Assembly (NCBI GenBank): GCA_001179885.1
Contig: CVSD01000016.1
Coordinates: 1-64,000, forward strand
DNA: 64,000 nt
Source of the DNA: Candidatus Pelagibacter communis
GTDB taxonomy: Bacteria > Pseudomonadota > Alphaproteobacteria > Pelagibacterales > Pelagibacteraceae
Reading direction: 5' to 3'
A model generated the notes under the pieces. It was not told the origin of the DNA and ran no database searches. It saw only the letters and a program-made list of their open reading frames with translations. How positions within the stretch are numbered: the first letter of the stretch is position 1; each line of letters starts with the position of its first letter. The position numbers and the translations under genes were made by a program. Positions 1-64,000 of the stretch are shown piece by piece.

Positions 1-61
1 ATGGTACAGCTATTATTACTACTGCTGCATTAATTAATGCGCTCGATATAAGCAAAAAAAA
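1..61 (+). repeat. 61-bp exact inverted copy of a maeB segment
   Basis: These 61 bases are the exact reverse complement of positions 2402-2462, which lie inside the malic enzyme gene. On the + strand they would encode about residues 169-188 of MaeB. The match stops inside an A-run and the following bases are unrelated. A coding fragment facing its own source gene about 2.3 kb away, at the first base of the window, suggests a chimeric contig end rather than a biological repeat. A true partial duplication remains possible. Confidence 0.9.
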
Positions 62-91
62 TTATTTATGATTATTGTTTAAAAATTAAAA

Positions 92-685
92 ATGAAAAAT
101 AAATTATTTATAATATTTTTTATAAGTCTACTTCTAAATGGCTGCGTTGGAGTTTCATCATCAGGGATTTTTGGAACAGGAGTAAGTGTCGCAATTGATC
201 CTAGATCTTTAGGAACACAAATAGATGATTCATTAATGCAAAAAAATTTATCTGCAAGAATTCTTATTGAAAATAAAAATTATCTATTAAATGTTAAATC
301 TAAAGTTTTAGATGGCAGAATATTCTTAACAGGTAAAGTTGATCAACCTGAAGAAAAATTAAAATTAACAAAAATAGCCTGGGAAACTGAGGGTGTTAGA
401 TCAGTAAGAAATGATATTAAAATAAAAGAAGAATTTAATTTGAAACAATCTGCTAAAGATTTATTAATTACTTCTCAATTAAGAACTGCTTTGATCTTAA
501 ATAAAGAAATAAAGGCCATAAATTATCAAATAGATACTTATAAAAAGAAAATTTATATATATGGAATAGCTTTAACTGATGAAGAAAAGAATTTAGTGGT
601 AACTGAAGCTAAAGAAATTTTAGATGTTGAAGACGTTATAGCTAGTATTTTACTTGTTGAAAATTTAAGAATACAAAAAAATTAA
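92..685 (+). CDS. BON-domain outer-membrane lipoprotein
   Basis: Predicted periplasmic lipoprotein of 197 residues. A hydrophobic signal (residues 4-15) ends in a lipobox LNGC with Cys18 as the acylation site. Two BON-like domains follow (about residues 45-115 and 120-195), each with the typical GxV/GIAL strand and a conserved V near the end of the helix. BON lipoproteins of the OsmY/DolP type bind phospholipid surfaces and help maintain the outer membrane; that role is inferred from the family. The gene converges on maeB and shares its stop bases. Only 30 bp separate its ATG from the anomalous inverted repeat at 1-61, so its true upstream region may be missing. Confidence 0.8.
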   Translation: MKNKLFIIFFISLLLNGCVGVSSSGIFGTGVSVAIDPRSLGTQIDDSLMQKNLSARILIENKNYLLNVKSKVLDGRIFLTGKVDQPEEKLKLTKIAWETEGVRSVRNDIKIKEEFNLKQSAKDLLITSQLRTALILNKEIKAINYQIDTYKKKIYIYGIALTDEEKNLVVTEAKEILDVEDVIASILLVENLRIQKN

Positions 686-2967
686 TTTTTTTTGTAATCA
701 ATTACATCTGCTGAATAAGCTGCAATTGAAGCTAAATTTAAAATTTCTGATGTGGAAGTTCTTAAAGGAGCAATTTCGATAGGTAACCCCAGACCAATTA
801 ACAATGGCCCTATAACTTTTGCTCTACTCATAGACTTAATCATTTTATAAGAAATTGCTGCACTATGTTGGCTTGGCATAATCAAAACATTGGAATTTCC
901 AACAATTTTAGAAAAAGGGTAAAGTTCTTTATATATTTCTTCTAAAGCTACATCTGGCTGCATTTCTCCATCAAATTTAAAATTAACTTTTTCTTTTTTA
1001 AGTATTTCAACTGCATCACTTAATCTTTTAGTTCTATCAGTAGCAGGTTGGCCAAAAGTTGAATGAGATAAAAAAGCAACTTTAGGATCAAAACCAAAAA
1101 GTCTTACAACTCTTGCTGCTGATTTTGCCATATCTGCTAGTTGTTTTGCATCTGGGTATTCTATTACAGAGGTATCACAAATAAAGATAGTCTTACCTCT
1201 ATTAACTATTAAATTTAAACCAAACATTATTTCCCCAGCTCTTGGTTCAACAACTTGCGTTATCTTTTCAAGAGATGCAGAGTATCTTCTCGTATTACCA
1301 GTAACCATTGCATCAGCATCACCACAAGCAACCATACAAGAGGACCAAATCACTCTATCATTTCTAATTAGTCTATCACAATCCCATTCTAACATCCCCT
1401 TTTCTCTTTGAAGTTTTTTAAATAAGTATTTTACGTATTTTTCTCTTTTTACCGTATCTTTTGAATTAATTATCTCAATGTCAAAATTTTCGTTATAACC
1501 AATTTTTTTAATTTGATTTTTTATTAGCTCTTCTTTCCCGACTAAAATCGGTATTCCAAGTTTTGAATTTTTAAATGCTATAGCTGCCTTGAGTGTATTT
1601 TCATCTTCACCATCTGCAAAAACAACTTTTTTTTGTTTTTTCTTTATATAACTATGCACACCTTGCATAATAGTTACGGTAGGGTCCAATCTTTGTTTAA
1701 GTTGTTCTTTATATAAATCAAAATTTTCAATCTTTTTTCTTGCTACACCAGTATCCATCGCAGCTTTAGCCACAGCTGATGGTATTACACTTATTAGTCT
1801 CGGATCAAATGTTGATGGGATTATATAATCTTTACCGTAGTGAGGTCTCTCACCTCCCATTGCAGCAACGACTTCATCAGGTACATCTTCTTTTGCTAAG
1901 CTAGCAATTGCTTCTGCAGCTGCAATTTTCATTTCTTCATTTATAGTTTTTGATCTTACATCTAATGCACCTCTAAATATATAGGGAAAACCAATTAGAT
2001 TATTTACCTGATTGGGATAATCTGATCTTCCAGTAGCAATAATCGCGTCATCTCTTACTTCTTCTATTTCTTCAGGTGTGATTTCTGGATCAGGATTTGC
2101 ACACGCAAATATTATTGGGTTTTTAGCCATTTTTTTTACCATTTTATTTGTCAAAGCACCTTTTGCAGATAAACCTAAAAATACATCTGCATCTTTAATA
2201 GCATCATCTAATGTCCTGTCTTTAGTTTCAATGGCATGGCTTGATTTCCATTGATTTAAATTTTCTCTACCTCTAAAAATTACACCTGTTCTATCAACCA
2301 TAGTGATATTTTTTTGTGGCACACCACTTTTTTTAAATAAGTTTGTACAGGCCATTGCAGAAGCTCCCGCACCATTTACAACTATTTTAATTTTATCAAT
2401 TTTTTTTTTGCTTATATCGAGCGCATTAATTAATGCAGCAGTAGTAATAATAGCTGTACCATGTTGATCATCGTGAAAAACAGGTATATCTAATATTTCT
2501 TTTAGTTTTTCCTCTATAACAAAACAATCAGGAGCTGCAATGTCTTCAAGATTTATACCACCAAAACTTGGTGCAAAATTTTTAATGCTATTAATGATTT
2601 CATTTGTATCTGATGAATCAATCTCGAGATCTATAGAGTCTATGTCTGCAAATCTTTTAAACAAAACAGCTTTACCTTCCATAACTGGTTTAGAAGCTAA
2701 GGCACCCAAATTTCCCATTCCTAAAATAGCGGATCCATTGCTTATAACAGCAACAAGATTTCCTTTGCTGGTATAATCATAAGCTGCTTCAGGGTTATCA
2801 TTTATTGCTCTCACAGGTGCAGCTACGCCTGGAGAATATGCTAAAGCAAGATCTCTTTTTGTTGTCATATTCTTAGAAGAAGATATCTCAATCTTCCCAG
2901 GTTTATTAAGACTATGAAAATCTAAAGCTTCCTTATCTGTGTAATGATCAATTTTTGTTTTTTTCAT
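682..2967 (-). CDS. maeB: NADP-dependent malic enzyme with C-terminal phosphotransacetylase-like domain
   Basis: Catalyses oxidative decarboxylation of malate to pyruvate in the cytosol. The malic domain shows SPGVAAPV (residues 45-52), GMGNLGALASKP (83-94) and HDDQHGTA (165-172); the nucleotide fold shows VVNGAGASA (196-204). From about residue 430 to the end there is a phosphate acetyl/butyryltransferase-like domain, starting VVFADGEDE. This fusion and the 761-residue length are normal for the MaeB class, in which the PTA part is generally an acetyl-CoA-responsive regulatory domain without transacetylase activity. It is divergent from murJ across 129 bp. Its 5' third is the source of the inverted copy at the window start. 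Confidence 0.95.
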   Translation of the reverse strand: MKKTKIDHYTDKEALDFHSLNKPGKIEISSSKNMTTKRDLALAYSPGVAAPVRAINDNPEAAYDYTSKGNLVAVISNGSAILGMGNLGALASKPVMEGKAVLFKRFADIDSIDLEIDSSDTNEIINSIKNFAPSFGGINLEDIAAPDCFVIEEKLKEILDIPVFHDDQHGTAIITTAALINALDISKKKIDKIKIVVNGAGASAMACTNLFKKSGVPQKNITMVDRTGVIFRGRENLNQWKSSHAIETKDRTLDDAIKDADVFLGLSAKGALTNKMVKKMAKNPIIFACANPDPEITPEEIEEVRDDAIIATGRSDYPNQVNNLIGFPYIFRGALDVRSKTINEEMKIAAAEAIASLAKEDVPDEVVAAMGGERPHYGKDYIIPSTFDPRLISVIPSAVAKAAMDTGVARKKIENFDLYKEQLKQRLDPTVTIMQGVHSYIKKKQKKVVFADGEDENTLKAAIAFKNSKLGIPILVGKEELIKNQIKKIGYNENFDIEIINSKDTVKREKYVKYLFKKLQREKGMLEWDCDRLIRNDRVIWSSCMVACGDADAMVTGNTRRYSASLEKITQVVEPRAGEIMFGLNLIVNRGKTIFICDTSVIEYPDAKQLADMAKSAARVVRLFGFDPKVAFLSHSTFGQPATDRTKRLSDAVEILKKEKVNFKFDGEMQPDVALEEIYKELYPFSKIVGNSNVLIMPSQHSAAISYKMIKSMSRAKVIGPLLIGLGLPIEIAPLRTSTSEILNLASIAAYSADVIDYKKN

Positions 2968-3096
2968 TTTTAAGTCAATTATTTAATTTAATTCTATTTG
3001 TACTTTTTTTATAAATTTTTTATTATTTATGATATTTGATCAATATACTCTTACAATAAACTTACAATTGGGGTAAAAATAAGACTAATATGATTT

Positions 3097-4626
3097 ATGA
3101 ATTTAATTAAGTCAACAGGGACTTTTGGTTTTTATACTATAATTAGCAGATTACTTGGTTATTTAAGAGATGTTTTAATTGCTTTCTTTCTTGGAACAAG
3201 TTTTTTAGCTGATGCATTTTTTGTAGCATTTAGAATACCAAATACCTTTAGAAGATTATTTGCAGAAGGAACATTTAATGCAGCTTTTGTGCCAAGCTAT
3301 ACCTCAGAGTTAGTTAAAAATAAGTCAAATTCAAAAATTTTTGCCAATCAAATTTTCAATTCGTTATTTTTAGGTTTATTTTTTCTAGTTTTATTAATCG
3401 AAATTTTTATGCCCACTTTTGTGGGTTTGATAGCACCTGGTTTTGAAAAAGATTCAAATAGAATTGATTTAGCAATTCAACTGACAAGAATTACATTTCC
3501 ATTTTTAATGTTTGTTAGTTTAGCTTCTTTTTTTTCAGCTATTCTGAATTCACACAATAAATTTGCTGCCGCTTCTGCTGCACCTATTATATTAAATTTA
3601 GTTCTGATTGGAATTCTATTGTTTGGAAAATACTTAAATGATGATTTGGTTTATTATCTCTCATATGGAGTATCAATTGCTGGGTTTTTACAACTTATTT
3701 TTTTGTATAAATTTGTTAAAAAATTTTATGTTATTAGATTAAATTTTAAAATTAGAATAAATAACAAAGTAAAATTTTTTTTTAAAAAACTTTTACCTAG
3801 TATTTTTTCTTCGGGGGTAACCCAAATAAATATATTGGTAGGAACTATTATTGCTTCTTTTCAAGCAAGTGCGGTATCTTATTTGTATTATGCTGATAGA
3901 ATTTATCAGATAAATTTAGCGATTGCAGGTATTGCTATAGGAGTAGTTGTTTTACCTCAACTTTCTAAACATGTTCATTCAAAAAATAAAAATAAGATTT
4001 TGCAAATTCAGAATAAAGCTCTGGAGTTAAGTATGTTCTTAAGTTTGCCTGCTGCTACTGCTTTATTTGTTGGGTCAGAAGAAATTATTTCAGCATTATT
4101 TGGATATGGATCTTTTAATGAGACTGCTGTTTCAAATTCTGCAAAGGCTCTTTATTATTTTGGATTAGGCTTGCCCGCTTTTGCTTTGATTAAAGTCTTT
4201 TCAACTTTCTTTTTTGCTAATCACGATACTAAAACACCATTTTATATTTCATTGTTTGCAGTGATCTTTAATATTATAATAAGTGTTTATTACTTTAAAA
4301 GTATTGGTTTTATAATTATTCCTATAGCAACAACAATTTCTTCTTGGTTTAACTCAATAATTTTATTTATCTTTTTGTATAAAAGAAATTTATTTAAATT
4401 TAATGAAATTTTTTTCATTAAATTTATAAAGATATCTATTACTTCAATTATCATGGGTATATTATTTAAATATTTAATTATAATTTTTGAATATCAATTA
4501 GCCTATCATTATAATTTTAAATCAATTTATTTAATAATATCAGTTTTTTTAAGTCTTATTTTTTATTTATTAATCTCGTTGTTTATCAAAGCTTTCAAAT
4601 ATAGTGATATTAATTTAAAGTATTAA
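3097..4626 (+). CDS. murJ: Lipid II flippase MurJ
   Basis: Polytopic inner-membrane protein of 509 residues in the MurJ/MviN family, which moves the peptidoglycan precursor lipid II to the periplasmic face. The N-terminal block is characteristic: SRLLGYLRD, a short hydrophobic segment, then ADAFFVAFRIPN and RRLFAEGTFNAAFVP. About 14 hydrophobic segments can be counted, and the length matches the family. The start follows a 129-bp spacer shared with maeB. trpS starts 3 bases after the stop, so the two are probably co-transcribed; murJ-trpS adjacency is common in Alphaproteobacteria. Confidence 0.95.
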   Translation: MNLIKSTGTFGFYTIISRLLGYLRDVLIAFFLGTSFLADAFFVAFRIPNTFRRLFAEGTFNAAFVPSYTSELVKNKSNSKIFANQIFNSLFLGLFFLVLLIEIFMPTFVGLIAPGFEKDSNRIDLAIQLTRITFPFLMFVSLASFFSAILNSHNKFAAASAAPIILNLVLIGILLFGKYLNDDLVYYLSYGVSIAGFLQLIFLYKFVKKFYVIRLNFKIRINNKVKFFFKKLLPSIFSSGVTQINILVGTIIASFQASAVSYLYYADRIYQINLAIAGIAIGVVVLPQLSKHVHSKNKNKILQIQNKALELSMFLSLPAATALFVGSEEIISALFGYGSFNETAVSNSAKALYYFGLGLPAFALIKVFSTFFFANHDTKTPFYISLFAVIFNIIISVYYFKSIGFIIIPIATTISSWFNSIILFIFLYKRNLFKFNEIFFIKFIKISITSIIMGILFKYLIIIFEYQLAYHYNFKSIYLIISVFLSLIFYLLISLFIKAFKYSDINLKY

Positions 4627-4629
4627 GAT

Positions 4630-5631
4630 ATGTCGAAAAAAATTTTTTCAGGTGTCCAGCCAACCGGTAACCTTCATTTAGGAAATTATCTAGGTGCTAT
4701 TAAAAATTTTGTTAATTTAGACAATGACAAAGAGAATGAATGTATTTTTTGTGTTGTTGATCTTCACGCAATCACAGTCAATCAAGATCCAAAAAAATTA
4801 AGAGATAATATTAGAGAGACATTAGCTACATTTATAGCTAGTGGTATTGATCCAAAAAAAAGTATTATTTTCAATCAATCAAAAGTTAGTGCACACTCAG
4901 AAGCTGCTTGGATATTAAGCTGTGTAGCTAGAATGGGATGGTTAAATAGAATGACACAATTTAAAGAAAAAGCGGGAAAAGATAAAGAGAAAGCGAGTGT
5001 TGGGCTTTACTCTTATCCAGTTTTAATGGCTGCTGATATACTATTGTATGACACTACTCATGTTCCAGTTGGTGATGATCAGAAACAACATTTAGAGCTT
5101 TGTAGGGATATAGCTCAAAAATTTAATAATGATTTTAAAGTTGGGAATTTTTTTCATGTTCCAGAACCTTTAATTAAAAAAGAATTTTCAAGAATCATGA
5201 GTTTAAAAGATGGTACAAAAAAAATGAGTAAATCAGAATTATCTGATTTAAGTCGTATAAATTTAAAAGATAATAAAGAAGAAATAGTCAATAAGATTAA
5301 AAAAGCCAAAACAGATTCTTTGCCATTACCTACATCTGTCGTTGAGTTAGAAAAAAGACCTGAGGCAAAAAATTTAATTGGTATTTATGCAAGTTTACTA
5401 AACTCAAATTCAGAGAAGATTGTAAAGGAATTTTCAGGAAAAAATTTTTCTGATTTTAAAGAAAGTTTATCACAAGTATTGGTTGAGAAAATCAACCCAA
5501 TTTCAAATGAAATTAAAAAGCTTTTAAACGAAAAAAAATATCTAGATGCAATACTTTTAGAGGGATCTGAAAAAGCAGATGAAAAAGCATCCAAAAAACT
5601 TAAAAAAATTCAGGAAATAGTTGGTTTCTAA
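4630..5631 (+). CDS. trpS: Tryptophanyl-tRNA synthetase
   Basis: Class Ic aminoacyl-tRNA synthetase charging tRNA-Trp. The HIGH-like motif is GNLHLGNY (residues 13-20) after SGVQPTG, and the KMSKS loop is present exactly (residues 198-202). GDDQKQH (148-154) is the family signature near the active site. The length of 333 residues is standard. It is the second gene after murJ with a 3-base gap, and nfu follows after 52 bp. Confidence 0.97.
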
Positions 5632-5683
5632 AATAATCGCATTAACAAGTTCCAATTTTGAAATTATTGATTATATATAAATT

Positions 5684-6223
5684 ATGTATGTTCAGACTGA
5701 AATAACACCAAACCCAAACTCTTTAAAATTTTTGCCAGGTAAAGTAGTCTCTAATGAAGGGTCTTTTGAAATTACAAAAAAAGATGAGACTAATAATGAG
5801 TTGATTAGAAATTTATTATCAGTAAATGGTGTGGAAGGAATTTTTTTAGGAAAAGATTTTATATCAATAAATAAATACGATGATTTTTCTTGGGATGAAA
5901 TAAAACATATAGCTATTTCATTAATTAACGATTTTTATTCAGGCGGTAAAGAATGTGTTATAGAAAAAAATTTATATGAAGTTAATGATGACTTAAAAGA
6001 AATAGATAAAAAAATTATCAAAATACTTGATGAAAAAATAAGACCAGCTGTTGCAAAAGATGGTGGTGATATTAGATTTAAAGAATTTAAAAATGGGGTT
6101 GTAAGGGTTCAGTTACAAGGTAGCTGCTCTGGCTGTCCTAGTTCAACGATGACTTTAAAACAAGGTGTTCAAAATCTTCTATGTCATTATTTACCTGAAG
6201 TGAAGAAAGTTGAAGCTATTTAA
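5684..6223 (+). CDS. Fe-S cluster scaffold/carrier, Nfu type
   Basis: Carrier that receives [4Fe-4S] clusters and delivers them to client enzymes. An N-terminal Nfu-N domain (residues 1-90, opening VQTEITPNPNSLKFLPG) is followed by a C-terminal NifU domain whose CSGC motif (Cys148, Cys151) binds the cluster in a dimer. The two-domain, about 180-residue form matches alphaproteobacterial and mitochondrial NFU1. Its stop overlaps the start of the next gene by one base. Clients in this window probably include MiaB and GltB/GltD, by family knowledge. Confidence 0.93.
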   Translation: MYVQTEITPNPNSLKFLPGKVVSNEGSFEITKKDETNNELIRNLLSVNGVEGIFLGKDFISINKYDDFSWDEIKHIAISLINDFYSGGKECVIEKNLYEVNDDLKEIDKKIIKILDEKIRPAVAKDGGDIRFKEFKNGVVRVQLQGSCSGCPSSTMTLKQGVQNLLCHYLPEVKKVEAI

Positions 6224-7371
6224 TGTTTAATTTTAAATTAAAAAACTTAAAACTTTTTAATCAAATGATTATTTACAAGCTAAAATTTTATTTATTTAAA
6301 TTACAAAGAAAAAATATTAAAATATTTAAGTATTTTGATGACAGGAGGATTGGTTCAATCCCAAGAATTTTTTTATCAAGCATCTTTGTTATATTTTCAT
6401 TTTATACAATTCCTTCGATAATAGATTATACAAATAAACAATTGTTAAAAAATGATGAATTTCAAAACAATTCAAAAGCTATCTTGGCATACACATTAAA
6501 TAATAAAAATAATGGTATTTCTAATGATCAAAACTTAGATGAAAAAGATTTGCTCATCGATATTTTTAGTTTAAATGATCTTGAGACTGATACAGTGAGA
6601 CTGAATGCATCTACAATAAAGCAATTGTTTGAAGACACAGATTATAAATTAGATGATGTCAGAGAAACAAAATTAGTGAAACCTGTAGCACTAACTCTTT
6701 TACCTGCTGAAATAAAAATGATTCAAAATACCAAGAAAAGAAAAGAGTTTTTTATACAAATTGTTTTACCTCTAATCCTCAAGGAAAATAATAATATTCG
6801 ACTAGATAGAAAAATGCTTTTTAAAATTATTAATAAGAGTAATAACACACAATTAGAAAAAAAGTGGTTGGAAAAGAAATATAAACAGTATGGTATAATA
6901 TCTAGAGAGTTATCAGTTTTAAAAATTAGAATGGATGAAATTCCTGTTTCACTAGCTATAGCACAAGCAGCAAAAGAAACGGGTTGGGGAACCTCAAGAT
7001 TTGCACAAGAGGGCAATGCTCTTTTTGGACAATGGACATGGTCAGGTGAAGGCTTAAAGCCTAAAGAGGCTGATGGGAATAAAGGCCATAAGGTAATGAA
7101 GTTTAATGTTCTTCAAGCGTCTGTAAGAGCTTATCAGAGAAATCTTAATACACACTCAACATATGAAAATTTTAGATTGGCACGAGCTCATTTTAGGGAC
7201 AAAGGTAAAGATCTTGATAGTTTAATACTTTCTCAATTTCTTGATAATTATGCAGAAACAGGAAGTCAATATGTTGAAGTTTTACAAAAAATTATAAAAC
7301 AAAATAATTTACAAGATTTTGATGACGCTAAATTACTACCTTCAAGCATTGAACTTGAAAGTCTAATTTAA
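6223..7371 (+). CDS. Bax/FlgJ-like glucosaminidase-domain protein, membrane anchored
   Basis: Probable peptidoglycan hydrolase. One hydrophobic segment (about residues 47-66) would anchor it in the inner membrane with the rest in the periplasm. The catalytic domain is near residues 235-375: IPVSLAIAQAAKETGWGTSR carries the expected glutamate (Glu252), followed by NALFGQWTW. Arrangement and length resemble E. coli Bax, a Mannosyl-glycoprotein endo-beta-N-acetylglucosaminidase-domain protein. It overlaps nfu by one base and converges on the polysaccharide deacetylase with a shared TTAA stop. Two wall-carbohydrate enzymes side by side suggest a cell-wall function. Confidence 0.8.
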   Translation: MFNFKLKNLKLFNQMIIYKLKFYLFKLQRKNIKIFKYFDDRRIGSIPRIFLSSIFVIFSFYTIPSIIDYTNKQLLKNDEFQNNSKAILAYTLNNKNNGISNDQNLDEKDLLIDIFSLNDLETDTVRLNASTIKQLFEDTDYKLDDVRETKLVKPVALTLLPAEIKMIQNTKKRKEFFIQIVLPLILKENNNIRLDRKMLFKIINKSNNTQLEKKWLEKKYKQYGIISRELSVLKIRMDEIPVSLAIAQAAKETGWGTSRFAQEGNALFGQWTWSGEGLKPKEADGNKGHKVMKFNVLQASVRAYQRNLNTHSTYENFRLARAHFRDKGKDLDSLILSQFLDNYAETGSQYVEVLQKIIKQNNLQDFDDAKLLPSSIELESLI

Positions 7372-8429
7372 TTTTTTATTACTACAAATTGAGTACCAAA
7401 CCAACGCCACTTACCATTATCATTTAAAGAACAATTTATTCTTCCTCTTCGTGGAATAAATTTTTCATCAAAATTAATTGTAAGTATATTATCATTGAAA
7501 CTTAAATTTGATTTTTTCCAGTTTCCACCATCATTTGAATAACAAGTAATATTTCTAATATTTTTTTGTTCATTAAAAAATTCAATTATTAACTCTGGTG
7601 GATTATTTTTATTAATAATTTTTTTTTCTTCAGGTTTTATAGATTTATATTCTAAAGGCAGGTAATTAATTAAAGATTTAAATCTTTTTATTTCACCATA
7701 TTTTTCATTAATGGGGAATCTAGGAAGTTCAAATTTATCTTTATTCACATCAATAATTCCAGAATGTTGTCCGAAAGCAATTTCAAAATTTTTTGAAATG
7801 TATTTTTTCATATATAGGGAATACTCACCAAAAGGATATGAAAAGATTTGAGGTGAATAACCAATTTTTTCTTTAAAAATTTTTGTTGCAGTTTCAATAT
7901 CATTTATAAAATCATTATCTTTCATATCAATTAAATATTCATGTGTATGAGAATGATGTCCTATAAATCCAAATTCAGATTCCTCTATTTCTTTAATTTC
8001 ATCCCAGTTCATATATCCAGATTTCCCGACAGGCTCTGTTGAGACAAAGAGAATAAATGGAATTTTATGTTTTTTTAAATATGGCCAAGCCTCATTATAA
8101 AAAGATTTAAATCCATCATCAATTGTAAGTAAAATTTTCTTTTCTTTTTTTGGTTTATCAAATTCATTTATAAAATATTTCGGATTATAGAATTGATAAC
8201 CACTATTTTTTATGGTTTGCATTTGTTCATCAAAAATATCCATTCGAATGTTTGTTGAGGGATATTTATTTTCATTAAATCGGTGGTACATTAAAGATAA
8301 AATTCCACTATCGTTTGAATAATATTTACTATTATTTTCTTCTGAATTAGAATTATGAATAAATAATAATTGTAAAATGACTAAACTAATAATTGATGCT
8401 GCTAGAGATAAAATTTTTTTAATGATCAT
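7368..8429 (-). CDS. Secreted polysaccharide deacetylase (NodB/CE4 fold)
   Basis: Exported 353-residue protein. A hydrophobic N-terminus (residues 5-24) looks like a signal peptide or anchor. The CE4 core shows motif 1 TIDDG (102-106) and motif 2 HSHTH (159-163), which supply the catalytic aspartates and metal ligands. About 100 residues after the core (from about 250) form an extra C-terminal domain with many short hydrophobic stretches, possibly beta-rich; I do not recognise it. The substrate cannot be told from sequence. The start overlaps the divergent tsaB by 53 bp; the next Met (residue 47) would remove the signal peptide, so the long start is preferred. Confidence 0.82.
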   Translation of the reverse strand: MIIKKILSLAASIISLVILQLLFIHNSNSEENNSKYYSNDSGILSLMYHRFNENKYPSTNIRMDIFDEQMQTIKNSGYQFYNPKYFINEFDKPKKEKKILLTIDDGFKSFYNEAWPYLKKHKIPFILFVSTEPVGKSGYMNWDEIKEIEESEFGFIGHHSHTHEYLIDMKDNDFINDIETATKIFKEKIGYSPQIFSYPFGEYSLYMKKYISKNFEIAFGQHSGIIDVNKDKFELPRFPINEKYGEIKRFKSLINYLPLEYKSIKPEEKKIINKNNPPELIIEFFNEQKNIRNITCYSNDGGNWKKSNLSFNDNILTINFDEKFIPRRGRINCSLNDNGKWRWFGTQFVVIKN

Positions 8430-8763
8430 TAATAATGATATTAATCATCATATGTCTTTTGAAAATAGTAAAAATAATTACGAAAAACTAACGTTACTCA
8501 TCGATGAATTTTTAAAAATGAAAAATTTAGATATTAATAAAGTTAAACAAATATACGTAAATAGAGGTCCTGGAAGTTTTGCTGGAATAAGAAACTCCTT
8601 ATCAGTTGTAAAAGCTTTTAATGTAGCTAATCAAATTGACTATTATTCTTTCAGTTTTAAAGATTTTATTGGAGAAAATGACTTAAAATATGAAAATATA
8701 CCAGCACTATGTAAAAGATTTAAAGTCAAAAAAAATTTGATTAATCCTATTTATTTGAGTTAA
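8377..8763 (+). CDS. tsaB: Short TsaB-like protein (t6A tRNA modification)
   Basis: Partner of TsaD in making N6-threonylcarbamoyladenosine at position 37 of ANN-reading tRNAs. The N-terminal ASKHA subdomain is recognisable: LIIDAARDKIFL and the family signature RGPGSFAGIR (residues 63-72). The protein is only 128 residues against about 220-230 normally. The second subdomain is essentially gone, but the usual C-terminal P-x-YL ending survives as NPIYL. The first 53 bp lie antisense to the deacetylase start. fur follows after 8 bp; the usual rimI between them is absent. TsaB assignment is strong; full function is inferred. Confidence 0.8.
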   Translation: MTKLIIDAARDKIFLMIINNDINHHMSFENSKNNYEKLTLLIDEFLKMKNLDINKVKQIYVNRGPGSFAGIRNSLSVVKAFNVANQIDYYSFSFKDFIGENDLKYENIPALCKRFKVKKNLINPIYLS

Positions 8764-8771
8764 AATTGATT

Positions 8772-9191
8772 ATGTCAGAAACAATAGAACAAAAATGTTT
8801 ATCTAAAGGTGTTAAACTTACAGACCAAAGGCGAGTAATTGCTAAAGTAATGTCAGAGTCTACTGATCATCCTGATGTAGATGAGCTTTATAAAAGAGTT
8901 TCCAAGATAGATGCAAAAATAAGTATCGCAACTGTTTATAGAACAGTTAAATTATTTGAGGAGTCTGGTATATTAACTAAGCATGAGTTTAAAGGTGGTA
9001 AAGCTAGGTATGAGGAATTAAATGAAGGCCACCATGATCATTTGATAGATGTTAAAACAGGTGAAATTATTGAATTCGTAGATGATAATATTGAAAAATT
9101 ACAAAAAAAAGTTGCAGAAAAATATGGTTATAAGTTAGTAGATCATAAACTTGAGTTGTATGGAGTTAAAATAAACTCAAAAGATGAGTAA
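8772..9191 (+). CDS. fur: Fur-family metalloregulator
   Basis: Metal-responsive DNA-binding repressor: N-terminal winged helix (LTDQRRVIAKVM, then SIATVYRTVKLFEESG as the recognition region) and a C-terminal dimerisation domain with HHDHLID (His87, His88, His90). ATG 8772 is preferred; an upstream in-frame TTG at 8766 adds only two residues. There is no C-terminal CxxC zinc pair, common in alphaproteobacterial Fur/Mur proteins, so the sensed metal (Fe or Mn) is not certain. It overlaps miaB by 8 bp and is part of the tsaB-to-metK run. A second Fur-family gene (irr) lies at 24175. Confidence 0.9.
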   Translation: MSETIEQKCLSKGVKLTDQRRVIAKVMSESTDHPDVDELYKRVSKIDAKISIATVYRTVKLFEESGILTKHEFKGGKARYEELNEGHHDHLIDVKTGEIIEFVDDNIEKLQKKVAEKYGYKLVDHKLELYGVKINSKDE

Positions 9192-10512
9192 AAAAATATT
9201 TATCAAAACTTTTGGATGTCAAATGAATGAATACGACTCTAATCGTATTTTTGATACTGTTAAAGAAATTGGATTTGTTAAAACAAATAATATTGAAGAT
9301 GCAAATTGTTATTTATTAAATACTTGTCATATTAGAGATAAATCAAAAGAAAAAGTTTATCACGAGATAGGAAGAGTAAAAAAAAATTTTAGATTAAAAA
9401 CTAAACCTCTTGTTATAGTTGCTGGTTGTGTTGCTCAAGCAGAAAATGAAGAAATGCTTAAAAGAGAACCTTATATTGATTTAGTAGTTGGACCACAATC
9501 TTATCATGAAATTAATGATAAAATTGAAGATTATTTAAAAGAAAAAAAAAGATTAGATGTAACAGAATTTGATGCCATTTCTAAATTCAATTATTTAGAA
9601 AAAATTAAAAACTCATCACAAAAAATATCCTCTTTTTTAACAATTCAAGAAGGTTGTGATAAATTTTGTCACTTTTGTGTCGTCCCTTATACACGAGGAC
9701 CAGAATATTCTAGACCGTTTGGTAAAATTATTGATGAGGCAAAAATATTAGCGGACAATGGAGTAAAAGAAATCACTCTTCTTGGACAAAATGTAAACGC
9801 ATATAAAAATGAAAATTATAGATTATCTGATTTAATTTTTGAGATTGAAAAAATTCAACAAATTTTACGAATAAGATATACCACATCGCACCCAAGTGAC
9901 ATGACATATGATTTAATAGAAACTTATGGTAAATCAAAAAAATTAATGCCATTAGTTCATTTACCAGTTCAAAGTGGTTCAAATAAAGTTTTAAAATTGA
10001 TGAATAGAAAACATATTATTGAAGATTACTTTAAGATTTATCATGAGTTAAAAAAGATTAATTCTTCGATAAAATTTTCAAGTGATTTTATTATTGGTTA
10101 TCCAGGTGAAAATGAAAACGATTTTAATGATACACTTAATTTGATTAAAGAAATTAAATTTATAAATTCTTATTCATTTATATATAGTCCAAGGCCAGGT
10201 ACAGTCGCTTCAAAATTAGAATTAATAGATAGAAAAATATCTTTAAATAGACTTAAGACAATTCAAAAAGAATTATTTTATCAACAAACTGAAATGAACA
10301 AATCTTTAGAGAATAATATTATCAATGTTTTAGTTGAAAATAGGACTGAAGAAAGCACCAAATTTTTTGGTAGATCTGAGTACATGACTCCAGTGATATT
10401 AAATGCTAATGATGAGGATGTGGGTAAAATTGTAAAAGTTAAAATTAATAAAAGCAATCAAAATACTCTCTTTGGTGAGATTATAAAAAACACAAAACTG
10501 AAAGTAGCTTAA
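9184..10512 (+). CDS. miaB: tRNA-2-methylthio-N6-dimethylallyladenosine synthase MiaB
   Basis: Radical-SAM methylthiotransferase acting on i6A37 of tRNA. The N-terminal cluster cysteines are Cys12 (TFGCQMNEYDS), Cys48 (NTCHIRDKS) and Cys82 (AGCVAQ). The radical SAM motif CDKFCHFC gives Cys158, Cys162 and Cys165. A C-terminal TRAM domain (about 375-440) ends the protein. Length 442 is typical. It overlaps fur by 8 bp, and phoH starts 2 bp after its stop. It sits beside tsaB, another position-37 tRNA modification gene, as usual in this group. Confidence 0.97.
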   Translation: MSKKIFIKTFGCQMNEYDSNRIFDTVKEIGFVKTNNIEDANCYLLNTCHIRDKSKEKVYHEIGRVKKNFRLKTKPLVIVAGCVAQAENEEMLKREPYIDLVVGPQSYHEINDKIEDYLKEKKRLDVTEFDAISKFNYLEKIKNSSQKISSFLTIQEGCDKFCHFCVVPYTRGPEYSRPFGKIIDEAKILADNGVKEITLLGQNVNAYKNENYRLSDLIFEIEKIQQILRIRYTTSHPSDMTYDLIETYGKSKKLMPLVHLPVQSGSNKVLKLMNRKHIIEDYFKIYHELKKINSSIKFSSDFIIGYPGENENDFNDTLNLIKEIKFINSYSFIYSPRPGTVASKLELIDRKISLNRLKTIQKELFYQQTEMNKSLENNIINVLVENRTEESTKFFGRSEYMTPVILNANDEDVGKIVKVKINKSNQNTLFGEIIKNTKLKVA

Positions 10513-10514
10513 AT

Positions 10515-11519
10515 TTGATTGATACAGTAAAAAAAAATGTTCAAACAAGTCTTAAATTTGTTTATTCAGAGAACAATACACTAAGTGTAATATTTCATGA
10601 CAACAATTTATTAATGGGAATTGTAGGTGAGTTTAATAAGAATCTAAAAGAACTTGAGAAAATTACTGGTTCAAATTTGTATTCAAGAGGAAACTCAATT
10701 TTAATAAAATCATCTGCTGAAAAAAATGAAATTGTAAAAAATGCAATTCAATTTTTGGTTAATCAATTTTTAAATAATGGTAGTATTGAAAATAAAGATA
10801 TTTTGTCTTCGATCGATCAATTTATGATTAATGAAAAAGTAAAAAATACAAATGTAACAGATATTATTAAGACTCCAAAAAAATCAATTATTCCAAGATC
10901 TGAAAAACAGAAAAAATATGTTAGAGCATTAAGAGAAAAAGAGATTATTATATCAGCAGGCCCCGCAGGAACTGGCAAAACATTTCTAGCAGTTGCGATT
11001 GGTTTAACAATGTTGCTTGAGAAAAAAATAGAAAGAATAATTTTATCTCGACCAGCAGTAGAGGCTGGTGAGAGATTAGGTTTTTTACCAGGTGACATGA
11101 AAGAAAAAGTTGATCCATATCTAAGACCTTTATATGATTCACTTTATGATTTATTTCATTTTGAAAAAATTCAAAGAATGATTGAAATTGGTGATATTGA
11201 AATTGCACCTCTGGCATTTATGAGAGGTAGAACTTTAAAAAATTCTTTTGCAATACTTGATGAGGCTCAAAATGCCACTGATACTCAAATAAAGATGTTT
11301 CTAACAAGAATTGGTGAGAATTCTAAAATTATCATTAATGGTGACCCTTCTCAAATTGATTTACCAAACAAACAAGCCTCGGGTTTAGATAGGGCAAAAA
11401 AACTATTGTCTCATTTAAATGAAATTTCAGTTGTAGACTTTGACCATTCTGATGTTGTTAGACATCCTTTAGTGTCAAAAATTGTTAAAGCTTACTCTAA
11501 CAATAATGATAAAAATTAA
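10515..11519 (+). CDS. ybeZ: PhoH-like ATPase (YbeZ)
   Basis: Cytosolic P-loop ATPase of the PhoH family, a partner of YbeY in rRNA handling. Walker A is GPAGTGKT (residues 149-156) and Walker B is the ILDEAQN block near residue 246. The start is TTG (10515), two bases after miaB; no ATG gives a full-length N-terminus. Length 334 is normal. It overlaps ybeY by 14 bp, preserving the conserved ybeZ-ybeY pair. Confidence 0.93.
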   Translation: MIDTVKKNVQTSLKFVYSENNTLSVIFHDNNLLMGIVGEFNKNLKELEKITGSNLYSRGNSILIKSSAEKNEIVKNAIQFLVNQFLNNGSIENKDILSSIDQFMINEKVKNTNVTDIIKTPKKSIIPRSEKQKKYVRALREKEIIISAGPAGTGKTFLAVAIGLTMLLEKKIERIILSRPAVEAGERLGFLPGDMKEKVDPYLRPLYDSLYDLFHFEKIQRMIEIGDIEIAPLAFMRGRTLKNSFAILDEAQNATDTQIKMFLTRIGENSKIIINGDPSQIDLPNKQASGLDRAKKLLSHLNEISVVDFDHSDVVRHPLVSKIVKAYSNNNDKN

Positions 11520-11967
11520 TGTAATATCTGAGGAAAAGTCTTGGTCAAAAAAATTAAAAAAAAAAGAAATTTTTTTTAATAATCTTTGTAAACATTTTCC
11601 TAAAAAATTTAAATTTATAAATAAAAGAGTTTATTTAACTCTTTTACTTTCAAATAACGCAAATATTAAAAAGCTTAACAAAATATTTAGAAATAAAAAT
11701 AAGCATACAGATATATTATCATTTCCATTCCATCAAAAAATTAAAAAATCAAAAGAAATTTATTTGGGAGATATAATAATTAGCTTTAATTATATGAACA
11801 AACCTAAAAATTTAACTTTATATAATTTTAAGGAAAAAATAGCCAAACTCTTTATTCATGGTTTTTTGCATTTATTAGATTTTGACCATATTAAAAAAAA
11901 GGATTACCTTCAAATGCTTACTAAAGAAAAAAAAATTTTTAAATCAGTTCAAAAATTTATAAATTAA
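11506..11967 (+). CDS. ybeY: Endoribonuclease / rRNA maturation factor YbeY
   Basis: Zinc-dependent endoribonuclease involved in 16S rRNA 3'-end processing and ribosome quality control. The metal motif is HGFLHLLDFDH (His118, His122, His128). ATG 11506 is chosen, giving 153 residues; an in-frame TTG at 11482 would add eight unconserved residues and lengthen the overlap with ybeZ. The body is unusually lysine-rich with many A-runs. The usual downstream corC is missing; lnt starts one base after the stop. Confidence 0.92.
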   Translation: MIKINVISEEKSWSKKLKKKEIFFNNLCKHFPKKFKFINKRVYLTLLLSNNANIKKLNKIFRNKNKHTDILSFPFHQKIKKSKEIYLGDIIISFNYMNKPKNLTLYNFKEKIAKLFIHGFLHLLDFDHIKKKDYLQMLTKEKKIFKSVQKFIN

Positions 11968-11968
11968 A

Positions 11969-13513
11969 TTGAAAAAAAAAATTATACTTGATTATTTGTT
12001 ATTATTTATTCTAGGTATATTGAGCTCATTAAGTCTTCCACCATATAATTTTTTTTTAATTAATTTTTTTACATTTAGTATTTTTTTTATTTTTTTATTT
12101 AAAAAACTATTTTTTCAAAATAGTAAAAAAGTTTTTTTCTTGTATGGATGGCTATTTGGTTTTGGTTATTTCTTAACAAATATTTATTGGATAACTATTT
12201 CTTTGTCATTTGACCAAAATTTTAATTTTTTAATACCTATTGCTATTATAGTAATTCCTGCATTTTTAGGGTTGTTTTACGGAATTGTTACATTTTTTTT
12301 TTATGTTTTCAATTTTAGAGATGTAACAAGCTCCTTCTTTCTTTACTCACTTTTATTTGGGCTAACTGAATATATTAGAGGGAGTATATTAACTGGTTTT
12401 CCATGGAATTTGATAATATATAGTTTTTCAGAAAATTTGAAATTTATAAGCTTTCTTTCTGTTATAGGAACTTATTCATTAAATCTTATAGTAATTAGTT
12501 TTTTTACTGTGCCTGCAGTTTATATCTTAAGGAAATCAAAAAAAGAAATTTTGATTTTTATTTTATTGTTACTATTTCCATTAATATTATTAACTTATAG
12601 CAATTTCTATAAGAATTCCTTTTTAACAAAAGAGTTGAAACAAAATCCTTACACAATAAGAGTTATAAGCTCGAATATAAGTTTAGATAGATTTTATGAT
12701 AATATAGATACAAAAAATGTTATAGATGAATTAATAAACCTGAGTTTACCCAATCCTGAAAAAAAAACTTTTTTCTTATGGCCAGAGGGAATAATACCAG
12801 ACACTTTTCAAGATCAAATGATTTTATATAAAGATTTATTTAAAGATAATTTTAATAAGAATCACTTAATTGGTCTTGGCATAACAAGTAGGTTGTCAAA
12901 TGACGATCAATACAAATATTATAACTCATTTTCTGTTTTTGACAGTAATCTAAATTTAGTAAAAAACTACAATAAAGTTAATTTAGTTCCATTTGGTGAA
13001 TTTTTACCATTTGAAAATTTTTTAAATAAGATTGGTTTGAAAACAATTACTAATAATTTTGGATCTTTTACCAATGGAAAAGAAAGAAAAATTATTAAAT
13101 TAGAAAATAATTTTCAAAAATTAAGTTTTTTGCCACTTATTTGTTATGAAATAATTTACAGTGGAAAACTTACAAATAATTTTAATTTTGATTATATTTT
13201 TAATATTTCAGAAGATGGTTGGTTTGGAAGATCTGTAGGACCACAACAACATTTAGTCCATAGCATTTTTCGAGCTATTGAAAATGGAAAATATGTTCTC
13301 AGATCTGCTAATAATGGCATTGCAGTGATAATTAATCCATTAGGAGAAATAGAAAAAAAAATTGATTATGGAAAGGATGGATATATTGATTTTACAAGTA
13401 GAAGAGATCTTGAAGCTACTATATTTTCTATATATGGAAATAAAATATTTTTTATATTAATTTTGTTGTATATTTTTTTAATTTTTTCATTTAATAGGAT
13501 CAAAAATGACTAA
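11969..13513 (+). CDS. lnt: Apolipoprotein N-acyltransferase
   Basis: Inner-membrane enzyme adding the third acyl chain to outer-membrane lipoproteins. The N-terminal half has about six to eight hydrophobic segments (residues 8-210). The periplasmic nitrilase-like domain carries the catalytic triad: Glu273 (WPEG), Lys336 ([10 protein letters not shown]) and Cys392 (ICYEI). One more membrane helix is at the C-terminus. The start is TTG 11969, one base after ybeY. The end overlaps metK by 8 bp. Substrates in this window include the BON protein and the small LptM-type lipoprotein. Confidence 0.95.
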
Positions 13514-14675
13514 TTTAAAAAATTTTCTTTTTACAAGTGAGTCAGTTTCTGAAGGTCATCCAGATAAAGTATCAGATAGAATTTCTGATATGGTTGTTGA
13601 TACTTATTTATCAAGAGATCCTTATTCAAGAGTTGCTTGTGAGACACTTACTACTACGAATAAAGTTGTTTTAGCTGGTGAAGTTAGAGGTCCTGAAATA
13701 AAAAGAGATGATTTAATTAACAAAGTAAGAGAATGTATTAAAGATATTGGATATGATCAGGATGGCTTCACATGGAAAGAAGCAACTAAAATTGAGAGTC
13801 ATTTGCATTCACAATCAGCAGATATAGCAATGGGAGTAGACTCCGCTGGTAATAAAGATGAGGGAGCTGGAGATCAAGGAATTATGTTTGGTTATGCTTG
13901 TAATGAAACAGATGTTTTAATGCCAGCACCAATTCATTATTCACATAAAATTTTGAGATTGATGGCAAAAGATAGAAAATTAGGTAAATTAAAAAATATC
14001 GAACCAGATTCTAAAAGCCAAGTAACTTTCGAATATGTTGATGGTAAACCATCAAAAGTAAAATCTGTTGTAATTTCTTCACAGCACTCAGCTGATGTGA
14101 ATCAAGATCAAGTAAGAGAACTATTGAGACCGTATATGATTAATTCAATACCAGAGAATTTTTTAAAAGGCTTTGATGAAAAAGAGTTTTATGTAAATCC
14201 GACTGGTAATTTTGTTATAGGTGGTCCAGACGGTGATTGTGGACTGACTGGAAGAAAGATTATTGTGGATACATATGGAGGTGCAGCACCACATGGTGGT
14301 GGAGCGTTTTCTGGAAAAGATCCAACTAAGGTTGATAGATCTGCAGCTTATGCAGCAAGATATATAGCAAAGAATGTTGTTGCTTCAAAAATAGCAGAAA
14401 AATGTTTGATACAATTGGCTTATGCTATAGGAGTTTCAAAACCTCTTTCAATTTACGTAAATCTTTTTGATAATGATTTAGAAAAAAATAAATTTGTGGA
14501 GGATAAAATTAAAGAAAATTTTGACTTAAGCCCAAGAGGTATTAGAGAAATGCTAGGCTTAAATAAACCTATATATGAAAAAACGGCAGCCTATGGCCAT
14601 TTTGGCAGAGAACCTAATGTTGATGGAGCTTTTTCATGGGAAAAAACCAATAAAACAAACATATTTTTAAAATAG
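13506..14675 (+). CDS. metK: S-adenosylmethionine synthetase
   Basis: Makes S-adenosylmethionine from methionine and ATP. Signature regions are present: [12 protein letters not shown] near the N-terminus, [12 protein letters not shown] in the middle and [16 protein letters not shown] toward the C-terminus. The length of 389 is standard. It overlaps lnt by 8 bp, so it is translated from the same message and I found no SAM riboswitch in front of it. A hairpin with a T-run 57 bp downstream could end this transcript. SAM users nearby include miaB, ubiE and the TylF-type methyltransferase. Confidence 0.97.
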
Positions 14676-14731
14676 TTTCTGTTGAATAATTAAAAAACTT
14701 TTATATATTGCGAGTACATTGTTGAATTATC

Positions 14732-14758
14732 AAAATGGGCTTTTGCCCATTTTTTTTT
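14732..14758 (+). terminator. Intrinsic terminator/attenuator between metK and nusA
   Basis: A nine-pair stem AAAATGGGC / GCCCATTTT with a TTTT loop runs into nine consecutive T. It lies 57 bp after metK and 16 bp before the nusA ATG. It can end the metK transcript or act as a leader attenuator for the nusA operon, like the rimP-leader/nusA-operon leaders known in Proteobacteria. An apparent upstream nusA start (14735) falls inside this stem and is discounted. Confidence 0.85.
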
Positions 14759-14773
14759 GGAACAAACAAAATT

Positions 14774-16327
14774 ATGTTGAATAAAAGAGCTGATAAACTT
14801 GAATTATTAAGAATTGCTGAAGCTGTAGCTTTAGAAAAATCCATAGATAAAGAACTTATTATAACTTCAATGGAAACAGGAATTGCAAAAGCTGCAAAAT
14901 CTAAGTTTGGTCAAGATAATGAGATTAAAGTTGTTATTAATCGAGAGAATGGGGATATAGAAATTTTTAGAAAATTGATTATTTCAGACAATCCAGAGAA
15001 TTCAAATACTGAATTAAAATTAGAAGATGCAATTATTTTAAATTCAACAAATAAAGATAAAAAAATAGGTGATGAAGTATTGCAACCATTACCCTCTTTT
15101 GATTTTGGTAGAATAGCTGCGCAAATAGCCAAACAAGTCATAAATTCTAATGTAAGAGAAGCGGAACGTGAAAGACAATACAATGATTTTATTGATAAAA
15201 AAGATACAATTTTAAGTGGAATAGTAAAAAGATTAGAATTTGGAAATGTAATAATTGATTTAGGTAAAACTGAAGCAATAATACAAAAGAATGAATTAAT
15301 ACCAAGAGAAAATATTAAAGCTGGGGATAGAATTAAAGCTTATTGTCATGATGTGAGAAGAGAACAAAGAGGACAACAAATCTTTTTGTCTAGAGCACAT
15401 CCTAAATTTATGGAAAAACTTTTTTTTCAAGAAGTTCCTGAAATTTATGATGGATTAATTGAAATTAAATCATCTTCTAGAGACCCAGGAAGTAGAGCTA
15501 AAATTTGTGTCAAAGCAGTTGATACTTCACTTGATCCAGTTGGGGCGTGCGTTGGTATGAGAGGATCAAGAGTACAAGCAGTTGTAAATGAATTGCAGGG
15601 TGAAAAAATTGATATTGTTAATTGGTCTGAGGATCCTGCAATTTTAGTTTCTAACGCATTGTCACCTGCAGAGGTTCAAAGAGTTAATGTCGATTTGGAA
15701 AGAAAAAAACTTGATGTTATTCTTACAGAAGAAAATCTAAGTAAAGCTATTGGTAGAAGAGGTCAAAATGTTAGACTTGCAACTAAACTATTAAATTATG
15801 AAATCAACATTATGACTGATGCAGAAGACTCAGAAAGAAGACAGCTTGAGTTTAAAGAAAAAACAGATAATTTTGTAAAAAATTTGGAATTAGATGAGAC
15901 GCTCGGTCAATTACTTGTAGCTGAGGGTTTTTCTACTATTGATGATATAAAAGACAGTTCAGTGGAAAATTTATTAAAAATTGAAGGGATTGAGGAAGAA
16001 ACTGCTAAAGCTCTAATTGAAAGGGCAAATGAGTTTTATCAAAAAGATCAAGAAGATATTTCTGATAGAATTAAAGAACTAGGTTTGGAGGAGGCATTAA
16101 TAAATCTAAAGGGATTAACACCAGGAATGTTAGTTACACTAGGAGATCAAAAAATACTTACATTACAAGATTTTGCAGATCTTGCTTCAGATGAATTAAC
16201 AGGCGGTTTTGACATCGTTAAAGGTGAGAGAGTAAAAGTTCAGGGTTATCTGGAGGACTTTGCTTTGTCTAAAGAGGAAGCAGATGGGCTTATCATGTCT
16301 GCAAGAAATGTTATTTATAAAGATTGA
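14774..16327 (+). CDS. nusA: Transcription termination/antitermination factor NusA
   Basis: RNA polymerase-binding factor for pausing, termination and antitermination. Domains in order: N-terminal RNAP-binding domain (1-120), S1 (about 130-200), two KH domains (about 200-345, with VGMRGSR and AIGRRGQNVRLA loops), then C-terminal helix-hairpin-helix repeats (about 360-515). ATG 14774 is chosen because MLNKRADKLELLRIAEAV is the usual beginning; 13 upstream codons overlap a terminator stem. It heads the operon nusA-infB-rbfA-rpsO-pnp. The usual upstream rimP and downstream ylxR are absent. Confidence 0.96.
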   Translation: MLNKRADKLELLRIAEAVALEKSIDKELIITSMETGIAKAAKSKFGQDNEIKVVINRENGDIEIFRKLIISDNPENSNTELKLEDAIILNSTNKDKKIGDEVLQPLPSFDFGRIAAQIAKQVINSNVREAERERQYNDFIDKKDTILSGIVKRLEFGNVIIDLGKTEAIIQKNELIPRENIKAGDRIKAYCHDVRREQRGQQIFLSRAHPKFMEKLFFQEVPEIYDGLIEIKSSSRDPGSRAKICVKAVDTSLDPVGACVGMRGSRVQAVVNELQGEKIDIVNWSEDPAILVSNALSPAEVQRVNVDLERKKLDVILTEENLSKAIGRRGQNVRLATKLLNYEINIMTDAEDSERRQLEFKEKTDNFVKNLELDETLGQLLVAEGFSTIDDIKDSSVENLLKIEGIEEETAKALIERANEFYQKDQEDISDRIKELGLEEALINLKGLTPGMLVTLGDQKILTLQDFADLASDELTGGFDIVKGERVKVQGYLEDFALSKEEADGLIMSARNVIYKD

Positions 16328-16337
16328 GAGATGAGTT

Positions 16338-18560
16338 ATGGAAAAAAAAACAAAGTTAACCTTATCTGGCGGTATAGCAAAAAAATCTCTTAAGAATATT
16401 GATAAAGCAAAAAATCTAGGAAAAAATTCTGTTCTTATTGAGAAACAAACAGGTAAATTTTCAGGTAAAGCTGGAACATTTAAATCAACCAATTTTAAAG
16501 CAAAAACTGGCTCAAAATTTAATAGAGGAAATTTAGGTAAGGATAATTTAAATTTAAAATCAGCTCCACCCACAAGTGATTTTGAAAGAAGAAAGTTAGC
16601 TGAGCAAAGAGCTACCAAAAGACTTAAAGAAGAAAATGAAAATAAAAATAAAAAGTCTCCAAAATCTGGAACAAAGAAAAGAGAATTAAAACTGACTGTC
16701 TCTAGAGCTTTAAGTGACCAGATAGAAGCAAGAGAGAGAAGTTTAGCTTCTGTGAAAAGAGCAAGACAGAAAGAAAATAGAAATTTAACAAAAGAAGAAG
16801 CTCAAGAGAGTTTAAAACCTGTTAAAAGAAATGTTAATATCCCTGAGGTTATTACCGTTAGAGAGTTAGCAAATAGAATGGCAGAACAATCAAGTAATAT
16901 AATTAAACATATGTTTGGTATGGGAGTAACAGTGACTATAAACCAAAATTTAGCCGCTGATACTGCTGAGTATTTAGTTAAAGAGTTTGGCCACAATCCG
17001 ATCAGAGAAGAAAAAGCTGAAGAAATAATAAAAAAAATAAAAGCATCTAGATCTGAGAATTTAAAAAATAGGCCACCAATCATTACTGTGATGGGTCATG
17101 TCGATCATGGTAAAACCTCTGTTTTAGATGTTTTAAGAAGTACAAATGTAGTTTCAGGAGAGTTTGGAGGAATAACCCAACACATTGGAGCTTATCAAAT
17201 TGAAAATCAATCTAACAAGTTAACTTTTATTGACACACCAGGTCATGCTGCCTTTACTGAAATGAGAGCTAGAGGATCAAAGCTTACTGATATTGTAGTT
17301 TTGGTTGTTGCAGCTGATGATGGAGTTAAACCACAAACAGTTGAGTCGATTAAACATGCTAAGGCAGCAAATGTACCAATAGTAGTTGCGATTAACAAAT
17401 GTGATTTACCAAATGCAGATCCAAAAAAAATTAAAAATCAACTATTAGAATACGAGTTAATTGCTGAAGATCTATCAGGAGATACTTTAATGATTGAAAT
17501 TTCTGCTAAAACAAAAATGAATTTAGATAAATTAGTTGAAGCAATAATTCTTCAAGCAGAAATTTTAGATCTTAAAACTGATTTTGACTCAAAAGCTACA
17601 GGTGTAGTTTTAGAATCCAAAATTGATATAGGAAGAGGTCCAGTTGCAACAATTATTGTTACTACAGGTACATTAAAAAAAGGTGATTTTTTTGTAAGTG
17701 GATTGAAATGGGGAAAAATTAGAGCAATCATTAATGATAAAGGAAAAAACATTGAGGAAGCTTTACCTTCAACACCAGTTGAAATCTTAGGAATTAATGG
17801 TGCTGCAAAAGCAGGAGATGATTTTATAGTTCTAGATAATGAGAAAGAGGCAAAAACTTTAAGTGAAAATAGAGCACAAGAAAGTAAAGATGGAAAAAAT
17901 CCGTTAACATTTGCTACACAAGAATCTGCTTTTTCAAATAAGTCAACTGAGGAACTAAATTTAATTATAAAATCAGATGTTAATGGCTCATCTGAAGCTA
18001 TAAAAAATGCAATCAGTCAAATTAAACATGAGGAAGTAAAACCAAAAATAATTTTATCAGATATTGGTATGGTGACGGAGACTGATGTGACATTAGCCAA
18101 AGCATCAAAAGCAATATTAATTGCATTTAATGTTAAACCTAGCAAAGAAGCAAAAAAACTTGCTGAAATTGAAAAAATTCAGATCTCATCTTACAATATA
18201 ATTTATGAAGTTTTAGATTATGTAAAAAATAAAATGTCTGGGTTATTAACTCCCGATGTAGAAGAAAAAATTACTGGTTCTGCTCAAATTTTAGAAATAT
18301 TCAAGGTTTCAGGCGCGGGTAAAGTTGCAGGTTCAAAAATAACTGAGGGCGAAATTAACAGTAATTCAGATGTTAGAATAATTAGAGATGGTGTAATTAT
18401 TTTTACAGGAAAAGTTGGCAGTTTATTTAGAGAAAAAAATCAAGTAAAACAAGTAAACAATGGTCAAGAATGTGGAATTACAGTTAAAGACTATATGGAT
18501 TTTCAAAAAAATGACACAATAGAAGCTTTTAGTATAACAACAAAAGAAAGATCAATATAA
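16338..18560 (+). CDS. infB: Translation initiation factor IF-2
   Basis: GTPase placing fMet-tRNA on the 30S subunit. A basic, low-complexity N-terminal region (residues 1-165) precedes the IF2_N domain (about 165-215). The G domain has G1 GHVDHGKT (near 252), G3 DTPGH (near 298) and G4 NKCD (near 353). Domain II, IF-2 domain 3 and a C-terminal fMet-binding beta-barrel follow. At 740 residues it is shorter than E. coli IF2 (890), mostly in the N-terminal region. It starts 10 bp after nusA and overlaps rbfA by one base. Confidence 0.97.
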
Positions 18561-18928
18561 TGGCTGACAGAATAGGAAAACCCGTTTCACAAAGACAGTT
18601 AAGAGTTGGAGAGATGATTAGGCAGTCTTTAAGCATGATTTTTATTAGAAATGAGGCTAAGGTTCCAAAATTAGAAACTAACAATATAACAGTTACTGAA
18701 GTGAGAATGAGCCAAGATTTAAAAATTGCTAAAGCATATGTTCTTCCGTTAGGTGGGAAAAATGCAGAGGAAACAATTGAAATTTTAAAAGAGTATTCAT
18801 TTTTAATAAGAAAAATTTTATCACAGAAAGTGGTTATGAAATTTTTACCTAAATTACTTTTTAGAAAAGATGAATCTTTTGAGTATGCGGAAAAAATAGA
18901 AAACTTAATAAAACAAACAAATAAATAA
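18560..18928 (+). CDS. rbfA: Ribosome-binding factor A
   Basis: 30S maturation factor with a KH-like fold. The N-terminus shows SQRQLRVGEMIRQSLSMI and the middle VTEVRMSQDLKIAKAYVLPLG, both family hallmarks; the end has LPKLLFRKDESFEYAEKIENL. At 122 residues it is standard. Its ATG overlaps the infB stop (TAATG). Normally truB would follow, but rpsO starts only 12 bp later, so truB is not in this operon. Confidence 0.96.
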   Translation: MADRIGKPVSQRQLRVGEMIRQSLSMIFIRNEAKVPKLETNNITVTEVRMSQDLKIAKAYVLPLGGKNAEETIEILKEYSFLIRKILSQKVVMKFLPKLLFRKDESFEYAEKIENLIKQTNK

Positions 18929-18940
18929 ATAGGAAAAAAA

Positions 18941-19189
18941 ATGAGTAAAAAAGCGCAAGAATTAGCAATGCATGAGAAAGATACTGGATCTTCAGAGATT
19001 CAAATCGCTTTGCTGACTGAAAAAATAGACACTCTCTCAAAACATATAAAACAATTCAAAAAAGATAAACATTCATCTGTTGGATTGCTGAGAGCTGTCA
19101 ATAGACGAAAAAAATTGTTGGATTACCTAAAAAAAAATAAGGTAGACTCTTACAAAAATGTACTGTCGAAATTGAATTTAAGAAAATAG
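18941..19189 (+). CDS. rpsO: Ribosomal protein S15
   Basis: Primary 16S rRNA-binding protein. Recognised by HEKDTGSSEIQIALLTEKI, the HSSVGLL segment and RRKKLLDYLKK. It has 82 residues against 88-89 usually; the shortening is at the N-terminus, which opens MSKKAQELAMHEKDTG. It has a purine-rich stretch (AGGAAAAAAA) just before the ATG. The order rpsO-pnp is conserved across bacteria, with a distinctive leader between the two genes here. Confidence 0.96.
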   Translation: MSKKAQELAMHEKDTGSSEIQIALLTEKIDTLSKHIKQFKKDKHSSVGLLRAVNRRKKLLDYLKKNKVDSYKNVLSKLNLRK

Positions 19190-19246
19190 AAGTCAAAATA
19201 GATAGAACGGAATGAAACGAAACGAACGAAACGAAATGGAAATGAA
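19190..19246 (+). promoter_or_regulatory. Purine-rich, T-poor leader of pnp
   Basis: The rpsO-pnp spacer from 19205 to 19246 is built of overlapping GAAACGAA / GAAATG units with T only inside ATG triplets. By hand count, 19201-19380 has 30 T in 180 bases (17%), well below typical for this window, so the bias continues into the first 45 or so pnp codons. Three out-of-frame ATGs (19212, 19236, 19242) open a 22-codon reading frame that overlaps pnp by 34 bp. This could be an unstructured leader for efficient initiation or autoregulation; E. coli pnp is autoregulated through its leader. Confidence 0.5.
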
Positions 19247-21319
19247 ATGTTTAAAGTATACAAGAAGGAAATTGAAGTAGCAGGAAAGAAGATAAGTTTA
19301 GAAACAGGTAAAGTAGCAAGACAGGCAGACGGTGCAATAATCGCAACATGTGGAGAGACAGTCGTATTAGCAACAGTAGTAGGAGCAAAAAAAGTAAATC
19401 CTGATATGGATTACTTTCCATTATCTGTAAATTACCAAGAAAAATATTATGCAGCTGGAAAAATTCCAGGTGGATATTTTAAAAGAGAAGCAAGACCAAC
19501 TGAAAGCGAAACATTAATCTCTAGATTAATTGATAGACCAATTAGACCTTTGTTTCCTGATGAATTTAAAAATGAAGTACAGTTATTGCCAACTGTAATT
19601 TCATATGACAAAGAAAACGAACCAGATATTTTGTCAATTATAGCATCATCAGCGGCATTAGCTATATCAGGAATGCCGTTTATGGGCCCTGTGGGTGCTT
19701 CTAGAGTTGGATATATTGATGGAAAATATGTTTTAAATCCATCAAAAACAGAATTAGAAAAATCTAAATTAGATTTAGTTGTAGCAGGTACGAAAGATGC
19801 TGTGCTTATGGTTGAGTCAGAAGCAAGTGGTTTAACAGAGGAAGAAATGTTAAATGCAGTTAAATTTGGTCATGAGGGTTTTGTTCCAGTAATTGAAATG
19901 ATAGAGGAACTTGCAAAAGAATGTAGAAAACCAGAGTGGACAGTTGAAAAAAAAGATCTATCTGAAGTTAAGAAAAAACTTGAGTCAAATTTTACAGAAG
20001 ATCTTAAGAAAGCTTTTGGAACAAGAGATAAACAAGATAGATCAAATCAAATATCAGAAATCACAGATAAAGCTAAAAAGCTTTATGAGGAAGATGAAAA
20101 CTATACAGATCTAGATGTAAACTCTGAACTTAAAAAGATAGAAAAATCTATAGTTAGAACTGATATTTTAAAAAACAAAAATAGGATTGATGGAAGAGGA
20201 TTGTCAGATGTTAGACCTATTTCTTGTGAAGTGGGTATTTTACCAAGAACTCATGGTTCTGCTTTATTTACTAGAGGAGAAACACAGGCAATAGTTACAG
20301 CTACTTTAGGTACTTCTGATGATGAACAAAGAATTGAGAGCTTAGATGGACTTCAAAAAGAAAGATTTATGCTTCACTATAACTTTCCACCATTTTCAGT
20401 TGGAGAAACAGGAAGAATTGGAACTGGTAGAAGAGAAATAGGACATGGTAAATTAGCATGGAGAGCTATTCACTCTTCATTACCGTCGAAAGAAGCATTT
20501 CCTTATACTTTTAGGGTAGTTTCAGAGATTACAGAGTCTAACGGGTCATCTTCAATGGCTACTGTTTGTGGAACATCACTTGCATTAATGGATGCAGGTG
20601 TACCAATTAAAGAACCAGTCGCTGGTATAGCAATGGGTTTAATTAAGGAAGGTGATGATTTTAGTGTCCTTTCAGATATTTTAGGGGATGAAGATCATCT
20701 AGGAGATATGGATTTTAAAGTTGCTGGAACTAAAGATGGAATTACTTCTCTACAAATGGATATTAAAATTACTGGAATTACATTTGAAATTATGGAGCAG
20801 GCATTAAGTCAAGCCAAAGATGGAAGAGTTCATATTTTAGGAGAAATGAATAAAGCTTTATCAGCTTCAAGAGCTGATGTTGGTAAACATACTCCAAAAA
20901 TGGAAAAGATTACCGTCGATAAAAAAGATATCGCAGCTGTCATTGGAAAAGGTGGAGCAACAATCAGAGAGATTGTTGAAAAATCAGGTGCAAAAGTAGA
21001 TGTGAATGATGAAGGAGTAGTAACAGTTGCTGCTCCTGATGAAGAGTCTAGAAACATTGCTATGCAAATGATCAAAGATATCACTGCCAAAGCTGAATTA
21101 AACAAAATTTATTCAGGTAAAGTAATGAAGATTATGGAGTTTGGTGCATTTGTTAATTTCTTAGGAAAACAAGATGGACTAGTTCATATCTCAGAACTTG
21201 CAGACAAAAGAGTTGCTAAAGTTACTGACGTTGTTAAAGAAGGTGATGAAGTAAAAGTTAAAGTGATTGGTTTTGATAGAGGTAAAGTAAAACTTTCTAT
21301 GAAACAAGCTGCTGAATAA
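19247..21319 (+). CDS. pnp: Polyribonucleotide nucleotidyltransferase (PNPase)
   Basis: Phosphorolytic 3'-5' exoribonuclease. Two RNase PH-like domains (about 1-225 and 310-545; TRGETQAIV and [13 protein letters not shown] in the second), an alpha-helical linker, a KH domain ([12 protein letters not shown], near 567) and a C-terminal S1 domain (about 620-690). The length of 690 is near standard (about 700). It is the last large gene of the nusA operon; a small membrane protein gene follows one base after the stop. The 5' end differs in base composition from the rest of the gene. A Suv3-type helicase, a classic PNPase partner in mitochondria, is encoded at 47825-50302. Confidence 0.97.
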
Positions 21320-21320
21320 A

Positions 21321-21599
21321 ATGAAAAAATTTTTTGAGGGCAATCTATCATTACCTATATCTTTTTGGCTATTTGGTTTTTTAGGTTCAGCATTAATGGG
21401 TTTTGTGGGCATGGTGTTAACTCAAGATGCAGGGTTGATGAGAGTTGTTGCTCTCCCTTGGCATATTTTTATTGTGATTGGGATATGGAGATCTTCAAAT
21501 AATTATAAAGGATTAAAAATTTTTTCAATTTTGGCGAAAATAATGATGGTAATTTGGAGCTTAAACTTCGTAGCAGGACTTCTTTTAATAATAATGTAA
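21321..21599 (+). CDS. Small integral membrane protein, unknown function
   Basis: A 92-residue protein with three hydrophobic segments (about residues 12-33, 42-56 and 69-91), separated by short polar loops (RSSNNYKGLK). I do not recognise a named family. It begins one base after pnp, so it is probably translated from the same message, and it converges on fabI with a single base between stops. The composition (many G, V, M, I and aromatic residues) is that of a real membrane protein. Confidence 0.7.
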   Translation: MKKFFEGNLSLPISFWLFGFLGSALMGFVGMVLTQDAGLMRVVALPWHIFIVIGIWRSSNNYKGLKIFSILAKIMMVIWSLNFVAGLLLIIM

Positions 21600-21600
21600 T

Positions 21601-22386
21601 TTAAGTAATATTTTTAGGATCTGGCATCCCAACCTTGTTGTATCCAGCATCTACATAGTGAATTTCACCTGTAACACCATTAGCAAGGTCACTTAGTAGA
21701 TATAATGCCGAATTTCCAACATCATGTATATCTACGTTTCTTTTTAAAAAAGAATGGTCCTCATTCCATTTATATAGGAATTTTGCATCTCCAATAGCTG
21801 AAGCCGCTAATGTTTTAATAGGTCCTGCACTTATAGCATTTACTCTCATGTCTTTAGCACCTAAGTCTCTTGCAAGGTATTTAACACTTGCTTCAAGAGC
21901 TGACTTACAAACACCCATTACATTATAATTTGGAATAGCTTTAGTAGACTCATATGTTAAAGTTAGAAGACTTCCGCCTTGCTTCATTACTTTCGAAGCT
22001 TCTTTTGCTACCTCAGTAAATGAAAAACATGAAATCAACATACTTCTTAAAAAATTCTCTCTAGTAGTATTTAAATATTCACCTGATAATTCTGATTTAT
22101 CTGAAAAAGCAACTGCGTGGACTACAAAATCAATTTCACCCCATTGAGATTTGATATCTTCAAATAATTTTATTACTTCTTCTTTTTTTTCAACATCACA
22201 ACTGAATGTTACTTTTGAATTTAATTTTTCAGCTAAAGGAACTACTCTTTTTTTAAGAGCATCTCCTAAATATGTGAATGCCAGCTCGGCTCCTGCTTCA
22301 GCTAGTTTTTGAGATATACCCCAGGCAATAGATCTTTCATTAGCAACTCCCATGATTAATCCTCTTTTACCTTTCATCAAGCTCAT
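21601..22386 (-). CDS. fabI: Enoyl-ACP reductase (NADH)
   Basis: Last reduction step of the fatty acid elongation cycle. Short-chain dehydrogenase fold with a modified nucleotide motif GVANERSIAWGIS (residues 13-25) typical of FabI and the Tyr-x6-Lys active site (Tyr154, Lys161). The length of 261 is standard. It lies 2 bp after fabB in the run fabA-fabB-fabI, which in Alphaproteobacteria commonly sits between pnp and irr, exactly as here. Confidence 0.95.
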   Translation of the reverse strand: MSLMKGKRGLIMGVANERSIAWGISQKLAEAGAELAFTYLGDALKKRVVPLAEKLNSKVTFSCDVEKKEEVIKLFEDIKSQWGEIDFVVHAVAFSDKSELSGEYLNTTRENFLRSMLISCFSFTEVAKEASKVMKQGGSLLTLTYESTKAIPNYNVMGVCKSALEASVKYLARDLGAKDMRVNAISAGPIKTLAASAIGDAKFLYKWNEDHSFLKRNVDIHDVGNSALYLLSDLANGVTGEIHYVDAGYNKVGMPDPKNIT

Positions 22387-22388
22387 AA

Positions 22389-23600
22389 TTAAACCTTCTC
22401 AAAAATTAAAGCAGCGTTAGTTCCACCAAAACCAAAACTATTAGACATTACGGTATTTAAAGTTGCACCAGTTTCAGTTTTTGCAACTATTGGGAATTTT
22501 TTAGCCTCTTCATCCATCTCATTTATATTAGCAGATCCTGCAATAAAATTGTTTTTCATCATAATTAAACAATAAATAGCTTCATGTACTGATGCAGCTC
22601 CTAATGGATGTCCTGATAGAGATTTAGTTGAACTTATTTTTGGAATATTATCTCCGAAAGTTTCTTTAACAGCATTTAATTCAGTAATATCTCCAACTGG
22701 AGTTGAAGTTCCATGTGTATTGATGTAATCAATTTTATTTTTAGCTGTTGTCATTGCCATTTTCATACATCTTACAGCACCTTCACCTGATGGAGCCACC
22801 ATATCGTATCCATCTGAAGTTGCTCCATAACCAGTTAATTCTGCGTATATTTTGGCTCCCCTTGCTTTTGCATGCTCATAATCTTCAAGAACTATTACTC
22901 CACCACCTCCAGCAATTACAAAACCATCTCTCGTTTTGTCGTAAGCTCTTGATGCTGTTTTCGGAGTATCATTGTATTTTGATGATAAAGCAGTCATTGC
23001 ATCAAACATTGCAGTCATCGCCCAATGTATTTCTTCACTACCACCTGCAAATACTACATCTTGTTTTCCCATTTGAATTAATTCCATAGAATTTCCTATG
23101 CAATGTCCACTTGTGGCACAAGCAGAGCTCATTGTGTAATTTGTGCCTTTAATCTTAAAAGGAACAGCAAGTGTTGCTGAAGCTGTACTCGCCATTGTTC
23201 GTGGAACAATAAATGGCCCCATTAATTTTGGAGTTTTAGCTCTAGTTTTATCTGCTGCTAAAATTACGTTTTCGATTGAAGGTCCACCTGAACCCATAAC
23301 TATTCCAGTTTTAAAATTACTAACTTCACTTTCTTCAAGTCCAGAGTCTGCAATTGCTTCTTTCATCGCGATATAGTTATAAGCTGAGCCTGAGCCCATA
23401 AATCTAATTGTCTTTCTATCAATATGATCTTCTAATTTTATATTTGGTTTACCGTGTACATGACTTTTTAGATTATGTTCTTTATATTCCTCGGAGAATG
23501 AAATTCCTGATTTTGAATTTAGTAATGATTGATGAACTTCTTCTTGATTATTGCCTAAACAAGAAACAATACCTAGTCCTGTAATTACTACTCTTCTCAT
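22389..23600 (-). CDS. fabB: 3-oxoacyl-ACP synthase I
   Basis: Condensing enzyme extending acyl-ACP, needed with FabA for unsaturated fatty acids. The nucleophile is Cys161 in [10 protein letters not shown]; the two histidines lie in [11 protein letters not shown] and [13 protein letters not shown]. Length 403 is normal. Its start overlaps the fabA stop by one base and fabI follows, indicating a single transcript reading away from irr. Confidence 0.95.
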
Positions 23601-24112
23601 TATTTAAACAATCCTACTTTTAAACTATCAGCTGAATAGATCTTTTTATCATCTGCTAAAACAACTCCGTTTGCAAGACCTACGGTTGTTCCTCCAGGTG
23701 ACATAATTTTTTTCATATCAATCTCATATCTAACTAATTTAACATTTTGTAAAACTTCTCCAGTAAATTTTACAGTTCCTACTCCTAATGCTCTCCCTTT
23801 ACCTGGGTTTCCAATCCAACCCAAATAAAAACCAACTAATTGCCACATAGCATCAAGACCAAGACACCCTGGCATCACAGGATCTTCTTTGAAATGACAA
23901 TCAAAAAACCAAAGATCCTCTTTTATGTCCAATTCGGCTTTTAATGACCCTTTTTTAAATGCTCCATTATCATCATTGATTTCAGTAATTCTATCAAACA
24001 TAAGCATTGGTGGAAGAGGTAATTTAGCATTGCCAGGCCCAAAAAGACCACCATTTCCGCAGTTTATAAGCTCATCATATGAATAGGAGTTTTTTTTCAT
24101 AAAATTGAACAC
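23600..24112 (-). CDS. fabA: 3-hydroxydecanoyl-ACP dehydratase/isomerase
   Basis: Hot-dog fold enzyme that introduces the cis double bond into growing acyl chains. The active-site histidine is His73 ([16 protein letters not shown]) with Asp87 in the LDAMWQ helix. The length of 170 matches E. coli FabA (172). ATG 24112 gives [15 protein letters not shown]; a second Met four codons in is also possible. It is first gene of fabA-fabB-fabI and is divergent from irr over 62 bp holding an Irr-like box. Confidence 0.95.
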
Positions 24113-24152
24113 CCTTAATACTTGATTTTATTAAATTATAATATACATATAG

Positions 24153-24167
24153 TTTAGAACTATTATA
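24153..24167 (+). promoter_or_regulatory. Irr-like box upstream of irr
   Basis: TTTAGAACTATTATA lies 7 bp upstream of the irr ATG and 40 bp upstream of fabA. It matches 13 of 15 positions of the box at 24664-24678. TTTAGAA followed by an AT-rich half resembles the iron control element of alphaproteobacterial Irr. Position suggests autoregulation of irr and possibly control of fabA. Function is inferred from motif and location. Confidence 0.55.
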
Positions 24168-24174
24168 AAAAACA

Positions 24175-24603
24175 ATGTTAAAAAACGCTGAATTTGTTGA
24201 TAAATTAAGGTCTTCAGGGTTGAGGCCTACAAAACAGAGACTTAAAATTTGTGAAGTTTTATTTAATAGAGAAAAAACCTTTCACTTTACTATTAACGAT
24301 CTTGCTAAAAATATTTCTAATCAACTTAATGAAAAAATATCTTTAGCAACGGTGTATAATACCGTTCATGCTTTCAAGGATAAAGGATATTTAAAAGAAA
24401 TTTCAATCAATAGTGACAAAAGTTATTTTGATACAAATATAACTAATCACCACCATTTTTTTGATGAAGATACAAATCAATTAATTGATTGTAATAACGA
24501 GGATATTGAAGAAGTAAGAGTAAAAAAAAATATTACTGAAAAAAAAATTAAATCAGTTGAAGTTTTGATTAAAGTTGCGAGTGATAATCAAAATCAAAAT
24601 TAA
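24175..24603 (+). CDS. irr: Irr-type Fur-family regulator
   Basis: Fur-superfamily protein of 142 residues. The N-terminal winged helix has LRPTKQRLKICEVLF and SLATVYNTVHAFKDKGYLKE. The C-terminal part carries the HHH run (His92-94) followed by FFDEDTNQLID, the hallmark of Irr, whose heme- or iron-dependent control links iron status to gene expression in Alphaproteobacteria. The fabA/irr divergence is the usual alphaproteobacterial arrangement. Irr-like boxes lie directly upstream and in front of the next gene, rubrerythrin. An alternative assignment as PerR-like is less likely given context. Confidence 0.87.
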   Translation: MLKNAEFVDKLRSSGLRPTKQRLKICEVLFNREKTFHFTINDLAKNISNQLNEKISLATVYNTVHAFKDKGYLKEISINSDKSYFDTNITNHHHFFDEDTNQLIDCNNEDIEEVRVKKNITEKKIKSVEVLIKVASDNQNQN

Positions 24604-24634
24604 TACAATAATTTCAATAACTTACAGTCTACAT

Positions 24635-24678
24635 TATAATTATTCTAAACTGTTGACAAGTTATTTAGAATGATTATA
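24635..24678 (+). promoter_or_regulatory. Paired inverted Irr-like boxes around the rubrerythrin promoter
   Basis: Two 15-bp boxes face each other: TATAATTATTCTAAA (24635-24649) and TTTAGAATGATTATA (24664-24678). They match as inverted repeats at 14 of 15 positions. The 14-bp gap between them contains TTGACA (24653-24658), a consensus -35 element; a -10-like TATATA/TATATT lies at 24675-24682. The boxes therefore flank the -35 and cover the spacer, where a bound regulator would block polymerase. The box matches the one upstream of irr. The binding protein is inferred to be Irr. Confidence 0.65.
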
Positions 24679-24706
24679 TATTATTTTATCAATTAAGGAG
24701 ATCAAT

Positions 24707-25123
24707 ATGTCATTAAAAGGAACAAAAACAAAAGAAAATCTAGAAGCGGCATTCGCCGGTGAAAGTCAAGCGAACAGAAGATATCTTTACTTTGCTCAAA
24801 AAGCAGACATTGAAGGATATAATGATGTTGCATCAGTATTTAGATCAACTGCCGAAGGTGAAACAGGTCATGCACATGGACATCTTGAGTATTTAGAAGA
24901 AGTGGGAGATCCTGCTACAGGTTTACCAATTGGTGAAACTAAAGCTAATTTAGCTTCAGCTGTACAAGGTGAAACACATGAATATACAGACATGTATCCA
25001 GGTATGGCAAAAACAGCAAGAGAAGAGGGTTTCGAAGAAATCGCTGATTGGTTTGAAACTTTAGCAAAAGCTGAAAAATCACATGCTGGTAAATTTCAAA
25101 AAACTTTAGATTCTATTAGCTAA
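24707..25123 (+). CDS. Rubrerythrin-like diiron protein without rubredoxin domain
   Basis: Ferritin-like four-helix protein of 138 residues, probably a peroxide-reducing enzyme. Diiron ligands are visible: Glu19 (GES), Glu52 and His55 (GETGH), Glu89 (GETHE), Glu123 and His126 (AEKSH). The C-terminal rubredoxin domain of classical rubrerythrin is missing, so another protein must supply electrons; the Fe-S oxidoreductase next door is a candidate. It has a strong ribosome site (AAGGAG, 24695-24700), a consensus -35 and its own terminator, suggesting high regulated expression. Confidence 0.92.
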   Translation: MSLKGTKTKENLEAAFAGESQANRRYLYFAQKADIEGYNDVASVFRSTAEGETGHAHGHLEYLEEVGDPATGLPIGETKANLASAVQGETHEYTDMYPGMAKTAREEGFEEIADWFETLAKAEKSHAGKFQKTLDSIS

Positions 25124-25133
25124 TCTTTAATTA

Positions 25134-25170
25134 TTTAGTGGGTGGCTATCACCCACTAAAATTTTAATTT
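25134..25170 (+). terminator. Hairpin terminator after rubrerythrin
   Basis: A perfect 11-bp stem TTTAGTGGGTG / CACCCACTAAA with a five-base loop begins 10 bp after the rubrerythrin stop. The 3' tail is only moderately T-rich (ATTTTAATTT), so termination may be partial, allowing some read-through into the Fe-S oxidoreductase gene 13 bp beyond. Confidence 0.8.
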
Positions 25171-25182
25171 GTAATATTAAAT

Positions 25183-26514
25183 ATGAGTAAAGAAGGTAGT
25201 ACAGAAGCACCTATTCGTCGTCCAATTGATTTTGAACATCCTGATTTTTTAAATCCTGAAAAATTAGATTCAGAGATGAGAAGAGTTTTTGATATTTGTC
25301 ATGGTTGCAGAAGATGTTTTAATCTTTGTGATTCATTCCCTAAACTTTTTGACATGATAGATGAGTCAAAAAATGAGGATGTAGAAAGTTTATCAAGCAA
25401 ACAATTTGCACCTGTAGTTGATGCATGCACACTCTGTGATATGTGTTTCATGACAAAATGTCCATACGTACCACCACATGATTTTGATTTAGATTTTCCT
25501 CATTTAATGTTGAGATATAGAACAGCACAAAAAAAATTGGGACAATTACCAGCTGTACCAAGACAATTGGCAGAAATTGATAGAAATTCAAAAATTGGTG
25601 TAATGTTTTCAAAACTTATTAACTGGGCCTCAAATATAAAGAATAAATTTTTAAGAAAGATTTTAGAAATGATTGCTGGTATAGACATGAGAGTTCAATT
25701 ACCTAAATATAATTCTGAAACTTTTTCTAATTTTTTTAAAAAAAATAAAGATTTAATTAATTACGAAACTAAAAATAATTCTAGAAAGGTAGTTATTTAT
25801 ACTACCTGTTTTGTAAATTTTAATAAAAAAAACACAGGTGTTGCAGCTCTAAAAGTTTTAAAAAAAAATGGTGTTGAAGTTCAAGAGGCTTACCCAGGAT
25901 GTTGTGGGATGCCATTTTTGGAACAAGCAGATTTACCAAAAGTTGTTAATCAAGCAAAAAAGGTTTCTAAAGAATTATTAGAATGGGTTGATAAAGGGTA
26001 TAAGGTAATTACTCTTACAGCAAGTTGCGGACTTATGTTAAAATTTGAATGGCCATTATTATTGCCTGATAATAATGAGGTGAAAAAATTATCATCAAAT
26101 GTAATGGATATTGATGAATATATAGTAGATATATCTAAAAATGAGGGATTAGCCAAAGGTCTTCAGGAAATTGATGGTGGAGTAACAGTTCATCATGCAT
26201 GTCATGCTAGAGCTCAAAATATGGGCAATAAAGCGAGGGATATGTTAAATTTGATACCTAATGCTAAAATTGATGTTGTAGAAAGATGTGCTGGTCATGG
26301 AGGGACCTTCGGAGTAATGAAGAATACTCATGATTTAGCAAAAAAAGTTGGGAGACCAGCAGCAAGACAAATTAAAAATAAAAATAATAAATATATGGCA
26401 TCTGACTGTCCTTTGGCTGGCAAGCATTTAAAGCAATTAGAGGTTGACACAAACATCTCAAATAATGAGGCAGTACATCCTATCGAATTAATAGCTAAAA
26501 GTTATAGATTATAA
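25183..26514 (+). CDS. GlpC/heterodisulfide reductase-like Fe-S oxidoreductase
   Basis: Soluble electron-transfer protein of 443 residues. Two ferredoxin-type clusters are ligated by CHGCRRCFNLC (Cys39, 42, 45, 49) and CTLCDMCFMTKC (Cys82, 85, 88, 93). Two CCG-type domains follow, with GCCGMPFLEQADL near 240 and CAGHGGTFG near 365. The architecture resembles GlpC/HdrD, but no glycerol-3-phosphate dehydrogenase genes are near. Co-location with rubrerythrin and DUF3501 suggests it passes electrons for peroxide or thiol chemistry; this is inference. DUF3501 starts 2 bp downstream. Confidence 0.85.
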   Translation: MSKEGSTEAPIRRPIDFEHPDFLNPEKLDSEMRRVFDICHGCRRCFNLCDSFPKLFDMIDESKNEDVESLSSKQFAPVVDACTLCDMCFMTKCPYVPPHDFDLDFPHLMLRYRTAQKKLGQLPAVPRQLAEIDRNSKIGVMFSKLINWASNIKNKFLRKILEMIAGIDMRVQLPKYNSETFSNFFKKNKDLINYETKNNSRKVVIYTTCFVNFNKKNTGVAALKVLKKNGVEVQEAYPGCCGMPFLEQADLPKVVNQAKKVSKELLEWVDKGYKVITLTASCGLMLKFEWPLLLPDNNEVKKLSSNVMDIDEYIVDISKNEGLAKGLQEIDGGVTVHHACHARAQNMGNKARDMLNLIPNAKIDVVERCAGHGGTFGVMKNTHDLAKKVGRPAARQIKNKNNKYMASDCPLAGKHLKQLEVDTNISNNEAVHPIELIAKSYRL

Positions 26515-26516
26515 TT

Positions 26517-27110
26517 ATGCCAAAGGAAAAAAAAGAAATTCAAAAAAATGATATCATGCCATTAGATATCTATACAAAACAGAGAAAAGAATTAAGAAAA
26601 AATATTGTTGAATTTAAAAAAAATAGAAGAATTTCCCTAGGACCTTATGCAACATTTTACTTCGAAAGTTATGAAACAATGTTGGCTCAAGTTCAAGAAA
26701 TGCTTTACATAGAAAAAGGTGGAGACGAACAATTAAAAGATGAACTTGCAGCATATAATCCTTTAATTCCAGATGGTAAAGAACTTATAGCTACATTAAT
26801 GTTTGAAATAGATAATCCAGTTTCTAGAGCAGCTTTTTTAAGTAAAGTTGGTGGAATAGAAAAAAATGTTTTCATGAAAGTTGACGGAGAAATAGTTAAG
26901 GCTATTCCAGAAAAAGACGTAGATCGAACATCAGCTGAAGGAAAAGCATCTTCAGTTCAGTTTATTCATTTTAAGTTAAATGATGAGCAAATAGAAAAAT
27001 TTAAATTAAGTTCATTAAATGTTGAAATTGGAATTGATCACAATGAATATTCACATACAACAAAATTTAGTGAAGCTACGTTAAAAGCTTTATCAGAAGA
27101 TTTTAATTAA
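26517..27110 (+). CDS. DUF3501 family protein
   Basis: A 197-residue soluble protein without signal peptide or membrane segment. It shows the DUF3501 pattern: MPLDIYTKQRKELRKNIVEF near the start, RRISLGPYATFYFESYETM with QVQEMLYIE, and a C-terminal IGIDHNEYSH. The function of the family is unknown to me; it recurs beside rubrerythrin and GlpC-like oxidoreductases in Alphaproteobacteria, which suggests a shared pathway. Its start is 2 bp after the oxidoreductase. Its end overlaps the convergent SH3 gene by 8 bp. Confidence 0.85.
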   Translation: MPKEKKEIQKNDIMPLDIYTKQRKELRKNIVEFKKNRRISLGPYATFYFESYETMLAQVQEMLYIEKGGDEQLKDELAAYNPLIPDGKELIATLMFEIDNPVSRAAFLSKVGGIEKNVFMKVDGEIVKAIPEKDVDRTSAEGKASSVQFIHFKLNDEQIEKFKLSSLNVEIGIDHNEYSHTTKFSEATLKALSEDFN

Positions 27111-27546
27111 TTATTCCCCAAATATTATCTGTTTTTATCCAACCTTTAAAGTTTTCTGTTTTTATTTTACACCAGACACCATCACATTTTTGTAAAATTA
27201 AAACTCTTCCTTTTTTAATCTTAGCTAGAGGCTTTGAAAATTTTGATGGTTTATTAAATAATATTTTATCTTCAAGAGGAATTATTGAATTTATTTTCTT
27301 TAATTGAGACCAGTGAATCCATCCGCTATTGTTCTTAGCATCAATTATCCTTCTCCAATTTTCTTTTTTGTCAATTTGTTTGATTGGTAAATTGATTTTT
27401 TTATATACATACTTGATTGGAGACTCAAAGCTTGGACCATATCTTACATTAACTTTATCTTTTTTGAGTGAAAGAAAAGTTTCTTCTGAAATAGCGTGCA
27501 ATGGAAAAAAAATCCAAATAAATATTAAAAGGTAAAAATTTTTCAT
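27103..27546 (-). CDS. Exported SH3-domain protein
   Basis: A 147-residue protein with an N-terminal signal peptide (hydrophobic residues 4-18, then HAISEE). Two bacterial SH3-like repeats are visible: KDKVNVRYGPSFESPIKYVY with WRRIIDAKNNSGWIHWSQL, then KIKKGRVLILQKCDGVWCKI with GWIKTDNIWGI. Such proteins usually bind peptidoglycan or peptides in the periplasm. It is the last gene of the ubiE-ubiB-coaBC-dut-thiF run, 14 bp after thiF. Confidence 0.8.
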   Translation of the reverse strand: MKNFYLLIFIWIFFPLHAISEETFLSLKKDKVNVRYGPSFESPIKYVYKKINLPIKQIDKKENWRRIIDAKNNSGWIHWSQLKKINSIIPLEDKILFNKPSKFSKPLAKIKKGRVLILQKCDGVWCKIKTENFKGWIKTDNIWGIIN

Positions 27547-27560
27547 TACTAAGCTTTATT

Positions 27561-28298
27561 TTATCTTTTTTTAAATCTAACTTTTCTAAAATTAAGGTTT
27601 AATAGATCTATGATTAATATTTGGTTTTCTAAGTTTTGGCCAATTTCCATTATCATCTTTAAAGCTTCATTTGCTTGAGTAGCACCAACTATTGATGCAG
27701 TCGTTCCTAAGACCCCCTCAAATTCACAATTTAAAATATCGTCAGAAATCTCTTTTTCTTGATAAAAATTCTTTAAAGACGAAGTTTTTTTTCTTTTAAA
27801 ATCAAATGAAAATACATGACCATCAAATTTACTTATAGCACCAGTAACTAATTTTTTTTTTAACTTTAAACAATAATCATTGATTAAAAATTTTGTTTTA
27901 AAATTATCAGAACCATCAATCACAAGTTCATAATTTCTAATTATATTTTCAATATTATTTTTGTTAATTCTTGTTTTATAAATTTTAATTTTTGTAGTGG
28001 GGTTAATTTCTTTAAGTTTTTTAGCTGCCACACTTACTTTTAATTTTTTTATGTCCTTAGAATTAAATAAGCTTTGTCTATGAATATTTGAAAGATTAAC
28101 AATATCGTTGTCTATTAGACCAATGGTTCCAATACCGGCTCTTACTAAGTTTTCTGCAGCTGGACAACCTAAACCACCAAGACCTATTATTAAAACTTTA
28201 GAGGATAAAATTTTTTTTTGTCCTTTTGCGCCTATATTTTTTAAAATTAATTGTCTTGAAAATCTTTCGATTTGAGATTTATTTAGACTAATTTTCAT
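27561..28298 (-). CDS. ThiF/MoeB/HesA-family E1-like adenylyltransferase lacking zinc cysteines
   Basis: Rossmann-fold enzyme that adenylates the C-terminus of a ubiquitin-like sulfur carrier. The ATP motif is GLGGLGCPAAENLVRAGIG with the following DNDIVNLSNIHRQ block. It differs from MoeB/ThiF in having neither CxxC zinc pair: the first position is replaced around SSLKNFYQEK, and the protein stops at 245 residues before the second. Only one cysteine (NCEFEGVLG) is near the usual catalytic site. It may still act in thiamine or molybdopterin synthesis; the substrate is not determinable. It overlaps dut by 4 bp. Confidence 0.8.
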   Translation of the reverse strand: MKISLNKSQIERFSRQLILKNIGAKGQKKILSSKVLIIGLGGLGCPAAENLVRAGIGTIGLIDNDIVNLSNIHRQSLFNSKDIKKLKVSVAAKKLKEINPTTKIKIYKTRINKNNIENIIRNYELVIDGSDNFKTKFLINDYCLKLKKKLVTGAISKFDGHVFSFDFKRKKTSSLKNFYQEKEISDDILNCEFEGVLGTTASIVGATQANEALKMIMEIGQNLENQILIIDLLNLNFRKVRFKKR

Positions 28299-28732
28299 TT
28301 ACCAGTTGAACCAAAACCTCCGTCACCTCGTACTGAGTCTGGAAGTTCATTCGTTTCCTCTAGTTCCATTTTTATAACTGGAACTAGAACCATTTGAGCA
28401 ACTCTATCATTATTATTGATTATAAAATTTTCATTACCATGATTAAATAAAATAATCTTAAGTTCTCCCCTATAATCGCTATCAATCGTACCCGGTGTAT
28501 TTAAAACACTTATATTATTTTTTGCAGCCAATCCTGATCTTGGTCTAATTTGAATTTCATATTTTTCAGGAAATGCAACTGATAATCCTGTTGGAACAAG
28601 ACAAGACGTATTAGGCTCTAAATTAATTGGTTTTTCGACGAATGCCATTAAATCCATACCAGATGCCCCATTAGTTTTGTAAGTAGGCAATTTTACAGAG
28701 GAATTTAATTTTTTTATTAAAATTTTAACCAT
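28295..28732 (-). CDS. dut: dUTP diphosphatase
   Basis: Hydrolyses dUTP to dUMP, keeping uracil out of DNA and feeding thymidylate synthesis. The five trimeric dUTPase motifs are present, including ASGMDL (motif 1), RPRSGLA (2), GTIDSDYRGE (3), ERVAQM as DRVAQM (4) and the C-terminal RGDGGFGSTG (5). At 145 residues it is typical. It overlaps coaBC by one base and thiF by four. dut next to coaBC is common in Proteobacteria. Confidence 0.96.
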   Translation of the reverse strand: MVKILIKKLNSSVKLPTYKTNGASGMDLMAFVEKPINLEPNTSCLVPTGLSVAFPEKYEIQIRPRSGLAAKNNISVLNTPGTIDSDYRGELKIILFNHGNENFIINNNDRVAQMVLVPVIKMELEETNELPDSVRGDGGFGSTGK

Positions 28733-29931
28733 CAGTTTAAATGATTAATAATTTTTTCAACTATTTCGTCTGAAATCTCAGATTTAGATTTATATTTAAG
28801 TTTTTCAGTCCTATCATTATTATAAAAAATTGAGACCTCGTTAAAATTAGAATTAAATCCAATTTTTTTATTTGACACATCATTAGCAATTATCCAGTCA
28901 CAATTTTTTTCATTAAGTTTTTTATTTGCATAATTTTCTAAATTATTGGTTTCTGCAGCAAAGCCAACAACAAGTTTAGGTCTCAAAGAATTATGATTAG
29001 AAACATAGTTTAAAATATCAACATTTTTTTCTAATACTAAATTTAATTCATCCTGTTTTTTTAATTTAATTTTAGAAACATCTTTGACTTTGTAATCACT
29101 CACAGCCGCTGAAAATATTGCAACATCAGCAGGTAAATTGTTTAGTGTTGCTTGAAACATTTCTTCTGCTGTTTCAACTTTTATTAAATTAATATTATCA
29201 TTTATCTTTAAATTTGTAGGACCAGAAATTAAGGTTGTATTAAAACCTTTTTTTGATAGTGATTTTGCAATTTCATAACCTTGTTTTCCGCTTGATTTAT
29301 TAGTAATAAATCTTACTGGATCAATATATTCATTAGTAGGTCCGGCTGTCACAATAGCTTTTAATTTATTGTTCATTTTTAAATTTTTAAAGTAACTTTC
29401 TATTTCATTTACTATGTCTTTTGGGTCCGACATTTTTCCCTCACCATATTCACCGCAAGCCATATCTCCAATTTCCGGACCAATTAATTGATAGTTATAA
29501 GTTTTAAGTTTAGATATATTTTGCTTTGTAGATTTATGTTCCCACATTCTTACATTCATTGCTGGAGCTACAAAAATTTTTTTGTTAGAAGCAAGAGTAA
29601 CTGTAGACGCTAGATCATCAGAATTTCCATTTGCAAGCTTGGAAATTGTATTAGCTGTTGCAGGAGCAATTAATATTAGATCTGCCCATCTTGATAGATT
29701 AATATGGTCCATTTCTGCTTCATTTTCTAAACTAAAAAGATCTTGATAAACTTTTGACTGAGATAAAGAGGTAATTGAAAGAGGCGTCACAAACTGCGCA
29801 CCACTTTTGGTAAGAATTGTCTTTATAATTACACCATTTTTTTTTAAAAGCCTTATTATTTCAAGACTTTTATAAGCAGCTATGCCACCACAAATTATTA
29901 ACAATATTTTTTTATTATTCAAATTATTCAT
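28732..29931 (-). CDS. coaBC: Bifunctional phosphopantothenoylcysteine decarboxylase / synthetase
   Basis: Performs two steps of coenzyme A synthesis. The N-terminal flavoprotein domain (1-180) shows ICGGIAAYKS and PAMNVRMW (the CoaC active-site segment). The C-terminal CoaB domain begins about residue 190 with VTAGPTNEYIDPVRFITN and SSGKQGYEIA. Length 399 is typical. It lies 8 bp after ubiB and overlaps dut by one base. Confidence 0.96.
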   Translation of the reverse strand: MNNLNNKKILLIICGGIAAYKSLEIIRLLKKNGVIIKTILTKSGAQFVTPLSITSLSQSKVYQDLFSLENEAEMDHINLSRWADLILIAPATANTISKLANGNSDDLASTVTLASNKKIFVAPAMNVRMWEHKSTKQNISKLKTYNYQLIGPEIGDMACGEYGEGKMSDPKDIVNEIESYFKNLKMNNKLKAIVTAGPTNEYIDPVRFITNKSSGKQGYEIAKSLSKKGFNTTLISGPTNLKINDNINLIKVETAEEMFQATLNNLPADVAIFSAAVSDYKVKDVSKIKLKKQDELNLVLEKNVDILNYVSNHNSLRPKLVVGFAAETNNLENYANKKLNEKNCDWIIANDVSNKKIGFNSNFNEVSIFYNNDRTEKLKYKSKSEISDEIVEKIINHLN

Positions 29932-29939
29932 CGTGTGAA

Positions 29940-31508
29940 TTAAAATACCAATAGACCAAAAATTACAAGAACTAATATCCCAATAATTGATTGATTTCTA
30001 AAAACAGTCATTTCTGATTTTTGAATATTTAATGCATTAAAAGAATCGGAATTTTGAGGTATTTGTCCACTAGCAAGATAAGTAAGAGCTTGATTAGCTT
30101 TATCCATTATTTCTGGAAATTCTGGCAATCTTTTAATTACTTCCGATGTATTTTGAAGAGTTTCATTTAATTTTGTCATTGGATCTTTGGTTTCTTTTAA
30201 CCAACTTTCAAGCACCGGCCTTGAAGTTGTCCAAATGTTTGTTTCAGGATTTAATTTTCTGGCTACTCCTTCAACAACAACCATTGTTTTTTGTAGCATT
30301 AACAATTGCGGTTGAGTTTGCATATTGAATTTTTCAGTTACATCAAAAAGTTGTTTTAATAATTTTCCTCCCGAAATATCTTTTACTGTTTGACCAAAAA
30401 TAGGTTCTCCGATTGATCTCAATGCTTGTGCAAGATCATCTATTGGAACTTGTTTTGGAACTAGACCAGCAATTAAATGAACTTCAGCGACCTTACGATA
30501 GTCTCTTTGAATAAAACCAAACAATATCTCAGCTAGAAATCTTTTGCTCATTTTATCTAATCTACCCATTATACCAAAATCAATAGGTACAATTTGACCA
30601 TCTTTATCTATAAAAATATTTCCTTGATGCATATCAGCATGAAAAAAACCATCTCTTACAGCATGTCTTAAAAAATTTTGAATAATGTCTTCTGCAATTT
30701 TTTTAGTATTAAAATTTTTATTTTTAAGCTTTTGTGTTTCTCTGATCGATATTCCATCAATCCAATCTAAAGTCATTACATTTTCACTTGTATAATTCCA
30801 ATAAATTTGAGGAACTCTAAATCCTACATCATTTTTAGTATTTTCTGCATATTCATTTGCTGCTGCAGCCTCAAATCTTAAGTCCATTTCTAAATTTGTA
30901 ATTTCTTTTAACAAAAAAACAACTTCAACTAATTTCAGTCTTTTTGTTTTCTTTATAATCGACTCAATTAAAAAAGCAAAAAGCATTATTGCATCAATTT
31001 CTTCATTAAATATTTTTTTTATATTTGGTCTAAGTATTTTAATTGCCACTTCTTTAATAGTACCATTATCATTAATTTGTGCTTTATGTACTTGAGCAAT
31101 GGATGCAGCTGCGACAGGATCACTTAAATTGATTATAGAGTTATATGTTTCACTTCCTAAATCATTTCTTATGATTTCTTGAGCTTGAAGTAATGAAAAT
31201 GGAGGTAATTTATCTTGAAGGTTCTCTAATTTTTTTGAGAGTTCTTCACCAATAATATCTGGTCTGGTAGCTAAAAACTGCCCAAGTTTTATAAAAGTTG
31301 TACCCATTGACTCGAGAGAGCTAGATAATCTCTCACCTTCATCTAAATTTTTTTTTATTTTTTCCCGCTCAGAAAAAGAAAAAGATAAAATTTTGAATAA
31401 AATTTTTATAATTAAGGGAGGTTCGCGAAATTTTGATACTATATTTAATATATCAGATTTAGCAACTTTTCTTCCAAGTTTAAATAATGTTATTAATTTT
31501 TTAATCAT
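29940..31508 (-). CDS. ubiB: UbiB-family ubiquinone biosynthesis protein kinase-like ATPase
   Basis: Atypical kinase-like protein (ADCK/COQ8 family) required for ubiquinone synthesis at the membrane. The KxGQ motif appears as IKLGQFLATRPDI; the nucleotide site includes VAIKIL and the catalytic-loop region HADMHQGNIF and PIDFGIMG. A C-terminal hydrophobic segment (last about 22 residues) anchors it. ATG 31508 is chosen because it overlaps the ubiE stop as TAATG, giving 522 residues; an in-frame ATG at 31520 would add four residues. Confidence 0.94.
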   Translation of the reverse strand: MIKKLITLFKLGRKVAKSDILNIVSKFREPPLIIKILFKILSFSFSEREKIKKNLDEGERLSSSLESMGTTFIKLGQFLATRPDIIGEELSKKLENLQDKLPPFSLLQAQEIIRNDLGSETYNSIINLSDPVAAASIAQVHKAQINDNGTIKEVAIKILRPNIKKIFNEEIDAIMLFAFLIESIIKKTKRLKLVEVVFLLKEITNLEMDLRFEAAAANEYAENTKNDVGFRVPQIYWNYTSENVMTLDWIDGISIRETQKLKNKNFNTKKIAEDIIQNFLRHAVRDGFFHADMHQGNIFIDKDGQIVPIDFGIMGRLDKMSKRFLAEILFGFIQRDYRKVAEVHLIAGLVPKQVPIDDLAQALRSIGEPIFGQTVKDISGGKLLKQLFDVTEKFNMQTQPQLLMLQKTMVVVEGVARKLNPETNIWTTSRPVLESWLKETKDPMTKLNETLQNTSEVIKRLPEFPEIMDKANQALTYLASGQIPQNSDSFNALNIQKSEMTVFRNQSIIGILVLVIFGLLVF

Positions 31509-32212
31509 TAAATTTTCCATCCGCTATGTATAGAAACTATTCCTCCAGATAGATTTCTATAAGTGCATTTTTTAAAATTATGTTTAATCATCAAATCAAT
31601 TAATTCATCTTGATTTACAAAGTTTTGTATACTTTTAATAAGATATTCATAAGGTTCTTCTTTACCTACAACAAATTTTCCAATTTTTGGTATAATTTTT
31701 GAATAATTTTTGTAAAAAAAATCAAGACCTGAATTTTGTATTTTTGAAAATTCGAGACATAAAAATCTTCCACCAGGTTTTAAAACTCGATAAGCTTCTG
31801 ACAAACATTTATTTAAATTTTTGGTATTTCGTAAACCAAAACTTATTGTGTAAAAATCATATATATTGTCATGATTCGGTATCTTTTCTGCAGGGGCGAT
31901 AATCCATTTTAAATTCTTATATTTATTTAACTTTTCTTTTCCTTTATTTATCATTCCTTCATTGGGATCAACACATGTGACTTCTGAAAATTCATTTACA
32001 TATTTTAAAAATAGCTTGGCTATATCTCCAGTACCACAAGCAACATCTATCAAATTTTGGTTTTTAGAGGGATTCATCATATTTATTAAACTTTTTTTCC
32101 ATAATCGATGAATACCCAGTGACATAAAATCATTCATCAAGTCGTATCGATCATAGACTTGATTAAAAACATTTTGGACTAGTCCTCTTTTATTTTGTAA
32201 AAATTGTTGCAT
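31508..32212 (-). CDS. ubiE: Ubiquinone/menaquinone C-methyltransferase
   Basis: SAM-dependent methyltransferase of ubiquinone synthesis. Motif I is DVACGTGDIA; the family blocks VFNQVYDRYDLMNDFMSLGIHR-like N-terminus, FGLRNTKN and RVLKPGGRF are all present. Length 234 is typical for alphaproteobacterial UbiE. It is first gene of a minus-strand operon followed by ubiB. It is divergent from mutM with only 31 bp between the two ATGs, the standard ubiE/mutM arrangement but very compact. Confidence 0.95.
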   Translation of the reverse strand: MQQFLQNKRGLVQNVFNQVYDRYDLMNDFMSLGIHRLWKKSLINMMNPSKNQNLIDVACGTGDIAKLFLKYVNEFSEVTCVDPNEGMINKGKEKLNKYKNLKWIIAPAEKIPNHDNIYDFYTISFGLRNTKNLNKCLSEAYRVLKPGGRFLCLEFSKIQNSGLDFFYKNYSKIIPKIGKFVVGKEEPYEYLIKSIQNFVNQDELIDLMIKHNFKKCTYRNLSGGIVSIHSGWKI

Positions 32213-32243
32213 AAAAAAAAATATATATTGAATATAGTATTAA

Positions 32244-33107
32244 ATGCCAGAATTACCAGAAGTAGAAATTGTTAGACAATCATTACTTAAAAAAATTAAA
32301 CAAAAAAAGGTAAAAAATGTACTAGTTAGAAATAGAAATTTAAGGTTAAAAATTCCATTATATTTTGTAGGTTTTATTAAAGGTCAAAAAATAATTGATG
32401 TTAAAAGATTTTCTAAATACATAATTTTTTGTTTTTCAAACTTTAGTTATTGTTTGTTACATCTTGGTATGTCAGGAACAATTCATATTGTCAATAAATG
32501 TAAAAAAAATTTATTTACAAATGCAAGTTTTTATAGCTCACCCAAACTACCAAAAAAACATAATCATGTAGAAATAATATTTAAAGATTTAAAAGTTATT
32601 TACAATGATCCAAGAAGATTTGGTTTTTTCCAAATAATTAAAAATTCAAAATTACTTAAAAAAAGATTTGTAAGGCTAGGTCCTGAACCATTTCAATCAG
32701 AGTTCAATTTAGACTATATTCGTTCCTTTTTTATAGGAAAAAAAAAAAATATAAAAAATTTTTTACTTGATCAAAATTTTGTTTCAGGCATTGGAAATAT
32801 ATACGCAAGTGAGATTTTGTTCTTAAGTAAAATAAATCCACAAAAGAAAGCGCATCTAATTAAAGAGAATGACTGTAAAAAAATTATAATAAATGCAAAA
32901 AAAGTTCTTTTTAGAGCAATTAAAAAGGGAGGTTCAAGTATAAGAGATTTTAAAAACACTTTAGGTAAAGAAGGTAATTTTCAAAAAGATTTTAATGTTT
33001 ATGAAAGAAATGGACTGAGATGTAAACGATTTGGATGTAAAGGTATCATTCAAAAAAAATTTATTTCTAATAGATCTACTTATTTTTGCAATATTTGCCA
33101 ATTATAA
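32244..33107 (+). CDS. mutM: Formamidopyrimidine-DNA glycosylase
   Basis: Base-excision repair enzyme for 8-oxoguanine and formamidopyrimidines. The mature N-terminus PELPEVE contains catalytic Pro2 and Glu3; an H2TH region appears around LLDQNFVSGIGNIYASEILF. The C-terminal zinc finger keeps its four cysteines (CKRFGC and CNIC). Length 287 is near standard. rpsT follows 50 bp later. Confidence 0.95.
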   Translation: MPELPEVEIVRQSLLKKIKQKKVKNVLVRNRNLRLKIPLYFVGFIKGQKIIDVKRFSKYIIFCFSNFSYCLLHLGMSGTIHIVNKCKKNLFTNASFYSSPKLPKKHNHVEIIFKDLKVIYNDPRRFGFFQIIKNSKLLKKRFVRLGPEPFQSEFNLDYIRSFFIGKKKNIKNFLLDQNFVSGIGNIYASEILFLSKINPQKKAHLIKENDCKKIIINAKKVLFRAIKKGGSSIRDFKNTLGKEGNFQKDFNVYERNGLRCKRFGCKGIIQKKFISNRSTYFCNICQL

Positions 33108-33157
33108 TGAATTATTTAATTGACCAAAATAAAATCTCGAGCTATACCCCTGCGCAT

Positions 33158-33418
33158 ATGGCTAATACAAAATCTGCAATCAAGAGGATTAGAAGAATTT
33201 CTAAGCAAACTGCTGTAAACAGGGCAAGAAAAAGCAGATACAAAAATGCTATAAAAAAAATGAAAACATTAATTGATGACAAAAAAAAATCAGAAGCACT
33301 AAAATTCTTACCTAAGTTGAATTCTGAGCTAATGATGATAGCTAAAACTGGAATAATTAAAAAACAAAATGCTTCAAGAAATGTTTCAAGGTTTACAAAG
33401 AAAATAGCTTCTATCTAG
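33158..33418 (+). CDS. rpsT: Ribosomal protein S20
   Basis: 16S rRNA-binding protein of 86 residues, beginning MANTKSAIKRIRRISKQ and ending with a basic helix. ATG 33158 is the correct start: the open frame extends 24 codons upstream, but those codons overlap the mutM end and are not S20-like. rpsT upstream of dnaA is a common alphaproteobacterial order. A weak terminator follows at 33433. Confidence 0.96.
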   Translation: MANTKSAIKRIRRISKQTAVNRARKSRYKNAIKKMKTLIDDKKKSEALKFLPKLNSELMMIAKTGIIKKQNASRNVSRFTKKIASI

Positions 33419-33432
33419 TTGAATAATACTTC

Positions 33433-33457
33433 AGGTTGTCAGCACCATACAACTTTT
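33433..33457 (+). terminator. Weak hairpin after rpsT
   Basis: A seven-pair stem AGGTTGT / ACAACTT with one G-T pair, a nine-base loop and TTTT just after it. It starts 14 bp after the rpsT stop and would separate rpsT from dnaA. The stem is short, so this is tentative. Confidence 0.45.
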
Positions 33458-33692
33458 AAGTCTACATAATCTGTATATAAAATTTTGTTTAAGTACAACA
33501 TTTAGATTTAGTAAATAAATAAATATATAAGATTCAATTATAAATTTATATTATAAATATTTATAAATAAATTTTTGTCAAATATTTTTTTTTATTTTTT
33601 ATTTTTTACACAATCGTAGATTTTATTTTTTTTTTTATTTTTAAAATTATTTGTTGCAATATTTTTATTATGGTCCTAACTGAAGTTTCTCC
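33458..33692 (+). other. AT-rich dnaA upstream region (235 bp, no gene)
   Basis: No open frame of note. From about 33480 to 33670 the sequence is nearly all A and T, with long T-runs and the self-complementary block TTATAAATTTATATTATAAA near 33538-33557. One DnaA-box-like element, TTTTACACA (two mismatches to TTATCCACA), is around 33604. The region must hold the dnaA promoter. An origin is conceivable because dnaA-dnaN follow, but one degenerate box is weak support. Confidence 0.4.
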
Positions 33693-35114
33693 ATGCTTAT
33701 GAAGAATTCAAATACAAATAAAGATCTTAACAATTTAAAATCTGAAAATCTTGATTGGAAATTAGTCCAAGAGCAAATGAAAAATAAATTAGGTCTAGAC
33801 ATTTATGAAAGTTGGCTTAAAAAGATTGATTTTGTTGAGGAGATTAACAACTATGTATTATTATCAGTTCCAACAAGGTTTATCCGCGATTGGATTACAT
33901 CAAGATATTTAGACCAAATCTTAAATATTATTAAAAATTTTAAAAAAGACATTATTCGAATTGAATTTAAAATTATTGAACAAAAAGTTACACAAATTAA
34001 GAATGAGAAGCATTTTAAGATTTTAGAAACTAATGAAAATGTATCTTTTATAAAAGACTCATTCCTACAATATAATCGAATAGACCCAAATAAAAAGTTT
34101 CAAAACTTTATTACAGGACCAAGTAATAAATTAGCGTATGAAGCATCAATTAAAGTTTCAGAAAATATTGCACATTATAATCCTCTTTATATATATGGAG
34201 GTGTTGGAATGGGAAAAACGCATCTTTTAAATTCTATAGGATACCAACTAAAAAAGGATAATAAAGTAATGTTTATTTCAGCTGAGCGTTTTATGTATCA
34301 ATTTGTTAAATCTATAAAATCTAACGACATGGTTAAATTTAAAGAATACTTTAGAAATACAGATATTTTACTAATTGATGATATACAGTTCATGAATGGT
34401 AAAGAGGCAATGCAGGAAGAATTTTTTCATACATTTAATGCTCTACTAGATAAAGGTTCCCAAATTATTATCTCAGCTGATAGAGCTCCAAATAAATTGT
34501 CTAGAATTCAAGAGAGGATAAAATCTAGATTTGCAGGTGGTTTAGTTGTTGATATTCAAAAGCCTGATCATAACCTTAGAAAACAGATTATTGAAAAAAA
34601 AATTCAAGAATTAAATGTATTGCATAGTGATCAATTAGAGTTACCACAAGAAATTAAAGATTTTATTAGTTTAGAAATAACAACCAGTATAAGAGAAATT
34701 GTAGGAGCAATTAATCGAATAATTTCATTTTCAAAAATTTATAAGAAAATTCCAAATTTGGCTGAAACAAAAGTTATATTAAAAGATTTACTTAATATTA
34801 ATGAAAACAAAGTAACCATAGACTTAATCCAAACTATTGTTTGTAAATTCTTTAAAATAAGTAAAAATGAGATGCTATCATCTAGAAGATCTAGATATCT
34901 GGTGAGACCCAGACAAACGGCAATATATTTAACAAAAATTCTTACTTCAAAATCTTTACCAGAAATTGGCAGAGATTTTTCAAATAGAGATCATACGACG
35001 ATAATACATTCTGTAAAAACTATTGAAAAGTTGAAAGAAAAAGACCAAGATATGGCTGACAATATTAACAAACTTAAAAATCAAATTTTATACAATAAAG
35101 AAGATGAAATTTAA
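33693..35114 (+). CDS. dnaA: Chromosomal replication initiator DnaA
   Basis: AAA+ initiator that binds DnaA boxes and opens the origin. Domain I (1-85) includes WKLVQEQMKNKLGLDIYESW; the ATPase has Walker A GGVGMGKT (near 169) and Walker B LLIDDIQF (near 228); domain IV has the DNA-binding signature DFSNRDHTTIIHS (near 427-440). The length of 473 is typical. Two in-frame ATGs (33693, 33699) are possible starts. dnaN overlaps the end by 11 bp. Confidence 0.97.
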   Translation: MLMKNSNTNKDLNNLKSENLDWKLVQEQMKNKLGLDIYESWLKKIDFVEEINNYVLLSVPTRFIRDWITSRYLDQILNIIKNFKKDIIRIEFKIIEQKVTQIKNEKHFKILETNENVSFIKDSFLQYNRIDPNKKFQNFITGPSNKLAYEASIKVSENIAHYNPLYIYGGVGMGKTHLLNSIGYQLKKDNKVMFISAERFMYQFVKSIKSNDMVKFKEYFRNTDILLIDDIQFMNGKEAMQEEFFHTFNALLDKGSQIIISADRAPNKLSRIQERIKSRFAGGLVVDIQKPDHNLRKQIIEKKIQELNVLHSDQLELPQEIKDFISLEITTSIREIVGAINRIISFSKIYKKIPNLAETKVILKDLLNINENKVTIDLIQTIVCKFFKISKNEMLSSRRSRYLVRPRQTAIYLTKILTSKSLPEIGRDFSNRDHTTIIHSVKTIEKLKEKDQDMADNINKLKNQILYNKEDEI

Positions 35115-36216
35115 TGTAAATCAACAAGATCTGCAACAAGCATTAAATTATTGTCAGGGTGTGATAGAAAAAAAAAGCACACTTCCAATATTATCCAATA
35201 TACTTTTAGATGCAAAAAGTTCTCAATTGACAGTAACTGCAACTGATTTAGATTTAATTTTTATTCATCAAATTCATAATATCGAAGTGATAGATGAAGG
35301 CAAAACTACAACTACTTTATCTACTATATATGATATCGCGAGAAAGCTCTCATCAGGCAAGAAAATTAGCTTAAATTTGACCGAAACAAGTAAATTACAT
35401 CTAGAGTCCGAAAAATCTATTTTCAATTTAAACTGTATTAGTGCTTCAGAATTTCCTTTAACAGATGAAAATTTTAATGAAAATGAATTTACAATTAAAT
35501 CAAAAGATCTCTTAAAATTATTAAACAAATGTAAATTTTCAGTTTCAAATGATGAAACTAGACATTATTTAAGTGGAATTTATCTTCATCAAACAGAAGT
35601 TGAAAACAAGTGCTATCTTACAGCTGTTGCAACTGACAGTCATCGTATGTCTATTTCAAAATTAAGATTAGATAAAAAGAAGGATTTTGAGCCAATTATC
35701 TTACCAAAAAAAACTATTTTTCAATTATGTTCATTACTAGAAAGTTATGATGGTGATGTAAAAATTTCAAATATTAAGTCTAAAATTAAATTCGAGCTTA
35801 ATAATAGCATTTTGATTTCAAAATTAATTGATGGAAAATTTCCAAATTACATACAGGTAATACCAAAAAATAATCAAAAGAAATTAGATGTTGATCTAGA
35901 ACTCTTTCAAAATTCAGTAGATCGAGTTGCTTCTGTTTCTCTTGATAAAAAAGATGGAGTAAAATTTAATTTAAAAAAAGACATGTTAGATCTATCTGTT
36001 AATAATACCAACAGCGGTGATGGAAAAGAGACTCTTCCAGTAAAGTTCGAACATGATATGGAGATAAGCTTTAACTCCAAATATTTAATTGATGTTGCAA
36101 CTCAAATTGACGGAAATAGAATAGAACTTTTTTTAAATGACTCAGGATCACCAGCGCTAATTAAGGATCCTGGAGATTTTGATAGCATTTTTGTTGTAAT
36201 GCCTATGAAAGGTTAA
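35104..36216 (+). CDS. dnaN: DNA polymerase III beta subunit (sliding clamp)
   Basis: Ring-shaped processivity clamp. Three repeated clamp folds span 370 residues, with KKSTLPILSNILLDA in domain I, TRHYLSGIYLH in domain II, DGKFPNYIQVIP in domain III, and the C-terminal VMPMKG resembling the usual VMPMR(L) end. The dnaA-dnaN order with translational overlap is conserved in many bacteria. It ends on a TTAA shared with the convergent plsC. Confidence 0.96.
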   Translation: MKFNVNQQDLQQALNYCQGVIEKKSTLPILSNILLDAKSSQLTVTATDLDLIFIHQIHNIEVIDEGKTTTTLSTIYDIARKLSSGKKISLNLTETSKLHLESEKSIFNLNCISASEFPLTDENFNENEFTIKSKDLLKLLNKCKFSVSNDETRHYLSGIYLHQTEVENKCYLTAVATDSHRMSISKLRLDKKKDFEPIILPKKTIFQLCSLLESYDGDVKISNIKSKIKFELNNSILISKLIDGKFPNYIQVIPKNNQKKLDVDLELFQNSVDRVASVSLDKKDGVKFNLKKDMLDLSVNNTNSGDGKETLPVKFEHDMEISFNSKYLIDVATQIDGNRIELFLNDSGSPALIKDPGDFDSIFVVMPMKG

Positions 36217-36914
36217 TTTAATATATCAAGTTCTGAATATATATTTTTTTCTAAAATTTTAATAAATTCCTCTTTTGTATAATTTGGCTGGATAGGTTCT
36301 AATATAGAAATTGTAATAGTTTTGTTACTATTTTTTGTTCCTTTCTTAGGCCAAACATTCCCAGAGTTAATAGCCAGTGGTTGGCAACAAATATTTAATT
36401 CTTCATAAATTCTAGAAGCTCCTTTTTTAAAGGAAGGTCTCTCGTTAGGTAAAACTCTTGTTCCTTGTGGAAAGATTATTAGTGGCCTGCTTGATTTAAG
36501 AATTATTTTTTTAATGTCATCAAAAAAATTTAAGTTTTCTTTAGATACTTTATTTCTTTTTATTGATATAGATCCAATTTTTTTTAGGTACCATCCAAAA
36601 ATAGGTATTAAAAGTAACTCTTTTTTTAAAATAAAAACTGGAGAATTGAAAATAGTTTGTAAATAGAATGTCTCAAACATCGATTGATGTGATGCAGCTA
36701 TGAAAAATTTTTGATCTGTAATGATATTTTCCTTTCCTTTAATTATTATTTTTGTAGTTAAAAAAAATTTTAAACAAAATCCAGCCCAGTGCCCCATTAA
36801 TTTTCCACCAATAAGTGTAACCTTTTGAGGTAAAATTAAAGCTGGAAGAAAAACTATTGAAATAATAATTATTCCTGCAAAAAAAATAATTGAAAATACT
36901 AAGTTTCTAATCAT
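36213..36914 (-). CDS. plsC: 1-acyl-sn-glycerol-3-phosphate acyltransferase
   Basis: Membrane-bound acyltransferase making phosphatidic acid. An N-terminal hydrophobic segment (5-28) precedes the catalytic motif HQSMFE (the HX4D/E type, about residues 75-80) and the substrate motif FPQGTRVLPNE (about 148-158). At 233 residues it fits the family. It is 12 bp downstream of lysA on the same strand, perhaps co-transcribed. Confidence 0.9.
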   Translation of the reverse strand: MIRNLVFSIIFFAGIIIISIVFLPALILPQKVTLIGGKLMGHWAGFCLKFFLTTKIIIKGKENIITDQKFFIAASHQSMFETFYLQTIFNSPVFILKKELLLIPIFGWYLKKIGSISIKRNKVSKENLNFFDDIKKIILKSSRPLIIFPQGTRVLPNERPSFKKGASRIYEELNICCQPLAINSGNVWPKKGTKNSNKTITISILEPIQPNYTKEEFIKILEKNIYSELDILN

Positions 36915-36926
36915 TGATATAAAAAG

Positions 36927-38141
36927 TTAGATTATATCTGTATATTTTTGTCTCTTTTTAATAACCTTAATTTTTGATCCTTCGATTAATATTTCTAGTG
37001 GTTTAGGTCTTAGATTATAATTAGAACTTAATGACATTCCATATGCACCCACATCACAAATTACAATTATATCCTTTTCCTTTAAGTTTTGGAAATTATT
37101 TACTGTTGAAAATTTATCTGTACTTTCACATATTGGTCCAACAAATTCATAAATTCTTTTTGATTTTTTGAAATTTTTTATTGAAGGTAATATACTGTGA
37201 ATCGCCCCATATAGAGCAGGTCTCATTAAGTCATTCATTGCTGCATCAATTATTACGAAACTTTTTTTACCACTTTTTTTAATATAGATTATTTTTGAAA
37301 TTAAAATTCCAGTATTTCCAATAATAGATCTACCTGGTTCAAATATAATTTTGGATTTTTTATTCTTTAAAAATTTTTTGATGGCTAAGTTGTATTTATT
37401 GTAATTCAGTTTTTTTGTTTTATCATCATATTTAATGCCCATACCACCACCTAAATCAATGAAATCAAAATTGTAGTCAGTTTTTGTAATAATTTTATCA
37501 ATAATCTTTAACATTTTTTCATAAGGCTTATAATCTAAAATCTGACTCCCAATATGAACACTTAAACATTTAAGATTTATATTGTTAGAATTTTTGCAGT
37601 ATCTAACTAGTTCATAAAATATTTTCTCATTCACTCCAAATTTATTTTCTTTTTTCCCCGTAGAAATTTGGTTCAGAGTTTTTGCGTCAGTATTTGGATT
37701 TAGTCTAATTCCTATTTGTACTCTTTTTTTCTTATTTTTTGCAATTCTTTCAATTTCTTTTATTTCACTTTTTGACTCGGCATTTATTAATAATATATTC
37801 TTATCAATGGCATAAGTTATTTCTTCGGTAGTTTTTCCAACACCTGAAAAAACAATTTTTTTAGGGCTAATACCAGCTTTAAGAGCAACTATTAATTCCC
37901 CTAATGAGACAACATCAGCTCCAAGTCCAAATTTTTTGATTTTTTTGATTAAATTTATATTTGGGTTAGATTTTATTGAGAAACATATTAATGGAGAAAA
38001 AGACTTAAAGTTTTTTCTGAAAATATTTATATTTTCCTTTAGTTTTTTATTAGAATAACAATAAGTTGGTGTATCGTATTTTTCAGCAATATTTTGTACA
38101 AAAACATTCTCAATTTTAAGTTTATTATTTATAAATTTCAT
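36927..38141 (-). CDS. lysA: Diaminopimelate decarboxylase
   Basis: PLP enzyme producing lysine from meso-diaminopimelate. Lys57 in CFSIKSNPN is the PLP lysine; HIGSQI, DLGGGMGI and EPGRSIIGN hold the cofactor phosphate, and CESTDKFST near the C-terminus supplies the active-site cysteine. Length 404 is typical. Its ATG overlaps the stop of the small lptM-like gene as TAATG, so argH, lptM and lysA are translationally chained. Confidence 0.95.
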   Translation of the reverse strand: MKFINNKLKIENVFVQNIAEKYDTPTYCYSNKKLKENINIFRKNFKSFSPLICFSIKSNPNINLIKKIKKFGLGADVVSLGELIVALKAGISPKKIVFSGVGKTTEEITYAIDKNILLINAESKSEIKEIERIAKNKKKRVQIGIRLNPNTDAKTLNQISTGKKENKFGVNEKIFYELVRYCKNSNNINLKCLSVHIGSQILDYKPYEKMLKIIDKIITKTDYNFDFIDLGGGMGIKYDDKTKKLNYNKYNLAIKKFLKNKKSKIIFEPGRSIIGNTGILISKIIYIKKSGKKSFVIIDAAMNDLMRPALYGAIHSILPSIKNFKKSKRIYEFVGPICESTDKFSTVNNFQNLKEKDIIVICDVGAYGMSLSSNYNLRPKPLEILIEGSKIKVIKKRQKYTDII

Positions 38142-38272
38142 TAAACCTTATCTACAATAAAGCTTTGGATTTTAGCATTGCCTTCAGGTTCGGTATATTC
38201 AGGGTCCCCTTTTTTTCCGCAGGAAAATATCATAAGACACAAAAATAAAGTTAAAATAATTTTTTTTATCAT
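38141..38272 (-). CDS. lptM: LptM (YifL)-type small lipoprotein, 43 aa
   Basis: A small gene between argH and lysA. The 43-residue product has an 18-residue signal peptide ending in the lipobox IFSC, with Cys18 as acylation site, then GKKGDPEYTEPEG. CGxKG-x-P after the acylated cysteine is the LptM/YifL signature; in E. coli LptM assists maturation of the LptD/E translocon. The start overlaps the argH stop as ATGA, and the stop overlaps lysA as TAATG. The argH-lptM-lysA neighbourhood matches the known position of this family. The C-terminal part is shorter than in E. coli. Confidence 0.85.
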   Translation of the reverse strand: MIKKIILTLFLCLMIFSCGKKGDPEYTEPEGNAKIQSFIVDKV

Positions 38273-39660
38273 TTCATTTTTTTATATTTCATTATCATTT
38301 TTTTAATATTATCAAAAGATGTTCCGCCAAATGATTTTTTTGAGTTCACAGAATTGTTTAAATCAAACACTTTTAAAACATCTTCTGTAAGTATTGGCTC
38401 AATTTTCTTTAGTTCACTAATTTTTAATTGATCAAGTTTTTTATTCTTTTTTTCTGCCAAATTCACAATATTAGCTGTTATTTGGTATGCTTTTCTAAAT
38501 GACATAGAATGGTTTTTCACTAGATAATCAGCTAAATCAGTTGCAGTAATATATCCAGAATTTGCAAGTTCAAGCATTTGTTTCTTATTTGGCTTAAAAT
38601 TTCTAAGAACTTCATTAAATACACTTAAACAATTAACCAATGTATCATTTGATCTAAAAATAATTTCTTTATCATCTTGGAGGTCTTTGTAATATGATAA
38701 AGGTATTCCTTTTAAAATTGTAAGCATAGCAAACAAGTTGCCATAAGCACTTCCTGATTTTCCTCTTAAATATTCTAAAAGATCAGGATTTTTTTTCTGA
38801 GGCATTATTGATGAACCAGTTACAACTTTGTCAGATAAATTAATTAAGTTAAAAGCATCAGAATTCCATATTATCAATTCCTCAGCAATTCTAGAAATAT
38901 GCATAGCACACACAGAAACGCTATATAAAAAATCTAAAACAAAATCCCTATCTGAGACTGTATCAACCGAATTATTTGTTGGTTTGCTAAAGCCAAGTTT
39001 TTTTGTAGTATAATTTCTATCTATATTAAATGAAGTTCCAGTCAGAGCAGCAACTCCTAAAGGATTTTCATTTAAATTTTCTAAATTGTTATTAAATCTT
39101 TTTTTATCTCTATTAAACATTTCTACATATGCCATTAAATAATGCGCAAATGAAATAGGCTGAGCATTTTTTAAATGAGTAAATCCAGGCATGATTGTGC
39201 GAACATTATCTTGAGCTAGGTTGAGTGTGTTTTTAATTGTAATTTCTAACAAATCATTAATTTTATTGGTTGCAGATTTTATCCATATTTTAAAATCTGT
39301 AATTATTTGATCATTCCTTGATCTAGCTGTATGAACAAACCCCGCCTCCTCCCCTATAATTTGAAAAAGTCTTTTTTCAATGTTTATATGAATATCTTCA
39401 TATTTTTTATTAAACTCAAATTTATTATTTGATATTTCATTTTTTATTTTATTTAGACCGTAAATAATTTTATTCTTTATTTTAAATGTGATAATTTTTT
39501 GTTTAAATAACATTTCAACATGAGCGATAGAACTGATGATATCTTCTTTATATAATCTTCTATCAACATCAATAGAGCTACCTACTTTTTGAAAAAGAGT
39601 AGAAGTATTTTTTTTTATTCTAGTAGTCCATATTGTTTTGTTGTTTTTATTTTTTGTCAT
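38269..39660 (-). CDS. argH: Argininosuccinate lyase
   Basis: Last step of arginine synthesis: cleaves argininosuccinate to arginine and fumarate. The fumarase-superfamily signature GSSIMPQKKNPD is at about residues 282-293, with HTARSRNDQ and PGFTHLKNAQP also present. ATG 39660 is chosen (463 residues), since it gives MTKNKNNKTIWTTR; the upstream ATG at 39678 would leave only 6 bp before the divergent tlpA. The end overlaps lptM by 4 bp. Confidence 0.95.
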   Translation of the reverse strand: MTKNKNNKTIWTTRIKKNTSTLFQKVGSSIDVDRRLYKEDIISSIAHVEMLFKQKIITFKIKNKIIYGLNKIKNEISNNKFEFNKKYEDIHINIEKRLFQIIGEEAGFVHTARSRNDQIITDFKIWIKSATNKINDLLEITIKNTLNLAQDNVRTIMPGFTHLKNAQPISFAHYLMAYVEMFNRDKKRFNNNLENLNENPLGVAALTGTSFNIDRNYTTKKLGFSKPTNNSVDTVSDRDFVLDFLYSVSVCAMHISRIAEELIIWNSDAFNLINLSDKVVTGSSIMPQKKNPDLLEYLRGKSGSAYGNLFAMLTILKGIPLSYYKDLQDDKEIIFRSNDTLVNCLSVFNEVLRNFKPNKKQMLELANSGYITATDLADYLVKNHSMSFRKAYQITANIVNLAEKKNKKLDQLKISELKKIEPILTEDVLKVFDLNNSVNSKKSFGGTSFDNIKKMIMKYKKMK

Positions 39661-39684
39661 GATAATTAAGTATACCAATTTAAC

Positions 39685-40194
39685 ATGAGATTTTTAATAT
39701 TATTTATTTTTTTAATTACCAATTCTTTTGCAGAACAGCAACCTGATATAAAAAATCTTATTATCAATAAAGAATTGAAAAAATACGAAAATTTAAGCTT
39801 TCTAGATGATCAAAATAACCAAATTAATTTAGATGACTTAAATGGAAATTTAATCCTATTGAATTTTTGGGCAACTTGGTGCGCTCCATGTAAAGAAGAG
39901 ATGCCATCTTTAGAAAGATTACAGTTAAATAAAAATTTAGATAATTTGAAAATATTTCCAATTAATATTGGAAAAGAAAATTTAAAAAAAGCTTTTAAAT
40001 TTTTTGAGGATTTAGAGATTAAGAATTTAAACATATATTTTGATAATCCAACAACTTTAGCAAAAACTTTTAATTTAAGAGGTGTGCCTACTACGATACT
40101 AATAAATAAAGATGGCTTTGAGTTTGCAAGAATAATGGGATCAATTGATTTTGATGATAAATTTTTTATAAAATGGTTATCTAGTTATAATTAA
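39685..40194 (+). CDS. TlpA-type periplasmic thiol-disulfide oxidoreductase
   Basis: Exported thioredoxin-fold protein of 169 residues. Residues 1-16 are a signal peptide (MRFLILFIFLITNSFA). The redox motif WCAPC sits in LLNFWATWCAPCKEEMP, about residues 67-83, and the cis-proline region is RGVPTTILI. Family roles include reduction of apocytochrome or CuA cysteines. tlpA next to argH/lysA is frequent in Alphaproteobacteria. It shares a TTAA stop with the convergent HIG1 gene. Confidence 0.9.
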   Translation: MRFLILFIFLITNSFAEQQPDIKNLIINKELKKYENLSFLDDQNNQINLDDLNGNLILLNFWATWCAPCKEEMPSLERLQLNKNLDNLKIFPINIGKENLKKAFKFFEDLEIKNLNIYFDNPTTLAKTFNLRGVPTTILINKDGFEFARIMGSIDFDDKFFIKWLSSYN

Positions 40195-40394
40195 TTTTTA
40201 AAAAAATATGCGAAACCCACTAAGGCTATAATAGCTATAAATTGCAGTAAAACTCTAAGCTGCATTAATTTATTTGAATATTTTTTACTCGTCTCTCCAC
40301 CTTTAAATAAAGTGCCAATACCAAGTAAAAGAACAATTCCCACCGCTACCAATAAAAAAATTGATAATATTTTTACTACAATTCCTGAAATCAT
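40191..40394 (-). CDS. HIG1-domain twin-transmembrane protein
   Basis: A 67-residue protein with two membrane helices (about 4-28 and 47-64) joined by a polar loop FKGGETSKKYSNKLMQLRVLLQ, whose NKLMxxRVxxQ pattern is the HIG1 (hypoxia-induced) signature. Mitochondrial relatives (RCF1/HIGD1A) associate with cytochrome c oxidase, so a respiratory role is plausible by homology. It is transcribed alone on the minus strand. Confidence 0.85.
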   Translation of the reverse strand: MISGIVVKILSIFLLVAVGIVLLLGIGTLFKGGETSKKYSNKLMQLRVLLQFIAIIALVGFAYFFKN

Positions 40395-40443
40395 AAATGT
40401 ATTGTAGAGAGTTTTAAAGATAAAAAAACAAAAAACATATAGT

Positions 40444-41103
40444 ATGACATTTTGCCTAGATACAACTTTAATTAAACCAGAAAAAAAAGAAGATATTAAA
40501 AATGCTATTATTTTACTTCATGGATATGGTGGTGATGGAAAAGATATAAGTATGTTGTCATTAAATTGGCAGAGACACTTACCAAATACAGTTTTTATTT
40601 GTCCTAATGGACTTGAGACTTGTCCTATAAATCCAAGTGGTTATCAATGGTTTGATCTAACTAAAGATGATCCTAAATATATTTTAGATCAATCAATTAA
40701 GGCTGAAGAAAAATTATATGAATTTATTAATGAAGTAAAAAAAGAATTTAATTTAGATAATAGTAAAATTTGTTTATCAGGTTTCAGTCAAGGTTGTATG
40801 ATGTCAATAAATTTAGGTCTAACTTCAAATGAACCTTTTAATTGTGTGGTGGGTTTTTCAGGAAAAATTATCAATCAAAATGATTTACAATTAAGAAAAA
40901 AAGTTAAAACTAATTTCTTATTGATTCATGGTGACTCAGACCAAGTTGTCTCACCCAATTATATGCTTGCAGCAAAAGATTTTTTTATAAGAAATGACGT
41001 TGAGATTAAGACATATTTAATTAAAAATTGTGACCATCATATTCCCATTGAAGCATCAAGTATAGCATTGGATTATATTAAAAAAAATTTAAATAATTTC
41101 TAG
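40444..41103 (+). CDS. Phospholipase/carboxylesterase family hydrolase
   Basis: Alpha/beta hydrolase of 219 residues related to acyl-protein thioesterase and carboxylesterase 2. The nucleophile elbow is GFSQG (near 118-122); the remaining triad is likely Asp in HGDSDQVV and His in CDHHIP. The oxyanion region is LLHGYGGDG (22-30). It has no signal peptide, so it is cytosolic. The natural ester is unknown. It is flanked by HIG1 (divergent) and HNH. Confidence 0.88.
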   Translation: MTFCLDTTLIKPEKKEDIKNAIILLHGYGGDGKDISMLSLNWQRHLPNTVFICPNGLETCPINPSGYQWFDLTKDDPKYILDQSIKAEEKLYEFINEVKKEFNLDNSKICLSGFSQGCMMSINLGLTSNEPFNCVVGFSGKIINQNDLQLRKKVKTNFLLIHGDSDQVVSPNYMLAAKDFFIRNDVEIKTYLIKNCDHHIPIEASSIALDYIKKNLNNF

Positions 41104-41141
41104 ATGTTGAAATAAATTTTTATTTAAGTTAAAATTTATTT

Positions 41142-41711
41142 ATGAATAGCATTCTTGAACAAAATATATCATTAGAAAAATGTCCTGCGTTAGTTTTAAA
41201 CGCAGATTATAGACCACTAAGCTATTATCCTTTGTCGTTGTGGTCGTGGCAAGATACAGTAAAATCAGTTTTTTTAGATAGAGTAATTATAGTTAGTAAT
41301 TACGATAGAGTTGTAAGAAGTCCATCATTTAACATGCAGTTACCTAGTGTTATTGCTTTAAAAGATTATATTGTTCCACAATCAAAACCAAGTTTTACAA
41401 GATTTAATGTTTTTTTAAGAGATAAATTTTCTTGTCAATATTGTGGAAGTGGTGAGGAATTAACTTTTGACCATTTATTGCCTAGATCAAAAGGAGGTGA
41501 AACACATTGGGATAATGTGGTAACTGCTTGCTCTGCTTGCAATGTAAAAAAGGGTGGAAAGTTATTAAAAACTTCAGGTATGAAATTAAATCAATATCCT
41601 TATCAACCATCAACAGAAGATCTTCATCGTAATGGAAAAAATTTTCCTCCAAATTATTTACATAAAAGCTGGATGGATTATTTATACTGGGATGTAGAGT
41701 TAGAATCTTAA
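41142..41711 (+). CDS. HNH-family endonuclease-like protein
   Basis: A 189-residue protein with a zinc-stabilised HNH motif: CQYCG (Cys98, Cys101), LTFDHLLPRSKGG (His111), HWDNVV (Asn125) and CSAC (Cys130, Cys133). The N-terminal ALVLNADYRPLSYYPLSLWSW pattern marks a widespread chromosomal HNH family, not a phage or intron protein. The function is unknown; no restriction or toxin partner is adjacent. It ends one base from the convergent coq7. Confidence 0.87.
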   Translation: MNSILEQNISLEKCPALVLNADYRPLSYYPLSLWSWQDTVKSVFLDRVIIVSNYDRVVRSPSFNMQLPSVIALKDYIVPQSKPSFTRFNVFLRDKFSCQYCGSGEELTFDHLLPRSKGGETHWDNVVTACSACNVKKGGKLLKTSGMKLNQYPYQPSTEDLHRNGKNFPPNYLHKSWMDYLYWDVELES

Positions 41712-41712
41712 A

Positions 41713-42243
41713 TTAAATTTTTTCTGAAATATTGATCGCAATTTTTGAGCCAGTTTTAATTAACTTATCCATAATTGAATAAATACCTTTTTTGGTAGCA
41801 CCTTTTTCATAAGCTATATCTTTATGAAGTAATTCATCATCTCTAAATTTGATTATTTTTTTCTTAAGTTCTTTTTCATCAGATCCTAATTGATCAATTT
41901 GATTTTGATAATGTTCGTCAATAACTTCCTCCACAGATGCAGTACATAACATTGCAGCTTTTTTTCCTAGAAGAGTTGAACCAAAACCTAAACCAACACC
42001 CAATAGATCCCATAAAGGTAAAAATTTCGTTGGTTTAATTTTTCTTTTTTTAATCTCTTTTTCAAAAAAATCACAATGTTCTTTTTCATGGACTTTCATT
42101 TCTTCAATAGTTTTTTTTAAATTTTCGTTTTTAACTAATGTATTAAGGGCTAGCAACTGACCTTCATAAATTTTAATAGCACCTCTTTCTCCAGCGTGAT
42201 CTACCCTTATAAATTCTTCAGTTCTAGTTTTTGAATCTGTCAT
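41713..42243 (-). CDS. coq7: Demethoxyubiquinone hydroxylase (Coq7/UbiF type)
   Basis: Carboxylate-bridged diiron monooxygenase for the C6 hydroxylation of ubiquinone. Metal ligands sit in RVDHAGERGAIKIYEGQ (about 13-29), HEKEH (about 51-55), EEVIDEHY (about 104-111) and DDELLHKD (about 133-140). At 176 residues it matches alphaproteobacterial Coq7. It overlaps dsbB by 20 bp and is third in the run yqaA-dsbB-coq7. It pairs functionally with ubiE and ubiB upstream in the window. Confidence 0.94.
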   Translation of the reverse strand: MTDSKTRTEEFIRVDHAGERGAIKIYEGQLLALNTLVKNENLKKTIEEMKVHEKEHCDFFEKEIKKRKIKPTKFLPLWDLLGVGLGFGSTLLGKKAAMLCTASVEEVIDEHYQNQIDQLGSDEKELKKKIIKFRDDELLHKDIAYEKGATKKGIYSIMDKLIKTGSKIAINISEKI

Positions 42244-42712
42244 AATTTGTAAATATTTTAATTAACATAAATAATATAGATAAACTGATTATTATATTAA
42301 TAGTTGTAAGCGAAAATCCAAAAATTTTAAATGTCACATCTTTGCAGCTAATAGTTTTTAACTTTAATTGTTTCAATATTTCTTCTTTAGAAATAACTTC
42401 AGATAAATCTTTTAATCCACAAACAGTAGATTCTTCAAAAAAAGCTTGCTCGATACCAAAGTGATAAAATGAAACAATAAAAGAAAAGGCAAATATTAGA
42501 ATTAGTAATAATATAATAAAATATTCATTTTTTTGGAAAACATAATTTAGCACGATTAAAATTATAGCTAATCCATATGGAATTCGCTCTATAAGACATA
42601 GATTGCATGGTTGATGGCCAAGAACATACTCTATGAAATACGCAGAGATAATAGAAATCAAACTAATTAAAAAAATTATTTTTAAATATTTTTCTGTTTT
42701 TAAATTACGCAT
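42224..42712 (-). CDS. dsbB: Disulfide bond formation protein DsbB-like
   Basis: Four-helix inner-membrane protein of 162 residues that reoxidises DsbA using quinone. The first cysteine pair is CNLC (Cys36, Cys39) in HQPCNLCLIERIPYG; the second periplasmic pair is Cys98 and Cys123. Helices lie near 10-30, 45-60, 64-85 and 128-155. No dsbA is in the window. It overlaps both yqaA (8 bp) and coq7 (20 bp). Confidence 0.92.
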   Translation of the reverse strand: MRNLKTEKYLKIIFLISLISIISAYFIEYVLGHQPCNLCLIERIPYGLAIILIVLNYVFQKNEYFIILLLILIFAFSFIVSFYHFGIEQAFFEESTVCGLKDLSEVISKEEILKQLKLKTISCKDVTFKIFGFSLTTINIIISLSILFMLIKIFTNYDRFKN

Positions 42713-43310
42713 GAATTTTAAATAATAAGTAAGTTATTATTCCAAATATAACAATTAACATTCCAATAATTGTAAACCATTTAGAACCATGTTTATTCAT
42801 AAATTCTGAAAAAGGATCTCCAAATTTATACGAGAGAAAAGCAACTATAAAGAAACGTAATCCTCTTGAAATAAGGCTAATTAAAATAAAAATAAAAATA
42901 TTAAACCCAATCAAACCACTTGCAATAGTAAAAATTTTATAAGGCAAAGGTGTAAAACCTGCTAAAAAAAGAATTCCAAACCAAGCATAAAAACTTTTAC
43001 TATTTATAAGATTACTTTTAAGCTCAGTTAATTCATCTTCATAACCATAAAAACTCATTATTTGCATCCCTAGATCAAAAAAGAATGCTCCAATAAAATA
43101 ACCAAATATACCACCTAAAACAGAAAATACTGTTGCAATAAAAAAAATTTTTATGAAATCATATTTCTTTGAAATTACCATAGGTATTACCATTACGTCT
43201 GGTGGAATAGGAAAAAATGAACTTTCAACAAATGAAACAAACGCTAAAAAATATTTAGAGCTTTTATGAGCAGCTAAATTTAAACATTTTTTGTAGAGAG
43301 TATTAAACAT
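42705..43310 (-). CDS. YqaA/DedA-family membrane protein
   Basis: A 201-residue integral membrane protein. The VTT/SNARE-associated domain features appear as FVESSFFPIPPDVMVIPMVI (about 28-47) and the later GFTPLPYKIFTIASGL (about 119-134), an FxP pair typical of YqaA/DedA. The family includes lipid scramblase/flippase relatives. It is probably first gene of a three-gene operon with dsbB and coq7, starting 59 bp from tRNA-Leu on the other strand. Confidence 0.85.
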   Translation of the reverse strand: MFNTLYKKCLNLAAHKSSKYFLAFVSFVESSFFPIPPDVMVIPMVISKKYDFIKIFFIATVFSVLGGIFGYFIGAFFFDLGMQIMSFYGYEDELTELKSNLINSKSFYAWFGILFLAGFTPLPYKIFTIASGLIGFNIFIFILISLISRGLRFFIVAFLSYKFGDPFSEFMNKHGSKWFTIIGMLIVIFGIITYLLFKIHA

Positions 43311-43369
43311 TTTTAGGTTTTAATATAATTTTAGTTCTTATACTATTTAATAAAATATTAAACAATTAG

Positions 43370-43454
43370 GGGCGAATGGCGGAACTGGTAGACGCGCACG
43401 ACTCAAAATCGTGTTTCGCAAGAAGTGAGAGTTCGATTCTCTCTTCGCCCACCA
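43370..43454 (+). tRNA. tRNA-Leu (anticodon CAA)
   Basis: The acceptor stem GGGCGAA (43370-43376) pairs with TTCGCCC (43444-43450), followed by the discriminator A and an encoded CCA (43452-43454). The anticodon stem-loop CACGACTCAAAATCGTG places CAA as anticodon, decoding UUG. A long variable arm (class II) precedes the T arm GAGAGTTCGATTCTCTC. The acyl-CoA ligase gene starts 6 bp after CCA. Confidence 0.95.
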
Positions 43455-43460
43455 AAAATT

Positions 43461-45161
43461 ATGGAATTAAATAAAATTAATAGTTTAGTACAACTTTTTT
43501 TTGACAAATATAAAGAAAATAAATCGTTAAAAGATCAATTATTTTTAAAATGGTTAAAGTCAGATAATAAAAACTTTTTAACATGGAAACAAGTTAAAGA
43601 TGATATTGAGATTTTATCTGAATATTTGAAAGAAAATTTATCTTTGGGAGATAGATGTATTTTGTTATCTGAAAATAGACCAGAATGGTTAATAGCAGAT
43701 ATAGCAATTATGAATTCAGGAGGTGTTACAGTACCTTTATTTACAACTTATTCAGAAAAAGATTATGAATACATTATTAATGATTGTAAACCTAAGATAT
43801 GTATTGTTTCTAATAATATTCAATTTGAAAAAATAGAAAAATTTATTTCAAGTGAAGTTAAAGTTATATCATTTGAAAAATTTAGAGACAAAATTGAAAG
43901 TATAAAAAGTATATTAGAAAATTACAACCAAAATCAGTCAACTAATCTATCAAACGATTATAACAAAAATATTAAAAGACATGATCTTGCATGTATCATT
44001 TACACTTCAGGAACGACCGGTAAACCTAAAGGTGTAATGCTTAGCCATGGAGGTATTTTATCAAATTGTGAAGGTGCACAAGAAATTTTAGACTCACTTG
44101 TTAAAAAAGATAACCCAGTCTTTTTGACTTGGCTTCCACTGTCTCATTCATATGAACACACAGTTCAATATGTACAAATTTCACTTGGGGCAAAAATTTA
44201 TTATGCGGAAAGTCTAGAAAAATTATTACTCAACATGTCTTTAGCAAAGCCAACTATTATGACAGCTGTACCAAGATTTTATCAGAATTTATACAGCAAA
44301 ATTTCTATTAATTTTTCAAAGCAAAGAGGTTTAAAAAAGATATTAATTGAAAACACTATTTTACTTGGAAAAAAAAATTTAAATAATGAGAAACTTAGCT
44401 TTAATCAGAAAATTATTAACTTTTTATGTGAAATATTGGTAAGAAGAAAAATTAGAAATCAATTTGGGGGGAAATTAAAGGCCTTTGTTTCTGGTGGAGG
44501 TGCATTGGATAAAAAAATAGGTGAATTTTTAAATTCTATAGGTTTACCAACTTTGCAAGGATATGGATTAACAGAAACCTCTCCTGTAGTAAGTTGTAAC
44601 ATACCTGGAAAAATTAAGATAGAGACTGTAGGTCCACCATTTAAAACGAACCAGGTAAAAATTGCTAATGATGGGGAAATATTAGTAAAAGGGGAAAATG
44701 TGATGCTTGGCTATTGGAACATGAAAAAGGAAACAGATGAAATTTTAAAAAATGGTTGGTTACATACAGGTGATATTGGCGAATTTACTTCCGAAGGAAA
44801 TTTAAAAATAACAGATAGAAAAAAAGAAATTATAGTAAATCTTGGTGGAGATAATATTTCACCATCAAAAATTGAGAATTTATTATGTTTAAACGATAAA
44901 ATTAAGCAAAGTTTTGTTTATGGAGATAAAAAAACTTATTTGGTATCTTTAATAGTAACGGAAAGTGATGAAAATAAAAATGAAATTGAGTTTTATTTAG
45001 AAAATTTAAATAAAAATTTATCTTTAGTTGAAAAAGTTAAAAAATTTAAATTAATTAAAGAAGAATTTACAATTGAAAATGGGATGTTAACTCCAACATT
45101 GAAACTAAAAAGAAAAAAAATATTAGAAAAATACAAAGAAGAATTAGAAAAACTATATTAA
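43461..45161 (+). CDS. Long-chain acyl-CoA synthetase (AMP-forming)
   Basis: ANL-superfamily enzyme of 566 residues that activates fatty acids. The P-loop is YTSGTTGKPKGV (about 179-190); QGYGLTETSP (near 370) and GWLHTGDIG (near 430) are the A5 and A7 core motifs; DRKKEIIVNLGG is A8. Usual bacterial FadD proteins are of similar length. ATG 43461 is chosen; the open frame runs back into the tRNA but those codons are tRNA sequence. The substrate chain length is not determinable. It may feed the thiolase/PDH metabolism downstream. Confidence 0.9.
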   Translation: MELNKINSLVQLFFDKYKENKSLKDQLFLKWLKSDNKNFLTWKQVKDDIEILSEYLKENLSLGDRCILLSENRPEWLIADIAIMNSGGVTVPLFTTYSEKDYEYIINDCKPKICIVSNNIQFEKIEKFISSEVKVISFEKFRDKIESIKSILENYNQNQSTNLSNDYNKNIKRHDLACIIYTSGTTGKPKGVMLSHGGILSNCEGAQEILDSLVKKDNPVFLTWLPLSHSYEHTVQYVQISLGAKIYYAESLEKLLLNMSLAKPTIMTAVPRFYQNLYSKISINFSKQRGLKKILIENTILLGKKNLNNEKLSFNQKIINFLCEILVRRKIRNQFGGKLKAFVSGGGALDKKIGEFLNSIGLPTLQGYGLTETSPVVSCNIPGKIKIETVGPPFKTNQVKIANDGEILVKGENVMLGYWNMKKETDEILKNGWLHTGDIGEFTSEGNLKITDRKKEIIVNLGGDNISPSKIENLLCLNDKIKQSFVYGDKKTYLVSLIVTESDENKNEIEFYLENLNKNLSLVEKVKKFKLIKEEFTIENGMLTPTLKLKRKKILEKYKEELEKLY

Positions 45162-45360
45162 TTTATTAAATATATTTGCGTATAAAGCGCATAAACACTA
45201 ACTTTTTTACACATCAAAATTTAAAAAAAAATAATTTATTTTAAAATAAATTTTGAAAATTTTAACTTTAATTAAAGAATTGACATAACGGTTATAAAAA
45301 AATAAAAATAAACTAATATCGAATCAATTTGATTCGTTTAACTAAAAAAGGGAGCTAAAG
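45162..45360 (+). promoter_or_regulatory. Upstream region of the lysine-rich minigene
   Basis: 199 bp without a gene. It contains a perfect 20-bp A/T palindrome (45233-45252), a -35-like TTGACA (45280-45285) followed by an A/T-rich -10 region, an interrupted palindrome CGAATCAA-T-TTGATTCG (45320-45336) and a strong ribosome site GGGAG (45350-45354) at good spacing before the ATG. The second palindrome lies in the likely 5' UTR, where it could be an operator or a hairpin. No terminator for the ligase gene is obvious. Confidence 0.55.
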
Positions 45361-45438
45361 ATGCCTAAGAGAAGAAAAAAAGCAAAGAAAGCTAAGAAAA
45401 AAGCTAAGAAAAAAGCTAAAAAAAGAAGAAGAAGATAA
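45361..45438 (+). CDS. Tiny lysine/arginine-rich basic protein, 25 aa
   Basis: A complete 25-codon frame from ATG to TAA. The product has 13 Lys, 6 Arg and 4 Ala among 25 residues: it begins MPKRRKKAKK, continues with AKKK repeats, and ends with RRRR. At DNA level the unit GCTAAGAAAAAA is repeated in tandem. A strong Shine-Dalgarno, a promoter-like -35 and a strong terminator 23 bp after the stop all support expression as a single-gene unit. Composition resembles histone H1 tails, so nucleic-acid binding is likely; I do not recognise a named family. Confidence 0.75.
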   Translation: MPKRRKKAKKAKKKAKKKAKKRRRR

Positions 45439-45457
45439 TAACTTAGTATTCTTTTTA

Positions 45458-45504
45458 TAAAAACGCTTCTCATAACGATTTACGTGTGAGAGGCGTTTTT
45501 TTTT
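45458..45504 (+). terminator. Strong bidirectional terminator after the minigene
   Basis: An 11-pair stem AACGCTTCTCA (45462-45472) / TGAGAGGCGTT (45487-45497), with one G-T pair, a 14-base loop and nine T (45496-45504). On the opposite strand the stem is followed by TTTTTATAAAAAG, so it can also serve the convergent methyltransferase gene. It is the strongest intrinsic terminator I found in the window. Confidence 0.9.
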
Positions 45505-45535
45505 AAATATTAAATCAGAATTATATCTATAATTA

Positions 45536-46210
45536 TTAAATTTTTATTATATATGAAGGAACTTTATAAAAGTCTAATTTTTTAATCTTTAAATTTTTAT
45601 TAGATTTTAAAAATTCATCAGTTGCTTTTGTTGCTCCAAACACTGAATTATAATCATCAATTAATATTATACCACCCCTAACAACATAAGAAAAAAGCTT
45701 ATTCAAAACAAACTTTGTAGGTTCATAAATATCCATATCCAAATGTAGAAGAGATATTTTTAAATGAGGCTGTTGTTTAATTAATTTCGGAATTGTTTTT
45801 TTTACATCTCCTTTTATAAGTTCAAAATTTGAAAATTTTTTATCTATCAAAATTTCATTTAATTCTTTATCATTAATTCCATCCCCAGCATTTTTTTCCC
45901 ATTCTTTTAAAAAAAATTTATCACCTTGATTTCTTGGTTTTGGAAATTTTCCAAAAACATCAAAACCATAGATTTTTCTGGAATTGTTACTTTCTAGTAT
46001 TTCTCTAAACGTTAAAAATCTAGTTAACGAAATACCCTTAAAAACTCCACACTCAATAATATCTCCTGGAAGTGAAATAATTTTTCTGTATATTTCATAA
46101 TGATAAATTAATTTTGAAATTCTAGTTGTGTCTGTTTTTAAATGATAAATATTTTCAGAGTTCCAAATATCTTTATTGCTTATGTTTTTAAATTTAGATT
46201 TGGATTTCAC
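45536..46210 (-). CDS. TylF/macrocin-O-methyltransferase-family protein
   Basis: SAM-dependent O-methyltransferase-like protein of 224 residues. Recognisable TylF features: GDIIECGVFKGISLTRFL, YGFDVFGKFP, LLHLDMDIYEPTKFVL and GGIILIDDYNS (acidic metal-binding residues). Such enzymes act on sugars or polyphenols; the substrate here is unknown, and no polysaccharide gene cluster is adjacent. It stands alone between the minigene terminator and carD. Confidence 0.82.
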   Translation of the reverse strand: MKSKSKFKNISNKDIWNSENIYHLKTDTTRISKLIYHYEIYRKIISLPGDIIECGVFKGISLTRFLTFREILESNNSRKIYGFDVFGKFPKPRNQGDKFFLKEWEKNAGDGINDKELNEILIDKKFSNFELIKGDVKKTIPKLIKQQPHLKISLLHLDMDIYEPTKFVLNKLFSYVVRGGIILIDDYNSVFGATKATDEFLKSNKNLKIKKLDFYKVPSYIIKI

Positions 46211-46273
46211 AATTATCTTATCAACTCAATTTAATAATTAGATACCACAGAAAAATAAAAAAAAAATTAAACA

Positions 46274-47125
46274 TTATATAGGTTCGTTATCGTTATCAGC
46301 TATAGTATCTTCTTCAGTTGTGTTCACATCTGAAGTGGTTTGTTTTGTTGGTGTTGGTGATGGGGATGGAGAGGCTAAATTTCTTTTTAAAGCTTTATCT
46401 AATTTTTTCTGTGTATCTTCTTGTGATAAGTTTAATATTATTTGAAATTCAGACAATATTCTTTCATAGGCTTTTTCAAATAATTGTCTTTCACTGTATG
46501 ATTGATCAACCATTAAATCATCCCCTTTATTTAAATCTCTTACCACCTCAGCTAGTTCATAAATTTTTCCAGATGAAATTTTTGCCTCATATTCTTGCGC
46601 CCTTCTGCTCCACATGGATCTTTTTATTTTAGGTTTACTTTTAAGAATTGAAATACATTTATTGACTTGGTTAATGGTTGCAAGGGGTCTTAGATGTGAT
46701 TGTTTATTTACTGGGACCATTCCATTTGCTTTATCTTTTTCAAATTTAATGACATAAGTTTCAACGTCTATCCCACCTATATTAATTTTTTTAAATTCAG
46801 TTATTTGTCCAACTCCGTGTTTTGGATATACTATATAATCTTTAATTTTATATTCTCTTTTTTCAGTTTCTTGTTTTTTTACTTTTTTGATCTCTGGTTT
46901 TGTTTCGGTGTTTTTAGAAATTCTTAAATTATCTGATTTTACCTCTATTTTTTTTTCAATATTGTTAGTTATTTTTTTTTTCCTAATTTTAGGAATCTTT
47001 TTAATTTTTTTTGTACTTTTTTTATTTTTTGTAATTTTTTTTGAAGTTATTTTGTTTTTAACTTTTTTTTTATTTTTTTTTTTAAAGGTTTTCTTTAAAA
47101 TATTTTTCAAACTTATTTTTTTCAT
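46274..47125 (-). CDS. carD: CarD-family transcriptional regulator with basic N-terminal extension
   Basis: Binds RNA polymerase beta and stabilises open complexes. The CarD/TRCF-RID domain starts near residue 92 ([17 protein letters not shown]), followed by the helical DNA-binding part to about 250 ([24 protein letters not shown]). The first 60 residues contain 28 lysines and no structure I recognise. An 11-base A-run in the coding strand (47073-47083) lies in this tail. The start overlaps fdxA by 44 bp; no later Met exists before the CarD domain. fdxA-carD adjacency is typical of Alphaproteobacteria. Confidence 0.9.
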
Positions 47126-47408
47126 CTTTATATTTTTTATGATCCGAAGGTGGATCTTTTTTTTCAGTTATGTTTGGCCAGATTTCAGAGTACTGTTTAT
47201 TAATATCTAACCAACTTTCACTTCCAGGTTCTGTATCAGCTTTTATGGCATCGACAGGACACTCAGGCTCACAAACGCCACAATCTATACACTCATCAGG
47301 TTTAATTACAAGCATATTTTTTCCCTCATAAAAGCAATCGACGGGACAAACTTCAACACAATCCATCAGTTTGCACTTAATGCAATTTTCGTTAACTATA
47401 TAAGTCAT
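47082..47408 (-). CDS. fdxA: 7Fe ferredoxin FdxA
   Basis: Electron carrier with one [3Fe-4S] and one [4Fe-4S] cluster. Cysteines lie at 9, 12, 17, 21, 25 and at 40, 43, 46, 50 ([16 protein letters not shown]). At 108 residues, including the extended C-terminal region [15 protein letters not shown], it matches alphaproteobacterial FdxA. It overlaps the terB-like gene by one base and carD by 44. Confidence 0.94.
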
Positions 47409-47818
47409 TATTGATTTTCGTTTTTAATTTTCTCTTTGATATCCCCCATAATTTTTTTGTCAATATACATTAATCCAGCAAGTCTTCTCATTAGGTTTGT
47501 TTCAAACATGTCTGCTTCTTTATTTGAATAAATTATCCTCCAAAGAGTTTCTATAATTTTTATTTTTTTGTCTTCTTCCATATTTTTAACCTCTTTTGTA
47601 AAATCTAAAATTTGATTGGCGTTTTCCTCTAACATTTTTCCCTCTTGCATAATATCTTTTAAATCTTCATTGCTTACGCCTAACTTTATGAGAGCTTGAA
47701 TAATTATTTCCTCTTCTTTTTTTTCAAAATTTTCATCTATTTTTGCAGCGTGTATCAATAATGCTGCAATTTTAGTAAAATTATTAATATTATTTTGATT
47801 TTTTTTTTTAAAAAACAT
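47408..47818 (-). CDS. TerB-like protein
   Basis: A 136-residue all-helical soluble protein with the tellurite-resistance TerB fold pattern: [22 protein letters not shown], then [30 protein letters not shown]. The repeated D-x-x-F/M...E motifs are the putative metal-binding acidic residues. These proteins are widespread outside tellurite operons; no other ter genes are present. It follows the Suv3-type helicase by 6 bp and overlaps fdxA, a position that commonly holds a small S4-domain gene in relatives. Confidence 0.75.
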
Positions 47819-47824
47819 GATCTT

Positions 47825-50302
47825 TTAATGTAAATTTAAATCTTTCAAAACATCAAAGGGACTTTCTTTAATAGTTTTGTCTTTTATCTTTTTTAATTTT
47901 TTTTTAGGAAAATATTTAAAAAACACATCATTCTCTTTCTCAATAATTTTGTAGTTCATATTTTTAAGAAGTTTTTTAAAATTATCTTTACTACATCCTA
48001 ATAAATTTAACATTTCTGGAACTAATTTTATTTCCTTTTCTTTTTCTAGATTAGAATTAATAATTTGCACAAATAATCTTTCTAAAATATCAATTCTAAC
48101 ATACATAGAGCCAAATTTCTCAAACCCACAAAGTAGCATAAAACTCCTATTTCTAATTTTGTCATCTTCTAGGAAATTCAGGCCAAATGTTGGTGGTTTT
48201 AAATTAAAATATTTTTGATAATAATTTTTCCAAAGTAAAGTTCTTAATGAAACAGCTTCAGGCTTAATTAATTTGTAAAGAAAAACATGATATCTTCCAA
48301 ATTTTACACCAAGTTCTCTCAAAACTTTTCTTTCATTTTGACCAAGATTTTTTAAATATTCAGAAACATTATTTCTCTCAAGTACACCATTATTTTCATA
48401 AAGTTGATATGCAAGTGCTTTGATTGAAGAGTTTTTTTCTTTTAAATCTTTTAGATCAACAAGACTTTTAAGAATTATATTTATTTTATCTTTTAACCAT
48501 TTGTTTAAAAAATTAATTAATTTTTGAGTTTGGTTATTTTCAATAATATCATCTACTATTATCTCAATATTTGGATTCAGGTAATCTTTACCGGATAATA
48601 ACTTTGCTATCGGTGATTTTTGCCAATAAATTTTAAAATCATCTCTAAGTTCAATCAATCCAGTTTCTATTATCATTTCAATTCTTTTTAAAAGTTCAGG
48701 TCCCACACTTTGTCTTGCAGCTTTTTTGAGTGATTTAATATCAGTCTCTAATGCTCCTTTTTTTAAGTCGAGTTCTAATTTAAGCCCATTTATTTTCCCA
48801 ATAAATTGATTATCAATCATCACTTCATTATTTTCTAATATTTTAGTTTCAAATTTCATATCCTGTTTTAACCCTCTTGCAAGAACACTAGCTCTTTTAT
48901 CAATGAAAGTTTTTGTAAGTTCTTCATGTAATCTATCTGAAAGTTTATCTTCTAATAATTTTGTTTTTTCTATCCAATAATTTTGATTTTCTGTCCAATT
49001 ATTTTTATTAGAAACATATGACCAAGTCCTTACATTTGCAATTCTATTTGATAAAGAATCTACATTTCCATCTAATTTATCAAGCTTCATGAGCTGTAGT
49101 CTCATATATTCATTAGTAATTTTACCTTTTTCACTATTTAAATATTTGAAAACGTTTGCAATCACCTCATAGTGATTACCGTAGGATTTTTTTACAAAAT
49201 CTGGTATTTGACAACATTGCCAAAGAAGTCTCAATTTTTCTTCATTAAATTTGATATTTTCAAAATTTTTATCTCTTAAAAAAAATTTGAGAGCTTTTTC
49301 ATCTTCACATTCATGGATTTTTCTTAACCATTTTTCAACAGGTTTTTCATCTAAAGATTTAATCAATGAAGAAGTGCTATTAAAATTCAAATTTGAATTT
49401 CTCCAAAATAAAAATTGTATTTCTTCAAATTTATGATTTTCCAACAAGTCTACTTCCTCAGCATTAATTTCTCTACATTCTCCTGTTATTCCAAAATTAC
49501 CATCATTTAAGTACCTACCAGCTCTCCCAGCAATTTGTCCAATTTCAGATAAATTAAGTTTTCTTAATTTTTTTCCATCAAACTTTTTTAAATTTGAAAA
49601 ATAAACTTGATCAAGGTCCATATTTATACCCATACCAATGGCATCTGTTGCAACTAAAAAATCTACATCTCCTGATTGATATAATTCCACTTGTGCATTT
49701 CTTGTTTTTGGGCTTAGTGATCCCATTACAATCGCAGCACCACCTTTTTGTCTTCTAATTAATTCAGCAATTGCGTAAACCTCTTCAGCTGAAAATGCTA
49801 TAATCGCAGTTTTTCTTTGAATTCTTGAAATTTTTTTATGACCTGCATATGTAAGTTTAGATAATCTATTTCTATTAATAAATTCTATATCATCGTCTAA
49901 GTTTAAAATTATACTTCTGATAGTATTAGAACCCATTAACATTGTTAATTTAGTTCCCCTAAGATTTAATAACCTATCTGTAAAAATATGACCACGTTCA
50001 TGATCAGCACACATTTGTATCTCATCTACTCCTACAAAATCTAATTCTTTATCTACGGGCATTGATTCTACTGTGCATAAATAATATTTTGCATCAGCTG
50101 GGATTATTTTTTCTTCCCCAGTAATTAAGGCAACTTTATTTAACCCAATTTTTTTGACTAATTTGTCGTATACTTCTCTAGCTAATAATCTTAATGGGAA
50201 ACCAATCATTCCACAGTCAAATGACAACATAGTTTCAATAGCTAAATGAGTTTTGCCTGTGTTGGTTGGTCCAAGAACAGCAGTAATTTTATTTTTTGTC
50301 AT
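47825..50302 (-). CDS. Suv3-type RNA helicase
   Basis: DExH-like superfamily 2 helicase of 825 residues, homologous to mitochondrial SUV3/SUPV3L1. Walker A is GPTNTGKT (11-18) with the Suv3-style GPTNxGKTH context; Walker B-like VDEIQM is near 92-97; ERGHIFTDRLL and the motif VI QIAGRAGRY (near 247) are Suv3 hallmarks. The C-terminal half contains helicase-associated and Suv3-type helices, ending in a lysine-rich tail. In mitochondria SUV3 works with PNPase or DSS1 in RNA decay; pnp is in this window, but the interaction here is inference. Confidence 0.88.
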   Translation of the reverse strand: MTKNKITAVLGPTNTGKTHLAIETMLSFDCGMIGFPLRLLAREVYDKLVKKIGLNKVALITGEEKIIPADAKYYLCTVESMPVDKELDFVGVDEIQMCADHERGHIFTDRLLNLRGTKLTMLMGSNTIRSIILNLDDDIEFINRNRLSKLTYAGHKKISRIQRKTAIIAFSAEEVYAIAELIRRQKGGAAIVMGSLSPKTRNAQVELYQSGDVDFLVATDAIGMGINMDLDQVYFSNLKKFDGKKLRKLNLSEIGQIAGRAGRYLNDGNFGITGECREINAEEVDLLENHKFEEIQFLFWRNSNLNFNSTSSLIKSLDEKPVEKWLRKIHECEDEKALKFFLRDKNFENIKFNEEKLRLLWQCCQIPDFVKKSYGNHYEVIANVFKYLNSEKGKITNEYMRLQLMKLDKLDGNVDSLSNRIANVRTWSYVSNKNNWTENQNYWIEKTKLLEDKLSDRLHEELTKTFIDKRASVLARGLKQDMKFETKILENNEVMIDNQFIGKINGLKLELDLKKGALETDIKSLKKAARQSVGPELLKRIEMIIETGLIELRDDFKIYWQKSPIAKLLSGKDYLNPNIEIIVDDIIENNQTQKLINFLNKWLKDKINIILKSLVDLKDLKEKNSSIKALAYQLYENNGVLERNNVSEYLKNLGQNERKVLRELGVKFGRYHVFLYKLIKPEAVSLRTLLWKNYYQKYFNLKPPTFGLNFLEDDKIRNRSFMLLCGFEKFGSMYVRIDILERLFVQIINSNLEKEKEIKLVPEMLNLLGCSKDNFKKLLKNMNYKIIEKENDVFFKYFPKKKLKKIKDKTIKESPFDVLKDLNLH

Positions 50303-50422
50303 TTCTATCTTTGGTATACTAAAATTTTTATCTACCAGATGTTGTTAGTGTCAAAGAACAAAAATAGACTAAAACATGACCGAATCGGAGGATAAAAAGT
50401 TCTCATTTTAATTTCAATTATC
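50303..50422. other. Short intergenic region between helicase and thioesterase
   Basis: 120 bp upstream of the helicase gene and downstream of the thioesterase, both on the minus strand. The only + strand frame is 11 codons (50376-50411) and is probably chance. It should contain the helicase promoter; I see no convincing consensus elements. Confidence 0.4.
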
Positions 50423-50848
50423 TTAACCACCTGGTCCTAAATCAGATGGTTTAACTTTCAAAATTTTCCAAACTCCTGACGCAGATGTGATTATTTTATT
50501 ATTACATTTTAATTCACAAAATAAAAATACAAGAGTTTTTGTTTTTTTGAGGATTTTTACATTACCTGTAATTTCATCACCAATTTTTGATGCGCCAATA
50601 AATTTTAGATCTAAAGATATTGTAACACATGGTGCATTATCGGCAGATCTATATGCTGCTGTTCCTGCACCAGCATCTACTAATGCTGATAAATACCCCC
50701 CATGGGTTATGCCTGCTGCATTTAAATGATTTTCATTTATTGTTGATTTAAATTCATACTCATTTTCGGAAATATTTCTAAATAGAACACCTCCATTATG
50801 TTTCATAAAACCAGGTTTAAGACTAATTTGTTCAAACTTTTCAGACAT
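50423..50848 (-). CDS. PaaI-type acyl-CoA thioesterase (hotdog fold)
   Basis: A 141-residue hotdog protein. The catalytic helix region AAGITHGGYLSALVDAGAGTAAY holds HGG-x-x-x-x-LVD, the hallmark of PaaI/YbgC-like thioesterases, followed by CVTISLDLKFIGASKIGDEITG. The substrate is unknown. It is possibly linked to the acyl-CoA ligase and thiolase nearby, but it is transcribed alone. Confidence 0.85.
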   Translation of the reverse strand: MSEKFEQISLKPGFMKHNGGVLFRNISENEYEFKSTINENHLNAAGITHGGYLSALVDAGAGTAAYRSADNAPCVTISLDLKFIGASKIGDEITGNVKILKKTKTLVFLFCELKCNNKIITSASGVWKILKVKPSDLGPGG

Positions 50849-50969
50849 AATTTTTTTATAATATAAAAGTTAATATTAATAAAATGATAAAAATTATAAT
50901 GAAAAAATATATTACTGACATTTGTAAAGAAGTATTGATTAACCATTTAAACATATTATTTCCAATTCA

Positions 50970-51046
50970 TGGCGCGCCTGCTAGGAGTCGAACCCAGAAC
51001 CTCCTGGTCCGTAGCCAAGCGCTCTATCCAGTTGAGCTACAGGCGC
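50970..51046 (-). tRNA. tRNA-Arg (anticodon ACG)
   Basis: On the minus strand the acceptor stem GCGCCTG pairs with CAGGCGC, followed by discriminator G and an encoded CCA (50970-50972). The anticodon arm CTTGG-CTACGGA-CCAGG places ACG, which reads CGN codons after A34 deamination by TadA. The T arm contains GGTTCGACTCC. A TATAAT -10 element (plus positions 51064-51069) lies 18 bp upstream of the 5' end. Confidence 0.95.
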
Positions 51047-51118
51047 ATTTTTATTTTTATTTAATTATAGTATATCATTTTTTAGTGTATTTTAATGATA
51101 AGACAAATTTTAAATTTT

Positions 51119-52294
51119 ATGAGCAATAAATTAAAAGAAGTGGTTATTGTAAACGCTGTAAGAACCCCAATAGGTACTTATAAGGGGTCATTAAAAAACA
51201 TAAAATCTGACCAACTTGGATCTATAGTAATAAAAGAAGTTCTTAAAAAATCTAAATTTACAGCAGACGAAATTGATGAAGTAATTATGGGTCAAGTTTT
51301 AACTGCGGGAGCTGGACAGAATCCAGCAAGGCAGGCCGCAGTTAATGCTGGAATTCCAATTTCCAAACCTGCACACATAGTTAATCAAGTTTGTGGATCT
51401 GGACTTAGAGCTATTATATCAGGTTATCAATCAATAAAATTAGGAGAGTCAAATAATGTAATCTCAGGAGGTCAAGAAAGTATGTCTTCAGCTCCACATT
51501 CAATTTTTTATAGAGATGAAAAAAAATTATCAGAAGACAAATTATTAGATACAATGGTTAATGATGGATTAACTGATGCATTCAATAATTATCATATGGG
51601 TGTAACAGCAGAAAATGTTGCGAAAAAGTTTAATATAACAAGACAGGAACAAGATGAATTTGCTTTAAATTCTCAAAAAAAAACAGAATTAGCTATTGCT
51701 AATAACAAATTTAATGAAGAGTTAGTAAAAATAAATCATGAGGGAAACATTTTAGATAAAGATGAACATCCGAGGATAGGATTAAAAATGTCGGATTTAG
51801 AAAAACTAAAAACTGTTTTTCAAGATAATGGAACTATTACCCCAGGAAATTCTTCAGGTATTAACGATGGGGCTGCAGCTTTATTATTAACTTCATTAGA
51901 GGATGCAGAAAAAAGATCGATAAAACCATTAGTAAAAATTGTATCATGGTCTTCAACAGGAGTAGATCCATCTGTAATGGGTTTAGGACCTATTGAGGCT
52001 GTCCGTGAAGCAAGTAAAAAAGCAAAATGGAATTTAGATGAAATTGATTTATTTGAAATTAATGAAGCTTTTGCATCTCAAAGTATTGCAGTAATTCGAG
52101 AATTAGGAATTGATAAAAATAAAGTAAACGTTAATGGTGGAGCCATAGCTCTTGGTCATCCTATTGGTGCCTCTGGAGCAAGAATACTTGTAACTTTGAT
52201 ACATGAAATGAAAAGACAGAAAAAAAATAAAGGTTGTGCAACACTCTGCATAGGTGGAGGTATGGGGATAGCTTTATGCGTGGAGAGAATTTAG
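51119..52294 (+). CDS. Acetyl-CoA acetyltransferase (thiolase II)
   Basis: Condenses two acetyl-CoA or cleaves acetoacetyl-CoA. The acyl-enzyme cysteine is Cys92 (QVCGSGLRA); the second catalytic pair is His in GGAIALGHPIGASGARI and Cys in CIGGGMG. ATG 51119 is chosen (391 residues), giving MSNKLKEVVIVNAVRTPIG; an earlier ATG adds eight unconserved residues. Resembles AtoB/PhaA. No phaB or phaC is adjacent. Confidence 0.93.
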   Translation: MSNKLKEVVIVNAVRTPIGTYKGSLKNIKSDQLGSIVIKEVLKKSKFTADEIDEVIMGQVLTAGAGQNPARQAAVNAGIPISKPAHIVNQVCGSGLRAIISGYQSIKLGESNNVISGGQESMSSAPHSIFYRDEKKLSEDKLLDTMVNDGLTDAFNNYHMGVTAENVAKKFNITRQEQDEFALNSQKKTELAIANNKFNEELVKINHEGNILDKDEHPRIGLKMSDLEKLKTVFQDNGTITPGNSSGINDGAAALLLTSLEDAEKRSIKPLVKIVSWSSTGVDPSVMGLGPIEAVREASKKAKWNLDEIDLFEINEAFASQSIAVIRELGIDKNKVNVNGGAIALGHPIGASGARILVTLIHEMKRQKKNKGCATLCIGGGMGIALCVERI

Positions 52295-52467
52295 GAATTA
52301 ATTTTTCCGTATTTCTCCTCTAGCAAAATTTTTTGTATCCATATTTTAGCATCTACATAAGTGCTAACTTTGGGCTGAATAAGTGTTTTTAATAACTTTT
52401 TAATCATATTTGAAGCATGTATGTAAAGAGTGTCAAAAAATTGAGCAGAATGTGGTAAGATTTGCAT
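52291..52467 (-). CDS. Possible small protein, 58 aa, unknown
   Basis: An open frame filling most of the 209-bp gap between the thiolase and aceE. It begins MQILPHSAQFFDTLYIHA, contains a helical, lysine-rich middle (MIKKLLKTLIQPK) and ends KYGKINS. Its stop overlaps the thiolase stop by 4 bp, as in other convergent pairs here. There is no strong ribosome site. I do not recognise the sequence. The frame's length in AT-rich DNA and its fit into the gap support it moderately. Confidence 0.4.
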   Translation of the reverse strand: MQILPHSAQFFDTLYIHASNMIKKLLKTLIQPKVSTYVDAKIWIQKILLEEKYGKINS

Positions 52468-52503
52468 TTAACAACTTTTTTATAGTGTATAAGACATAAA
52501 AAG

Positions 52504-55500
52504 ATGACTGAAAAATTATTAGTTCCTGACATTGGTGATTTTGAAAATGTTGAGGTAATTGAATTATTGGTTAAAGAAGGTCAAGAAATTAAAAAGAACG
52601 ATCCTGTTATAACTATAGAAAGCGATAAATCTAGTGTTGAAATACCATCAATTTTTTCAGGTAAAATTGAGTCTATAGTTGTAAAAGTTGGTGATAAAGT
52701 TTCAAAAGATGATTTAATTTTAAATATATCAAGTGTTGATCAAAAGCTTTCTTCTTCACAAGATATTCCAAAAAATACAGAGAATTTAATCCAAGAAGCT
52801 GAAAGCTCTTTAAAAAAAACTGAAGAACAAAAAAAACCATTTCAAAAAATAGAAAAAGAAAAAACTCAAATAATGCAGGTTGTAAATGAGGGGGACATTG
52901 ATCCATTAGAGACAAGTGAATGGTTAGAGTCTTTAACAGAGGTTATAGAAAAAGATGGTAATCAGAGAGCTCACTATTTAATCAAAGAATTAATTAATAA
53001 AGCTTATATGGAAGGTGCCAATATTCCTTATACTCAAAACACACCCTATATAAATACTATCCCAGTTAGTGAGGAAAAAAAGTCGAATGGTGATCAGAAT
53101 ATTGAGAGAAGGATCAGATCATTAATAAGATGGAATGCTGCCGCGATGGTAGTAAGAGCAAATAAAAAATTCCCCGAACTTGGAGGTCATATAGGAACAT
53201 TTGCATCTGCAGCTACTCTCTATGACGTTGGTATGAATCATTTCTGGAGAGCTAAAAACAATAAATTTGGAGGTGATTTAGTTTATTTTCAAGGTCATAG
53301 CGCACCAGGGATGTATGCTAGAGCTTTCCTTGAAGGTCGACTTGATGAAAAGCAATTAGATAGTTTCAGACAAGAGGTTAATCCAGGTGGATTGTCTTCG
53401 TACCCACATCCGTGGCTGATGCCAAACTTTTGGCAATTTCCAACAGTGTCTATGGGGCTAGGCCCAATGTTAGCAATCTATCAAGCAAGGTACATGAAAT
53501 ATTTAATCAATAGAGGTTTAATTAAAGATGAAGGTAGAAAAGTTTGGGCATTTTTAGGTGATGGAGAAATGGATGAACCAGAATCTTTAGGTGCTATTGG
53601 TTTAGCAGCAAGAGAAAATTTAGATAATTTAATATTTGTAGTAAATTGTAATCTTCAAAGATTGGATGGTCCAGTTCGAGGTAATGGAAAAATTATACAA
53701 GAATTAGAGGGAATTTTTAGAGGAGCAGGATGGAATGTGATTAAGGTGATTTGGGGCTCATATTGGGATCCGCTATTAGCAAATGATAAAACAGGTCATT
53801 TAGTAAAAACAATGAATGAAACTGTTGATGGAGAGTACCAAGCAATGAAAGCTAGAGATGGCGCTTATGTGAGAGAAAAATTTTTTGGCAAATATCTAGA
53901 AACAAAAGAGTTGGTATCAAGTCTTTCTGATAAAGATATTTGGAGATTAAATAGAGGAGGACATGATCCTCATAAAGTTTTTGCTGCCTATGATAAAGCA
54001 TCAAAAAATATTGGAAGTCCCACAGTGGTAATTGCAAAGACTATAAAAGGTTATGGAATGGGAAAAAGTGGAGAGAGTGTAAACACTACGCATCAAACAA
54101 AAAAACTAGATATAGATGATTTAATGTATTACAGAGACAGGTTCGATGTACCACTTACAGATCAACAAGTAAAAAACATAGAATATTACAAACCAGATCA
54201 AAATTCTCCTGAAATTAAGTATCTTAAAGAAAGAAGACTTCAATTAGGTGGTTTCATTCCAGAGAGAACTACCTACGCAAAACCAATTAAGGCTCCACCA
54301 AAAGACATTTTTGATAACATGAAAGAATCAACAGGAAAAAAAGAAATGTCAACTACTATGGCTTTGGTTCGAATGCTTACAAATCTTTTGAGAGATAAAA
54401 ATGTTGCTCCAAGATTGGTGCCGATAATTCCGGATGAAGCTAGAACATTTGGTATGGAGGGTTTTTTCCAAAAGATTGGTATTTATGCTCATGAAGGACA
54501 AAAATACGAACCTGAAGACTCTGCACAATTAAGTTCTTACAGAGAGGAAAAAAGTGGACAAGTTTTAGAGGAAGGAATTAATGAAGCTGGTGCAATGTCT
54601 TCTTGGATTGCGGCAGGAACCTCCTATACAAATCATGATATTGAAATGATACCTATTTATCTTTTTTACTCGATGTTTGGATTTCAAAGAGTTGGGGACC
54701 TTGCATGGGCAGGTGCAGATAGTCAGTCTAGAGGATTTTTAATTGGAGCTACAGCTGGAAGAACAACTTTAGCTGGTGAAGGGCTCCAGCATCAAGATGG
54801 TCACAGTCATCTTATAGCTTCAACTATTCCTAACTGTGTATCATATGATCCTACATTTCATTATGAATTAGCAGTTATTTTTAGAGATGGATTAAAAAGG
54901 ATGCATGAAAAGAAAGAAAATATTTTCTATTACATTACAACTATGAATGAAAATTATCCTCATCCAGCTATGCCCAAAGATAAATCTTGTGAAGAAGGAA
55001 TTATAAAAGGAATGTATAAAATTAAAGAATTTAATAGATATAAAAAAACTAAAATCCAATTTTTGGGATCTGGCACAATTTTAAGAGAAATGATTGCAGG
55101 CGCTGAAATATTACAAAAAGAATATCAAATAGATAGTGAGATTTGGAGCGTAACAAGTTTTAATGAGTTAAGAAAAGATGGTCTAGAGGTAGAAAGATAT
55201 AATCTTTTAAATCCAGACAAGGAACCAAAAAAGTCTTACGTTGAAAAATGTTTAGGTACAACTGAAGGACCTATTTTAGCCGCTTCAGATTATATGAGAA
55301 TGAATTCAGATCAAATTAGGCCCTATGTTAATAAAAGTTTTTATTCATTAGGGACAGATGGTTTTGGACGAAGTGATACCAGAAAAAATTTAAGAAATTT
55401 TTTTGAAGTTGATAAGGAGCATGTTGTTGCTTATGGATTAAGTGTATTAGCTAAAGAACAGCTCATAGCATCTAAGTACGCTAAAGAAGCAATCAAAAAA

Positions 55501-55542
55501 TACAAAATAGATATTAATAAACCAATGCCAACAAAATTATAA
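52504..55542 (+). CDS. aceE: Pyruvate dehydrogenase E1 (homodimeric) with N-terminal lipoyl domain
   Basis: Thiamine-diphosphate E1 of pyruvate dehydrogenase, 1012 residues. Residues 1-75 are a lipoyl domain with the acceptor Lys42 in ESDKSSVEIP. A lysine/glutamate-rich linker (78-125) precedes the AceE body, beginning DPLETSEWLESLTEVIEKDG (132-151). The thiamine site includes GDGEMDEPES and the following LQRLDGPVRGN. E. coli AceE (887 residues) has no lipoyl domain, so this is a fusion. The lipoyl domain is about 50/69 identical (hand count) to that of AceF next door. aceF overlaps the stop by one base. No lpd is adjacent. Confidence 0.95.
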   Translation: MTEKLLVPDIGDFENVEVIELLVKEGQEIKKNDPVITIESDKSSVEIPSIFSGKIESIVVKVGDKVSKDDLILNISSVDQKLSSSQDIPKNTENLIQEAESSLKKTEEQKKPFQKIEKEKTQIMQVVNEGDIDPLETSEWLESLTEVIEKDGNQRAHYLIKELINKAYMEGANIPYTQNTPYINTIPVSEEKKSNGDQNIERRIRSLIRWNAAAMVVRANKKFPELGGHIGTFASAATLYDVGMNHFWRAKNNKFGGDLVYFQGHSAPGMYARAFLEGRLDEKQLDSFRQEVNPGGLSSYPHPWLMPNFWQFPTVSMGLGPMLAIYQARYMKYLINRGLIKDEGRKVWAFLGDGEMDEPESLGAIGLAARENLDNLIFVVNCNLQRLDGPVRGNGKIIQELEGIFRGAGWNVIKVIWGSYWDPLLANDKTGHLVKTMNETVDGEYQAMKARDGAYVREKFFGKYLETKELVSSLSDKDIWRLNRGGHDPHKVFAAYDKASKNIGSPTVVIAKTIKGYGMGKSGESVNTTHQTKKLDIDDLMYYRDRFDVPLTDQQVKNIEYYKPDQNSPEIKYLKERRLQLGGFIPERTTYAKPIKAPPKDIFDNMKESTGKKEMSTTMALVRMLTNLLRDKNVAPRLVPIIPDEARTFGMEGFFQKIGIYAHEGQKYEPEDSAQLSSYREEKSGQVLEEGINEAGAMSSWIAAGTSYTNHDIEMIPIYLFYSMFGFQRVGDLAWAGADSQSRGFLIGATAGRTTLAGEGLQHQDGHSHLIASTIPNCVSYDPTFHYELAVIFRDGLKRMHEKKENIFYYITTMNENYPHPAMPKDKSCEEGIIKGMYKIKEFNRYKKTKIQFLGSGTILREMIAGAEILQKEYQIDSEIWSVTSFNELRKDGLEVERYNLLNPDKEPKKSYVEKCLGTTEGPILAASDYMRMNSDQIRPYVNKSFYSLGTDGFGRSDTRKNLRNFFEVDKEHVVAYGLSVLAKEQLIASKYAKEAIKKYKIDINKPMPTKL

Positions 55543-56801
55543 TGTCAGAAATTAAAATAAAAGTACCCAATATTGGAGATTTCAAAGATGTAGAGGTGAT
55601 TGAGGTTTTAGTTTCAGAGGGGCAAACTCTAAAAAAAAATGATCCTTTAATAACAATAGAGAGTGACAAATCTAGTGTAGAAATTCCTTCAAATTTTGAT
55701 GGTAAAATTAAAACTTTAAAAACAAAGGTGGGTGATAAAGTTTCAGAAGGTGACTTAATCTTAATTCTAGAAAATATTAATGAACCGCAAAAGAAAGCTG
55801 AAAAAAAATCAGCAATTGAAAAAGGTATTAAAAAAACTCAAGATATAAAACCAGAACCAAAAAAAATATTAACTGATCAAAATAAAGTTTTCAATATATC
55901 ATCTGCAAGTCCAAAGATTCGAAAATTTGCAAGAGAACTCGGGGTAGATATTAATCAAGTTACAGGCAGTGAACGCAAAGGTAGAGTTATTGAGAGAGAT
56001 GTAAAATTATTTGTAGCTTCAAAATCTAAAGACTTGGTTAATAATGAGAATAAAAGTAATGAAAAGATAAAACAAGAATATTCTCACTCAGAATTTGGAG
56101 AAGTAGAAATAAAAGATATACCAAGAGTTAAAAAATTATCATCAAAATACTTGATGAATTCTTGGACAAATATTCCTCACGTAACCAATCATGATGAAGC
56201 AGATATCACAGAGCTAGAGGAATTTAGAACATCGCTAACCGATATATACACTGGGGAGAAAAAAAAAATTACACCTTTAGCTTTTATTGTCAAAGCCTTG
56301 ACAGCTTCACTGAAAAAATTTCCCAATTTTAATAGCTCTATCGATGATATTGATGGTGGAAAAATGACTGTCAAAAAATATTATCATATTGGTATTGCTG
56401 TGGATACTCCGCATGGTTTAATGGTTCCTAAACTAAGAAATGCAGAGAACAAAAATATTGATCTTATAAGTTCTGAACTTAAAAAACTTAGTGATCAATG
56501 TAGAAATCTTAAAATTAATAAGAAAGAATTATTTGGTGGATCTATGACAATAACAAGTTTAGGTGGTATTGGAGGATCGTTTTTCACACCTATTATAAAT
56601 TTTCCTGAAGTTGCGATATTAGGAATTGGAAGATCTGAAAAAAAACAAATTTTTTTAGATGGAAAATTTGTTACAAGAACTATGTTACCTTTATCATTGT
56701 CTTACGATCATAGAATTATTGATGGAGCAGAAGCCGCTCGTTTTAACAACGAATTAAAAGAAAATTTAGGCAAAAACTTTGCTTACAAATTAGCAGTCTA
56801 A
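55542..56801 (+). CDS. aceF: Dihydrolipoamide acetyltransferase E2
   Basis: Core enzyme of pyruvate dehydrogenase, 419 residues. One lipoyl domain (1-77, Lys43 in ESDKSSVEIP), a linker, a peripheral-subunit-binding domain (about 118-160, ASPKIRKFARELGVDINQV), another linker, and the acetyltransferase domain (about 190-419) with the catalytic DHRIIDG near the end. E. coli AceF has three lipoyl domains; here one is on E2 and one is on E1. It follows aceE by overlap and precedes a DMT permease by 8 bp. Confidence 0.96.
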   Translation: MSEIKIKVPNIGDFKDVEVIEVLVSEGQTLKKNDPLITIESDKSSVEIPSNFDGKIKTLKTKVGDKVSEGDLILILENINEPQKKAEKKSAIEKGIKKTQDIKPEPKKILTDQNKVFNISSASPKIRKFARELGVDINQVTGSERKGRVIERDVKLFVASKSKDLVNNENKSNEKIKQEYSHSEFGEVEIKDIPRVKKLSSKYLMNSWTNIPHVTNHDEADITELEEFRTSLTDIYTGEKKKITPLAFIVKALTASLKKFPNFNSSIDDIDGGKMTVKKYYHIGIAVDTPHGLMVPKLRNAENKNIDLISSELKKLSDQCRNLKINKKELFGGSMTITSLGGIGGSFFTPIINFPEVAILGIGRSEKKQIFLDGKFVTRTMLPLSLSYDHRIIDGAEAARFNNELKENLGKNFAYKLAV

Positions 56802-56809
56802 AACAGATT

Positions 56810-57700
56810 ATGTCAAAAACAGTCTCATTATTTAGTGCATTATTATGCACATTTATTTGGGGAACTACTTTTATTGCCCAGGATACAGGTATGGACAATA
56901 TAGGTCCTTTCACTTTCAATGCTGTAAGATTTTTTGTCGGATTTTTAGCAATTTTTCCTCTTGTTTTTTTATTTGAGTTAAAAAAATTTAAGTCAGAGTT
57001 TAAATTAGACTTTAAAACATTTGTTATACTCTCTTTTTTAATTGGATTATCACTTTTTTTAGGTTCAGCATTACAACAAGTTGCGCTTCTGTATACAGAT
57101 GTAGCTAACGCAGCATTTTTTACTATTTTTTATGTCCCTATGGTACCAATAATAATTTTTCTATTTAGAAAAAAATCAATTCATTGGAGTGTGTGGCCCT
57201 CTGTAGCTCTTTGTTTAATTGGTGGTTATCTACTTACGAATTTTCATGATGCAACAGTAAGACTTGGTGATACACTTGTTGTATTAGGAGCTTTGTTTTG
57301 GAGCACACACATTATTTTTACTGGAATTATAGTTACAAAATATGATTTACCTTTAACTTTAGGTGCAATTCAAACTTTGTTGGTTGCATTTTTTTCTTTT
57401 ATAATTGGATTGATTTATGAAGAATTTATAATTGAAAATATATTTAACGAGATAGACTCAATTTTATATGCAGGAATTTTATCAGGAGGCTTTGCTTTTG
57501 TTTTACAAATTTACGCCCAAAAAAATATTACTCCAGCACCTGCAGCAATAATTTTCTCTTTAGAAGGTGTTTTTGCAACTATAGCAGCTTGGTTTTTATT
57601 GAATCAAATTTTAGGTATCAATAATCTATTAGGTTGTTTTTTTATATTAAGTGGGGTCTTGCTTTCTCAATTATTGCCTTTAATGAAAAAAAGTATTTAA
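56810..57700 (+). CDS. EamA/DMT-family transporter
   Basis: A 296-residue protein with ten hydrophobic segments arranged as two EamA repeats (about 7-135 and 150-288). The N-terminal FIWGTTFIAQDTG and the second-repeat FSLEGVFATIAAW are typical of the drug/metabolite transporter superfamily. The substrate is unknown. It is 8 bp after aceF and may be co-transcribed with the PDH genes. It shares a TTAA stop with the convergent uppP. Confidence 0.85.
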   Translation: MSKTVSLFSALLCTFIWGTTFIAQDTGMDNIGPFTFNAVRFFVGFLAIFPLVFLFELKKFKSEFKLDFKTFVILSFLIGLSLFLGSALQQVALLYTDVANAAFFTIFYVPMVPIIIFLFRKKSIHWSVWPSVALCLIGGYLLTNFHDATVRLGDTLVVLGALFWSTHIIFTGIIVTKYDLPLTLGAIQTLLVAFFSFIIGLIYEEFIIENIFNEIDSILYAGILSGGFAFVLQIYAQKNITPAPAAIIFSLEGVFATIAAWFLLNQILGINNLLGCFFILSGVLLSQLLPLMKKSI

Positions 57701-58464
57701 AAATATATTATCGACAATAAGACTAAAGCAATTATTGTTCTATAAATTACAAAAATATTTAAAGAAAACTTATTTAGATATTTAAGAAAAAATTTGACAG
57801 TAATATAAGAAAATAAAAAAGATAAAATTATTGCAATAATAACTAATATATTTATTTCTATTGATTCACTTGATATATCTTTTAATCCAAGAAAGCTTGC
57901 TCCCGCTAAAGCAGGAATTGATAGTAAAAATGAAATTTTCCCCGAATCAACTCTATTAAAATTTAAAAATCTTGCAGCTGTCATAGTTATACCCGCTCTA
58001 CTAACACCAGGTATCAATGCAAGTATTTGAAATAATCCAATAAATATAATTGACTTAATATTCAAATTTGTAGAAATATTTTGATCAATTTTTCTCTGAT
58101 CAGCAAAGTATAAAATGAGTCCAAAAAACAATGTTGTCCATGCTATAACTTTAATATTTCTTAAAAGATGTATTAATTCTGTTGAATGTAATATGTATCC
58201 AAAAATAATAAGTGGTACTGAACCTATTATAATTAATTTAAATAATTTGTGATTATGTTTAAGGTCAAATAAATCTTTTCTAAAAAAAAATATTATTGCC
58301 AACAAAGAACCTAAATGCAAACTTATATCTATTAATAAGGAGCTTGCTTTAAGATCATATAGGTTAGAAACTATAATCAAATGAGCTGATGAACTTATGG
58401 GAAGAAATTCAGATATTCCTTGTATTGCTGATAGAATGATGATTTCTATAAAATCTTGAAGCAT
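57697..58464 (-). CDS. uppP: Undecaprenyl-diphosphatase UppP (BacA)
   Basis: Inner-membrane enzyme recycling undecaprenyl pyrophosphate for wall synthesis. The first active-site motif is QGISEFLPISSSAHL (about 15-29); the second is PGVSRAGITMTAARF (about 155-169), where the usual SRSG is SRAG. About eight membrane segments. Length 255 is at the short end of the family (about 265-275). It is the lipid-carrier partner of MurJ-dependent peptidoglycan synthesis. Confidence 0.92.
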   Translation of the reverse strand: MLQDFIEIIILSAIQGISEFLPISSSAHLIIVSNLYDLKASSLLIDISLHLGSLLAIIFFFRKDLFDLKHNHKLFKLIIIGSVPLIIFGYILHSTELIHLLRNIKVIAWTTLFFGLILYFADQRKIDQNISTNLNIKSIIFIGLFQILALIPGVSRAGITMTAARFLNFNRVDSGKISFLLSIPALAGASFLGLKDISSESIEINILVIIAIILSFLFSYITVKFFLKYLNKFSLNIFVIYRTIIALVLLSIIYF

Positions 58465-58603
58465 TTTAGTGTCGTAGCTTAAAAAATACTTATTTTAAAC
58501 AATTCGATTTAGTCATAAGAGCTATGCATATATTAAATTAGTAAGATTTTATCTTGAATTTTACCTAAAATAGGTCATATTTATTGACCCAATTAATTCT
58601 TTT

Positions 58604-58625
58604 ACATTGTAAAACAATGTATAAT
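58604..58625 (+). promoter_or_regulatory. Palindromic operator and -10 of gltD
   Basis: ACATTGT (58604-58610) and ACAATGT (58614-58620) form a perfect 7-bp inverted repeat around AAA, running directly into a consensus -10 TATAAT (58620-58625), 23 bp before the gltD ATG. No good -35 is present, so an activator may be needed or a repressor may bind the spacer. A second short inverted repeat GGTCA/TGACC lies at 58573-58589. The binding protein is unknown. Confidence 0.55.
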
Positions 58626-58648
58626 TTGCCTAAAATTTATAGAAAATT

Positions 58649-60088
58649 ATGACTGATAAAATGTTGAAATTCGTTAAAATAGGTCAGCAAACTCCACCTA
58701 AGAGAAATGTTGATAATAGAAAAGAAGATTTTAATGAAATTTATGATGAATTTATTACTCAAAAAGCCCAGGAACAATCAAGCAGATGTTCTCAATGTGG
58801 GGTTCCTTTTTGTCAGGTTCATTGTCCTCTTAGTAATAATATACCGGATTGGCTTAAGTTAACAGCTGAAGGAAGATTAAAAGAAGCTTACGAATTATCA
58901 CAAAGTACTAACAATATGCCTGAGGTTTGTGGAAGAATATGTCCACAAGACAGATTATGTGAGGGAAATTGTGTAATAGAACAATCAGGTCATGGAACAA
59001 TTACAATCGGTTCAGTAGAAAAATATATTACTGATACCGCTTGGGAGCAGGGATGGGTTAAACCAATATCAATAAAAAATGAAAAGAGTCAAAGTATAGG
59101 AATAATAGGTGCAGGGCCCGCAGGTTTAGCAGCCGCAGAAGAGCTTAGAAAAAATGGTTACAAAATTACAGTATATGATCGGTATGATAGAGCAGGTGGA
59201 TTATTAATTTATGGTATTCCAAACTTTAAATTAGAAAAACATGTTGTTGAGAGAAGAGTTAAACTTTTAAAGGAAAGTGGTATTGAGTTTGTTTTAAATT
59301 TTGAGGTAGGTAAAGATGCAACTTTAGAACAGCTTAGAAAAAAACATGATGCAATCTTAATTGCCACTGGGGTTTATAAACCTAGAGAAATTGAGCTTCC
59401 AGGAAATGATTTAGATAATATTTTTCCCGCAATGGAATTTTTAACTGCTTCAAATAAAAAAGGATTAGGAGATAAAGTTGATTTATTCGACAAAGGAACA
59501 CTAAACGCAGAAGGTAAAAATGTGGTTGTCATTGGTGGAGGAGATACAGCGATGGATTGTGTTAGAACATCTGTAAGGCAAAAGGCAAAATCAGTTAAAT
59601 GTCTTTACAGAAGAGATAAAGAAAATATGCCTGGCTCAGCAAGAGAAGTTTCAAATGCTGAAGAAGAAGGAGTGGAATTTGTTTGGTTATCTAGTCCAAA
59701 AGAATTTAAGGGTAAAAATAAAATTGAACATTTAATTGTTGATCAAATTAAATTAGGAGAACCAGACGAGACAGGGAGAAGAAGACCAGAAATTAAGGAG
59801 GGTTCTGAATTTGAGATAAAGGCAGATATAGTTATTAAAGCACTTGGATTTGACCCTGAAAACTTGCCCTTATTATTTGATGCACAAGAATTACAGGTTA
59901 CTAAATGGGGAACACTAAAAACAGATTTTGATACTATGGAAACAAATTTGAAGGGTGTATTTGCTGCAGGAGATATAGTTAGAGGAGCTTCTTTAGTAGT
60001 GTGGGCTATCAAAGATGGTAGAGATGCTGCCTTATCAATAAAAAAATACCTTGAAAATATTTATTTAAGAAAATCACGAGTTGCATAA
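58649..60088 (+). CDS. gltD: Glutamate synthase small subunit
   Basis: NADPH-oxidising subunit of glutamate synthase, 479 residues. N-terminal Fe-S cysteines lie in CSQCGVPFCQVHC and CGRICPQDRLCEGNC; the FAD motif is GIIGAGPAGLAAAEEL (about 151) and the NADPH motif VVVIGGGDTAMDC (about 292). The C-terminal AAGDIVRGASLVVWAI closes the FAD site. It overlaps gltB by one base. Order gltD-gltB is the reverse of the E. coli order. Confidence 0.96.
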   Translation: MTDKMLKFVKIGQQTPPKRNVDNRKEDFNEIYDEFITQKAQEQSSRCSQCGVPFCQVHCPLSNNIPDWLKLTAEGRLKEAYELSQSTNNMPEVCGRICPQDRLCEGNCVIEQSGHGTITIGSVEKYITDTAWEQGWVKPISIKNEKSQSIGIIGAGPAGLAAAEELRKNGYKITVYDRYDRAGGLLIYGIPNFKLEKHVVERRVKLLKESGIEFVLNFEVGKDATLEQLRKKHDAILIATGVYKPREIELPGNDLDNIFPAMEFLTASNKKGLGDKVDLFDKGTLNAEGKNVVVIGGGDTAMDCVRTSVRQKAKSVKCLYRRDKENMPGSAREVSNAEEEGVEFVWLSSPKEFKGKNKIEHLIVDQIKLGEPDETGRRRPEIKEGSEFEIKADIVIKALGFDPENLPLLFDAQELQVTKWGTLKTDFDTMETNLKGVFAAGDIVRGASLVVWAIKDGRDAALSIKKYLENIYLRKSRVA

Positions 60089-63000
60089 TGAATAATTACA
60101 AAAAAAATCTAGAATTACTCTCTAAAAATCATGTTTACTCAAGTGAAATGGAACATGATGCTTGTGGAGTTGGATTAATTGCATCGACTGAGGGCAAGAA
60201 ATCAAGAGTGGTAGTTGAGTATGGTATTGAAGCGTTAAAAGCTGTTTGGCATCGTGGCGCAGTAGATGCCGACGGGAAAACAGGAGACGGGGCTGGAATA
60301 CATGTTGAAATTCCAAAAGATTTTTTTATAGAAAAAATTGAAGTTACCGGACACAGCTATGATAATTCAGAAATCTGTGTGGGAATGATTTTTTTACCAA
60401 GAAACGATTATGCATCTCAAGAAAGTTGTAAAACAATAGTAGAAAGTGAATTAACAAAGAATAATTTTAGTATTTATGGATGGAGACAAGTTCCTGTAAA
60501 TCCACAGGTTTTAGGTGAAAAAGCATTTCAAACTATGCCCGAGATCATACAAGTGTTATTTAAATCAAATGATAATAATTTACTTGAAAAAGATTTAGAG
60601 AGAAAAATTTATGAAACGAGAAAAAGGATTGAGAATAAGGCTTTTAATTTATCTTTAAATAATTTTTATATTTGTTCAATTAGTTCTAAGTCTATTATTT
60701 ATAAAGGAATGTTTTTGGCTGAAGCTATTTCAGATTTCTTTTTAGATTTAAAAGATGAAAGATTTATCTCTAGATATGCTATTTTTCATCAGAGATTTTC
60801 AACTAATACTGCACCTAGTTGGAGTTTGGCTCAACCATTTAGAGCTGTTGCACATAATGGTGAAATAAATACATACAAAGGTAATAAAAATTGGATGAAA
60901 GTTCATGAGCAAGAAATGAGCAGTCCTCTTTTTGATGATGTAGAAAATTTAAAACCAGTAATACAAAAAGGAGTTTCAGACTCAGCTGCGCTTGATAATG
61001 TTTTTGAATTACTAAATAAATCGGGGCAATCTGCGCCTTTAGCTAAATTAATGTTGGTACCAGATGCATGGTCAAAAAAAAATAAGACATTACCAAAAAG
61101 TCATCAACAACTATTTAATTTTCTGAATAGTACGATGGAACCATGGGATGGACCTGCAGCGATTGCGGCAACTGATAATGAATGGGTTATTGCAGCAAAT
61201 GATCGTAATGGTTTAAGACCTCTAAGATATGCAATAACAAAAGATAAATTTCTTTTTGCTGGATCAGAAACAGGAATGATAGAATTAAATGAAAAAAGAA
61301 TTTTATCTAAAGGAAGGCTTGGTCCAGGAGAAATTATTGGAGTTAGAATTGAAAAAGGAAAAGTTTTTACTAACGATCAAATTAAAGATTATTTAGCAAA
61401 AGAATTTAAACATTTTCATTCCCAAATAATTGATTTGGATGAAAAGCTACCAATTTTAAATGAGAAACATAATTTTGATGGTGAAGATTTAAGAAGAAGA
61501 CAACATACCTTTGGAATTAGTTTAGAAGATTTAGAATTGATTTTACATCCTATGGCTGAGGATGCTAAAGAAGCAACAGGTTCTATGGGAGACGATACTC
61601 CTTTAGCTGTTTTATCAGATAAATATAGGCCATTATATCATTTTTTTAGACAAAATTTTAGTCAGGTAACAAATCCTCCGATCGATTCTTTAAGAGAAAA
61701 TAAAGTTATGAGTTTGAAAACAAGGTTTGGAAATTTGGGAAATATTTTAGATTTTGATACTTTAACAAAAGAAAATATATATGTTTTAAATAATCCAATA
61801 TTATCAAATTCACAATTTAATAAATTTATAAATTTTTTTGGAAAAAATTCTCTTTCTGTTGATTGCACTTTTTCAAGTGAGGAAAATTTATTTGATGCTA
61901 TCAAAAGAATTCAAAGAGAATCTGAAATTGCTGTAAGGCAAGGTGTTACCCAAATTATTCTTAGTGATAAAGAGCTTTCATCAAAAAAATTACCGATGCC
62001 TATGTTGTTATGTGTTGGAGCGATAAATAATTTTTTGATAGAAAAAAAATTAAGAGGATACGTTTCAATTAATGTCCAATCAGGTGAAGCTTTAGATACC
62101 CATTCGTTTGCAACATTAATTGGCGTAGGTGCAACAACAGTAAACCCATATTTAGCTTTTGATAGTTTACATCAAAGATATGAAAAAAAATTATTTGGTC
62201 AATACAGTTTTGATGAATGTGTAGAGAGGTATATTAAATCTGTAAATGCAGGTCTTTTAAAGATAATGTCAAAAATGGGTATATCTGTTTTAAGCTCTTA
62301 TAGAGGAGGATGTAATTTTGAGACAGTTGGATTGAGCAGAACTATTGTAGATGATTATTTCCCAGGCGTTACGTCTAAAATTTCAGGGATTGGATTAACA
62401 GGTATAGAAAAAAAAATAAGACAAATTCATAAAGAAGCTTTTGAGAGTATAGACAATGTTTTACCAATAGGAGGCATATATAGATATAGAAAAAATGGTG
62501 AAACTCATCAATATCAAGGCAGACTTATTCATCTTTTACAGAGCGCAGTAGGTTCGAATTCTTATTCAGCATATAAAAAATATGCTGATGGAATTTACAA
62601 TTTACCACCAATTAACTTGAGAGACTTAATTAACTTTAGAAAAAAAAAACTAGGTCCACCAATTAATATTTCTGAAGTTGAGTCAGTAGAAAAAATATTA
62701 AAGCGATTTGGTAGCGGAAGTATGTCCCATGGAGCATTGTCAAAAGAAGCTCATGAAACATTAGCTATTGGAATGAATAGAATTAAAGGTGCATCCTGTA
62801 GTGGTGAGGGTGGAGAAGATGCAAAAAGATTTAAGGTTATGGATAGTGGCGATAGTGCAAATTCAAGAGTAAAACAAATAGCATCCGCAAGATTTGGTGT
62901 AACAATAAACTATTTAAATAACTGTAATGAAATTGAAATTAAAATTGCTCAAGGTGCTAAACCAGGTGAAGGTGGTCAATTACCAGGTTTTAAAGTAACA

Positions 63001-64000
63001 GATGAGATTGCAAAGTTAAGACATTCGACACCAGGAGTAACATTGATTTCTCCACCACCTCATCATGATATATATTCAATAGAAGACTTGGCACAGTTGA
63101 TTTATGACTTAAAACAAATCAACCCTAAAGCAAGAATTGGAGTAAAATTAGTTGCCTCCTCAGGAGTTGGAACTATTGCAGCTGGAGTCGCAAAAGCAAA
63201 AGCTGATATAATTTTAATTTCAGGTCATAATGGAGGCACTGGTGCTACTCCACAGACTAGTGTTAAATATGTAGGTATTCCATGGGAAATGGGACTCACA
63301 GAAGCAAATCAAGTTCTTACATTGAATGATTTAAGGCACAAAGTAACTTTAAGAACTGACGGTGGAATAAAAACTGGAAGAGATGTTGTCATGGCTGCAA
63401 TGATGGGAGCAGAAGAATATGGTATAGCAACTACAGCCTTGGTAGCTATGGGCTGTATTATGGTAAGACAATGTCATTCTAACACCTGTCCCGTAGGTGT
63501 TTGTACACAAGATGAAAAATTGAGAGAAAAGTTTACTGGTACGCCAGATAAAGTAGTCAATTTATTTACTTTTATTGCTACAGAGGTAAGAGAAATTTTA
63601 GCTGAGCTTGGTTTTAAAACACTAAATGAGATAATTGGTAGAACTGATTTATTGATGCAAGTAAGTAAAGCTTCACCAAATTTAGATGATCTAGATTTAA
63701 ATCCACTATTTGTGCAAGCTGATTCAGGAAATAATAAAAGATATTGTGAAACATCTGAAATTAATCAAGTTCCAGATACATTAGATCAAGAAATTTGGCC
63801 TGAAATAGAAAAATGTTTAGATAACTCAGAAAAAATCGATAAAGAATTTCTAATTAAGAATACAAATAGAGCTGTGGGGACTAGAATATCACACCACCTA
63901 TATAAAAAATATGGATATGAAAAATTAAATGAAAATTATTTAAATTTGAATTTCAGTGGATCAGCTGGTCAATCTTTTGGTGCTTTTATCATAAAAGGAT
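60088..64000 (+). CDS. gltB: Glutamate synthase large subunit (partial, runs off window)
   Basis: 1304 codons present; the 3' end lies beyond the window. The N-terminal amidotransferase nucleophile is Cys25 in HDACGVG, preceded by a propeptide, as in other GltB. The frame stays open to the end. The central and FMN regions follow, with FGSGSMSHGALSKEAHE (about 875) and the [3Fe-4S] cysteines in CIMVRQCHSNTC. The window ends in the start of the GXGXG domain (SAGQSFGAF). The ATG overlaps the gltD stop as TAATG. Confidence 0.97.
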   Translation, partial: MNNYKKNLELLSKNHVYSSEMEHDACGVGLIASTEGKKSRVVVEYGIEALKAVWHRGAVDADGKTGDGAGIHVEIPKDFFIEKIEVTGHSYDNSEICVGMIFLPRNDYASQESCKTIVESELTKNNFSIYGWRQVPVNPQVLGEKAFQTMPEIIQVLFKSNDNNLLEKDLERKIYETRKRIENKAFNLSLNNFYICSISSKSIIYKGMFLAEAISDFFLDLKDERFISRYAIFHQRFSTNTAPSWSLAQPFRAVAHNGEINTYKGNKNWMKVHEQEMSSPLFDDVENLKPVIQKGVSDSAALDNVFELLNKSGQSAPLAKLMLVPDAWSKKNKTLPKSHQQLFNFLNSTMEPWDGPAAIAATDNEWVIAANDRNGLRPLRYAITKDKFLFAGSETGMIELNEKRILSKGRLGPGEIIGVRIEKGKVFTNDQIKDYLAKEFKHFHSQIIDLDEKLPILNEKHNFDGEDLRRRQHTFGISLEDLELILHPMAEDAKEATGSMGDDTPLAVLSDKYRPLYHFFRQNFSQVTNPPIDSLRENKVMSLKTRFGNLGNILDFDTLTKENIYVLNNPILSNSQFNKFINFFGKNSLSVDCTFSSEENLFDAIKRIQRESEIAVRQGVTQIILSDKELSSKKLPMPMLLCVGAINNFLIEKKLRGYVSINVQSGEALDTHSFATLIGVGATTVNPYLAFDSLHQRYEKKLFGQYSFDECVERYIKSVNAGLLKIMSKMGISVLSSYRGGCNFETVGLSRTIVDDYFPGVTSKISGIGLTGIEKKIRQIHKEAFESIDNVLPIGGIYRYRKNGETHQYQGRLIHLLQSAVGSNSYSAYKKYADGIYNLPPINLRDLINFRKKKLGPPINISEVESVEKILKRFGSGSMSHGALSKEAHETLAIGMNRIKGASCSGEGGEDAKRFKVMDSGDSANSRVKQIASARFGVTINYLNNCNEIEIKIAQGAKPGEGGQLPGFKVTDEIAKLRHSTPGVTLISPPPHHDIYSIEDLAQLIYDLKQINPKARIGVKLVASSGVGTIAAGVAKAKADIILISGHNGGTGATPQTSVKYVGIPWEMGLTEANQVLTLNDLRHKVTLRTDGGIKTGRDVVMAAMMGAEEYGIATTALVAMGCIMVRQCHSNTCPVGVCTQDEKLREKFTGTPDKVVNLFTFIATEVREILAELGFKTLNEIIGRTDLLMQVSKASPNLDDLDLNPLFVQADSGNNKRYCETSEINQVPDTLDQEIWPEIEKCLDNSEKIDKEFLIKNTNRAVGTRISHHLYKKYGYEKLNENYLNLNFSGSAGQSFGAFIIKG

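Follow-up and report, generated by a model that had tools for sequence, protein, structure and literature searches.

The window analysed here is a stretch of 64,000 nucleotides from the genome of a Candidatus Pelagibacter communis (G000, an incomplete assembly of 667,038 bases in 82 contigs). At positions 45361-45438 of its forward strand lies a complete frame of 25 codons, whose product, MPKRRKKAKKAKKKAKKKAKKRRRR, has Lys or Arg at 19 of 25 residues (76% basic), with Ala as its other main residue. A first-pass annotation, made from the letters alone, had described this frame as a coding gene with expression signals of its own, and conservation, synteny and codon pattern in relatives strongly supported that description. 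Shuffling of the ORF's own bases gave a mean Lys/Arg content of 51%, and shuffles free of both stops and acidic residues made up 1% of 2,000.

Homologous ORFs were read at 91 loci of the genus (63 distinct sequences, 20-35 aa), most of them taken from the best matches of one search and from one further set of loci, so that they do not form a random sample. Their 2,375 residues are drawn from seven amino acids, Lys, Arg, Ala, Met, Thr, Pro and Ser (the last found twice), and include not one Asp or Glu. Insertions and deletions among them are in frame. In 83 same-length ORF pairs with up to four differences, pairs that are not independent of each other, codon positions 1, 2 and 3 differed 14, 57 and 148 times, respectively. 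AAG supplied 29% of Lys codons, against 12% in long ORFs of the window, and GCT supplied 80% of Ala codons, against 44%; these codon shares fit a well-expressed gene. The first-pass annotation had stated that a frame not conserved in close relatives while the terminator was, or substitutions ignoring codon structure, would point to a non-coding RNA. We made that comparison, and found the frame kept and the differences biased to the third position. The 25-codon frame is a real, conserved protein gene.

The gene was convergent to carD (46274-47125, minus strand; CarD/RID and CarD_C domains, Pfam PF21095 and PF02559) at 91 of 91 genus loci. The gap between the ORF and the carD match had a median of 163 nt over these loci and measured 938 nt in the window, where a TylF/macrocin-O-methyltransferase-like gene (PF05711; 45536-46210, minus strand) lies between the two. 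Among the 91 loci compared, that methyltransferase gene was present in this genome alone, and is therefore probably a recent insertion. The CarD protein of the window has a very Lys-rich N-terminal extension of about 80-90 residues, a second basic tail beside the peptide gene.

Beyond the genus, a search of 30 genomes from other genera and from family f2 located carD in 27. An intact Lys/Arg/Ala(/Pro) ORF followed directly after the carD 3' end, on the other strand, at 26 of the 27 loci; in the exception, L081, a one-base shift had occurred in an A-run. The shortest of these ORFs has 21 aa (MAKRRKKAKKKKAKKRRRRRR) and the longest, which contains KAAPKKK repeats, 91 aa; one of them (L096) starts with GTG, and those of f2 differed from the genus in nucleotide sequence. 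No such ORF was found beside carD at 40 other alphaproteobacterial loci, hand-picked from 99 genomes with a CarD_C match and in several cases ending at contig ends; two weak basic ORFs among them (L139, L144) were dissimilar. Among the matches listed in titled records, the start-site pattern belonged to Pelagibacterales in 72 of 80 loci. The peptide gene is order-wide and keeps a fixed place beside carD. In a literature search on SAR11 topics, with most subscription journals and supplements outside its scope, no title or abstract dealt with the peptide gene or with a target of the RNA family RF01814 considered below.

Alignment of 47 genus loci, two of them shortened on the 5' side, revealed a common layout: TTGACAT, an A-rich -10 region, a hairpin of the form ACGAATC-loop-GATTCGT or close to it, AGGGAGCTAAAGATG (with an AAAATG variant in L046), then the frame and, after it, a terminator resembling AACGCTTCTCAT...GAGAGGCGTTTTTT. 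A probable promoter, in which TTGACA is followed by a -10-like TAAAAAT, occupies 45280-45309 of the plus strand. A pattern scan by itself placed promoters at chance level (20 promoter-like sites in the region, 18.3 expected), and the assignment is based on conservation of TTGACAT and of the A-rich block and on their near-fixed distance from the hairpin; the TTGACA element of the first-pass annotation lies at 45280 and is retained in relatives. The hairpin, CGAATC-AATTT-GATTCG at 45320-45336 (plus strand), appeared in foldings and was present at 87 of 91 loci. In the 84 loci where both elements were found it begins 38-41 nt past the first base of TTGACA, and with so constant a spacing it should form the 5' end of the RNA. 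Both of its arms contain GANTC, the target of CcrM-type methylases. One GANTC site has been lost in each of L028 and L029 with most of the hairpin pairing kept, so that a role of the hairpin in RNA seems likelier.

This hairpin is one of two upstream palindromes reported from the window letters. The other, at about 45176-45192, was borne out in part: its left arm TTGCG was not retained in most relatives, but a block resembling GCGCATAAACATTAACTTTTTT was kept in many. In the 47-locus alignment this conserved block spans 45180-45208 (plus strand); GCGCATAAACATTAACTTTTTT matches once in the window, with 0.03 matches expected, and the block could be a regulator site or the transcript end of the upstream gene. 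At this block, relatives carry a TTAT...ATAA inverted repeat.

The ribosome-binding site and start codon, GGGAGCTAAAGATG, lie at 45350-45363 (plus strand), and the strong Shine-Dalgarno seen there at first reading is part of the layout that recurs in the 47 aligned loci. Downstream of the frame, an intrinsic terminator (45460-45504, plus strand; hairpin 45460-45499 followed by a T-run) is conserved. At -20.5 kcal/mol it was the lowest in energy of the hairpins before at least five T that our script found in the window, the next being at -15.8, which agrees with its earlier ranking as the window's strongest terminator. It also folds on the minus strand (-14.8 kcal/mol). A simple consensus terminator scan did not list the 45460-45499 hairpin and listed the 5' hairpin alone, on the minus strand. 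The gene is thus probably a compact monocistronic unit made of promoter, 5' hairpin, strong Shine-Dalgarno, ORF and terminator.

The opposite strand of the start site gave a weak Rfam match to RF01814 (26.1 bits, E 0.024). With 26.1 bits against a gathering cut-off of 55, the window copy was rejected as an RF01814 RNA in its own right, being only the complement of one; other Rfam matches in the region besides rhtB were judged to be chance. Following up the weak match, we located the genome's genuine RF01814 element, outside the window (G000:C69:13907-13989, 82.8 bits). This 'rhtB' element was found in Pelagibacter by Meyer and colleagues in 2009, and its rhtB-gene context was called largely conserved (PMC2704228). 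In the section of that article devoted to it, the motif is placed among the less well-supported ones, the rhtB, proC and liv neighbours are discussed and no target is named; in passages of PMC6337395 and PMC11225332, rhtB denotes the gene only. Of 79 genus genomes, 75 gave an RF01814 score above the cut-off. The element of this genome is placed immediately ahead of the start of a LysE/RhtB-type gene, and the flanks of the element vary between genomes.

The hairpin loop of RF01814, on the strand modelled by Rfam, carries the reverse complement of GGGAGCTAAAGATGGCTAAG. Counting of GGGAGCTAAAGATG in the 79 genus genomes gave two copies in 61, one in 16, none in 2 and never more than two, and the reversed control pattern matched nowhere in the same 79 genomes. 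Wherever both loci were read, one copy was the peptide gene and the other the RF01814 element. The two loci are unlinked, standing for example at 926,622 and 1,188,149 of the same contig in G012. A duplex between the loop and the mRNA of the window gene was calculated at -34.1 kcal/mol, whereas 500 shuffled loops averaged -14.5 and went no lower than -23.0. The proposed pairing site coincides with GGGAGCTAAAGATG (45350-45363) and is supported by copy number, covariation and duplex energy. Pairing would extend past the start codon, with one C:C mismatch at 45364 and more pairs at 45365-45369, and the duplex of the gene start site with the RF01814 RNA reaches -36.2 kcal/mol with the mismatch included. 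RF01814 therefore has the extended complementarity to the start of an unlinked mRNA that characterizes a trans-encoded sRNA.

Both loci were read in 34 genomes, and at one position, G or A, they never disagreed: 12 genomes had A in both, 22 had G in both and none was discordant. Over the whole 14-base site, 32 of the 34 were concordant (A-type at both loci in 12, the common form at both in 20), the exceptions being G182 and G190. The A-type variant, GGGAGCTAAAAATG, was found in 20 of 300 genus genomes, and with G214 added, 12 have it at both loci; G037 and G214, which lack any copy of GGGAGCTAAAGATG, carry GGGAGCTAAAAATG at both gene and RNA. For six of the 20 genomes the sole match was a chance one in a coding gene (L199, L204, L208, L210, L215, L218), and these were left out of the covariation table. 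Also left out, as one-locus genomes with no second match within two mismatches, were G396 and G583 (gene only) and G693 (RNA only). Nine inexact second matches (L321-L325 and four more) were read; one proved to be the peptide gene of G190 and eight were not the gene.

On a tree of the 91 genomes, built from partial carD and acyl-CoA synthetase sequences with 7 of 91 rows under half filled (two of these A-type, G037 and G407), five G/A changes fell at each locus. On well-supported branches, 3 of 3 paired changes agreed (p = 0.25, the minimum possible with three pairs); with three such pairs only, independent covariation is thin. Partner covariation of the kind looked for in a trans-encoded sRNA was thus found at the G/A position, and not at codon 2, where CCT (Pro) in the gene faces GCT in the RNA and gives a C:C mismatch in 15 of the 32 genomes whose two loci entered this comparison, this one included. 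In G190 the gene (L321) reads TGGAGCTAAAGATG, with TGGAG where the RNA copy has GGGAG; this first-base mismatch, at the duplex edge, was the only one found in the 14-base site other than G-U. In G182 the gene is of the common form, while base 2 of the RNA has changed in a way that leaves a G-U pair provided the antisense strand is the one transcribed, and not otherwise; its RNA has more mismatches beyond the AUG. Among the 79 genomes, nine with the RNA yielded no gene start site within two mismatches (G132, G172, G198, G209, G211, G222, G234, G235, G242), and four with the gene yielded no detectable RF01814 (G009, G127, G176, G215).

The strand from which the element is transcribed was judged on 63 elements: 30 best-score loci of 75, 17 hand-picked with low-scoring ones preferred, 5 from the inexact-match search and 11 of A-type, a set that is not random. 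Of 504 stem cells, 493 were Watson-Crick; the remaining 11 all read as G-U on the antisense strand but as A-C on its complement, although they sit at two positions and several share ancestry, so that they represent fewer than 11 events. Just upstream of the hairpin on the antisense strand, most of the 63 elements have a -10-like TGATATTAT or similar box. A run of at least five T soon after the hairpin was present in 21 of 63 on the antisense strand and in none on the other. On the sense strand, the frame opened by the loop AUG closes three codons later in several genomes (L152, L166, L177), and for this reason we rejected a reading of the rhtB element as a start site that is translated in its own right. 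The G-U pattern, the -10-like box, the T-runs and the broken sense frame together favour RF01814 being an antisense transcript. Since T-runs were limited to 21 of 63 elements, many of the hairpins may belong to the leader of the next gene.

What the peptide does can be approached from its composition. With 25 residues, most of them Lys or Arg, it should be disordered. That its composition is conserved while the number of repeats is unstable, and that its end is rich in Arg, suggests a disordered binder of polyanions and not a protein with a fitted binding site; composition and repeat turnover are best read as those of an H1-like peptide that would bind polyanions. The gene would then yield an intrinsically disordered Lys/Arg/Ala peptide resembling a histone H1 tail or a protamine. 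Its most likely role would be to bind and condense polyanions, in the first place DNA, and possibly RNA or polyphosphate. RF01814 would be expressed as a single-hairpin RNA whose loop pairs with the Shine-Dalgarno, the AUG and the next codons of the peptide mRNA, and this pairing would block 30S binding and so repress translation. Taking gene and RNA jointly, we consider it probable, though well short of certain, that an H1/protamine-like polyanion-binding peptide has its translation held down in Pelagibacter by a trans-acting antisense RF01814.

A precedent exists in Chlamydia, where translation of HctA (Hc1) is blocked by the trans-encoded IhtA, an RNA whose loop covers the AUG (PMC4355289). 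There, as proposed here, a small and very basic protein is controlled by an RNA loop over its start codon, repression being demonstrated in Chlamydia and predicted in Pelagibacter. IhtA is described with a 7-nt pairing and three predicted stem-loops (PMC4355289), whereas RF01814 would pair over 14 nt and more with a single hairpin; HctA has two domains with a dimerising N-terminus (PMC2848022), whereas the SAR11 peptide is tail only, and no homology between the two was detected. We propose, by analogy, that the peptide and RF01814 work like the HctA/IhtA pair.

Repeats of a similar kind are known in Hc2 (HctB) and in BpH1 of Bordetella, whose Lys/Ala/Arg/Thr/Pro repeats vary in number, in frame, between strains (PMC2848022). 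Lys/Ala-rich repeats with in-frame variation in number, a trait of the HC1/HC2 type, are likewise present across the peptide homologues. Hc2 is, however, larger (165-237 aa, PMC2848022, against 20-91 aa in the SAR11 family, which has no Pfam match). The KAAPKKK repeats of f2 homologues recall the H1-like KPAA-type repeats of AlgP in Pseudomonas, where they form the C-terminal domain (154 aa) of a larger protein that binds DNA and is located on polyphosphate granules (PMC9239181); the repeats of AlgP are thus part of a larger protein, and the function of the SAR11 peptide is a prediction. No DNA-binding family profile in Pfam or NCBIfam, HC1 and HC2 included, was matched by the peptide or by 7 homologues. 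No Pfam or NCBIfam family of any kind was matched by the window peptide (E up to 10) or by 7 homologues of up to 91 aa (E up to 1), in searches whose HMMER filters may lose short low-complexity queries.

The first-pass annotation had also offered a ribosomal-type peptide, and the strongest of the competing explanations is indeed a small basic protein that belongs to the ribosome or associates with it, comparable to bTHX, bS22 or bL37 and produced along with ribosomes. Size, basicity, the strong Shine-Dalgarno, a transcription unit of its own and the well-expressed pattern of Ala codons all suit such a protein, and bTHX, bS22 and bL37 are equally tiny and very basic. They have, however, a fixed length and sequence, while the SAR11 family varies from 20 to 91 aa, changes its repeat number and matches no profile, so that it shares neither of the two marks, profile match and fixed length, of a small ribosomal protein. 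This explanation is less likely than a polyanion-binding peptide, and we regard it as unlikely.

Somewhat less probable still is an action in the reverse direction, in which the mRNA would control the RNA or the rhtB leader, its start site acting as a sponge or target mimic, and the peptide would be of secondary importance. The position of the element directly before the LysE/RhtB-type gene, in a context reported as largely conserved (PMC2704228), is consistent with this, and so are the two thirds of examined elements without a terminator-like T-run. Repression of the peptide by the RNA is better suited to a pairing site that coincides exactly with Shine-Dalgarno and AUG, to element flanks that differ between genomes and to conservation of the peptide in genera where the RNA was not detected.

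That last distribution also bears on a type I toxin-antitoxin-like pair, in which a harmful basic peptide would be silenced by the antisense RNA, as a small peptide and an RNA complementary to its start site might suggest. Type I systems have linked or overlapping genes and a hydrophobic toxin, whereas here the loci are unlinked, as in G012, the synteny is fixed and the peptide is 76% basic; homologues occurring where no RNA was detected make such a pair very improbable. A non-coding RNA with a fortuitous frame, which hairpins at both ends and the conserved leader could suggest, was rejected on the in-frame indels, the absence of acidic residues from 2,375, the third-position bias and the homologous ORFs of a second family despite its different nucleotide sequence.

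The H1/protamine-like peptide under antisense control would bear on several questions. It proposes a target and a mechanism for RF01814, an RNA family described in 2009, in an article whose section on the motif names neither (PMC2704228). It adds a conserved protein family to SAR11, from a gene shorter than the limit commonly used by gene finders. That lower limit is usually set at about 90 nt, and the composition of the peptide is such that trypsin would leave hardly any usable fragment. SAR11 bacteria are thought to have little regulation. If the proposal is true, a streamlined cell controls the state of its nucleoid or its polyanions by a conserved RNA switch on an H1-like peptide, and one of the ocean's most abundant organisms has a riboregulated nucleoid or polyanion switch.

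Control of the peptide may take another form in other genera. RF01814 over the cut-off was found in none of 24 genomes of other genera, and among the matches listed for 26 genomes no second site of the gene's own sequence was seen, extra matches being judged by their letters; these genera may have a partner of another sequence. We give about an even chance to the fuller proposal, in which Pelagibacter makes a minimal chromatin- or protamine-like peptide consisting of a tail only and controls its synthesis through an antisense RNA dedicated to it, the rhtB RNA. The HctA/IhtA logic would then have been reached independently, and sister genera g5, g7 and g11 may use a CTCC in cis. A switch between cis and trans control across genera is possible, as suggested by predicted folds of the leaders. 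In those of g5, g7 and g11 (L084-L086, L088, L089, L091-L093, L095), CTCC folds onto the start-site region, and the mean unpaired probability of the first five site bases is 0.21-0.45, compared with 0.91-0.99 in g8, which has no such pairing. Elsewhere, with two f2 leaders left out, values fell between, at 0.43-0.61 in this genus and at 0.45 and 0.85 in g6.
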